This document shows positions 1 to 36,255 of a stretch of DNA of 36,255 nt, one piece after another. Under the pieces are notes generated by a model. The model did not search any database. It had not been told where the DNA came from and saw only the letters and a program-made list of their open reading frames with translations. Origin of the DNA: Candidatus Eisenbacteria bacterium (GTDB lineage: Bacteria > Eisenbacteria > RBG-16-71-46 > JASEGR01); the NCBI GenBank assembly GCA_030017955.1, contig JASEGR010000026.1:1-36255 (forward strand), in the 5' to 3' direction. A program made the translations under genes and the position numbers. Within the stretch, counting starts at the first letter, position 1, and every line of letters begins with the position of its first letter.

Positions 1-35
1 GCCGTGGAGCGTGCACTCTCCACGGCCCCTTTTTT
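1..35 (+). terminator. Intrinsic terminator at the left end (hairpin plus T-run)
   Basis: A near-perfect palindrome at 1-26 (arms GCCGTGGAG and CTCCACGGC around a GTGCAC core) is followed by CCC and six T residues at 30-35. This is a textbook rho-independent terminator on the + strand. If the genome is circular it ends the transcript of the gene finishing at 36157 and separates it from the scaffold gene at 82. The same hairpin recurs in flipped form at the right end. Confidence 0.75.
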
Positions 36-81
36 GGGCATCCCGAATCACGCCGAGGGGCGTTAAACCTGGGGAGAGAAA

Positions 82-822
82 ATGGAAATAACAGCGCCGC
101 AGATCATCCAGAGCAACCAAAACACGCCGCTGAATTCGGCGCCGAATCCGGCCGCCCAAACAGATGAGGCTCAAGCGGCTGTGCAGACCCAGCAGTACTA
201 TCAACAGCCGCCCCAGCAGGTTCAGGGGACTCAGCTTGGACAGAGGTTCAATCCGCAGGCGCAGTATGTTCCCTACGAGAGGTTCCAAGAAGTCGTCGGC
301 CAGGCCAATGAGTACAAGCAGAAGTTGGAGGAATACCAGAAATCAGGTCAGACAGAAGATGCCTCCGGAGCGGACACGGAGTACTGGAAGAATCCTCGCG
401 GGTATACGGACTCCAAGATCGAAGAGACGCAGAAGAACATGAATTATTTCGTTCAGGACGAGATTGATTACCGGACGACTCTTGGCCGTGTGCGTTCGAT
501 CCAAGGCTATAACGACCAGATCGAGGAGCAATTGGTCTCGGCGATCAAGACGTACAACCTGGCCAGCGCGGGACGCGGGAACGCCATCCGCGCGGCATAC
601 CGGATGGTCACAGGCAATGAGCTTGATCGGTCCGCTTCCACGGTCCAGGCCGCCGATTCGGTCAAGGATCGCCTGGCTCGTCCGGCCATGACAAGCCCAT
701 CCGGGTCAGGTTCAGGGATGTCCATGGATGATTTCAAGAAGATTCCTTTGGATGAATTCGCCAAAGACCCGAAGGGATACTCGATGAAGATGCTGGAGAG
801 TTCCCAGCAGGAAGGAGGTTGA
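82..822 (+). CDS. Putative capsid scaffolding protein
   Basis: 246 residues. The N-terminal 60 residues are rich in Gln, Asn, Pro and Ala and look disordered; the middle (about 65-130) is charged and helical (ERFQEVVGQANEYKQKLEEY), and the C-terminal part ends in an acidic, Gln/Glu-rich tail. Low complexity, helical content and a position two genes upstream of the major capsid protein are typical of phage scaffolds, which guide procapsid assembly and leave before maturation. No sequence family was recognised, so the call rests on composition and synteny. The start follows a GGGGAG ribosome site. It is the first gene after the terminator at the contig junction and overlaps nothing; the next gene begins at 825. 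It could instead be a capsid-decoration or head-protease-related protein, but no protease motif is visible. Confidence 0.6.
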   Translation: MEITAPQIIQSNQNTPLNSAPNPAAQTDEAQAAVQTQQYYQQPPQQVQGTQLGQRFNPQAQYVPYERFQEVVGQANEYKQKLEEYQKSGQTEDASGADTEYWKNPRGYTDSKIEETQKNMNYFVQDEIDYRTTLGRVRSIQGYNDQIEEQLVSAIKTYNLASAGRGNAIRAAYRMVTGNELDRSASTVQAADSVKDRLARPAMTSPSGSGSGMSMDDFKKIPLDEFAKDPKGYSMKMLESSQQEGG

Positions 823-824
823 CC

Positions 825-1265
825 GTGATAAAAAAGCTGGCAGTTCTAGCGGCCTTCTTGATCGGCTGTGGGTTGCCGTTTCTGGCCGTCGCGCAGATCA
901 ACACGCCGACGACTGGGGACGGGGTCAACTTGTCGCCGCTTGAAGCGCCGTGCAGGCATTTCGTCCTGGGACAGGCCACCGGGACGACGACCGTCGTGCT
1001 GGCCTCCGGGGTGTCTTACGTGGATTGGGTTCTAACGTCCACGTCCACGGCGGATGGAGCGAGCTATGTCGTGTTCGAGGATACGAGCGTGTTGACCAAC
1101 ACTACACTCGACCTCATGCGCGTCTACTCGCAATCCACGTCTCAAAATACGCTGGTCGAGTTTAAGCCTCCCGTGATATTCCTTAACGGTATTTTTGCCA
1201 ATAAGGCAGTCGCGGCGGACTGGGCGGTCGTCTGCTACCGCACCTACTCGACGCAGGTCCCGTAA
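825..1265 (+). CDS. Signal-peptide-bearing small virion-operon protein
   Basis: 146 residues. I use the GTG at 825, six bases after a strong AGGAGG site at 813-818; the in-frame TTG at 819 abuts that site and is too close. The N-terminus is a clear Sec signal peptide: a KK pair, a hydrophobic stretch (LAVLAAFLIG) and an AVA-Q cleavage motif at about residue 24. The remainder is rich in Thr, Ser and Val and probably beta-sandwich, with two Cys residues far apart. It sits between scaffold and major capsid genes, where a head decoration protein would be expected, but a Sec signal is unexpected there. It resembles in style, not obviously in sequence, the secreted-type proteins at 33271 and 34052. 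Function unknown; surface display on the head is an inference. Confidence 0.7.
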   Translation: MIKKLAVLAAFLIGCGLPFLAVAQINTPTTGDGVNLSPLEAPCRHFVLGQATGTTTVVLASGVSYVDWVLTSTSTADGASYVVFEDTSVLTNTTLDLMRVYSQSTSQNTLVEFKPPVIFLNGIFANKAVAADWAVVCYRTYSTQVP

Positions 1266-1286
1266 GCAAGGGGCCAAGGAGGATAG

Positions 1287-2120
1287 ATGGCTGTATTCGA
1301 TACAACTAACCAGGCGCCATTTTTAGCTGATGTCTGGGCTAAGAATGCCATGCTGGCCCGTGAGGAAGCACTCATCATGGGAAAGCGGGTTCTGCGCTTC
1401 GACGTGGAAGTGAAAAAGAAGGGTGACGTTCTGACGATTCCTCAGGTCACGAACCTCACCACCAACGCGGTTGGATCGGGGGGGACCTACGTCGGTCAGT
1501 CTCCTGCTGAGTCGAACTACACGATAAACATAAACCGATGGCGTGAGGCGGCAGTCGAGATACCGGACCTCATCACCGTCCAATCGAGCTATGACCTCAT
1601 GTCTCTGTACTCGAAGAAGATCGGTTATGCTTTGGCCCTGGATTTGGAGGATCAGCTTTTCAACCTCTATTCCGGCCTGGCTAACAGCGTGGGAACGTCC
1701 GGGATTGCGTTGACCGATGACACATTGCTCAACGCCATCCAAATCCTTGATGAGGGAGTTGCGCCTCTTGAGGACCGCACGATGACGTTCCGGCCTGCGT
1801 CCAAGCGGACGTTGATGAAGATAGACAAGTTCGTGGACTCTTCCAAGACCGGACTGGGCAGGGGCTCGCAGATCACGGGGTTGTTCGGGGAGATTTACGG
1901 TATCCCCGTTTACTTCTCCAACCGCGTGGTTTCTTCCTCGGGAATCAGGAATATGGTGTTCCACAAGGAAGCCTTCGGCGCGGCGGTGCAGATAGACATT
2001 AAGATGGAGAAGTTCCGCTTGAGTCTTGCGGATGACCTGGTGGGGCATATCCTGTTCGGGACGAGCGAGCTGCGCGACACTGCCGGAATGGGAATCTCTG
2101 CTTGCGAGGTGCTTACCTAA
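1287..2120 (+). CDS. Major capsid protein, HK97-fold type
   Basis: 277 residues, a usual size for a compact HK97-fold coat protein. It starts after AAGGAGG. The N-terminal region is helical and charged (VWAKNAMLAREEALIMGKRV), followed by a beta-rich segment with GDVLTIPQ and an E-loop-like glycine-rich stretch (GSGGTYVGQSPAESNYT). Near residues 180-200 is the motif YGIPVYFSN, which matches the P-domain strand pattern of many phage coat proteins, and the C-terminus has a long-sheet pattern (FRLSLADDLVGHILFG). The best fit is to the coat proteins of podoviruses and siphoviruses in the N4-gp56/P22-like group. Context (scaffold upstream, terminator and head-tail genes downstream) supports the call. 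The exact family is unassigned. Confidence 0.8.
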   Translation: MAVFDTTNQAPFLADVWAKNAMLAREEALIMGKRVLRFDVEVKKKGDVLTIPQVTNLTTNAVGSGGTYVGQSPAESNYTININRWREAAVEIPDLITVQSSYDLMSLYSKKIGYALALDLEDQLFNLYSGLANSVGTSGIALTDDTLLNAIQILDEGVAPLEDRTMTFRPASKRTLMKIDKFVDSSKTGLGRGSQITGLFGEIYGIPVYFSNRVVSSSGIRNMVFHKEAFGAAVQIDIKMEKFRLSLADDLVGHILFGTSELRDTAGMGISACEVLT

Positions 2121-2323
2121 TGAGCGATGTTCTCTGCCGGAACAAGAATGGGAAGTACGTTTACCTGCCGGAGGATGATGTGGCTGGTTTCCTCCTCCGT
2201 GAGAACGGGCCTCCACCTCCTCCGGTCAGCTCGCAGAAGGCGTATGTCGTTAAGGCTGGATCGGAGGAGTTCGCATCGGGAGATAAGGCGGCGAAGGGGA
2301 TCGGCTACAAAAACCTTCCCTAG
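2120..2323 (+). CDS. Small protein following the capsid gene
   Basis: 67 residues. The ATG at 2120 overlaps the capsid stop codon by one base (TAATG), implying translational coupling. The protein starts MSDVLCRNKNGKYVYLPEDD, has a proline run (PPPPP) in the middle and ends in a Lys/Gly-rich segment. It has no Cys pair or membrane segment. The fold is not recognised. Its position suggests a minor head component or chaperone for the coat protein, but this is inference only. An intrinsic terminator follows at 2380. Confidence 0.6.
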   Translation: MSDVLCRNKNGKYVYLPEDDVAGFLLRENGPPPPPVSSQKAYVVKAGSEEFASGDKAAKGIGYKNLP

Positions 2324-2379
2324 CCTGTTCGTGCCACGGCGTCATTCCAGGGTTCGCCGTCTGGAGATAAGGCGTAAAT

Positions 2380-2407
2380 GGGGGGATTCGCCACCTCCCC
2401 CGTTTTT
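2380..2407 (+). terminator. Intrinsic terminator after the capsid gene
   Basis: GGGGGA (2381-2386, with one more G at 2380) pairs with TCCCCC (2396-2401) around a nine-base loop and is followed by G and five T residues at 2403-2407. Partial terminators just after the major capsid gene are common in phages and reduce expression of the head-tail genes relative to the coat protein. Confidence 0.65.
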
Positions 2408-2433
2408 CGCCGCTTGCAGGAAAGGAGTCTTTA

Positions 2434-2910
2434 ATGTCCAAAGCGGATAACGTAGAAGTCACGATGGCGCCGATGACTAAGAGGGATCGCGTATTGTCCT
2501 ACCGGAATGGCTTGCCGGTCCTCAATCCTGATCGGACGCCGACGCTCATACAAAACGAGTCAAACCAGTATAAGTTCGTCCCCAGGGAGTTGGCTCTTGA
2601 ATTAGAGAAGGCCCACAAAGCCGTCATCCTGACGCCCAGGGATGGAGAGGAGTTCGTCCGGGGGACCAAGTTGGCCATGGGTATATGGGACGGCTTCAAA
2701 CCTGGCGAGATGATCCAAATTCACGGCAAGCCCATGGGCGTGGACGATATCGGCAGATTCGACCCGGCGGATGCGATCGAGGCGGCCAAGGTCTTGGTCG
2801 AGAAGTACAAGACCGACAAGAAGTCCGGCCTCGTGGTTGAGGTGGATGACAAATTCGATCCGCTGACGTTCGAGGGGAAGAAACGCGAGAGGCGTTTTGA
2901 TGAGGTGTGA
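2434..2910 (+). CDS. Hypothetical head-region protein
   Basis: 158 residues, starting after a good AGGAAAGGAG site. The N-terminal half contains YRNGLPVLNPDRTPTLIQNE and the C-terminal half is helical and charged (AIEAAKVLVEKYKTDKKSG, then a basic GKKRERRFDEV end). No catalytic motif, signal peptide or membrane segment is visible. It lies between the capsid gene and the head-tail adaptor, so it is probably a virion or assembly protein. Family not recognised. The next gene overlaps its end by 11 bases. Confidence 0.65.
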   Translation: MSKADNVEVTMAPMTKRDRVLSYRNGLPVLNPDRTPTLIQNESNQYKFVPRELALELEKAHKAVILTPRDGEEFVRGTKLAMGIWDGFKPGEMIQIHGKPMGVDDIGRFDPADAIEAAKVLVEKYKTDKKSGLVVEVDDKFDPLTFEGKKRERRFDEV

Positions 2911-3274
2911 GCGGCCTGGGCATCGCGGCGACCGCGTTATCCATCGCCTCATCGGCACTCATGTTGACGGCAAGTACATTGAGGGATGCCATTCGTGCGT
3001 GTTTGAGTCCCGTGTATTCGTTTATCCGACGGTAAAGAGGGACGTATTCATCCCCTCGACCGGAAAGTCCTACCGCATCAGCGCCGCGCATCGTCGGGAC
3101 ATAAAACTGCGCCGCGTGGCTCCCGACCTGTCCCATGTTTGGCGGGACAAGCGCGGCATCGGCTCGGCCATGACTTATTTAAATCCCGGCGACCGAAACA
3201 AGAAAAGCATCCGCATGGATCATCGTATCATCCCGGCTTTGGTGAGGGAACATGCTGGTCAGCACGATCATTGA
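2900..3274 (+). CDS. Hypothetical small basic protein with His/Cys residues
   Basis: 124 residues; the ATG at 2900 overlaps the previous gene. The N-terminal part holds CERPGHRGDRVIHRLIGTH and then CHSC, so a zinc-binding site made from one Cys, His residues and a CxxC pair is possible. The remainder is basic and beta-like. The stop lies 23 bases inside the next gene. The frame is open and consistent with the compact operon, but no family is recognised. A role as a head-completion protein is only a guess from position. Confidence 0.55.
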   Translation: MRCERPGHRGDRVIHRLIGTHVDGKYIEGCHSCVFESRVFVYPTVKRDVFIPSTGKSYRISAAHRRDIKLRRVAPDLSHVWRDKRGIGSAMTYLNPGDRNKKSIRMDHRIIPALVREHAGQHDH

Positions 3275-3971
3275 CCAGGCCCGCCGGGCGTCAAACGACA
3301 CAGACTCCACCAATCCGTTCCACACGGACGCCAATCTGCTCGATCTCCTGGATAACTGGCAGACCGACCTGGCGTTAAAAATTCGGTATCCCAGGAAACA
3401 GCAGACGATCAGCTTCGCCGTTGGCGCGGGCGGGGCGGCAGGTGCGGTGAATATGAACACCGACATCCTGGACATCAACGCGGTGATTCTTGAGCCTTCC
3501 AGCGGGACGGATTACACGCGGCTTAAACCGATCGCTGAGTTCGAGTTGGCAAAAAGACGTCCCAGTTGGCGATCAACGGACAACGCGAACGCCAGGCCGT
3601 CGTTCTACGTTCTGGTGAACACTCCCGCGTTGGCGGCGGCTGAGTTCCCCCAGCGGCAGATAACCACGGATACCACCTTCGACGTGGCTCTGACCATGCG
3701 CATATACGCCACGCAATCCCCGGCGGCGCTTACGGCACAGACTGACTCCCCGATATTCCAGGTTCCGTTTCATGTCACGGCGGTCTACTACCTCGCGTGG
3801 CATATGCTCCTTCCCAGGAACATTGAAAAGTCTATCGTCTTTGGACGCTTATACGAGAAGGAGGTCCAGAGGATACGAGCGCAGAGCAAGGAATTTTCCG
3901 ACGATTCATCCCAGGTATGGGACACCATCCATGCCGGAGGGGAAATGACCCCGGAGCGGTTGAGCATGTGA
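3252..3971 (+). CDS. Head-tail adaptor / tail tubular protein A-like
   Basis: 239 residues. Features typical of podovirus adaptor proteins are an N-terminal helix (MLVSTIIDQARRASNDTDS) followed by a segment carrying DANLLDLLDNWQTDLALKI, a central beta region and a C-terminal helix with YYLAWHMLLPRN and LYEKEVQRIRAQ. In T7 gp11 and P22 gp4 relatives the first helices sit against the portal and the beta domain binds the nozzle. The gene directly precedes the large nozzle-like protein, which matches the usual pair. The call is from this pattern and synteny, not a clear motif. Overlaps the previous gene by 23 bases. Confidence 0.6.
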   Translation: MLVSTIIDQARRASNDTDSTNPFHTDANLLDLLDNWQTDLALKIRYPRKQQTISFAVGAGGAAGAVNMNTDILDINAVILEPSSGTDYTRLKPIAEFELAKRRPSWRSTDNANARPSFYVLVNTPALAAAEFPQRQITTDTTFDVALTMRIYATQSPAALTAQTDSPIFQVPFHVTAVYYLAWHMLLPRNIEKSIVFGRLYEKEVQRIRAQSKEFSDDSSQVWDTIHAGGEMTPERLSM

Positions 3972-3977
3972 TGAGCG

Positions 3978-5660
3978 ATGCCGAAGATAGTAATTGATGA
4001 TTTTCGCGGCGGCAGGAACACCAACGACGCGGTAAACCTGGTCGCCAACAACCAGCATGCGGTGGGTAACAATGTCTGGGTCGAGACGCGGGCGCTGGCT
4101 AAGAGGCGCGGCTTCACGGTCCAGTCCATATCTCTAAACAGCCTGACGCCGATACCGGAAAACCTCTACACCAGCCACTTGGCATCGAGCAGTCTCCTGC
4201 GGCTCATGATCGCCGGGAGGGTGTCGGCTCATAGCCAAAAATATCTTCTCTACACGGACAACGGGACTTCCTTTTCGTGGGCCGGTTATGTGACCGGTAC
4301 CGTCTCGGTGACCGGCGCGACCGTGACCGGCTCGGGGACGGCCTGGTCCACCAACGTCACGGCGGGCGACAGGTTCATGGTCAACGCCGAGGCGACGTTC
4401 ACGGAAATATCAACGGTTGACTCCGACACTCAGCTGACTCTCACGGCGAACTACCCGGCGAATTATAGCGCGGGGAGTGCTTACACGGTTATCCAGCAGA
4501 TAACCCAGGGCCGACCGACCAGCATGGCGTCGTTTGATGTGTCCGGGGCGCAGAATATTTTCGTGGTGGACGGGACCAGGGGTTACCGCTACAACGGCAC
4601 GACGACGGTGATAGTGGCTGCCGTACCCGCGTTCCGCTATATCATCGCGTTCAAGAACTACCTGTTTGGCTTGGGTCATAACACGACCGATGTTCGTTGG
4701 TCAGCCCTAAGAGATGCCGCAACATGGAATTCCAATAATTTCCAGCAAGTCGGGACGGTGGGTAACCCGACCAGAGGATTCGCGATCTACGAGGACTCCC
4801 TCATCATCTTCACTCGCCGGGGGATGTACCGCTTGGTGGGGGACGTGTTCGATCCCTCCAACCCGACCTATGTTCTTCAACCCATCTCGGTTCCGGTGAA
4901 TTTCAATTTCACTTTCCCCCGGACAGCCGTCACGCATCAGGGGATACTAAAATTCCTGACGGCGGACGGTTGGTTCGCTTATACGGGGGGGGACAGTATC
5001 CAGAAAATAAGCTTGGTTGTTCAAGCTGACGTGGACGGATTCAGGCGCTTGGCGTTCGCCTCCGAGGCCATGCAGGATTCTGCCGTGGCTTTTGTTCACA
5101 ACGACCGTATGTGGTGTTCGGTGCCCGACAACGACGAGACTCCGGCTGACACGCTCAACACCATCTACGTCCAGGACGAGCGGGGGGCGTGGTGGAAGTG
5201 GGATATGTCCCAACAGTCGGCGGCGGGGGAAGTGTGCGATTTCGCCTTGGTTCAATACACCAGCGGCGGGACCTATAGTCTTGCGGCGGGGAATGTTGGG
5301 ACCACGTCTCTGACGACCCTGGATACTGGGAGCGCCGACAATACGGCGGCGATAAACGGCAGCTGGACCAGTCGGGAGTTTGTCTTTGATGATGATGTGG
5401 AGTTTTCAGAGATTCGCGTCACGTTGGCCACGCAGTCCGCTGGAAACCTGGTGGTCGGCTTCTCAATAGATCGAGCGACGGTGGTGAACACCAACGCTCC
5501 CATGACCGGCGGGGTCGGCACGGTGTCCAGACGCGCCATCCCGGTTCGCAGGATCGGCAAGGCGATAAGGGTCACCGTGTCGAACAATACGGCCGACCAG
5601 ACATTCGAGGTGTACAAGATTGAGATATTCTTCAATGAATCAGATGCGCAAAGAGCATGA
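3978..5660 (+). CDS. Tail nozzle / tail tubular protein B-like
   Basis: 560 residues, a usual size for podovirus nozzle or stabilisation proteins (P22 gp10, T7 gp12 relatives). The start of the protein (VIDDFRGGRNTNDAVNLVANNQ) resembles the N-terminus often seen in this group. The body is beta-rich with propeller-like units (FVVDGTRGYRYNG, KNYLFGLGH, WSALRDAATWN, SLIIFTRRGMYRLVGD). Residues about 95-170 (GTVSVTGATVTGSGTAWSTN onward) look like a separate inserted beta domain also seen in other phage tail proteins. The protein would form the tube below the adaptor and carry fibres. It is followed four bases later by fibre-like genes. Alternative: a generic tail-associated beta-propeller protein. 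Confidence 0.65.
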   Translation: MPKIVIDDFRGGRNTNDAVNLVANNQHAVGNNVWVETRALAKRRGFTVQSISLNSLTPIPENLYTSHLASSSLLRLMIAGRVSAHSQKYLLYTDNGTSFSWAGYVTGTVSVTGATVTGSGTAWSTNVTAGDRFMVNAEATFTEISTVDSDTQLTLTANYPANYSAGSAYTVIQQITQGRPTSMASFDVSGAQNIFVVDGTRGYRYNGTTTVIVAAVPAFRYIIAFKNYLFGLGHNTTDVRWSALRDAATWNSNNFQQVGTVGNPTRGFAIYEDSLIIFTRRGMYRLVGDVFDPSNPTYVLQPISVPVNFNFTFPRTAVTHQGILKFLTADGWFAYTGGDSIQKISLVVQADVDGFRRLAFASEAMQDSAVAFVHNDRMWCSVPDNDETPADTLNTIYVQDERGAWWKWDMSQQSAAGEVCDFALVQYTSGGTYSLAAGNVGTTSLTTLDTGSADNTAAINGSWTSREFVFDDDVEFSEIRVTLATQSAGNLVVGFSIDRATVVNTNAPMTGGVGTVSRRAIPVRRIGKAIRVTVSNNTADQTFEVYKIEIFFNESDAQRA

Positions 5661-5663
5661 CTG

Positions 5664-5963
5664 ATGTCCATACAGCTTGCGATACCGAAACTGGAGGATT
5701 TGCGGCTGTTCCAGTTCTTCAGGAATATCTTGGCCAAGGCGGTGGATGGAACGCGGGTTCCACTGGTCGTGGACGACACGAATCAGAGGGTTCTCATTGG
5801 GACAGCCGTGGCGCAGACAGCCAACAACGGCAAGTTGGAGGTATCCGGGGGGGACATACGGGTGGTGAACTCAGGAAGCGGCGTTATCATGGCTTCGGCT
5901 AATGGCACGGTTTTCCGCGTCAGCGTGGATAACAACGGCGCTCTTAGGGCGGACCCGCTATGA
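5664..5963 (+). CDS. Short tail-fibre-like or fibre-attachment protein
   Basis: 99 residues. The N-terminal third is helical (KLEDLRLFQFFRNILAKAVDG); the remainder is a repeating beta pattern (NNGKLEVSGGDIRVVNSGSG, NGTVFRVSVDNNGAL) like the shaft of trimeric phage fibres. It lies between the nozzle and a longer fibre-like gene and overlaps the latter by four bases (ATGA). It may anchor the fibre to the nozzle or be a short fibre shaft. No receptor-binding domain is visible. Confidence 0.55.
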   Translation: MSIQLAIPKLEDLRLFQFFRNILAKAVDGTRVPLVVDDTNQRVLIGTAVAQTANNGKLEVSGGDIRVVNSGSGVIMASANGTVFRVSVDNNGALRADPL

Positions 5964-6715
5964 GAAGTTTTGGTGCGCTGCTTTTATTGCTTCTCTGCGC
6001 TCAGGCGGGTCATGCCAGGAGAGCCGTGATGGAGGGGCTTGCGGCCTCAGCGAACACAGTCCTCATCAGCACTGTCAATACCAGGGTGAGCATAGCCACG
6101 ACGAGCTACAACGGAACAGTGGCGACTGTGGGCTTATATGTTACTAGCAACGTCGTTATCAGCAGCGACGAGACTGACAATATCGTTTTTTACGCGACCG
6201 GCTCGTTGGTTCTCAATGGGACAAATATTGGGTCCCAGATTACAAACGCGGCAATACTTACCGCAACCCAGACGTTCAGTGGGCAAAACACGTTTGGCGC
6301 TGCTTCGACATTTTCGGGAGGGGTCACACTAAATGGGGGAGCGACGGTCAGTTCAACAGCGACTTTCCGATCAAGCACTACTTTCCTGGGGAGCATGGTC
6401 GGCGATCAGATCATCAGCTCCTATGTCGTATGGGTTGGGACGAATACGCCAGGTGAGACGATATTATTTCAAGTGGGGGTCACGAGCGTGACGGACAACG
6501 GGGCGGGAGATTACACGGTGACTCTCTCCACTCCGTTCACCACGCCGTTTTTCTCCGTGCAGTGTACTTGCGCCTTCGCGTCCAGCGGCGGGAGATTTTG
6601 CCAGCGGGATACGGCCATGTCATCAACGGGGCATATACGGATTTCCGCGTTCTCTGATGCCGGGGTGTTGTCGGATTGCAACCAGCTAAACGTTTGGTCG
6701 GCGGGGAGGCAGTAG
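5960..6715 (+). CDS. Fibre-like protein with Sec signal peptide
   Basis: 251 residues. The first 19 residues form a clear signal peptide (MRSFGALLLLLLCAQAGHA), with cleavage likely after GHA. The middle has trimeric beta-helix style repeats (TFSGQNTFGAASTFSGGVTL, GGATVSSTATFRSSTTFLG). The C-terminal approx. 90 residues form a distinct domain (VTDNGAGDYTVTLSTPF, then several Cys residues), probably the tip. This is what one expects of a tail fibre or host-recognition protein, except for the export signal. It overlaps its neighbours by 4 and 1 bases, so it belongs to the virion operon. Whether the signal is used in the host is unknown. Confidence 0.65.
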   Translation: MRSFGALLLLLLCAQAGHARRAVMEGLAASANTVLISTVNTRVSIATTSYNGTVATVGLYVTSNVVISSDETDNIVFYATGSLVLNGTNIGSQITNAAILTATQTFSGQNTFGAASTFSGGVTLNGGATVSSTATFRSSTTFLGSMVGDQIISSYVVWVGTNTPGETILFQVGVTSVTDNGAGDYTVTLSTPFTTPFFSVQCTCAFASSGGRFCQRDTAMSSTGHIRISAFSDAGVLSDCNQLNVWSAGRQ

Positions 6716-7599
6716 TGGCCATCCGCATCAACCCACGGACTGGCGAGGTCACTGAGTTCAAGACCAGGATCAAGGGCGCTCCGGTCACTGAGGCCGAGAT
6801 AGCCAGGGTGCGGGCTCAAGGCGGGCAAGGCTCCAGAGCCGAGGAGTCAGCTTTACGGCTCGAGACACTGAGGCGGCTTCAACAGCAGGGCGGCCCCGGG
6901 GGGGCGGTGGATGTCTTCTCATTGGCGCAGGAGAACCCCGAGATTACCAGGGCCGCTCTACGTTCAAGGGCCGAGGCGCCATTGATGGGGAACCAGGAAC
7001 TTGAACAGCTTCTCCTTTCCCCGCAAGCCGATGCGGCCACGAGGGCTACGCTGGCACAGCAATTCGGCCAGGCGATAGGGGCCCCAGGGGTTCAGCAATT
7101 GGCTGGACAAATTCAGACGCAGAGGAAATCCGCGCTTGAGAATATCCTACAGAACATTCCATTCGACCAGCTCGCGCAGGCCGGACTTGATAGGGATGAC
7201 GTGGAACAGGCGCTTCGCAACATCGCGTTTGATCCGTCCTTTAGCGCTAAATTCGAGCGCAGTTTGAAAGGTGCAGCGGAAAGTCGGGCCAGGAGCGCGG
7301 CGGAGGGACCGGGGACGTTTAAGCAGCAGCTCCTACAAATAGCGCCGTTCGCATTAGCGCCTTTCCTGGGGCCAGTGTCAGCCGGATTGGCGGTAGCCTC
7401 GCCTTTCGCCAGGGAGATAGCGGCGCATCAGCAGGGCGGGGCTCTCGAGCGGGCTTTAGAGCCGGTCGCGAGTCAGAACGGAACAGGCCTTGATGACTTT
7501 GATCTGGCCTTCAATGAGGCGTTACAATTACCAATACAGGGCTCTTCGGCTGATTTCGGGACGAGCAGACGCGGCATACGCCCGCTTAGGGGGTTTTGA
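6715..7599 (+). CDS. Putative internal virion / ejection-complex protein
   Basis: 294 residues, starting at the GTG at 6715, which overlaps the previous stop (TAGTG) and follows GGGGAGG at 6703-6709. The protein is rich in Ala, Gln, Arg and Glu and helical (TEAEIARVRAQGGQGSRAEE, LRLETLRRLQQQ), with a hydrophobic segment near residues 215-240 (LLQIAPFALAPFLGPVSAGLA). Together with the next three genes it resembles the cluster of ejection proteins found below the tail genes in podoviruses. No enzymatic motif is seen. Function is inferred from composition and place. Confidence 0.5.
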   Translation: MAIRINPRTGEVTEFKTRIKGAPVTEAEIARVRAQGGQGSRAEESALRLETLRRLQQQGGPGGAVDVFSLAQENPEITRAALRSRAEAPLMGNQELEQLLLSPQADAATRATLAQQFGQAIGAPGVQQLAGQIQTQRKSALENILQNIPFDQLAQAGLDRDDVEQALRNIAFDPSFSAKFERSLKGAAESRARSAAEGPGTFKQQLLQIAPFALAPFLGPVSAGLAVASPFAREIAAHQQGGALERALEPVASQNGTGLDDFDLAFNEALQLPIQGSSADFGTSRRGIRPLRGF

Positions 7600-8744
7600 T
7601 GGCTTTTTTTGATGACCTAGCAAAAGGCGCTCTTGGTGGGGCAACCGGCTTCTTTACTGGCGGATTGCCTGGTTTGGTAGCTGGTGGACTCACTGGAGGG
7701 CTCAGAAGGGGTCCGTTGACCCTTCGAAGCGGGCTAGAGACTGGTTTAATGGGGGCCGGTGCTGGCGGGTTGGCCAAGGGCATAGGTGGATTTATTCCAA
7801 GGATCAGCACCGGAGCAGGGGCTGGCGCTACAGCGGGGGGCGGTTTCAGAGATCTCCTTGGCCGGGCAGGTGGCGCGTTTTCACGTGGAATAAAGGCGAT
7901 CCCGGGCCTCCTTGGCGGCTTGGGCGGACTTGGCCAGCTGGGGGGTATATTCCGCGGTGGTGGCCAACAACCAGGCGTTCAACAGCCGATGCAGGGAGCC
8001 CCGCCGCTTGGGGGGGCCCAAGGAGGACTACCTGCCGGAGGACAGTTCGACCTCGCCAGAGCCCTTAGTCTGCTTGGGGGGGGGGCGGCGACTGGCTTTG
8101 CCCTGTCCCAGGGTGGACCTGACGTAGACCTGGCAGGACTGTTCGAGGGTTCGACCCAGGCCTCCCAGCAGGCCTTTGAGAACCAGCTCGCCCGGGAGGC
8201 GCAGGCCAGGCATGCCATTGAACAGCAGTTCTTGGCCAACCAGGCGTCTACGCGTGGCAGACTTGAGGAATTGCTCGGTGGTGGCACGGAACAGGCCCTG
8301 CGGGGCATCCTGGACCCCCGTATAGCCCAATTACAGCGGCAAGGCCTCCTGGGAGGGCCTTCAGGGGCTCTAAACGAAGCCCTGGCGCAGTCTGCGGCTC
8401 AGGTGAGGGCCCAACAGCTCCCGGCTCTACTTGGCTTCGAGCAAGAGTCCGGACGCGGGTTGGACCTGTTGCGGCAAGGTGGCCTTGAGGGAGCCCTTGC
8501 CTTGCAGAGGGGCGGCCTCCAGCGGCAGTTCCAGCTTGAAGACCTGACCCGGGGAGCCTCATTGCGGGAGAGGTTGCTCCAGTCCGAGAGCGAGGCGGCT
8601 AAACGGCAGGCTCTTGCCCGGGCCGGAGGACAATTGGTCGGTTTCGGCCTTGGCGGAGCCCCCGGGGCGCAGGCTGGCCGGCAGGTGTTCGAGGATATCT
8701 TCGGCGGCGGGGGAAGCGGTGGAGCAAGGGTGTTGCCGGTTTAG
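7599..8744 (+). CDS. Glycine/alanine-rich putative ejection (pore) protein
   Basis: 381 residues, ATG at 7599 overlapping the previous TGA (TGATG). The N-terminal approx. 170 residues are extremely Gly-rich with hydrophobic zipper-like stretches (GALGGATGFFTGGLPGLVAG, GLMGAGAGGLAKGIGGFIP), and the C-terminal half is Gln/Leu/Arg-rich and helical (AQARHAIEQQFLANQ, LRERLLQSESEAAKRQ). Such membrane-active glycine zippers joined to long helices are typical of podovirus internal proteins that form a channel through the host envelope. Base composition is visibly G-rich in this stretch, with several runs of seven or more G. Confidence 0.55.
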   Translation: MAFFDDLAKGALGGATGFFTGGLPGLVAGGLTGGLRRGPLTLRSGLETGLMGAGAGGLAKGIGGFIPRISTGAGAGATAGGGFRDLLGRAGGAFSRGIKAIPGLLGGLGGLGQLGGIFRGGGQQPGVQQPMQGAPPLGGAQGGLPAGGQFDLARALSLLGGGAATGFALSQGGPDVDLAGLFEGSTQASQQAFENQLAREAQARHAIEQQFLANQASTRGRLEELLGGGTEQALRGILDPRIAQLQRQGLLGGPSGALNEALAQSAAQVRAQQLPALLGFEQESGRGLDLLRQGGLEGALALQRGGLQRQFQLEDLTRGASLRERLLQSESEAAKRQALARAGGQLVGFGLGGAPGAQAGRQVFEDIFGGGGSGGARVLPV

Positions 8745-8753
8745 GAGGATGGC

Positions 8754-9599
8754 ATGGCTGATTTTAACGTAATTGATCCTGGTCTTGACCTTGCGTTTCA
8801 AACTCTTCAGCCGTTAGTCCGTCGACCATCCGGTCTTGAGGCGGCTCTTGGCCTAGCGGCTTCAACCCCAGAGGCAGCAGCGGCGAAGCGAGAAAGAGAA
8901 AGACTGCGCACCGCGGAATTGGCCAAAACAGAACTGGAGAGAAAAAAAACAGAGTCTGAAATAAGTAAAAACCTTGCCGAAGCCGCAAAAAACGCGGGTG
9001 GCGGCATTAAAGGTCTTAAAGCAGCGCAAGAGATAGGGAAGCGTTTTGAAGGACTTAGTTCGGATTTCTTCAAACAGAAAGAAGCGCAGAAAAGAATTGA
9101 ATCCGTCGCTCAAAAACCGTCAGCAGTTGGCGATTTGGCTATGATTTTCAATTTCATGAAACTCATTGATCCGCCATCAGTCGTTAGAGAAGGTGAATTT
9201 CGCACGGCAGCGGAAGCCAGGGCATGGCTTGGGAAAGTCGATCGCGGTGAAAAGGGTGAGGGCGTTCAAGTTCCAAATTTCGTTCGTTCAGCCATCGCAC
9301 GAGCACAAACAGGACAAATTCTTCTTCCTGAACAAAGGCAGGATTTCGTTGGCCAGTCGCGGAATATTTTTCGCGGAGCGCAGGTTCTCCACAATGAACG
9401 CAGGTCACAGTTCAAGGGTCTTGCGACGCAGTTCGGAGTCTCCCCAGAAGCCGCCATCCTTGGTCCTGATGAAATAATTGATAAAGAGACGCTCGGGGAG
9501 AATCCGGCGGTTAAAGCCGTAATCAAAGCGATAAAAGCCGGCAGGATATCTCGTGAACATGGCAAGGGACTCATCGAGGAGATTCAAAATGCCAGATGA
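8754..9599 (+). CDS. Internal virion protein with conserved phage motif
   Basis: 281 residues after an AGGAGG site. Residues 55-85 form a charged coiled coil (AKRERERLRTAELAKTELER, KKTESEISKNLAE). Near residue 130 is FNFMKLIDPPSVVREGEF, followed by RTAAEARAWLGK: I recall this motif, in the form (K)xxDPxSVVREGEF, as widespread in internal or ejection-type virion proteins of unrelated phages. Its function there is not defined to my knowledge. The gene overlaps the next by 11 bases. It is A-richer than the preceding gene, suggesting a different evolutionary history. Confidence 0.6.
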   Translation: MADFNVIDPGLDLAFQTLQPLVRRPSGLEAALGLAASTPEAAAAKRERERLRTAELAKTELERKKTESEISKNLAEAAKNAGGGIKGLKAAQEIGKRFEGLSSDFFKQKEAQKRIESVAQKPSAVGDLAMIFNFMKLIDPPSVVREGEFRTAAEARAWLGKVDRGEKGEGVQVPNFVRSAIARAQTGQILLPEQRQDFVGQSRNIFRGAQVLHNERRSQFKGLATQFGVSPEAAILGPDEIIDKETLGENPAVKAVIKAIKAGRISREHGKGLIEEIQNAR

Positions 9600-10971
9600 G
9601 ATAGACAGGCTTCTTGACGAGGAATTGGGCCCGGAACCGCAGGCGCTCACGGAATCAGGAAAACCTGCAAAATTACGAAAAGAACCCGGTTTTCTGGCAA
9701 GAGAAGCTCCGCCAATCGCCGGGGCAATCGCGGGTGGACTTGGTGGTGCGGCGCTGGGCGCTCCCCTGGGGCCGCTGGGAGCCTTAGCCGGAGGAGCTAT
9801 CGGTGCGGGCCTGGGAGACGTGAGCGCGGAGAGCATCAGGCGACTGTCAGCCGGCGAACCGGCACTTTCGCCAAGAGAGGCTGGTTCAAGGTTCGGGATG
9901 CAGGCCGGTTTTGAGCTGGTCGGTGGACCGCTGGCTAAGGGAGCCGGGAAGCTCGGTGGAAAGCTGGGCAGAAAACTTCTCCCCCCATTGCTTGAATCCT
10001 TTCAGGGTGTATCGAAAGAAGCCACTGAATTTATCCTTAAAAAGGGCCCGAAGGAAGTCCTTACGAAATTGGGAAAATTTGACCCAGAAATGACGGATAA
10101 ACTAATACTTAATTTCAAGAATACATTGGAAAATGCGAGGCGTATTGCCGGTGAAAAATTGGGAAGAATAGAAAATAAGTTGGCCAGCAAATTTAAAGGA
10201 GTACAGATAAATGCCATGGGCGTCGCGAATCTTGGAGAATCCAAGCTTTTAGATCGGTTATCAACGCTTGGCGGTGAGCTGGTAATACCGAAAGCGGAAC
10301 AGGAGGAGGTTGTAAATATCATCCAGTTAATTCAGAAGAATCCAATTCTTTCCATTCCTGATGCTCTCGCGTTTCGCAGGAATTTAGATGCCGTGATTGA
10401 TCCTACGAGTGGTTTGGCTAAGGTTTCAAAGCCTGCGCAAGGGATACTAAAACAGATGAGGAAGCAGTTGAACGAGGAAATCCTGACCATAGTTCCTCAT
10501 CTTCGCCCGGCAGGAGCGGCTTTCGGCAGGGTGGTTGACAACCTTAAAAGGATAGGAACATTTTTCGAGTCCGGCGATGTGGAGAAAAAGCTGTTCGGGC
10601 TATTCAAATCCAATACGAGCCAAAGACGACTTTTTGAGAAGGCATCAAAAGCGACCAATCAGGGAGGAGACATCCTGGACCGGATATTCACACAGTTTTC
10701 AAGGAAGGAGTTCAAACCGCTTCTCCGCAGAGTTCCCTTCGGACCGATTGCTCTTGGTGGACTTGGAGCAACGGCCTTATTTCGGCCTGAATTCATCCCC
10801 CAGGCCGGGATTACCCTGGGAGCGATCGGCGCGTTAAGCTCTCCACGCATTGCGGCCTCTGCGCTCAAGACGGGAGAAGCCGCCAGGAACCTGGCCAGAT
10901 TTCTTAAACTAAGGCAAGCCGCCCAAGCCGCGACAGCCGGCGGAATCAGCCGCTTTAAAGAGTCGAAGTGA
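9589..10971 (+). CDS. Putative large ejection protein with glycine-zipper segments
   Basis: 460 residues. The ATG at 9589 follows GAGGAG with good spacing and lies inside the previous gene's end. Residues about 45-80 form a hydrophobic glycine zipper (APPIAGAIAGGLGGAALGAP, GALAGGAIGAGLGD), followed by long helices (LENARRIAGEKLGRIENKLA, AFRRNLDAVIDPT) and a second hydrophobic Gly-rich stretch near residue 400. This architecture is expected of proteins that insert into or cross the host membrane during DNA ejection. No muralytic motif is seen inside it; the following gene supplies an NlpC/P60 enzyme. Confidence 0.55.
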   Translation: MPDEIDRLLDEELGPEPQALTESGKPAKLRKEPGFLAREAPPIAGAIAGGLGGAALGAPLGPLGALAGGAIGAGLGDVSAESIRRLSAGEPALSPREAGSRFGMQAGFELVGGPLAKGAGKLGGKLGRKLLPPLLESFQGVSKEATEFILKKGPKEVLTKLGKFDPEMTDKLILNFKNTLENARRIAGEKLGRIENKLASKFKGVQINAMGVANLGESKLLDRLSTLGGELVIPKAEQEEVVNIIQLIQKNPILSIPDALAFRRNLDAVIDPTSGLAKVSKPAQGILKQMRKQLNEEILTIVPHLRPAGAAFGRVVDNLKRIGTFFESGDVEKKLFGLFKSNTSQRRLFEKASKATNQGGDILDRIFTQFSRKEFKPLLRRVPFGPIALGGLGATALFRPEFIPQAGITLGAIGALSSPRIAASALKTGEAARNLARFLKLRQAAQAATAGGISRFKESK

Positions 10972-11474
10972 AAGAATGGTTAAAAAAAGGTATTTTCATC
11001 TCAAAGACGTTCGATATCAATTGGACGGGGCACGACCGCATGGAAGATGAAATGAAGAAACGCGCCGAGGTGGTTGACTTCGCCGTCAAGCAGCTTGGCA
11101 AGCCGTATAAGTTTGGTGTAGAGAATAAGAAAGGAAGCGATTCGCCCTATTCCGTGGCTTTCGATTGTTCGGAACTTTCTGAACATTGCTACGCCTCCAC
11201 AAGCCTTGAAATGCCAGATGGCGCCAACGCACAGATGGGTTTTTGCCGTCTGGTCAAGGAACCTCTCCCTGGCGATCTTGGCTTTCTCATTAACGACGCC
11301 GGGAAAGCGGATCACGTTGAGATATACATAGGCTCCAACGAGATTATCGGCGCTGTCGGCGGGAGCGTGGGCAAGGTCAGGAAAACTTCATGGGACTACA
11401 TCCGCGATCATGCCCGTTTCGGCTGCTGGGCGCGGCATCCCAGCTTCTCCATGAGGCCGTACAAGGAAGCATGA
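10968..11474 (+). CDS. NlpC/P60-family peptidoglycan hydrolase
   Basis: 168 residues, GTG start at 10968 overlapping the previous stop by four bases. The catalytic Cys is in FDCSELSEHCYA (C67), matching the DCSxL motif of NlpC/P60 peptidases; the catalytic His is in DHVEIYIG (H116), and a conserved GCWARHP lies near the end. This family cleaves peptide stems in peptidoglycan. The order of motifs and size fit a single-domain enzyme. Being at the end of the ejection gene cluster it may be a virion-associated lysin that opens the wall during entry, or the endolysin; no signal peptide is visible. Confidence 0.8.
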   Translation: MKEWLKKGIFISKTFDINWTGHDRMEDEMKKRAEVVDFAVKQLGKPYKFGVENKKGSDSPYSVAFDCSELSEHCYASTSLEMPDGANAQMGFCRLVKEPLPGDLGFLINDAGKADHVEIYIGSNEIIGAVGGSVGKVRKTSWDYIRDHARFGCWARHPSFSMRPYKEA

Positions 11475-11722
11475 AATTCTATTTCGTCGTATGGCTGGCC
11501 ACGTCGTATCAGTGCCCATTCGGCCTCGGCTTTCTCCCGGATGGGGCCAAGGAGTTTTTATGCCGCAAACAGGTGGACTTGAGACACACATATAGCTCAT
11601 ACTTCAGAGACGCCTTGGATCAATTAAATGACCTGGGTCCTTCAACTCCTGCGAAGCTCCTTGAATTTGAGCGTGGCCGCGTTAAGACCATTGCTATTAC
11701 CTGGCATGCGGATAGGGAGTGA
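11471..11722 (+). CDS. Hypothetical 83-residue protein
   Basis: 83 residues, ATG at 11471 overlapping the hydrolase stop (ATGA). The N-terminus is mildly hydrophobic (MKFYFVVWLATSYQCPFG) but lacks a basic head, so it is not a convincing signal peptide. Two Cys residues and a helical C-terminal half (RDALDQLNDLG) are visible. Family not recognised. Its coupling to the hydrolase suggests involvement in wall passage or lysis. Confidence 0.5.
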   Translation: MKFYFVVWLATSYQCPFGLGFLPDGAKEFLCRKQVDLRHTYSSYFRDALDQLNDLGPSTPAKLLEFERGRVKTIAITWHADRE

Positions 11723-11726
11723 TTTT

Positions 11727-12113
11727 ATGTTCGCCATTGCCCTGAGAATTCTAAACCCGAGGAACTGGCTGAAACCGGTCCTTAAGCTGTTGGCGGGTTA
11801 CGCCGTGCGCCGAGCCGCTAAGGAGCTGGCGCGCAAGCTGAAAGCTGAATTCACCTCCAAGAAAGCCGCCGCGAACATGGATCGCATATTTGACCAGGCG
11901 CAGGTGGATTTCTATCTCAAGGCAAACGCGGTTTGCGGTAAATTTCCGGCCCTATGCGGATTGACGGAAAAGACGAATCACATCATCAAGGAGTATGGCG
12001 ATGCCTTGCAGAAGAAAATCAAGCAGACTATCGTCAAGGAAGGCCCTCACTCCATTGACTCCGTTCTTGGAATCTGGCGGGATGAGGCGACTAAAAAGAT
12101 CAACGAGCTGTAA
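11727..12113 (+). CDS. Hypothetical protein with amphipathic N-terminus; last gene of the late operon
   Basis: 128 residues. ATG at 11727 follows AGGGAG. The N-terminal 45 residues are hydrophobic and very basic (LNPRNWLKPVLKLLAGYAVR, then RAAKELARKLK), an amphipathic membrane-binding helix; the rest is helical with two Cys residues. It could be a lysis or membrane-perturbing protein, or a virion protein. The convergent - strand operon begins about 140 bases downstream. Confidence 0.55.
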   Translation: MFAIALRILNPRNWLKPVLKLLAGYAVRRAAKELARKLKAEFTSKKAAANMDRIFDQAQVDFYLKANAVCGKFPALCGLTEKTNHIIKEYGDALQKKIKQTIVKEGPHSIDSVLGIWRDEATKKINEL

Positions 12114-12152
12114 ATTCTCCTGGTGCCTGAGAGAGCACGAGATAAGACGAAT

Positions 12153-12198
12153 CAAGAAGGACAAAGACTCCGTTATCTAGGGAGCTTTGTCCTTCTTG
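12153..12198. terminator. Long hairpin between convergent operons
   Basis: A perfect 14-bp inverted repeat (CAAGAAGGACAAAG at 12153-12166 and CTTTGTCCTTCTTG at 12185-12198), extended by CTCC/GGAG inside, lies between the end of the + strand late operon (12113) and the end of the - strand operon (12250). There is no long T-run on either side, so it may act as a bidirectional terminator or as a stabilising 3' structure for both mRNAs. Confidence 0.55.
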
Positions 12199-12249
12199 AA
12201 CGCCTTAAATATCGTCGGCTGCGAGGCTTTGATCTGGCGGTTAAGCGAT

Positions 12250-12717
12250 TCAGGAAGTTCCTTGGTTTAGGGCTTTCCTAAGCACGTCTTTCAGTTCGTT
12301 TCCCACCATGCCGCACTCCAGAACGGATGTCGCCAGGGACAGCGTGGCCGCCTCTGAGCGTTCCACACCGGCCTTGACGAATTCCTGATAATAACCGATG
12401 GCGAGCTGTTGGCACGTTTGCGCCTGAGGCTTTCCATCATTGGCCGTTCTTGATTTTTCGATTACTTGCCTGGCGATATCAACCAGCTTGGGATGCCCCT
12501 GGCTATCGGGAACATTTTGACCACCAGACAACCGCGCTATCATGTCGTTCGGGGTTTCAAGAGGCTCTTTATCGGCTTGTTCGGCTATCCGAATCGCCTC
12601 CCGGCTGAGGTCAAGGTTCACTCCAGCCGGAAGGGAGCGATTCCTGATTTCCTCGGTCTTGGCAGTCCCGTTTGGATTCTTGCGCGGGCGGCCTCTTGGG
12701 CGGGGCTGGTTTTCCAT
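12250..12717 (-). CDS. Hypothetical protein with AT-hook-like N-terminus; last gene of the - operon
   Basis: 155 residues. The N-terminus PRPRGRPRKNPNG is an AT-hook-like minor-groove binding motif. The rest is helical with RNRSLPAGVNLDLSREAIRI and a C-terminal segment rich in Ala, Glu and Ser. Family not recognised; a DNA-associated role is suggested by the hook. Immediately after its TGA, another frame stays open to a TAG at about 12180 and reads KELPESLNRQIKASQPTIF onward, which looks protein-like but lacks a start codon. Confidence 0.55.
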   Translation of the reverse strand: MENQPRPRGRPRKNPNGTAKTEEIRNRSLPAGVNLDLSREAIRIAEQADKEPLETPNDMIARLSGGQNVPDSQGHPKLVDIARQVIEKSRTANDGKPQAQTCQQLAIGYYQEFVKAGVERSEAATLSLATSVLECGMVGNELKDVLRKALNQGTS

Positions 12718-12718
12718 G

Positions 12719-13021
12719 TTAATTCGAGATGGCGGAGATCACTTCTTCATCCTTGATATCCAGCTCTTTGGATATATCGCCAAGGAACTGGGTGTTGACG
12801 AGTTTGTCCGCCAGGTATTTCCTGATGACGACGGCTTTGCTCGGGAGCGTTATCGTCTTTTCATTCTTATCGCATAATCCGATCAGGACTTCTGCCGATA
12901 TCACCGAGCAGATGTCGCCAGTGCCGATTTTCTTTACGGTCTTGTCCGCCACTGGGTCAACCAGGACTCCGTTGTTATTCCAGAACGCCGACTTCTTGGT
13001 ATACTTGCGCTTTCCTTTCAT
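12719..13021 (-). CDS. Hypothetical 100-residue basic protein
   Basis: 100 residues, strongly basic N-terminus (MKGKRKYTKKSAF) and a helical C-terminal half (AVVIRKYLADKLVNTQFLGD, ISKELDIKDEEVISAI). It overlaps the upstream gene by four bases (ATGA). No known domain recognised. Part of the run of small accessory genes at the distal end of the early operon. Confidence 0.55.
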   Translation of the reverse strand: MKGKRKYTKKSAFWNNNGVLVDPVADKTVKKIGTGDICSVISAEVLIGLCDKNEKTITLPSKAVVIRKYLADKLVNTQFLGDISKELDIKDEEVISAISN

Positions 13022-13371
13022 GGTTTGCTCTCCTTTTTTTCTGGCTCATTCCAGCAGGACTTTCCTTGGAATGAATAGTATTTCTTATCTATCGCTGAAA
13101 CGCAAATTCCCGGGGGATCGCAATTCAGGCAGAAAATTACATCGATCCGGCCCGGGGAGCGTAGGTCCCCGATCTGGGCTTTGGTGTAGCCGTATATTTT
13201 AATTTCGCTCCCGGAGGTTTTGATCCGCAAGTGATCCTTGGGGATTCTATCCAGACCAGAAATCCTGCGGCAGTTGGCGTAGACGATGCCCGCCGCCAGG
13301 CCGATAAGGACGAGCTTGATCGCCCGGCCTTCAAGTATCTCCCAAAACTGATCGCCTTCCCCCCAGTTCAT
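13018..13371 (-). CDS. Hypothetical membrane-anchored protein
   Basis: 117 residues using the ATG at 13371, which overlaps the stop of the 57-residue gene upstream (ATGA); the longer reading to 13449 lies inside that gene and is unlikely. Residues about 16-34 (RAIKLVLIGLAAGIVYANC) form one membrane segment. The remainder is a soluble domain with several Cys residues (CLNCDPPGIC). Function unknown. Confidence 0.5.
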   Translation of the reverse strand: MNWGEGDQFWEILEGRAIKLVLIGLAAGIVYANCRRISGLDRIPKDHLRIKTSGSEIKIYGYTKAQIGDLRSPGRIDVIFCLNCDPPGICVSAIDKKYYSFQGKSCWNEPEKKESKP

Positions 13372-13541
13372 GCGATGACCGCGCAGTTTGGGCACAGGCA
13401 GTTCATGGAAATGCAGGCGTGTTTTCTCCCCGGATTTCCCCTTCGGCATAACGAGCAGAGTATCTTGGGGAGTCTCTGGTGGAAAATCCTGTTAGCGACG
13501 CTTTTCCTCCTTATCGCTGGAATGGCCGTTCGCCCGCCCAT
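13368..13541 (-). CDS. Small Cys-rich (zinc-ribbon-like) protein
   Basis: 57 residues, found by reading the gap after the NinG-like gene. The ATG at 13541 follows a strong GGAGGAAG site located inside the preceding gene, and its TGA overlaps the ATG of the next gene, so it fits the operon exactly. Six Cys residues occur as CSLC (29-32), then C43, C48 and CPNC (50-53 region), a pattern that would bind zinc. The N-terminus is basic (RTAIPAIRRKSVANR). Probably a nucleic-acid-binding adaptor; family unknown. Confidence 0.55.
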   Translation of the reverse strand: MGGRTAIPAIRRKSVANRIFHQRLPKILCSLCRRGNPGRKHACISMNCLCPNCAVIA

Positions 13542-13945
13542 GGCTTCCTCCTGAATTTCTTTTTTAACCCTTCGAGGAACATCTTTTGCTTTATCTCCAA
13601 GCCCAGCAAGCGCAAGTCCTCATTGTCCCGCTTCTTGATGATGTTTGAGTCGCGAATCAGCTCGTCGTAGCTATCTTTCCCGTAGTGGTCAATGTACCAC
13701 TTTATGTACTTATGAGGGTCGTACTCCATTCGGTAGTTGCATCCTGAGCAAGAACCTACGGCGTTCCTATCATCCCAGCGGACGGAATACTTGGCCCGCG
13801 TGATGAAATGGAAACAGCATTCTATGGGATTCTTGGAGCAGAACGGACAATTAGGACCGGAATAATTTCTTGTTCTCAGACGGATGTAAAGGCTGAACAG
13901 GTTATCCAGCTTCTTGACGAGGAGCTTGCGGATCGTGGGCTTCAA
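13511..13945 (-). CDS. ninG: NinG/Rap-like recombination nuclease
   Basis: 144 residues. It carries the layout of the lambda NinG (Rap) family: a CPFC pair, then HFITRAKYSVRWDDRN, then CSGCN, then YDPHKYIKWYIDHYGKD. In lambda, NinG/Rap cuts recombination junctions with structural preference, acting with the phage recombination system. Here the protein is shorter at the N-terminus than lambda NinG but keeps the zinc-binding and HNH-like core. It lies in the distal part of the operon that also encodes a RecB-like nuclease and a putative ssDNA-binding protein, so a role in recombination during replication is likely. It overlaps its upstream neighbour by four bases. Confidence 0.75.
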   Translation of the reverse strand: MKPTIRKLLVKKLDNLFSLYIRLRTRNYSGPNCPFCSKNPIECCFHFITRAKYSVRWDDRNAVGSCSGCNYRMEYDPHKYIKWYIDHYGKDSYDELIRDSNIIKKRDNEDLRLLGLEIKQKMFLEGLKKKFRRKPWAGERPFQR

Positions 13946-14172
13946 GACGTTTTCTCTGCCAGCTCTTTTAATTTATTCCAATCGAGGCGAGAATGTCTCC
14001 CATCCTGCTGGGACATTAATTTCAACGGGACGCCGTTGCTTCGATAGATAAACGATTTCTGGTGCGCAGCCTGTCTGGACCGGTTTAGGCGGCTTGCGGC
14101 TTCTATGAGGCTTTTGCTCGTTTGCCAGACGCGCACGAAATTCTCGGCTTCCAATTGTATTTTTTCATTCAT
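13942..14172 (-). CDS. Small putative helix-turn-helix protein
   Basis: 76 residues. The pattern SLIEAASRLNRSRQAAHQKSF followed by YRSNGVPLKLM looks like a helix-turn-helix with a recognition helix, as in small phage DNA-binding proteins. The C-terminus is charged and helical (LDWNKLKELAEKT). It overlaps both neighbours by a few bases. A regulatory or DNA-structuring role is inferred. Confidence 0.5.
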   Translation of the reverse strand: MNEKIQLEAENFVRVWQTSKSLIEAASRLNRSRQAAHQKSFIYRSNGVPLKLMSQQDGRHSRLDWNKLKELAEKTS

Positions 14173-14344
14173 GTCCTTTATCCTTTAGAAGAATTTCATG
14201 CCAAAAACCAAGTTCGGTTTTCCCCGGGAAATGCCGCAAAAAATGAATATACTTGTCTCTGTTTTTGCTGCTTTTCAATATCTGTTCCTTAAAATATTCT
14301 CCGACACGTTCTATGGCGTTGATCTGCTCATATAACAGGCTCAT
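14165..14344 (-). CDS. Small helical hypothetical protein
   Basis: 59 residues starting at the ATG at 14344, one base after the stop of the upstream gene. A longer reading into 14602 is rejected because it lies wholly within the upstream gene. Helical and charged (YEQINAIERVGEYFKEQILK). No family recognised. Confidence 0.5.
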   Translation of the reverse strand: MSLLYEQINAIERVGEYFKEQILKSSKNRDKYIHFLRHFPGKTELGFWHEILLKDKGHE

Positions 14345-14345
14345 T

Positions 14346-15359
14346 TCATGCCTCCCACTCAAAAACCAGCTCGGGGGTCCTGTTGCACTCCGCGACTTCG
14401 GGCCATCGGCCATCCTTTTTCGGCATCTGCCATCGTCTGGCGGCCTGGGCGCTGGAGATGCCCGGAGGCACCGGCTCAATATAAACCGGCGAAGTCCCAT
14501 CGTTGATTTTCGGGCTCTCCATCCGCAGGAGCTTAGGCTGAAGCTCTCCGGCTCTTTTGCGAAAGTCATACAACTCATAATGGAGCCCGGCCTTCGGATC
14601 AAGCCATGCGTCTTGCTTCACCACGTCTGCGAGCTTAAAGTACTTCTCCCAGCCTAACCGTTCCGCCCATACCCGGGAAACCTCACTGTTGGTCTCATTG
14701 ATAATATCCTCCCTGGTCGCTGAGTCGGGGTCCATAATCAGCTTCGCCGGGACTCTCACTCCATGCCACATCCAGAGTCCCCAACCATCTCTCCACCGTA
14801 TGGCCATGGAATCCTCGCAGTGCAGTCGTCCACGAGCATCCCTAGATATCTTTTCCGGCCGGTCGCAAACCATAGCGAAATACTTATTAGGCCAAATGTA
14901 CCCACCGCTCCTGCTCAACTCGGCGTATGCCGTGGCGCGGTCGCCAACTTCTCCCAAATCCAGCCCGCATTTCTCAACGAAGAACTGGGTAAAGCTGGGC
15001 CAATAAACCCAAAGCGCTCCGCCAAGCCAATAATGCCACCACACTTTGGAGTCCACGGCTGAGTCAACGGCTGAGTACACGTCTGAGTCCACGGCAAAAT
15101 CTTTAATGTCAACCTTCTTGACTTTAGAGATTATGTTAGCCGCTATAGGTGCCGCGAATGCTCCCACGATAGGCGACGCCACTCGGATAATCGGGATGCC
15201 GTCATTCAGCTTCGCGTATCGGTAGCATGCCCGAAGAGCCTTTTCTTGCCTGTCCCAGTCCGCTGGTTCGGTTGAAAGACCTATCTTGATCCACTCGTCA
15301 CACCAAGACTTTAAGCTCTCCTTCTGCTGTTCGGTGAGAACATCTATTCTTTTAGGCAC
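14346..15359 (-). CDS. DUF6745-like protein of unknown function
   Basis: 337 residues, GTG start at 15359 directly after the stop of its partner gene. The sequence matches my memory of the DUF6745 family: CDRPEKISRDARGRLHCEDS, then MAIRWRDGWGLWMWHGVRVP, then INETNSEVSRVWAERLGW, then an LYDF segment, a DGTSPVY segment and a C-terminal VPPGISSAQAARRW. In Actinobacteria, cyanobacteria and phages these proteins occur as uncharacterised single genes. No catalytic residues are established. A piece near residue 95 repeats VDSDVYSAVDSAVDSKV, possibly a spontaneous short repeat. Together with the 97-residue gene upstream it forms a two-gene cassette. I am fairly sure of the family and have no basis for function. 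Confidence 0.7.
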   Translation of the reverse strand: MPKRIDVLTEQQKESLKSWCDEWIKIGLSTEPADWDRQEKALRACYRYAKLNDGIPIIRVASPIVGAFAAPIAANIISKVKKVDIKDFAVDSDVYSAVDSAVDSKVWWHYWLGGALWVYWPSFTQFFVEKCGLDLGEVGDRATAYAELSRSGGYIWPNKYFAMVCDRPEKISRDARGRLHCEDSMAIRWRDGWGLWMWHGVRVPAKLIMDPDSATREDIINETNSEVSRVWAERLGWEKYFKLADVVKQDAWLDPKAGLHYELYDFRKRAGELQPKLLRMESPKINDGTSPVYIEPVPPGISSAQAARRWQMPKKDGRWPEVAECNRTPELVFEWEA

Positions 15360-15653
15360 TTAATCCACCACCTTGGCCCAGCCGCCATCAGGGGTGTATT
15401 GCCTCTTAATGATGACCCGGTAAGTCTCTCTCTCGACAGGACTAGGGGCATGCTCCTCGTGCGTCAACTTTCCAGCCTTTGGCATTTTGAGATACAACTC
15501 TCCGTTCCTAGTCTCAAACAATTCTCCTACATCTATCCGGTGGGCGTGGCCCGTCACCTCGCCGAAGACAAGCTCCTTGCGGACGCCGAGAGATTTCGCG
15601 TCCGCCGGAAGCGCGTCAATCTTTACAAGCACCACGTCGCCATGTCGTTTCAT
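15360..15653 (-). CDS. Conserved partner of the DUF6745-like gene
   Basis: 97 residues. It has a recognisable pattern: MKRHGDVVLVKIDALPADAK, GEVTGHAHRI, LTHEEHAP, then a YRVIIKRQYTPDGGWAKV end. I recall small proteins with the same GEVTGHAHR and LTHEEH signatures beside DUF6745 genes in several bacteria. The His-rich conserved signatures (GHAHR, THEEH) could bind metal. The next gene starts on the base after its stop, so the two are co-translated. Function unknown. Confidence 0.65.
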   Translation of the reverse strand: MKRHGDVVLVKIDALPADAKSLGVRKELVFGEVTGHAHRIDVGELFETRNGELYLKMPKAGKLTHEEHAPSPVERETYRVIIKRQYTPDGGWAKVVD

Positions 15654-15781
15654 TTATTCTCCTTGCGATATTTATTGCACCAGTCGGCCCATTCGACTTC
15701 GGTCATGAAGGGCTTGTCGTCCTCGCCGCGCTCAGTCCGTTCCCATCCGTACTGCCAAAATTCTTGCGGATGTGCACTCAT
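15650..15781 (-). CDS. 43-residue small protein
   Basis: Found in the gap between two larger genes. The ATG at 15781 overlaps the stop of the upstream gene and its TGA overlaps the ATG at 15653 (ATGA), which is the rule in this operon. The peptide is Trp-rich and acidic (QEFWQYGWERTERGEDDKPF, VEWADWCNKYRKEN). Unrecognised family. Confidence 0.5.
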   Translation of the reverse strand: MSAHPQEFWQYGWERTERGEDDKPFMTEVEWADWCNKYRKENK

Positions 15782-16050
15782 GGCTCCACCTCGCTGCCGC
15801 ATGACGTCGTTGAAATATCCACGGAAATGACCAAAGCCCGAGGATTCTCTTCCATGAATTTATAAATAATTTCTTCTGGAATCATGTTCACTCTCCTACA
15901 AATCGCTTTCGGTTTCGATATCTCCGCAATCTCGAACACTTCACGCCGACCGTGGCTTCTAAACGAAAACTGCCATTGCATGGCAAGAAGCAGCGCCCCG
16001 CCCAGCAGTATCACTATATCAGGAACGTCGCCGGGCATGGTTTCCGGCAT
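15778..16050 (-). CDS. Small single-span membrane protein (or shorter 35-residue protein)
   Basis: 90 residues from the ATG at 16050 (or 16038). Residues 9-29 (VPDIVILLGGALLLAMQWQF) form one membrane helix. An internal ATG at 15885, preceded by AGGAGAG, would give a separate 35-residue peptide (MIPEEIIYKFMEENPRALVI onward); both products are possible. Overlaps the upstream gene by 32 bases. Confidence 0.45.
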   Translation of the reverse strand: MPETMPGDVPDIVILLGGALLLAMQWQFSFRSHGRREVFEIAEISKPKAICRRVNMIPEEIIYKFMEENPRALVISVDISTTSCGSEVEP

Positions 16051-16318
16051 TCTTCCTGCTTTCCTTCCCGAACGACTTGCTCGTCCCGGTCAGGTGGAAA
16101 ATTTTTGAGTTGGTCATCCCGAGGTCGTACATATTGAATCCCAAAGAAGTCTTGCGGAGCGTCCCGCAGGACAAGCACTTGAATCGCACGTCTCGGTAGT
16201 GCAGATGGTCGGTGATGCGGCCGCCGCACATACCGTAGCAGGAGAGCAGGGCTTCCTTCTCGTCGCCGTTGATCCGGTTTAACTTCTCCCAGCCGCTAAG
16301 GTCTTTTCTGGTGGACAT
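16019..16318 (-). CDS. Hypothetical Cys-rich small protein
   Basis: 99 residues. Cys residues occur as CYGMC and CLSC about 20 residues apart (between them GGRITDHLHYRDVRFK), a four-Cys zinc-ribbon arrangement. N- and C-termini are basic (ESRKNAGNHARRRS at the end). Likely nucleic-acid-binding; family unknown. Confidence 0.5.
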   Translation of the reverse strand: MSTRKDLSGWEKLNRINGDEKEALLSCYGMCGGRITDHLHYRDVRFKCLSCGTLRKTSLGFNMYDLGMTNSKIFHLTGTSKSFGKESRKNAGNHARRRS

Positions 16319-16320
16319 TT

Positions 16321-16632
16321 CTATAAATGTCTGTTATTGAAGCGGAACCAGTGACTTCTCATATTGTGTAGTACGCGCCTAGCTTCCCAGTATAGATCAT
16401 GCAAATATCCTTTTAACCGTGACTGCTCCAGTTCTGGTGCAGCGATGCGGCATCCATCCTCAAGCCTCATTTTACATCGATAGACCGCGATAACGGCTCG
16501 TTTCCAAGCGGCGCTTCCCGGCGCGGACTGGGAGATGACGTAATTAGCGACCATCTTGAAGCTCCGCGTTTCCTCTGGGTTAGAGGAGTCAATACGGTCG
16601 AATATCCATTGAGTGTTTATTTTTTCTGTCAT
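16321..16632 (-). CDS. Hypothetical 103-residue protein
   Basis: 103 residues, helical and basic (KMVANYVISQSAPGSAAWKR, LHDLYWEARRVLHNMRSHW). Separated from the next gene by two bases. No family recognised; supported mainly by operon spacing. Confidence 0.5.
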   Translation of the reverse strand: MTEKINTQWIFDRIDSSNPEETRSFKMVANYVISQSAPGSAAWKRAVIAVYRCKMRLEDGCRIAAPELEQSRLKGYLHDLYWEARRVLHNMRSHWFRFNNRHL

Positions 16633-16633
16633 T

Positions 16634-16846
16634 TTATTTTTCCGTTCTTTTCACTTCCGCGATTAACCAGGGGTTGACCGTTGTGCTTATTTTATGAGCC
16701 AATATTGTCTCACGCAATTTGAACCTTTTTGAATAGATGGTTTTATTTTTTACTACTCCATCTTCCATAACGCTATAATCAATTCCATGATTTTTCCATC
16801 CGGGCCCGTTGGCTGACCATGCATATACGCTGATTATTTTTTTCAT
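16634..16846 (-). CDS. Hypothetical 70-residue protein
   Basis: 70 residues, beta-like N-terminal half (MKKIISVYAWSANGPGW) and basic C-terminal half. Overlaps the upstream gene by four bases. Locally more A/T-rich than the operon average. No family recognised. Confidence 0.5.
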   Translation of the reverse strand: MKKIISVYAWSANGPGWKNHGIDYSVMEDGVVKNKTIYSKRFKLRETILAHKISTTVNPWLIAEVKRTEK

Positions 16847-17226
16847 TGCGTTTTGTTCCTCTCATTTCCGGTGGCTTTAATCAACGTCTGAGATAGGGAT
16901 ATCATGCGATCCAGGGCGAACGTGTAACCTTCAAGGATTTCCCGATAGCGTCTTTGCGGCGCCGTCTCGGCTTCCATCCTGACTTTGCGGTCCAGCTCCG
17001 TGACGTTCTCCCTAGAGATAAGAGCCTCGAAGCAGGACTGTTTGTAGAAGCTCATGGCCCATGCCGCCAGGTTAACGCAACGGGAGTATAGGGCCACGGC
17101 GTGTTTAGCCTTCCCGCACATCATCTCAAAGTCATCCGGTAGACCTTCGGACAAAAAAGAAGCAATTGCTTTAACTTCCTCGTCGTGCCTGGACCGGAAT
17201 TCGTCGAAACTCTCCCGTGCCGTCAT
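16843..17226 (-). CDS. Hypothetical helical protein
   Basis: 127 residues, almost wholly helical and charged, with three Cys residues (CGKAKHAVALYSRCVNLAAW, YREILEGYTFALDRMISLSQ). Overlaps both neighbours by four bases. Family unrecognised; may be a nuclease accessory or host-takeover protein, but nothing in the sequence settles this. Confidence 0.5.
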   Translation of the reverse strand: MTARESFDEFRSRHDEEVKAIASFLSEGLPDDFEMMCGKAKHAVALYSRCVNLAAWAMSFYKQSCFEALISRENVTELDRKVRMEAETAPQRRYREILEGYTFALDRMISLSQTLIKATGNERNKTQ

Positions 17227-17711
17227 ACGGCCTCCATTTCTCCGGCATCCTCCTCCACCTCTCCGTTCTCGTAGGCTAACTGCTCGGCGACGCAGGCCAG
17301 CGAGTCGTCGAGATCGTATGCGTGGCGCGGGAAAACGCTGACATCTCCGCTCAGGCCGCTGACGTCCCCGCGCAGGTCGGTGACATAGCCGCGCAGGCCG
17401 CTGGCGTCCCCGCTCAGGCCGCTGACGTCCCCGCGCAGGCCGGTGACATCTCCGCTCAGGCCGCTGACGTCCCCGCTCAGGTCGGTGACATAGCCGCTCA
17501 GGCCGCTGACGTCCCCGCTCAGGCCGCTGACGTCCCCGCTCAGGCCGCTGACATAGCCGCGCAGGCCGGTGACATAGCCGCGCAGGCCGGTGACATCTCC
17601 GCTCAGGCCGGTGACATAGCCGCGCAGGCCGGTGACATAGCCGCGCAGGCCGGAGGCCAACATCGCCAGATAGCTGATTTTGTCAGCCTTGTTTTCCGTA
17701 GCGTCAGTCAC
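17223..17711 (-). CDS. Heptapeptide-repeat protein (L-x-G-x-V-x-G repeats)
   Basis: 162 residues. After a short helical start (ISYLAMLAS) the protein consists of about fifteen tandem seven-residue units, mainly GLSGDVS, GLRGYVT or GLRGDVS, ending near residue 125, then an acidic C-terminal tail (DLDDSLACVAEQLAYENGEV). Related short proteins built from GLSGDVSGLRGDV units are, as I recall, scattered across phages and bacteria, without known function. Regular Leu and Val spacing every seven residues could give a fibrous or solenoid structure. The frame is chosen because the start and stop overlap both neighbours by four bases. Confidence 0.65.
   Translation of the reverse strand: MTDATENKADKISYLAMLASGLRGYVTGLRGYVTGLSGDVTGLRGYVTGLRGYVSGLSGDVSGLSGDVSGLSGYVTDLSGDVSGLSGDVTGLRGDVSGLSGDASGLRGYVTDLRGDVSGLSGDVSVFPRHAYDLDDSLACVAEQLAYENGEVEEDAGEMEAV
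17331..17652. repeat. 21-bp tandem repeats within the heptapeptide gene
   Basis: About fifteen consecutive 21-bp units of the form GCTCAGGCCGCTGACGTCCCC (as read on the + strand, with variants such as CGCAGGCCGGTGACATAGCCG). Units differ at a few positions that switch S/R, D/Y and S/T. Because the unit length is a multiple of three, slippage keeps the frame and changes only repeat number. Both strands are open through the array. Confidence 0.85.
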
Positions 17712-18505
17712 GATATTTTCTCCATCAAGTCCAATTTGCCGGCATTCCTGATTTCAAGCGCGGCGGCGAAGGCGTTAAAGGCCTTTACAAGATCAACAAC
17801 CCGCCATACCTCTACGTTTTCCTCTTGTTCGCAGGGAACATGGATGGCATAGGCAGTCTTTACCTCGACGCCGGTATGCTCCAGGATAGCCATGGCGTAA
17901 GCCGCGAGCTGATACTCGTATCCTCTTCCAGACACATTGGAACTTGTCTTCCAGTCGATCAGGGCAATGTCCTTTCCGTCATGGACCAGACCATCGAATT
18001 TCCCGGCATACCCATACACATCAGACCATACGCATAGCTCCGCCGGTCCGAACGTCCATGGGCATGACTTCTTCCACGCCAACCAGGATTCGATCGCCGG
18101 AATGGTTTCGCCGGGAATCCCGGTAAAATCCACATCCTGGACGGTTTTACCGGGATTCCCGGCAAGTTGGACCATGATCTTTTCGATTATGCTATGGACT
18201 GCCGTCCCTATGCCCGCCGCCTCACCGGCTATACGGTCCGGTTCTCCTTTGGCTTTGACTGCGAGGGCATCCACCCAGTCCTGAGTGACGCGGATATCTT
18301 TGTCCTTCCATTCCAGGACCGCCGTCTGGAACATCTCCACTGCCTTCTTGACGCGCCAGGCGTTGAGTTGCGGCTTGTTTATCTCCCCAAGTATAGTCGT
18401 CACGCGGGGGTATTTCTTCCCGTTGATGACGTACCCAAGACGGTTGACTGATATGTCCGCCCTGAGCTTGTCGGCTATCTCTTGGAGTTGATCACAGCTC
18501 GACAT
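17708..18505 (-). CDS. PD-(D/E)XK (RecB/Cas4-like) exonuclease
   Basis: 265 residues. I choose the ATG at 18505, which follows AAGGGGAAAG. The nuclease core is clear: AELCVWSDVYGYAGKFDGLV, then DIALIDWKTSS (motif II Asp and the D-x-K motif III), then YEYQLAAYAMAI (the QxxxY motif typical of RecB/Cas4-type exonucleases). The N-terminal half has the usual family layout, including KKYPRVTTIL and the GTAVHSIIEKI helix. Such phage enzymes resect double-stranded ends for single-strand annealing or recombination. The gene for a putative ssDNA-binding protein lies directly upstream and overlaps by 14 bases, and a NinG-like nuclease lies downstream, which supports a recombination role. Confidence 0.8.
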   Translation of the reverse strand: MSSCDQLQEIADKLRADISVNRLGYVINGKKYPRVTTILGEINKPQLNAWRVKKAVEMFQTAVLEWKDKDIRVTQDWVDALAVKAKGEPDRIAGEAAGIGTAVHSIIEKIMVQLAGNPGKTVQDVDFTGIPGETIPAIESWLAWKKSCPWTFGPAELCVWSDVYGYAGKFDGLVHDGKDIALIDWKTSSNVSGRGYEYQLAAYAMAILEHTGVEVKTAYAIHVPCEQEENVEVWRVVDLVKAFNAFAAALEIRNAGKLDLMEKIS

Positions 18506-19034
18506 CTTTCCCCTTCTGAAGCGTTCGCAATTCGGCATCTTGTTCTTCTGTCTGTTTCTTCTCGTTCTCCGGCTGTTTGTTTTCCAGCATTCTTGTCATT
18601 GCGGTAAAGAACGTCCGCGCCGCCAGGACTGCACAGTTGATCACCTTATCTGGATCTGGCTTCTCAGCTTTTGCGGACAAAGCAATGAGAAGATTCACGC
18701 CTTCTTTCATGGCGACTTGGGCCATTATCGCGCGATCTCGGTTCTGTGCGTTAGGATCAGCCGTGTACGTTCTCGTGGCTGATCCATTCGCTGACGGAGT
18801 ATGCACGACGGAGGTTATTTTCTTGAGGAACTTGATATTAAAGTAGCCTTTTTCATTCTTCTCCCAAATAACTTCGTAATGCCCAGGCCCGTCCACCGCC
18901 GCCTTCACGTCTTTGTCGAATACGTTTTTCTTGTAAGTCTTGCCTTCCTTGCCTTTTATTACTAGGACAGGATACGGGCCGTACTCGCTGGCCTCGGTAT
19001 TGACTTCAATTACTTCTATCGTTGTTGCTGGCAT
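18492..19034 (-). CDS. Putative ssDNA-binding / recombination accessory protein
   Basis: 180 residues. The ATG at 19034 follows GGAGG at ideal spacing; the ATG at 19046 overlaps that site. The N-terminal approx. 70 residues alternate in a beta-barrel-like way (PYPVLVIKGKEGKTYKKNVF, GHYEVIWEKNEKGYFNIKFL), consistent with an OB fold. The second half has RDRAIMAQVAMKEGVNLLIA followed by a charged low-complexity C-terminus with an acidic end (GKDVEL), as in many ssDNA-binding proteins. Its gene sits immediately upstream of the exonuclease gene. No sequence family is certain, so this is a context- and fold-based call. Confidence 0.5.
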   Translation of the reverse strand: MPATTIEVIEVNTEASEYGPYPVLVIKGKEGKTYKKNVFDKDVKAAVDGPGHYEVIWEKNEKGYFNIKFLKKITSVVHTPSANGSATRTYTADPNAQNRDRAIMAQVAMKEGVNLLIALSAKAEKPDPDKVINCAVLAARTFFTAMTRMLENKQPENEKKQTEEQDAELRTLQKGKDVEL

Positions 19035-19278
19035 TTTTGCCTCCATACATCGTGTTCATATCGTCAATTTCCGGATCGGATGGATAGTGCGCGATCGTCC
19101 TAAAGGCTCGTGCTTGGACCAAGAAACGCAAACAGGCATCGGCCACATTCTGCGCCGAACGGTCCAAGTCATCGATTGGCGAGGTCGACACGTCGCGGCA
19201 TAGGTGACAGTCACACGAGCACTTGTCCGAGTAGCATTCGATGCGATCCGAACACTCACAAACCATTGGTTTGTTCAT
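19006..19278 (-). CDS. Cys-rich small protein, probable zinc binder
   Basis: 90 residues, starting after GGAGGG. The N-terminus contains seven Cys residues in 20 positions (CECSDRIECYSDKCSCDCHL) with His, suggesting one or two metal sites. The C-terminal half is helical and ends in a low-complexity Asn/Asp tail. It overlaps both neighbours. No family recognised. Confidence 0.55.
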   Translation of the reverse strand: MNKPMVCECSDRIECYSDKCSCDCHLCRDVSTSPIDDLDRSAQNVADACLRFLVQARAFRTIAHYPSDPEIDDMNTMYGGKNASNNDRSN

Positions 19279-19465
19279 TTTCCCTCCGTAGGAGCGGACA
19301 ATCGGGATAAGCGACTCTGACCTTATCGAGTTGATCCTCTTGAGGCGATCTCGCGGGGTTTGAACTCCAGGACTCTACCGTCTTGAAGTTGACCCCGGTT
19401 TTTCTAGCGAATTCGTCGCTAGTTATTTTATTCGCATCCAGCCACTCACGGAATGGTTTATTCAT
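19256..19465 (-). CDS. XRE/Cro-type helix-turn-helix regulator
   Basis: 69 residues. FREWLDANKITSDEFARKTG followed by VNFKTVESWSSNPARSP has the order and spacing of an XRE helix-turn-helix, with the recognition helix FKTVESWSS. Length matches Cro-like minimal regulators. The ATG follows AGGAGAAAC. It is the first gene after the large repeat array, and the nearest 20-nt repeat element lies about 30 bases upstream of its start, so the elements could be its operators. This is untested. Confidence 0.65.
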   Translation of the reverse strand: MNKPFREWLDANKITSDEFARKTGVNFKTVESWSSNPARSPQEDQLDKVRVAYPDCPLLRRENEQTNGL

Positions 19466-19494
19466 GTTTCTCCTCTATTCGTTTATCTGCTCGG

Positions 19495-20147
<653 letters not shown>

Positions 20148-20197
20148 AGTTAGTAAATCCAGACCGATATTTTTCGCCTCGGAGCCGGGCTTATAAT

Positions 20198-20470
20198 CTA
20201 CTTCTGCATAGACGGGAGCGGGTGCACCCACGGGAAGAAGTCGGTGACGCTCTTGAGATTCAAGTACGCGACGCCGACCGGCTCCACCTCGTTGAGGACG
20301 CCGTCCTTTATCGCCTGCATGAAGCGGCCGGAATCGGCAATCCAAGAGGCATCGGCAAGCTCAATAATATTGTTTGGATGCTGAGCGACCACCTTGCCGA
20401 TCAAGTGATACGTCACAGTGCGGAAAAAATACGAATTTCCTATCAGGTCCAGATGATTTCCGTTCTTCAT
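20198..20470 (-). CDS. Conserved phage hypothetical with DASWIAD motif
   Basis: 90 residues. The motif pair IGKVVAQ ... IIELADASWIADSGRFMQAI ... GVLNEVEPVGVAYLNLKSVT ... PWVHPLP fits a small phage family I remember, with the form GxVVA...LxDASWVADTGR...EVEP...W.HxLP, often found near heptapeptide-repeat proteins. Function unknown. The repeat array begins about 50 bases past its stop. Confidence 0.6.
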   Translation of the reverse strand: MKNGNHLDLIGNSYFFRTVTYHLIGKVVAQHPNNIIELADASWIADSGRFMQAIKDGVLNEVEPVGVAYLNLKSVTDFFPWVHPLPSMQK

Positions 20471-20518
20471 TTTTTCTTTTCTCCTTTTTTGGCGGTATGA
20501 CTCCGCGCCGCTTCGCGG

Positions 20519-21142
20519 TCAAAACATATCCTCCACAATAATAGCACTAGCGTTATCACTTGTCAAGTGGCAATTGGCCAGGAATAAAACAGCCGACTGA
20601 AAGTTCAATATTCTCTTCGCCATGACATAACCTATCGCGTCCACTCGTCGACAACAAACGAAACAGTACCCATGCCCCGACGCATAAATATGAAGAGATG
20701 GCCTTGTATCGTCGTGAAATGGGCATAAAGTTTTATTCATAACAACCTCCGCCACTTCGGACAATTTCACCGCCCGCGCTCTTTCCACCATCATTTCCCA
20801 CTCGAAACAGTTCAGGCTGGGGGGTTTCAGTCCGGCGTTCTCCTGGTATCGTTTCCGGCACTCGTACGGGAACGTTCCCAGCCACGGGGTCCATTCCTGA
20901 ATTTCCCGCCGGGCTTTCCACTCCATTTTCTTGCGGAGTATCCTTAAGTCCTGAATCCAATCCGCTATTTCCTCCAGGGCTTGAGGATCGTATCCAAGAG
21001 CCGTAAGTTTTATTAGCCACTTTGGGTGCTGCATCAACTCTTGGAGTTCCCGAAGCGGGATGTTTTGCGTCATGGCCTCCGCGCCAATTATCTGAGGCCC
21101 CACTTCGACGCCATTTGTCATATTGTTTTCGCACGAAAGCAT
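20519..21142 (-). CDS. CHC2 zinc-finger protein, primase N-domain-like, without catalytic domain
   Basis: 207 residues from the ATG at 21142 (after CAGGAG). The C-terminal part has the primase CHC2 finger: CPFHDDTRPSLHIY and then GYCFVC, with C-x2-H ... C-x2-C ligands, followed by DAIGYVMAKR. Upstream residues (EWTPWLGTFPYECRKRYQEN, MMVERARAVKLSEVAEVV) resemble the linker that precedes the finger in other phage primase-like proteins. No TOPRIM motif follows, so this is the DNA-binding module only. An alternative start at 20740 has a perfect GGAGG site and would yield just the 73-residue finger. The first 410 bases overlap the helicase frame. Confidence 0.65.
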   Translation of the reverse strand: MLSCENNMTNGVEVGPQIIGAEAMTQNIPLRELQELMQHPKWLIKLTALGYDPQALEEIADWIQDLRILRKKMEWKARREIQEWTPWLGTFPYECRKRYQENAGLKPPSLNCFEWEMMVERARAVKLSEVAEVVMNKTLCPFHDDTRPSLHIYASGHGYCFVCCRRVDAIGYVMAKRILNFQSAVLFLANCHLTSDNASAIIVEDMF

Positions 21143-23597
21143 TGACTGTGTCTCCTGGTTCCATCGTTTCATTTTTCGACATTCCATTCGGCCAGCACCC
21201 GAAGCGTTCTTTGTACTTATGCGCCGCCCAGCCAGCCTTGAATCCGCGATCCCTAGCAATCCAAAGAAGCTGTTTGTACCAGTCCCGTCGCGGGATACCG
21301 CCGGACTCCATCTCTATTTTCCCGACTTCGTACAGGTATCCGTCACGGTATTCGATGCCTTCACCGAACGTCTTGGGCTCATTGCCGCATTCGGGGCAAA
21401 TTTTGCGACCCCAGTAGACGGCCTTGCAAGAGGTGCAGACGATCTCTTTTTTCCCCTCTTTTTTCCTTTTTTCCTGATGCTCAGACGCGAGACCGGTGCC
21501 CTTGGTCAGTTCCCAATGGGTATATCCCTCGACAGGGCCATGCTCGTAGACGGAACCGGTGTGATCAATGAGAATTGCGTCAATTTTTCCTGGTGACGGT
21601 CGCAATATCCTGCCGATCATCTGAATGTAACGAACAATTGACTTCGTGGGACGGGCCAAAACACAACAAGATATCGGCGGGAAGTCCCAACCCAAGACGA
21701 AAACGGAATCGTTGCAGACGACCTGACATTCACCGGAGTTCATCTTGGCATAGACCATCTGACGTTCTTCCGGCGACGTTGATCCGTCAACATGATCCGC
21801 AGGGATACCGACGGCTCGGAAAGCATCCCTAACGTGCATGGAGTGTTTGACGCCGGAGCAAAATACGACGGTTAGCCGATTCTTGGCGATGCGGGCCCAG
21901 TTCTCTACGATATCTCCGATAAGGATCGGCTTGTCCATCGCGGTCTCTAGCGAGCCTTGGTTATAGTCGCCTGCCGTTACTTTGATGGCATGGAGATCGG
22001 GGATAGTCGGGGCGAAGTACTTTAGCGGGACGAGATAGCCTTGCTCGGTCAATTCTTTGATGGAAGCCGTATGCACCATCTTCTCGAACAGGTCGCCCAA
22101 GCCGCGATTGTCCATCCGCGCAGGGGTAGCCGTTAAACCCAGAATGCGGGTCTCCGGGTAGGCAGCGAAAATTCTTTTCCACGTATCGGCCATCGCGAGA
22201 TGGCATTCGTCCGCTACGAGCAGGTCTGCCTTTGGGAGTTCTATAGCCGACCGCTTGAAGCTTCTGGCCAAAAGCGTCTGGACACTTGCGACCTGGACAG
22301 CCGCTGAATAGTCCGGCTCGACTCCGGCCATGATCGGAGCGGCGTATACTCCATACTGTTTGAGCTTATCCACGGCTTGGTAGATCAGCTCCCGCAGTGA
22401 AGCTAGAAACAGGACATTCAAGCCGGCATTAACGTGCTGTTTGATGATCTCACAAGCTAGGATCGTTTTGCCTGAATTATGCGTTACGGTGAAATCATCG
22501 AGTAGATACCGGCCATTGCCATCGAGGATAAATCCGTATATCTTCCCTCTTCCAATTCTCTTAACCGCGAACCCCTGACGCAGGACATCTTTTTTTTGCG
22601 AGCGAGGTTTTGAAATTTTTCTTTCTACCCTACAAGGGATAATATCAGTATCTCCAGATATAGAGACCCTGAAATATTCCGCCGAGAAATTGTTTTGACA
22701 GGATTTCCGACATTGCCGTATATAAGCGGCCAACCCCAATGATCTGGCCAAGAAACAAACGCCTCGCGCCAGTTTTTCAGACTTTGAAATATAATCGTAA
22801 CCCTTACGCGATAAACTTCCGTCTGTATCCATGAGTCCAGCCAGGACAGCGAGCCTTTGCTGAACAGACCCGTTCAAATACGCGGCTGGAATGAACTTGC
22901 TCCCAGCCCTGCATCCAATCAAACCCATACCGGACAAAGTATTCCGCAAGAAATTTCTATCGCCACGCTTTTTGCCTACAAGAAAATGCGTTACGGATAA
23001 TCCTTTCCCGAAAGAAGTCCTTATTCTGAGATTCCATTTCTTGGCTTGTATTTCCAATTCTTTAAATATTTCTTCGTTTCCGTTAGCCACGGAAACCCCA
23101 TAACCCAGTCCGCCATCTCCAAGTAAGATACCGAGGAAGTATGGGTCTACCGACAAGACGTTCTTCGGCCAGTAAGATATCCCGACACGAAACAACTTGT
23201 AAATGTGTTTCCGCCAATTCGGCCATTCAAGCCAATCCTTCAACGCTACGTCTGCAATCTTCCCCCCATAGGGATCGCCTGGAAATTCATTGGTTTTTAT
23301 CAAAGAAAGAACATGATTTTCGTTTACAACGAAACCATTGCCTTTCTTAGGCGTAATCTTGTAAATCGTATCCGTTCCTCGATGGGTGCTGAAAACTCTT
23401 CTGGGTCCGTCAAGACCGGCCAACGAATCACCGGCAGAAATATCCTCAACCAATTTCATGGACCCGTCAGCCATCAATATTCCTTGCCCTGCGACGTGAC
23501 ACGCCGTTGGAGCGTGGACCAGGATACGGGTATATCCATCCGCGACAGCTTTGGAGAAGTCATTGACGGCGCTGATTTGGTAGGGCCTTAATTCCAT
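20733..23597 (-). CDS. Superfamily-2 DEAD/DEAH-type helicase interrupted by an intein
   Basis: 954 residues, of which 33-374 are an intein. The extein has an N-terminal Q-like motif (ELRPYQISAVNDF), Walker A HAPTA/SGKT (joined at 32/375), DECH at 463-466, LTATPAR near 489-495 and motif VI QMIGRILRPSPGK. A four-Cys zinc ribbon follows (CTSCKAVYWGRKICPECG, near 721-737). The RAD25/SSL2-like phage helicase normally ends near the segment RFGCWPN (about 798-804). The remaining approx. 130 residues are Gly, Ser and Pro-rich and overlap another gene. Such helicases are thought to help open DNA for phage replication. It is the first large gene of the - strand operon. Confidence 0.9.
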   Translation of the reverse strand: MELRPYQISAVNDFSKAVADGYTRILVHAPTACHVAGQGILMADGSMKLVEDISAGDSLAGLDGPRRVFSTHRGTDTIYKITPKKGNGFVVNENHVLSLIKTNEFPGDPYGGKIADVALKDWLEWPNWRKHIYKLFRVGISYWPKNVLSVDPYFLGILLGDGGLGYGVSVANGNEEIFKELEIQAKKWNLRIRTSFGKGLSVTHFLVGKKRGDRNFLRNTLSGMGLIGCRAGSKFIPAAYLNGSVQQRLAVLAGLMDTDGSLSRKGYDYISKSEKLARGVCFLARSLGLAAYIRQCRKSCQNNFSAEYFRVSISGDTDIIPCRVERKISKPRSQKKDVLRQGFAVKRIGRGKIYGFILDGNGRYLLDDFTVTHNSGKTILACEIIKQHVNAGLNVLFLASLRELIYQAVDKLKQYGVYAAPIMAGVEPDYSAAVQVASVQTLLARSFKRSAIELPKADLLVADECHLAMADTWKRIFAAYPETRILGLTATPARMDNRGLGDLFEKMVHTASIKELTEQGYLVPLKYFAPTIPDLHAIKVTAGDYNQGSLETAMDKPILIGDIVENWARIAKNRLTVVFCSGVKHSMHVRDAFRAVGIPADHVDGSTSPEERQMVYAKMNSGECQVVCNDSVFVLGWDFPPISCCVLARPTKSIVRYIQMIGRILRPSPGKIDAILIDHTGSVYEHGPVEGYTHWELTKGTGLASEHQEKRKKEGKKEIVCTSCKAVYWGRKICPECGNEPKTFGEGIEYRDGYLYEVGKIEMESGGIPRRDWYKQLLWIARDRGFKAGWAAHKYKERFGCWPNGMSKNETMEPGDTVNAFVRKQYDKWRRSGASDNWRGGHDAKHPASGTPRVDAAPKVANKTYGSWIRSSSPGGNSGLDSGLKDTPQENGVESPAGNSGMDPVAGNVPVRVPETIPGERRTETPQPELFRVGNDGGKSAGGEIVRSGGGCYE
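22476..23501 (-). mobile_element. Intein with LAGLIDADG homing endonuclease
   Basis: 342 residues (helicase residues 33-374). It begins with Cys (CHVAGQGILMADGSMKLVED, block A), has a block-B-like NENHVL, and ends YLLDDFTVTHN followed by Ser (block F/G with His-Asn and Ser +1). Both endonuclease motifs are present: FLGILLGDGG (about 122-131) and LAGLMDTDGS (about 220-229). All residues needed for splicing by the class 1 pathway are seen. Insertion splits the Walker A motif (APTA | SGKT), one of the best-known intein sites. Self-splicing restores an intact ATP-binding loop. Confidence 0.95.
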
Positions 23598-23692
23598 TGA
23601 AAATACTTTTCTGACAACTCAATAGCCCTTGACTGTTTCTTTAAACAAAACCCTTTGCTTGTCTTTGTTTCAACTACGAATACATCGGCCAT
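23588..23692 (-). CDS. Possible 34-residue peptide
   Basis: ATG at 23692, one base after the ParB-like stop; it ends (TAA at 23588-23590) inside the start of the helicase gene. Sequence MADVFVVETKTSKGFCLKKQ onward. No clear ribosome site, so it may be only a linker. Confidence 0.3.
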   Translation of the reverse strand: MADVFVVETKTSKGFCLKKQSRAIELSEKYFQWN

Positions 23693-23693
23693 T

Positions 23694-23963
23694 TCACGAG
23701 TTATGGTTTTGTAGAAATTTCTTATGGAGGTTTAAGCTAATGACATATTCGATATAGCTGGTTATCCCTGACGGCAATTCCTTGGTTTTCGGTTCAATTC
23801 CAAGCTCTTTGCAAGCCAGGTATCTATTCCTGCCGTCCAATATCTTCCCTTGGTTTGTAGTGATGGGCAATTGCAAACCATGTCTTTTGATGTCCTCCTT
23901 GAGGATGTCAAACTCCGGTTTAGGAAGCAGTGGGAAGATGTTAGAGACTTTATGAAATTCCAT
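23694..23963 (-). CDS. ParB/Srx-like N-terminal domain protein (short)
   Basis: 89 residues, starting after AAGGAG. It shows the ParB N-domain pattern: a hydrophobic LxxLKEDIKRHG helix, PITTNQGKILDGRNRYLACK (the GxxLDGRNR signature) and a final ISLNLHKKFL. Larger relatives continue with an HTH after that last motif; here the protein stops within ten residues. It is thus either a stand-alone ParB/sulfiredoxin-like domain or a truncated remnant. First gene of the - strand operon. In phages such proteins are linked to nuclease or DNA-binding roles. Confidence 0.65.
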   Translation of the reverse strand: MEFHKVSNIFPLLPKPEFDILKEDIKRHGLQLPITTNQGKILDGRNRYLACKELGIEPKTKELPSGITSYIEYVISLNLHKKFLQNHNS

Positions 23964-24002
23964 TTTTACTCCTTGCCTTTATTTTCCAATTCCATCTCAG
24001 GC

Positions 24003-24126
24003 CCTCGCCAAGCCTCGCCTTGCCTGGCCTAGTCCGGCCTGGCCACACATCGCCTCACCTTGCCACGAAAAGTCTGGCCCCAGTTAAGACCCCTGCCCAG
24101 CCTTGCCACGCCTAGCCGCGCCACGC
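24003..24126. repeat. CCNNG pentanucleotide repeat in the operon leader
   Basis: About 20 degenerate copies of a five-base unit CCNNG (+ strand: cctcg, ccaag, ccttg, cctgg, cctag, ccacg and so on), with one 25-base interruption. On the transcribed - strand this is a CNNGG series in the 5' leader between the promoter (24170-24198) and the first gene (23963). Purpose unknown; it could be a protein-binding array, part of an origin or an RNA structure. Confidence 0.7.
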
Positions 24127-24146
24127 CAAACAAAAGATCACTTTTA

Positions 24147-24162
24147 TGGGCTAAAAAGCCCA
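24147..24162 (-). promoter_or_regulatory. Hairpin at the predicted 5' end of the - strand operon mRNA
   Basis: TGGGCT (24147-24152), loop of four, AGCCCA (24157-24162). With transcription starting near 24163 the hairpin would form the very 5' end of the mRNA. Such structures protect mRNA from decay. Confidence 0.4.
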
Positions 24163-24169
24163 CATCCTT

Positions 24170-24198
24170 AGTATAGCGTTAGCCCCACTCTTTGTCAA
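24170..24198 (-). promoter_or_regulatory. Consensus sigma-70 promoter of the - strand operon
   Basis: On the - strand: TTGACA (24193-24198), 17-base spacer, TATACT (24170-24175). Both boxes are essentially consensus. Start of transcription near 24163. It fires towards the ParB-like and helicase genes and is the only strong promoter seen for the operon. Confidence 0.85.
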
Positions 24199-24273
24199 GC
24201 GTTTTCTTTCCAGGAAAAAGACCTATGTTGATCTAGGTCAAAGGACCCAGGATGGTTCGTGGAGTGTATACTT

Positions 24274-24304
24274 AAAAAACCGGCGTCCTGATCCCTAACG
24301 CCAG
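24274..24304 (-). terminator. Intrinsic terminator of the 45-residue gene
   Basis: On the - strand a seven-pair stem (CTGGCGT with ACGCCGG, one T-G pair) with an 11-base loop is followed by six T residues. It lies directly after the stop at 24309 and separates this small unit from the main operon promoter. Confidence 0.65.
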
Positions 24305-24308
24305 CCGC

Positions 24309-24446
24309 CTACTTTTTCTTCTTTGGTGACGGCGTATTGACCAGCGCCTCCACAACTTCTTCCAACCTCAGCGGGTGGAGGCTGATCGGTTCCTCGAGCC
24401 GTCCCCGCGCAGGCTTTCCTTTTTTGATTAACCGGTCTTTCTTCAT
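24309..24446 (-). CDS. 45-residue conserved small protein
   Basis: ATG at 24446, TAG at 24309. Sequence has the pattern EEPISLHPLRLEEVVEALVN followed by a TPSPKKKK tail. I recall short proteins with the EPISLxPLxxEEAxxALL pattern and a basic end in many bacterial and phage genomes. It has its own terminator, so it is a separate transcription unit, divergent from the gene at 24521. Function unknown. Confidence 0.6.
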   Translation of the reverse strand: MKKDRLIKKGKPARGRLEEPISLHPLRLEEVVEALVNTPSPKKKK

Positions 24447-24482
24447 ACTCTCTTTGTCACTAATTTAATCTTTCTTTCTATA

Positions 24483-24511
24483 TTGCGCATATCAGTTATT
24501 TTTGGTATGCT
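24483..24511 (+). promoter_or_regulatory. Promoter for the winged-helix gene
   Basis: TTGCGC (24483-24488), 17-base spacer, TATGCT (24506-24511). Transcription would start at about 24518, only a few bases before the ATG at 24521, giving a leaderless or nearly leaderless mRNA; indeed no ribosome site is seen. Confidence 0.55.
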
Positions 24512-24520
24512 CCTGGGGCT

Positions 24521-24928
24521 ATGAATAAACTGGACAAGAAACGGCAGTTTCAGGATCATCTTATGCGGATCAGAGAAACTTTCGAAAAGGACCTTGAGGC
24601 ACTTTATCGTCTTTATCCCGAATTTGTTCCAGCTACTTCCGTGCGACCCGGTCAAGATGTGTCGCGGGGAAAGCTTGTGCATGTTATCCGACAGGCATTG
24701 AATAATCGGCCCAACGTGCAATTCCGACTCAACGATGTGCGTATTTGGTTGCAGGAAACCGACCCAAACCAGACCGCTACTTTTACAAATTCGGATATTT
24801 CCAACGTGCTTTTTCGGTTGGCGAAACGCAAGGAAATTGAAGCCATCTCGCCTCCAAAAACCAGGCCCGTTTTGTACCGCACCATCAGCAGAAGTCAAGG
24901 AGGCGTTCATGCAGTTAAAATCATGTAA
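24521..24928 (+). CDS. Putative winged-helix DNA-binding protein
   Basis: 135 residues. N-terminal charged helix (KKRQFQDHLMRIRETFEKDL), then a winged-helix-like segment: GKLVHVIRQALNNRPNVQFR, NDVRIWLQE, TNSDISNVLFRLAKRKEIEA and a wing ending RPVLYRT. This matches small wHTH proteins used as regulators. It reads in the opposite direction to the early operon, beside its promoter, which is where a regulator of the switch might lie. A GGGCCGC/GCGGCCC hairpin follows at about 24930. Confidence 0.55.
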   Translation: MNKLDKKRQFQDHLMRIRETFEKDLEALYRLYPEFVPATSVRPGQDVSRGKLVHVIRQALNNRPNVQFRLNDVRIWLQETDPNQTATFTNSDISNVLFRLAKRKEIEAISPPKTRPVLYRTISRSQGGVHAVKIM

Positions 24929-24929
24929 T

Positions 24930-24949
24930 CAGGGCCGCGTTGGGCGGCC
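24930..24949 (+). terminator. GC-rich hairpin after the winged-helix gene
   Basis: GGGCCGC, GTTGG loop, GCGGCCC. No T-run follows, so terminator strength is uncertain. Confidence 0.35.
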
Positions 24950-25013
24950 CGAAAACAACCAACCCTATTGACCTCTCTTTAAGGGGGAAGGCAATAGGGT
25001 CGGACCCGACAAC

Positions 25014-25097
25014 GCCCCCGTGGCGAAACCGGTAACCGCTGTGGCCTTGGAAGCCACTGTCCGAGGGGACTTGCGGGTTCAAATCCCGCCGGGGGCA
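25014..25097 (+). tRNA. Class II tRNA, leucine-type body, anticodon UGG
   Basis: 84 nt, complete cloverleaf: acceptor GCCCCCG (25014-25020) with CGGGGGC (25090-25096) and discriminator A; D-arm GCG/CGC with GG in the loop; anticodon stem GTGGC/GCCAC with loop CTTGGAA, giving anticodon TGG at 25048-25050; long variable arm TGTCC-GAGG-GGACT; T-arm GCGGG-TTCAAAT-CCCGC. CCA is only partly encoded (ACC). The long variable arm, TGGCG-type D-arm and A73 are those of bacterial tRNA-Leu. UGG is a proline anticodon, one base from the leucine UAG. No suppressor or other tRNA was seen nearby. Confidence 0.85.
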
Positions 25098-25136
25098 CCC
25101 TCATTTTAGCAGTTTTATTATTACTCTTCAAGACTC

Positions 25137-26156
25137 TCATGCAGTTGGGGCCTTGTAGGTTAGGCGTTTCCCTTCGACGGCTCGCAGGGCGGCCATAGCT
25201 CGCTCTCCGTCGGTGGACTTCCGCATATTCCACCTAAACGCAAATTCATCGTTGTAGCGATCCAGGTGCTTCTCGCTGATGTTGTGGAAGGTGCCAATAA
25301 TGCCGCGCTTGAGGAGCGAGAAATAAGACTCGGCGGTGTTCGTGTAGACGTTGCCCCGAACGTACTCAAGGGCCGAGTGATTGACTGCCTCATGGGATTG
25401 ATAGCCGCGTCCAATGGGGGTATATGCCTTCCATTGGTCGGTCATGAGCCAGGATTGCCTGTCAACGTTTTCTTCGATGGCTTTGCGTAGCTCTTTGACT
25501 CCGGCGTTCTTGATCTTGAAAGAACGGACGTTTCCGCCGCGCTGAACCAAGGCAATGACGGGGATTTTCTTCTTGGCGCCTTCGCGGAATCGTGGCGAAA
25601 TGGGCCGATTCTTATTTTTTCCACCAACGTAGGTTTCGTCAACCTCAACGACGCCGCGTAGCTTCACGCTCAATGGGCCTTCGCTCATGGCATGACGTAC
25701 CCGATGGCACATGAACCACGCGCTCTTGTAGGTGATCCCCATCATGCGGGAAATCTGAAGGGCGCTGATCCCTTTCTTGCTCGCGGTCATCAGGTGAAGA
25801 ACCGTCATCCATTTGTGAATGGGAATCTTGCTCCCATGGAAAATCGTGCCGACAGTGACAGAGAATTGCTTGCGGCAATCTCGGCACTTGCACAGCCCTT
25901 TCCGAGTCTTAGACGCCGGGTCAGAGTTCAGCCTATATGCCGAGGTAGAACCGCAGAAGGGACAGAACGGGCCATTCGGCCAGCGGCTTTGCTCCAACAT
26001 CTCAATGGCCTGATCCTCTTTGTTTTTTTTCTTTAACTGATGACATTCTCCTCCATTTGTCCCATCCAAAAGAAAAGCAACTTCACGCAATTTTCCGGCC
26101 ATCTCTTCAAACCTTCGCGCTTGTTCACGGAATTCCGTCGGACTTAATAATGCCAT
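25137..26156 (-). CDS. IS1595/ISXO2-type transposase
   Basis: 339 residues. A zinc-ribbon N-domain is visible (CPFCGS ... CKCRDC), followed by the ISXO2-like DDE core: VEVDETYVGGKNKNR (first Asp), WLMTDQWKAY (second Asp), and YTNTAESYFSLLKRGIIGTF (NTxE segment). Length and layout match full-length family members. No inverted repeats with a duplicated target could be assigned with certainty; a 13-bp near-identical direct repeat (ATTTTAGCAGTTT / ATTTTAACAGTTT) lies at 25103 and 26283. The gene is intact. It may be a resident insertion, or a captured gene. It sits beside the tRNA, on the opposite strand. Confidence 0.85.
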   Translation of the reverse strand: MALLSPTEFREQARRFEEMAGKLREVAFLLDGTNGGECHQLKKKNKEDQAIEMLEQSRWPNGPFCPFCGSTSAYRLNSDPASKTRKGLCKCRDCRKQFSVTVGTIFHGSKIPIHKWMTVLHLMTASKKGISALQISRMMGITYKSAWFMCHRVRHAMSEGPLSVKLRGVVEVDETYVGGKNKNRPISPRFREGAKKKIPVIALVQRGGNVRSFKIKNAGVKELRKAIEENVDRQSWLMTDQWKAYTPIGRGYQSHEAVNHSALEYVRGNVYTNTAESYFSLLKRGIIGTFHNISEKHLDRYNDEFAFRWNMRKSTDGERAMAALRAVEGKRLTYKAPTA

Positions 26157-26200
26157 TTGAAGATAGCCTCTAAAGATCGTACCGTCAGGCCTGCAAATAA

Positions 26201-26279
26201 GAGAGGAACGGAACCCTTGATTTAGAGCGAGGACCGTTCCTCTCAGACGGCATACGCCCTTCAGAAATGGGGGGCGTAT
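26201..26279. repeat. Inverted repeats upstream of the transposase
   Basis: GAGAGGAACGG (26201-26211) is perfectly complementary to CCGTTCCTCTC (26234-26244), enclosed by CCGTC/GACGG; a second hairpin ATACGCCC/GGGCGTAT (26252-26259, 26272-26279) is followed by a T-rich stretch. Probably a structured leader or terminator guarding the transposase gene. Confidence 0.5.
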
Positions 26280-26751
26280 TTTATTTTAACAGTTTCAGCC
26301 CCAGATGTCTAGGGCTTTGCTAAAGGCTTCGCTAAAGGCTTCGCTAATTCAAAAAAGTACACGAATTTTAGCAAAGGCCCTGGACGCGATAGGCCTGGAA
26401 CATCCAGGATCGAGCCGCCGCGCCTTTCTGCGGCCAAGCAAGAGGAGCCTGGGTCCATGCCCTATTTGCCCATAAGCCGTATCCCGTTGATCTGTAGACC
26501 GTTCGCCGTGGCCGTTGATGCCGTGTCCTTGGCCCCCGCCGCGGCTCCCTCGGCCTCACACCCATGGCGCCGTGGCCATGCCCAAAACCCAACAATCCAC
26601 CAGCCGGAAAGGCCCGCGCCTCAATGGAAGCCGGAAGGTGCGGAATAGGATGGGACGGACAACCCCCCTCACGACGATAGATCGGTTATCATTCCGTATT
26701 ATGTTACGTTTCGCTATCCAAAAGGCACCCATTTCTTAAGTCTGGCACCGA

Positions 26752-26768
26752 TGTAGGAAATTCCTACA
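26752..26768. promoter_or_regulatory. Perfect 8-bp inverted repeat (operator-like)
   Basis: TGTAGGAA, central A, TTCCTACA. An isolated odd-centred palindrome of this size is typical of repressor operators. No gene begins nearby, so the target is unknown. Confidence 0.4.
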
Positions 26769-27273
26769 CAATTTATCGGTTTTCACGGGGATGGGAAAGT
26801 GGAATTCCGGTCTTTTTTGATGCCGACGGGACCAAACGACTTATGCCATTTTTATGCTGAGGCGATATAACAACCTAGGCCCTTCATCTAGGCCCCCTGG
26901 AGGGGTACCCCACCCCCCCGGAATTTGGGGTCCCGAAGAGTGGGGGCGGAGGGGGATATTGGTCCCACATCCGCTACAGCTTGCGGCTTCATTCTGGCGG
27001 GTTCCACGTGCGTTGTAGGAGCCGTCCCACGGCGTGCCATTCCGATGACGGATGGGGTTAGTCCCACGCATATTGCGACTCCCATGCTGGACGCGCTGTT
27101 CGAACACCTAGTTTCAAGTGTCCGGATGACCCCCCTATGTTTTGGGGCCTGGGGGAATTTTTCTGGATTTTCCGGGGCGCATACAGTGCTGGTTCTGTCT
27201 GCTGTTTGGTGAGGCTGTTTGGTACTGGCGCGGGACTTTTTTTGGCGATGTTCTGGGTCAGGAAATTTTTTGC

Positions 27274-27301
27274 TTGACAAGCGCGTTGGTGGTGTGATAC
27301 T
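27274..27301 (+). promoter_or_regulatory. Strong promoter in the noncoding region
   Basis: TTGACA (27274-27279), 16-base spacer, GATACT (27296-27301) with an extended TGT just upstream. Reads toward the terminase genes. The first downstream ORF with a ribosome site is only 15 codons (27410-27457). Confidence 0.55.
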
Positions 27302-27940
27302 TTTTTCAGATGCGACGCGACTCCGCTACTGCCGGCAATAGATCGCGTCCGGGTTCAATGGTCCCGAGAAACCCACTAAACCTGCCCAGTGTGTTGACGT
27401 GGAGGTTTAATGCCTACCAAGGCCAGAAAAACCACTGTCGTTCTGTCCATGCAATAGCCCTGCTCTGTCCCACCGGTGACAACAGGCGACTGGGAGGCAG
27501 CCTCACGAGCTGTCCCTTGAAGTCAGACGCGATATATCTTCCTACCGAAGATCCTGCTGAAGTAAAAAATATGGAGAGGGAACGGAATTTGCCTTCTCCG
27601 ATAATCCCATGATCTGGCAGACAAATGGACGGTCTGGAAAACCCACAGGGTCGCGCCATGGATGGATGCCCCGGAGCATCTGGGGATTCACGGGATTATG
27701 GTGCTTATAGCGGTAGACGGACCAGTTGAAGGATTGTCCTGGGTTAAACTCATAATGGGTCATGAGGCTTATTGGCGTCATGCATCCAACCCAAGGGCAA
27801 TCGCCGCTACGGTAGTGGAAACGGCTTTTTCATCCACTTCCGTACCAGCCTGACTCATCTCAGGCACGGCCACAACAAGGGCCACAATGGTAGACGCCCA
27901 TAACCTCCCAGGAAAAAACCGGCCTATGGCAAAAAATTTC

Positions 27941-27970
27941 TTGACTTGCCTACCTTGCCTTTGGTAAAAT
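27941..27970 (+). promoter_or_regulatory. Late promoter upstream of the terminase genes
   Basis: TTGACT (27941-27946), 18-base spacer, TAAAAT (27965-27970); start of transcription near 27977. It is followed within 25 bases by a strong terminator, as in lambda pR'-tR'. Confidence 0.65.
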
Positions 27971-27997
27971 TATTTCGGACGCGAGCGCATGACGTGG

Positions 27998-28031
27998 CCC
28001 CCCCGGATTGAACCCCCGGGGGGGTTTTTTT
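27998..28031 (+). terminator. Strong intrinsic terminator just after the late promoter
   Basis: CCCCCCCGG (27998-28006) pairs perfectly with CCGGGGGGG (28016-28024) around a nine-base loop and is followed by seven T residues (28025-28031). It would stop transcripts from the promoter at 27941-27970 after about 50 nt. Confidence 0.85.
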
Positions 28032-28183
28032 GTGTGCCCAATGCCGGTGATGGCAGTCTCGTGCGGAGCAGGCGTTTTGCAGCGCGTTAGGCGAAGGATG
28101 ATCTTGCGTTGGCGGAGCTTCACGGTTAAGCTTGGCTGATGAACACCCGTCCTAGCGCCGGCGCGCCTCGAGGTATCGCGGCC

Positions 28184-28363
28184 ATGAGCAGGGATCACGT
28201 CGCCTGCGCCTGTGGGTGGACTTGCAGCCTCTCTGGGAAAAAAGCTGAACTGTCCGAGTTCGATTACCTGCTTGACCGTTTTAATGGGCATCTGTGTCGT
28301 GACGGAAAGGGATTTTCGGTCGTGAGTTTTACCGAAGCCGTGGCGGAAGGAGGTGATGCGTGA
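28184..28363 (+). CDS. Small putative zinc-binding protein ahead of TerS
   Basis: 59 residues from the ATG at 28184 (a longer start at 28139 is possible). It has CACGWTCSLSG and FNGHLC, giving Cys/Cys...His/Cys ligands for one zinc. The stop overlaps an ATG at 28363 that has a strong GGAGGTGAT site. First gene of the late operon; function unknown. Confidence 0.5.
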   Translation: MSRDHVACACGWTCSLSGKKAELSEFDYLLDRFNGHLCRDGKGFSVVSFTEAVAEGGDA

Positions 28364-28416
28364 TGTCTAAACACAAGGGCAGGAAGCCCAAGAGTCCTCG
28401 AAAGCCGAGTTGCTGA
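28363..28416 (+). CDS. 17-codon ORF with strong ribosome site, frame-shifted from TerS
   Basis: ATG at 28363 follows GGAGGTGAT, the best ribosome site in this region. Peptide MSKHKGRKPKSPRKPSC. It resembles the basic N-terminus of many small terminases, but stops at 28416 while the terminase frame begins at about 28410 in the -1 frame. Confidence 0.4.
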   Translation: MSKHKGRKPKSPRKPSC

Positions 28417-29480
28417 CCGTGGGCACGGTTCTGTCGACGAAACGCCGGTACACGGAAAAAGAGATCAAGAAATTCTGGCTTAGGAATTTCCTCCGGCACC
28501 GTCTGGTCAAGGACGCCTGCCGCTACGTGCATATCACGCGGCGCGCGTTCAACTGCTGGCTTCGCGATGACCCCGACTTCCGCAATGCCTACGAGAGCAT
28601 GAAGCAGGATATCCTCGACGATATCCGCAAGATCGCCTACAAAAAGGCCGGTCTGCTGAAAATGTCCCCCGAGGAGAAGAAAGCCGGGGACATGAAGTCC
28701 ACGTCGGACGGGATGATCCAGTTCCTCCTGCGCCAGGACCCGGAGTTCAAGGACCTCTCCTCGGCCAACACCGCCATCACCAACCTCAGCATCAAGGGAC
28801 TAGACGCTTCCGCCATCTCCCGTCTCGCCCTTCCCCCGGGGAGCGCCGATGACGAGGAGCAGGTTTTTTCACCTCCCGGCACACCGCGAGTCGTTTTCCC
28901 AGACGTGAAGCCCGCCGTTGACTTCAAGTCGGAGAGTCTTGAGGAAGTGTTCGATAATATCGAAGCCGAGGAGGAGAACGCGCCGCTCGAGCAGTCCCCG
29001 GTCGTCGAGGCGCCGCCGGCGTTCGTGGGAGACTCCACCGGAATAAGCCTCAACCGCCCGGAGTGCCAGGAGACGAGCTATTCCGAGCTTCTTGAAGAGC
29101 TGGGGAAAGAGCCGGAGCATCCGCGCACTCCGGAGAAAAACCTCCTCATCCATGATCCCGTCGTCGAGAAGCCGGTTGAGCCGCCGCCCATGCCCGAAAA
29201 GCTCGACTTGAATAAATTAAAACCCGCCGATATCTTCACTGACGAGTTCTTCGTCCAAGGCGCCAGGAACCTCCTCGCCAATCGCCCGCAATTCGTGTCA
29301 TTTATAAAAAAAGGTTTTAGGTACCACACAGAAAATTGCTTCAAGTGCTGCGAACTCCCCGTTAAGGAATGGTGCGAGGAGTGTCGGTTGTTCGCGATAA
29401 AGTCGGCGCGTGGAACCGGCGTGTGGAAACGCCTGGAAAAAGCGAAGGGCTCCACCTCGTCTACCAAGAGCAGTGCCTAG
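28410..29480 (+). CDS. Terminase small subunit (putative), with C-terminal zinc motif
   Basis: 356 residues from a TTG; a GTG at 28419 is also possible. The N-terminal region (EIKKFWLRNFLRHRLVKDAC, then VHITRRAFNCWLRDDPDFRN) is a helix-turn-helix of the small terminase type, followed by a long helical segment. Residues about 150-270 are acidic, Pro/Glu-rich and disordered. The C-terminus has CFKC and then CEEC (CFKCCELPVKEWCEEC), a probable zinc site not usual in small terminases. Upstream a 17-codon ORF (28363-28416) starts at an excellent ribosome site, begins MSKHKGRKPKSPRKPSC and lies in the frame one base off, hinting at a frameshift. The large terminase gene overlaps its end. Confidence 0.7.
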   Translation: MLTVGTVLSTKRRYTEKEIKKFWLRNFLRHRLVKDACRYVHITRRAFNCWLRDDPDFRNAYESMKQDILDDIRKIAYKKAGLLKMSPEEKKAGDMKSTSDGMIQFLLRQDPEFKDLSSANTAITNLSIKGLDASAISRLALPPGSADDEEQVFSPPGTPRVVFPDVKPAVDFKSESLEEVFDNIEAEEENAPLEQSPVVEAPPAFVGDSTGISLNRPECQETSYSELLEELGKEPEHPRTPEKNLLIHDPVVEKPVEPPPMPEKLDLNKLKPADIFTDEFFVQGARNLLANRPQFVSFIKKGFRYHTENCFKCCELPVKEWCEECRLFAIKSARGTGVWKRLEKAKGSTSSTKSSA

Positions 29481-30822
29481 GCTAAGCGAAGAGCAGAACG
29501 TCCCCGCCCTCGATGCCGGAAGCATATCCCTCGATTTCTCCAACAACGAGGTCCAGCGGCGCTTCATGCTCTGCCCGGCAAAATTCCAGAATTTCTCCGG
29601 CGGCTTCGGCTCCGGGAAAACCACCGCCTGCTGCGCCAAGGCCCTCATCCTCTCCGCCATCATGCCCGGCAACATGGGCGTCGTCCTGCGCGAGACCTAC
29701 CCAGAACTCCGCGATACCACGCGAAAAACTTTCTTCGAGATACTTCCCAAGGGCTGGGTCGGCCAGTGGAAGGAGTCGGAGAACCGCCTGATCCTCAAGA
29801 ACGGCTCCGAGGTCCTGTTCCGGCATTTCGAGAACGACAAGATAAAAGTCGGCGCCAACCTTGGCTGGTTCTTCATCGATCAGGCCGAGGAAGCCTCCGA
29901 GCAGATTTTCTTGGGCCTCCAGGGTCGCCTCCGACGAAACGTCCCACGCCTCTACGGCCTCCTCGCCATGAACCCGAACGGCAAGGATTGGCAGTATAGA
30001 CGCTTTGTCGAGAACAAGGACCCTGATTACGTCAACTTCGACTCCTCGACCATGGATAACCGCAAGAACCTCCCGCCGGGTTATATCGAGGGGATGATGT
30101 CGGCTTACTCGCCTGAGTGGGTCGAGCGCTTCGTCTACGGGAAATGGACCAAGATGTCCGGCCTCATCCTGCATGAATTCGACCCCGACCGTCACATGAT
30201 CGATCCCATCCTCCTGCCCGCGCGCTGGCCGAAATTCCGCGGCCTTGACTGGGGCGTGGACTCGCCCTCGACCTGCGTGTTCATCGCCGTGGACGAGCAG
30301 GGGGTCCGCTATGTGTTCGATGAGTACGGCGACTCGTCCCGGACCCCAGAGGAACACGCTCAGGAGATCAAGGCAAAGTCCAAACAGTACGAGCCATTCC
30401 GAGCGTCGGTCCTGGACTCCACCGCCTTCCGCCGAGAGGCAGACTTGAAAAGCGTCGGTGACCGCTACATCCGCTCCGGTCTCTATTGTCAGCAAGGCAC
30501 CAGGGACCTCCTAGCTTCTATCCTCCACGTCAAGCATCTTCTGAAAACCGACAAGCTGAGGTTTGTCCGCGGCGCGACCGACGAGACCGTGCGCGAGATG
30601 CAGGCCTGGAAGTGGGGGCCGATCGTCGCTGGAAAAGAAAAGCCCGCCCGAGGCAACGACCACTACCTCGATGCCATGCGCTACGTCTTGTATTACATCG
30701 ACCGAAAAAAGTTATATTCATCCCCGGATAAGGACAAGTTGCGAAACGAGCGTTTTTCAGCTAAGCTCACGCTGGGGGAAACGAAAATAAACTGCGACGC
30801 CGTTACCGGGTTGCCCGCGTGA
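29473..30822 (+). CDS. terL: Terminase large subunit
   Basis: 449 residues from the GTG at 29473, which overlaps the TerS stop. ATPase: Walker A GGFGSGKT (43-50), Walker B WFFIDQAEEA (132-141, with Gln in place of the usual Glu directly after Asp, then EE), and coupling segment AMNPNGKDW (about 165-173). Nuclease: RGLDWGVDSPS (metal-binding Asp near 259), VLDSTAF and the final NDHYLDAMRY. It pumps DNA into the procapsid and cuts the concatemer. Layout matches the phage terminase type with a C-terminal RNase-H-fold nuclease. Portal follows after eight bases. Confidence 0.9.
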   Translation: MPRLSEEQNVPALDAGSISLDFSNNEVQRRFMLCPAKFQNFSGGFGSGKTTACCAKALILSAIMPGNMGVVLRETYPELRDTTRKTFFEILPKGWVGQWKESENRLILKNGSEVLFRHFENDKIKVGANLGWFFIDQAEEASEQIFLGLQGRLRRNVPRLYGLLAMNPNGKDWQYRRFVENKDPDYVNFDSSTMDNRKNLPPGYIEGMMSAYSPEWVERFVYGKWTKMSGLILHEFDPDRHMIDPILLPARWPKFRGLDWGVDSPSTCVFIAVDEQGVRYVFDEYGDSSRTPEEHAQEIKAKSKQYEPFRASVLDSTAFRREADLKSVGDRYIRSGLYCQQGTRDLLASILHVKHLLKTDKLRFVRGATDETVREMQAWKWGPIVAGKEKPARGNDHYLDAMRYVLYYIDRKKLYSSPDKDKLRNERFSAKLTLGETKINCDAVTGLPA

Positions 30823-30829
30823 GCCCGCT

Positions 30830-32596
30830 GTGAGCCAAGCGTGGGTCCAGGAAATCCTGGAGAAAACCTCGACCTTCGAGCGCGATCACGGCTCCCACCT
30901 CCGCGACTGGAACCGCAACGACCGTCTTTATCGCTCCATCCCCGTCAAGTCGCGCTCGGAGAACCAGTCGAATACCTTCATCCCCGAGATGTTCGTCGAG
31001 GTGGAGGCGCTGGCCACCGCCGTGTTCGAGATGGTCATGTCCGATACCACCGACGCGCTCTTCTTCGATGTGGTCGGCCAGGACGGGACCCTCGATGACA
31101 CCGTCCGCGCCATGGTCACCAAGGCGACGCTCGCCAAGCAGATCGAGGTGGTTGAGCTTCAGTCCAAGCTTATGCCGTTCTTCAGAGGCCTCATCCTCCA
31201 AGGATCACAACCCATCAGCCTCCCCTGGCGCGTCGGCTACAAAAGCTACTACGACCGTGGCCTGCGCAAGCGCGTTCCGGCCTTCGACTCTTGGGATTTC
31301 CTGTCCGTAAAGATTTTTAATTTCGCCTTCGACGACGCCGTAGACTCCATAGAAAATGCCTCCTGGGCCGCGCAGACCATGCACGTCAATGCTATGTCGG
31401 CGAGACGCATGGCGAAGAATGGCATCTGGTCGGCCAAGGCGGTCGATAAGGCGCTTCCCTCCGGCATCATGCGCAACCCCCACGAGGAGGAGTCCCGCCG
31501 CACCGCAGGCTACCTGACCCAGTTCAACCAGGGGAAGGGCCTCACCGCCGTCGAGTATTTCGGTACCCTGGAGTCAAAGGACGACGGCGAGATATATTGG
31601 GCCGTCGCGTCCAAGAACGGCCAGCCATTGAAAGAGCCCGAGCTGAACCCCTACGGCCATGGCGAACTCCAGTGGATGATGGCGAGATGGTTCACCGTCG
31701 CAGAGGAACCTCTCGGTATCGGCATCGGCCATGTCAACTACCGCCAGCAGGCGGAGATCAACGACCGCCGCAACTTTATCAACGACCTTCTCTACGCCAG
31801 CCTCTACAGCATGTGGCTCAAGCGCTCCGACTCGGGCATCATGCTCCCTGGAAATAAAATGCGCTACAGCCCGCACCAAATACTTGAGGGCGACATTATC
31901 AGCGACGAGGCCTTGCGGCCTCTGCGCCCCGACATGAGCGGCCTGTCAGGTGCGATTAATCTCGAAGCCGGGGATATCGAACGCATGCGCCGCCACTCGG
32001 GAGCGACCTCGACCCTCCAGGCACAGGCCACCGGAATAACGGCCACCGAGACCACCGCCATCCAGTCTGAAGCCACACGCCGTGTCAAGGCTATGGTTCG
32101 CTCGGAACTCGGCGGTTTTCTTCGCAAGATGCTTTATCGTGCCCATGCCTTGAATCTTCAGCTCATGGATCGTCCCCTCATCGCCCGCATTATGAACTCG
32201 GACGGCTTGGAGGTTTTCGGTGAAGTCACCAACCGAGACCTCATACTCAATCCCGACATCCGCATCAAGCTGACGACCGACCTGGACTTCCGGCCGTTTA
32301 AGCGTCGTGAGCTGATCGAGATGCTGGAGGTGTTCGCCCGCCTGTCACAGACCGGCGTCCTCGGCTCCCGGCGGTTGGTTCCTGATCCTATCGTCGAGGA
32401 GTTGGCCAGGACCTACGGCATGGACCCGAGAAAGTTTTTCAGTCGTGATGGCGTCATCGAGGCCGAGACGCGCCGGGCCACGCAAAGTCCGGATGTCCAG
32501 CAGAACGCCCTGCAACAGCTCATGGCCGAGTCTCCGGGAGCGCAAGAAGTTCTTGCGTCCGGGATGGCCTCCGGCGTTCCAGCGGGGGCGATATGA
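30830..32596 (+). CDS. Portal protein
   Basis: 588 residues, GTG start eight bases after TerL. N-terminal helix (QAWVQEILEKTSTFERDHGS), core segment TFIPEMFVEVEALATAVFEM, clip/stem region with GIGIGHVNYRQQAEINDRRN, LLYASLYSMWLKRSD, and long C-terminal helices (TATETTAIQSEATRRVKAMV). The C-terminus is Gln/Ala/Pro-rich. Size, position after TerL and this motif set are those of podovirus-type portals, the dodecameric ring at the capsid vertex. The downstream gene starts at an overlapping ATGA. Confidence 0.85.
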   Translation: MSQAWVQEILEKTSTFERDHGSHLRDWNRNDRLYRSIPVKSRSENQSNTFIPEMFVEVEALATAVFEMVMSDTTDALFFDVVGQDGTLDDTVRAMVTKATLAKQIEVVELQSKLMPFFRGLILQGSQPISLPWRVGYKSYYDRGLRKRVPAFDSWDFLSVKIFNFAFDDAVDSIENASWAAQTMHVNAMSARRMAKNGIWSAKAVDKALPSGIMRNPHEEESRRTAGYLTQFNQGKGLTAVEYFGTLESKDDGEIYWAVASKNGQPLKEPELNPYGHGELQWMMARWFTVAEEPLGIGIGHVNYRQQAEINDRRNFINDLLYASLYSMWLKRSDSGIMLPGNKMRYSPHQILEGDIISDEALRPLRPDMSGLSGAINLEAGDIERMRRHSGATSTLQAQATGITATETTAIQSEATRRVKAMVRSELGGFLRKMLYRAHALNLQLMDRPLIARIMNSDGLEVFGEVTNRDLILNPDIRIKLTTDLDFRPFKRRELIEMLEVFARLSQTGVLGSRRLVPDPIVEELARTYGMDPRKFFSRDGVIEAETRRATQSPDVQQNALQQLMAESPGAQEVLASGMASGVPAGAI

Positions 32597-32913
32597 GCCT
32601 CGAAAAAGACCTTGCCGCCATCGTCAACAAAACCAAGGATGCTAAGGAAGTTGTAAAAGACGGCAGGGCCATGCAGAGACTCGCCAAGAACCCGGATTTT
32701 CAGACGTATGAGAATTTGCTCAAAGAGGCGTATATCCTGCTCATCCGCAGGTTCCGTTCCGCCAAGCCGGATGAACTTCAACAGCTCCAAGGCGCCTTGA
32801 TTCAGCACGAGGTGATCCTGAGCATCCCGCAGAAAATTCTCGCGGCGGCGGAAAAGCTCGTCGCCATGGACCGTGAGGAGCAGGAGTCAAGAGAGGTCGG
32901 CAATGCCAGATGA
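32593..32913 (+). CDS. Small helical protein downstream of the portal
   Basis: 106 residues. Almost entirely helical (KDLAAIVNKTKDAKEVVKDG, FQTYENLLKEAYILLIRRFR), with no other signature. Head-assembly accessory by position. Overlaps the portal gene by four bases and the next gene by 11. Confidence 0.55.
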   Translation: MSLEKDLAAIVNKTKDAKEVVKDGRAMQRLAKNPDFQTYENLLKEAYILLIRRFRSAKPDELQQLQGALIQHEVILSIPQKILAAAEKLVAMDREEQESREVGNAR

Positions 32914-33274
32914 AATCACGAAAGCGGATGAGCATATGCTTGCGGCCAAAGCCAGGGCAGGAGATATTGCCGCTGCTGAAACGGAAATTGAGCCGCAGAA
33001 GATCAGCCTACCGTTGCGGGACTTCCCTGAACTCAAGGGCGAGAGCGAGGGAGATAAAGTTGTTCTCGTTCTCGCTGGCTACGTGGATGAGATGGACAAA
33101 CAGTCCGTTGTCGTCGAGGTATCCCGCGCCGCCATCGTTCACGGAAAAATGACCTCCGGCCAAAAGCGCAGGGTGATGCGCCTTGAGGACGCCTTGAAGG
33201 GCAAGCGCGGCATCGAGAATAGATTTGCGTTGGCCAGGCATCTTGTGCTAAATAAAAAGCGGGGGGCCAAGTGA
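32903..33274 (+). CDS. Hypothetical protein of the head region
   Basis: 123 residues from the ATG at 32903 (GAGAGG site). Central beta-like segment (PLRDFPELKGESEGDKVVLV, LAGYVDEMDKQSVVVEVSRA), then a basic helical end (GQKRRVMRLEDALKGKRG). Family unknown. Coupled to the next gene by overlapping GTG. Confidence 0.55.
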   Translation: MPDEITKADEHMLAAKARAGDIAAAETEIEPQKISLPLRDFPELKGESEGDKVVLVLAGYVDEMDKQSVVVEVSRAAIVHGKMTSGQKRRVMRLEDALKGKRGIENRFALARHLVLNKKRGAK

Positions 33275-33741
33275 GGGAAATTTTGGCCGGTCTGTTCGTC
33301 TCTCTTGTCGGCCTTGTCGGTTTATTCCAGGAGCCGGTCCTTGCGGATTGGGGCGGCGGACTTTACATGTCCTCCGCCACGGTCTCCGGCGTCATCATAA
33401 CCACCGGCACCGCCATCCGGGTGGATAACCGCTACCGTAACCTCGTTTCCTCAGCGAGCATTAACATCGGCGTGGTTCCCAACCGGTACATGGTGTCCGT
33501 TCAGAACCAGGATGGGACGGACAGCATCTACTGCGGCTTTGATTCCCTGGTCTCCACGACCACCACGCTGGCGGCGGACAGGGATTCCATCGGTTGGCAG
33601 ATATACGGGGACTGCAACGCCGGTGACATCCGGTGCGAGGGGTTTTTCCCCCTGTCCGCGAACGCGGCCTTGTGGTGCCGGGCGGTCAACGCGGCGGGGG
33701 CGAACGGGGTATTGACAGCGGTGGCGCAGTACGGCAAGTAG
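33271..33741 (+). CDS. Secreted-type virion-operon protein
   Basis: 156 residues. Signal peptide: MREILAGLFVSLVGLVGLFQ, with cleavage likely after PVLA. The mature part is beta-rich with paired Cys residues (YCGFDS, DCNAGDIRC, WCRAVNA) that could form disulfides after export. It is similar in kind to the protein at 825. Function unknown. Confidence 0.65.
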   Translation: MREILAGLFVSLVGLVGLFQEPVLADWGGGLYMSSATVSGVIITTGTAIRVDNRYRNLVSSASINIGVVPNRYMVSVQNQDGTDSIYCGFDSLVSTTTTLAADRDSIGWQIYGDCNAGDIRCEGFFPLSANAALWCRAVNAAGANGVLTAVAQYGK

Positions 33742-33746
33742 AGGAC

Positions 33747-34040
33747 ATGCGGGACGAGGGCCTGCAAAAATTCATGCAGGAAGTCCAAAGGGATTTGGGG
33801 ACGCTTTTGGAAGGTCAGAAAAACCAGGGGGAGCACATAACCTGGGTGAGCAAGAAGATAGATGCGAACACGCGGGTGATACAGGAACGTCTGGACGCCC
33901 ATGTCTCGGATCAAGATGCTCACGGCCTGAAAACGATGCGTTCGTCGAAGAACCAGGGGGTAGCCGTGGCGGCGCTGGTGATAAGCCTTCTCGCCGCCGC
34001 CGCGAATATTTTGGCGGTCATGAACGGCCTGTCGAATTGA
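33747..34040 (+). CDS. XhlA-like membrane protein, candidate holin
   Basis: 97 residues from the ATG at 33747 (AGAGG site); the longer reading overlaps the preceding gene and is rejected. N-terminal coiled coil (LQKFMQEVQRDLGTLLEGQK, VSKKIDANTRVIQERLDAHV) and one C-terminal membrane helix (GVAVAALVISLLAAAANILA). This is the XhlA/hemolysin layout found in phage lysis modules. Lysis role probable, not proven. Confidence 0.55.
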   Translation: MRDEGLQKFMQEVQRDLGTLLEGQKNQGEHITWVSKKIDANTRVIQERLDAHVSDQDAHGLKTMRSSKNQGVAVAALVISLLAAAANILAVMNGLSN

Positions 34041-34051
34041 GGGGTGAATAG

Positions 34052-35536
34052 ATGAAAAAGTCCATCATGTCTTTTCTCGTGGCTTTTGCCATGGCCAATC
34101 CTTGGGCGTTCGCCGGAGTGGTTCCGGGCACGGTTAATGGCGCCCGCATCACGCCCAACCGCGTGAACGCCACCGTCGTGGTCGTGGGCGCTCCCGGGGA
34201 CGCTCCTGATGCGTCATCCGTGTTCACCTCCAGCGGATCGGTCGTTATCCAATCCACCACGACTACGGCGACGCATGAACTTCTGGACGTTGAGAACACG
34301 GCGAACGCCTCCATCGTCTCGTTCCAGGTCAACGGCGCGGCGTTGTTCAATCAGCAAAGCGGCGTCGGGAACTTCCAGGTTCAGTCCGACAACATGGCCA
34401 ACGCCATCCTGGTGGATGGGACGAATGATTTCGTCGGCATCAACGATGCGTCGCCGGATGCGATGGTGGACGTAATCGCCAGGACGGCCAGCTCATCCGG
34501 CGTAGTTATCACAGCCGCCGGTTCACAGACCGCTGATCTTCTCAGTTTGCGTGACAGCAGTGAAGCCAGGCTGATATCCGTGGATGCCTCCGGCAATGCC
34601 GTTTTCACCGGCTACGTCGTTGACCGATCTTCATTCCAGGTGACCGGGAATGAAGCATCCAGCGGACGCATGGTACAGCTTCAACCGACTACTGGAGCGA
34701 ACGGAGCTTTAATTCACTTCCGCAATACGACCGGAGATTTCTATATCGGGAGCGACGATAGCACAGGTGGCGACTTGACCGGGGTGGCCTACGCGAACGC
34801 CATCTGGTCCGTCAGCAATACCAGCACCGTCCTTGGCACGAATAACACTGAAAGGATGCGGATCAGGAACACTGGCGAAATTGTCTTCGGCGTCTCAGCG
34901 TCCACGGTTATCTATAACGGTGCCAGCGGTTTGGAATGGCATGATCCAGATGTGGCCGGGAACGTCGGGGGGATCAGCTCGGGCAGTAATGACCTGACCA
35001 TTGCGGCGGCCAACAATCGCAACGTCCGCGTTGATAACGACACGCGGAACGTCCTGTTCGTATCGGACACCAATGGTTTCCTCGGCATAAACGACACCTC
35101 TCCGGACTCGATGGAAGATATCGTGATGCTCAACGCCAGTTCCTCTGGCACGGTCATCACGGCGGCCGCCACTCCGACCGCAGACCTGCTCTCGATTCGC
35201 GACTCGAATGAAGCGCCGCTGTTCTTCATCAACGCGATCGGACATGCCGTTAGCAGTGGAACCACGCCTGCCCTGACGAACTGCGGTACCTCCCCCTCGA
35301 TCATCGGCAGCGACAACTCTGGGAAGATAACCGTCGGCAGCAGCGCGGCGGATACCTGCACGGCTACGTTCGGCACCGCCTACACGAACGCCCCCGCTTG
35401 TGTATTTAGCGGTCAGGATGCCAATGATATCCTGGGTTCCACGACCACGGCATCCGGGTTCGCCTTTGTCACCCCCGGCGCCCAGGACATATCCTCGGAG
35501 GTAATTTCGTACATCTGCATGGGTGTTGACCGGTAA
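34052..35536 (+). CDS. Tail-fibre-like protein with Sec signal peptide and internal duplication
   Basis: 494 residues after a GGGG site. Signal peptide of 22 residues (MKKSIMSFLVAFAMANPWAF then AG). Two copies of a unit of about 85 residues are visible: one around FVGINDASPDAMVDVI ... VVITAAGSQTADLLSLRDSS (residues about 126-190), the other around FLGINDTSPDSMEDIV ... TVITAAATPTADLLSIRDSN (about 345-390). The end (ALTNCGTSPSIIGSDNSGKI onward, with three Cys residues) is a fibre tip domain of a type I recall from other phages. A receptor-binding or adhesin role is likely. The function of the signal peptide is unclear. Confidence 0.7.
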   Translation: MKKSIMSFLVAFAMANPWAFAGVVPGTVNGARITPNRVNATVVVVGAPGDAPDASSVFTSSGSVVIQSTTTTATHELLDVENTANASIVSFQVNGAALFNQQSGVGNFQVQSDNMANAILVDGTNDFVGINDASPDAMVDVIARTASSSGVVITAAGSQTADLLSLRDSSEARLISVDASGNAVFTGYVVDRSSFQVTGNEASSGRMVQLQPTTGANGALIHFRNTTGDFYIGSDDSTGGDLTGVAYANAIWSVSNTSTVLGTNNTERMRIRNTGEIVFGVSASTVIYNGASGLEWHDPDVAGNVGGISSGSNDLTIAAANNRNVRVDNDTRNVLFVSDTNGFLGINDTSPDSMEDIVMLNASSSGTVITAAATPTADLLSIRDSNEAPLFFINAIGHAVSSGTTPALTNCGTSPSIIGSDNSGKITVGSSAADTCTATFGTAYTNAPACVFSGQDANDILGSTTTASGFAFVTPGAQDISSEVISYICMGVDR

Positions 35537-35542
35537 CGCGGG

Positions 35543-35677
35543 GTGCCTAGGCTGCTTCCGGCTTTGGCGGCGCCCTCTCTCCTGGGGGTGTCCGCCTTGG
35601 CCGGGGGGGAGACGGGGATGAGAATGGTGATCGTTCTATTAGTGGCAAGATTCTTCTACTGGCTTGGGGCGAAATGA
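35543..35677 (+). CDS. Small membrane peptide (19 or 44 residues)
   Basis: An open frame runs from a GTG at 35543 to a TGA at 35677, just ahead of the next gene. The well-supported start is the ATG at 35618, which follows GGGGGAG with seven-base spacing and gives a 19-residue hydrophobic peptide MRMVIVLLVARFFYWLGAK. The longer form would add another hydrophobic segment (LLPALAAPSLLGVSALAGG). Possibly a small holin or lysis regulator; its neighbours fit a lysis module. Confidence 0.45.
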   Translation: MPRLLPALAAPSLLGVSALAGGETGMRMVIVLLVARFFYWLGAK

Positions 35678-36157
35678 ATGTGGCCATGGCGGAATTACCT
35701 GAAATCGTCCATACTCGTGAGCAAGGACGATCTGTCCACGGCTTTGGGGAAATTTTCTCCAGGGCGGGAGACGAGCTTTCGTGATAAGGCCTACACCGTC
35801 ACAGGAGAGAAAAGCCTGGTTGGCCTTGTTGAAAGGCATAGCCGGGTATTTCGGTTCAAGTACGGTGGAAATAAAAGAGCCGGATCGGATGGAGACGATA
35901 GCTACCCGGACTGCGACGACTTCGCGTTCATGGAGTGCGCGGATATTAATAGGGCAGCCATCCTTTCGGGCTTCAAGGCTCCACCGGCATACGGCAGGAT
36001 TTGGTACAGGACAGTCCGTGGGGGTTGGCATGAGGCCTGCTTCGGCTTCGTCCTGCCGCTCCGATTTTGTTTACACGATCCGCTTTCGGGGAGATGGTGC
36101 TTTGATGGTGAAGCCGAAAAAGAGATTGCGGAGGCCATAGAATTTAATATTCCGTAG
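35678..36157 (+). CDS. Cysteine-peptidase-like (transglutaminase-fold) protein
   Basis: 159 residues. The segment YPDCDDFAFMECADINRAAI resembles the DCDDFA signature of bacterial transglutaminase-like Cys peptidases and phage lysis-associated proteins; downstream are GRIWYRTVRGGWHEACFGFV and a PLSGRWCFD segment, giving candidate Cys, His and Asp residues in the right order. No signal peptide. It is the last gene before the hairpins at the junction and could be an endolysin-related or processing enzyme. The match to the family is partial. Confidence 0.5.
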   Translation: MWPWRNYLKSSILVSKDDLSTALGKFSPGRETSFRDKAYTVTGEKSLVGLVERHSRVFRFKYGGNKRAGSDGDDSYPDCDDFAFMECADINRAAILSGFKAPPAYGRIWYRTVRGGWHEACFGFVLPLRFCLHDPLSGRWCFDGEAEKEIAEAIEFNIP

Positions 36158-36171
36158 CAGATTTCGGCGGT

Positions 36172-36189
36172 GGGGGTAGCTCCCCCTTT
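36172..36189 (+). terminator. Short GC hairpin with T-run
   Basis: GGGGG (36172-36176), TAGCT loop, CCCCC (36182-36186), then TTT. Follows the stop at 36157. A second hairpin (GGCTCTCAGAGCC) starts at 36191. Together with the end palindrome they form a cluster of terminator-like structures. Confidence 0.5.
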
Positions 36190-36223
36190 GGGCTCTCAGA
36201 GCCACGCGCAGAGGCCCATCTGA

Positions 36224-36255
36224 GGGGCCGTGGAGAGTGCACGCTCCACGGCCCC
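36224..36255. repeat. Terminal copy of the end hairpin, flipped
   Basis: The 29 bases at 36224-36252 are the exact reverse complement of bases 1-29. Read directly, 36227-36255 match 1-29 except for two bases in the loop (A for C and G for T). The pair is therefore a terminal inverted repeat, or a circular overlap in which the loop was read from the opposite strand. Confidence 0.8.

Follow-up and report, generated by a model that had tools for sequence, protein, structure and literature searches.

The locus described here centres on a class II, leucine-type tRNA gene (25014-25097, plus strand) that carries the anticodon UGG (25048-25050) together with A73 and G1:C72. A gene for an IS1595-family transposase with a zinc ribbon and a DDE domain (25137-26156, minus strand) is convergent with it, with 39 bp between the two; Pfam matches were obtained to DDE_Tnp_IS1595 (5.7e-40) and Zn_ribbon_IS1595 (6e-14), and an NCBIfam match to NF033547 (4.8e-63). 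Solved structures searched for the transposase gave nothing useful, and no convincing pair of terminal repeats was found around 24.4-26.4 kb. Located 85 bp upstream of the tRNA, on the same strand, is an ORF of 135 amino acids (24521-24928) in which a coiled coil and, after it, a winged helix can be seen by eye; it has no Pfam or PHROG match. Many relatives are similar at the same place: the gene just 5' of the tRNA, again on the same strand, encodes a coiled coil and winged helix or, alternatively, XRE and peptidase parts (by eye).

The window, by which we mean the whole stretch of 36,255 nucleotides that was analysed, is an entire contig (C26) of a 3.1-Mb MAG. It reads as a nearly complete phage, with terminase, portal, capsid, helicase with intein and exonuclease; no relatives of this phage were found among the viral contigs searched with the terminase. 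Near-identical inverted hairpins (GCCGTGGAG.GTGCAC.CTCCACGGC) stand at both contig ends (1-30 and 36224-36255), which suggests that a circular genome was opened at a palindrome resembling a terminator. The SF2 helicase (20733-23597, minus strand) is split by a LAGLIDADG intein inserted in the motif I region, and a low-complexity CCTTGCCTGGCC-like stretch (23980-24115) separates the helicase region from the tRNA module. Two short ORFs, at 17223-17711 and 19940-20137 (both minus strand), are highly repetitive, with GLRGYVTGLSGDV-type repeats and a Ser/Arg/Trp-rich repeat. Three differing Ile(GAT)/Ala(TGC) tRNA pairs occur on small contigs of the assembly (C117, C131 and C148 of G000), which may reflect multiple rRNA operons or a MAG of mixed origin.

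The tRNA and its relatives

ARAGORN calls the gene tRNA-Pro(tgg) (25014-25099), and the Rfam tRNA model matches 25014-25097 with 58.2 bits. The minimum free energy fold is the expected cloverleaf (GCCCCCG-TG-GCG..CGC-T-GTGGC-CTTGGAA-GCCAC-TGTCCGAGGGGACTT-GCGGG-TTCAAAT-CCCGC-CGGGGGC-A), with a 4-bp variable stem (GTCC/GGAC, loop GAGG) and an anticodon loop holding U33, UGG and A37. The gene ends in CCC at its 3' side, so that the CCA end is only partly encoded. Compared with bacterial tRNA-Leu, the class II cloverleaf, the long variable arm, the Leu D arm and A73 are all present, whereas an anticodon for a Leu codon is absent. Compared with bacterial tRNA-Pro, the NGG anticodon is present, whereas C1:G72 and the short variable loop of class I are absent. 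By sequence the gene is closest to other Leu-type UGG tRNAs (score up to 47.5) and next to Leu tRNAs (up to 32), its nearest Leu-type UGG relative being closer than any ordinary tRNA-Leu of the set; among the other tRNAs of the same genome, Leu is the isotype that scores highest (23.5), followed by Arg (16.5). A sequence-only reading of this DNA had described an intact cloverleaf with a long variable arm, a Leu-type body, anticodon UGG, A73 and G1:C72, and each of these features is borne out. No near copy of the gene was found in the host MAG, which has a normal set of Pro tRNAs (UGG, CGG and GGG) and five Leu tRNAs, so that the tRNA of the window is an extra gene.

Relatives were collected with a pattern that combines the Leu D arm, a YUUGGRN anticodon loop and the T arm at class II spacing. 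This yielded about 11 distinct matches from viral contigs and, from species genomes of bacteria and archaea, at least about 28; in all, at least about 45 similar tRNAs are found in phage contigs and bacterial MAGs, nearly all of them as the sole tRNA of the sequence stretch examined. Among 59 relatives of the MAG we found one Leu-type UGG tRNA (L033, in G001), again with the transposase alongside.

In an alignment of 43 of these tRNAs, 98.5% of the stem cells are paired with variation in every helix, and two-sided changes number 280 against a shuffled mean of 73. This covariation among relatives that fold alike demonstrates that the tRNA is not a product of chance and that its structure is kept by selection. 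A73 is present in 42 of the 43 and G1:C72 in 37, while C1:G72, a strong determinant for bacterial ProRS (PMC9976931), occurs in five.

Control scans of viral contigs with single-step neighbour anticodons gave far fewer Leu-bodied cases, UUG excepted: one family for CGG, about one case for UCG, about one each for UGA and CGA among the matches listed, and none for GGG. The exception concerns class II, Leu-like phage tRNAs with UUG (Gln) at L234, L236, L240, L244, L250, L264 and L265; these combine G73 with a U1 or A1 end and have apparently switched towards Gln identity.

Linkage to IS1595-type transposases

Of the nonredundant tRNA loci, 23 contain a homologue of the transposase, in many cases 3-130 bp from the Leu-type tRNA, against 0 of the 363 other loci examined. 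In roughly half of the tRNA loci, the sequence stretch examined lacks a transposase. Linked loci span Acidobacteriota, Planctomycetota, Chloroflexota, Pseudomonadota, Verrucomicrobiota, Actinomycetota and phages, and the linked transposases mostly occur in one copy per genome. In the transposase tree, from which the window's copy was left out as a duplicate, a clade of 20 members (support 100/100) is nearly entirely tRNA-linked, and further linked genes are scattered on other branches. The transposase loci L521 and L203 contain an in-frame stop, and some linked loci may be decaying. We hold it about as likely as not that the tRNA gene and the IS1595-type transposase beside it constitute a single mobile module. 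In a full-text search of the open-access literature, no description of an IS1595 element accompanied by a tRNA turned up.

The first tRNA set had been chosen for UGG; a second approach therefore started from the transposases, whose flanks were scanned with ARAGORN, Rfam and our own covariance model (anticodons of covariance-model matches were read by eye from the stems). Most Leu-bodied tRNAs near transposases again carry UGG. Other anticodons are AGG (L441 and L477), UGC (L478, L518, L523 and L525) and, more rarely, GGA (L422) and UUA (L528). No Leu anticodon was seen among the transposase-linked Leu-bodied tRNAs within about 2 kb. Decoding of codons other than those for Leu, chiefly Pro codons, is thus a property of the module. 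The UUA tRNA (L528:2749-2833, G686:C72) would read the stop codon UAA. Its transposase gene contains no in-frame TAA and has no reserved CCA codons (see below) either.

In many relatives the transposase is adjoined by a small basic protein of about 45 residues with the motif GPxPxxLKIxGxWxDAVKKxLxKKxPxxGWPK, the gene for which is absent from the window. It has no match in Pfam, NCBIfam or PHROGs and constitutes an undescribed family; loci include L095, L101, L114, L134, L157, L173, L194, L203, L222, L446, L517, L519 and L532, among others.

Codon use in the linked transposases

In 33 UGG-linked transposases we observed four alignment columns in which nearly all Pro codons are CCA (17/17, 18/19, 17/19 and 11/13). 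When the column/amino-acid sets of all four- and six-fold amino acids with a minimum of 10 members are ranked, 173 in number, these columns take places 1, 2, 3 and 5. Conserved Pro columns of the family as a whole use CCG and CCC, codons around the reserved ones vary freely, and outside the special columns the CCA share of Pro codons is 0.14 in UGG-linked against 0.12 in unlinked genes. The window's transposase has two such reserved codons, at residue 161 (25674-25676, minus strand) and residue 337 (25146-25148, minus strand), and one further CCA at residue 188. In the predicted structure (mean pLDDT 77.5), residue 161 follows helix 143-156 and precedes the first strand of the catalytic domain, that is, it falls in a predicted linker from the HTH part to the catalytic domain; residue 337 falls in a predicted disordered C-terminal tail. 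The small basic protein has a comparable pattern, with mostly CCA for the Pro of 'GP' and almost never for that of 'GWP'. The genes upstream of the tRNA, whether of the coiled-coil/winged-helix or the XRE type, showed no reserved CCA pattern.

The initial choice of the special columns drew on some of these same data, and only two tests are free of this selection. One is a permutation within genes that is based solely on the frequency of Pro in unlinked homologues: this frequency is 0.139 at CCA columns against 0.378 at columns with other CCN codons (p 2e-4; p 5e-4 and 5e-5 in two data halves; p 0.56 in unlinked genes). The other uses held-out genes, collected afterwards, in which CCA occupies 15 of 17 special positions with a UGG tRNA against 0 of 8 without one (p 4e-5). 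For L520 the codons predicted a tRNA, which was then found with a longer flank. Clustering at 65% identity yields a CCA share of 0.95 in 19 UGG clusters against 0.14 in 29 others (p 5e-9); the sequences are related, and all p-values are optimistic for that reason. In L447, L495, L409, L421 and L423 a special column holds CCA and no tRNA was detected nearby, flanks being short for some genes counted as 'no tRNA'.

The codon appears to follow the anticodon. In the AGG-linked gene L441 both special columns hold CCT, a codon used for none of its 13 other Pro codons. The four UGC-linked genes have no CCA at special columns; GCA occurs at one Ala column in 4/4 of them (against 1/19 UGG-linked genes) and at another in 3/4. 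With four genes, replacement of CCA by GCA next to UGC tRNAs is suggestive only. At the level of sequence comparison, these results demonstrate linkage, selection on the tRNA, and coevolution of its anticodon with the codons of the transposase across diverged lineages.

Leucine as the residue at these sites finds no support among homologues, which mostly have A, S, T, D, E or P in the reserved columns and little Leu. At column 241 (EPL motif) unlinked relatives have a true Pro. Given both observations, homology does not point to Leu.

The sequence-only reading had also suggested looking for CCA at positions that are Leu in homologues of phage proteins. A genome-wide reading of this kind finds no support in the phage: CCA accounts for 75 of its 424 Pro codons, is not depleted, and stands at sites of conserved Pro, for instance at codon 30 of the helicase, within the 'HAP-T' of motif I. 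Whole-phage recoding of CCA is therefore rejected. The same reading had offered a genuine recoding device, an anti-host effect and a drifted gene as options. A recoding device is the best supported of the three, though not as a change of the phage's code: the matching reserved CCA codons stand in the adjacent transposase (and in the small protein of relatives), a link which that reading did not contain.

Interpretation and comparison with known systems

That the element's tRNA decodes the codons reserved in the element's transposase is, in our view, about as likely as not. What bacterial LeuRS recognises is A73 and the shape of the tRNA rather than the anticodon, for which reason leucine would probably be inserted at these codons. 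The host LeuRS would charge the tRNA, while the host Pro-tRNA(UGG) would compete for the same CCA codons; the reserved sites would be domain boundaries that tolerate either residue. Through this competition the amount or form of the transposase made (and likewise of the small partner protein in relatives) would come to depend on the element's tRNA. Other IS elements use programmed frameshifts, and the translational control proposed here would be comparable in purpose. More tentatively, and at somewhat less than even probability, there may be a class of elements whose transposase is written in reserved sense codons that are read as intended only by their own mismatched tRNA, the codon following the anticodon (CCA/UGG, CCU/AGG, GCA/UGC): a private, local genetic code that controls movement.

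It might be argued that the tRNA accepts proline (or another amino acid) and merely paces translation at domain boundaries, decoding the reserved codons there slowly or at set times and with no change of amino acid intended, as an element-borne switch resembling bldA. The predicted positions of the reserved sites in a linker and a disordered tail would suit such a role, as would the true Pro at column 241, the resemblance of the residues at other columns to Pro substitutes, and the presence of G35, G36 and A73, which ProRS recognises (PMC9976931). However, the Leu-type body and the lack of C1:G72 in 38/43 tRNAs speak against bacterial ProRS, CCA would not be limiting given the host's Pro-tRNA(UGG), and the avoidance of CCA at conserved Pro columns is left unexplained by pacing alone. 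We regard pacing as rather unlikely. Still less probable is mistranslation directed at the host or serving stress adaptation, in which the fidelity of CCA would be lowered cell-wide and the transposase would hitchhike or be adapted. Mistranslating tRNAs can be selected, as for tRNAProX (PMC10365949), and avoidance of CCA at conserved Pro of linked genes would fit self-protection; yet self-protection predicts loss of CCA rather than fixed CCA at special columns, and the phage has CCA at conserved Pro.

Other accounts take the tRNA out of translation altogether. Improbable in our view is a role as target, attachment site, 3'-end processing signal or regulatory RNA. Mobile elements often use tRNA genes, and close linkage and lone occurrence would agree with this, but without decoding it is hard to see how in-frame codons of two genes would come to match the anticodon so specifically, and the codons around the reserved ones vary. 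That the gene is a drifted or dead tRNA-Leu without function has next to no probability left and is refuted as a general account, even though a single base change (UAG to UGG) would produce it. The same type recurs in dozens of lineages with compensatory changes in all helices, and transposase linkage, the match with codon columns and the lack of a close Leu copy in the genome point the same way; anticodon drift of tRNA-Leu was also rejected on the control anticodons, which, UUG apart, had far fewer Leu-bodied cases among the matches listed from viral contigs.

If the preferred reading, decoding of reserved codons by the element's own tRNA, is true, a dedicated tRNA would control transposition by decoding sense codons kept in reserve, a form of local recoding that, as far as the open-access literature shows, has not been described before in mobile elements. 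It would supply natural, repeated cases in which selection sets a sense codon apart and the codon changes in step with the anticodon, and a small module would then allow tests of how a sense codon can gain a second meaning. When tRNAs are annotated from the anticodon only, such genes are mislabelled.

The module belongs to none of tRNAProX, nev-tRNAs and phage recoding tRNAs, because a Pro body, a ProRSx neighbour, a stop codon and genome-wide reassignment are absent. We know of no gene linked to the nev-tRNAs of nematodes. These share a long variable arm with a non-Leu anticodon, but are eukaryotic with Gly or Ile anticodons, and were leucylated in vitro with no detectable mistranslation in cells (PMC4300185). 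The tRNAProX of Streptomyces and Kitasatospora, which occurs with ProRSx, is similar in that body and anticodon belong to different amino acids, selection maintains it and a partner gene is linked (PMC10365949). It differs in having a Pro body, an Ala, Asn or Thr anticodon and a synthetase as partner, whereas here a Leu body with mostly a Pro anticodon is joined to a codon-reserving transposase; the window has no Pro body with an Ala, Asn or Thr anticodon, and no synthetase gene (ProRSx) is found among the ORFs beside the tRNA, the neighbour being the IS1595 transposase. Suppressor tRNAs of stop-recoded phages are likewise brought by an element for codons reserved in its own genes, but there stop codons are concerned phage-wide, and here a sense codon at few positions in one or two genes (PMC10879173). 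The bldA tRNA-Leu(UAA) of Streptomyces also gates the genes that hold its codon; it is chromosomal and cognate, whereas the present tRNA is element-borne and mismatched between body and anticodon (PMC4932002). Finally, the window's transposase belongs to the IS1595 family of insertion sequences, from which the tRNA-linked copies stand apart in being mostly single per genome and in carrying a tRNA.
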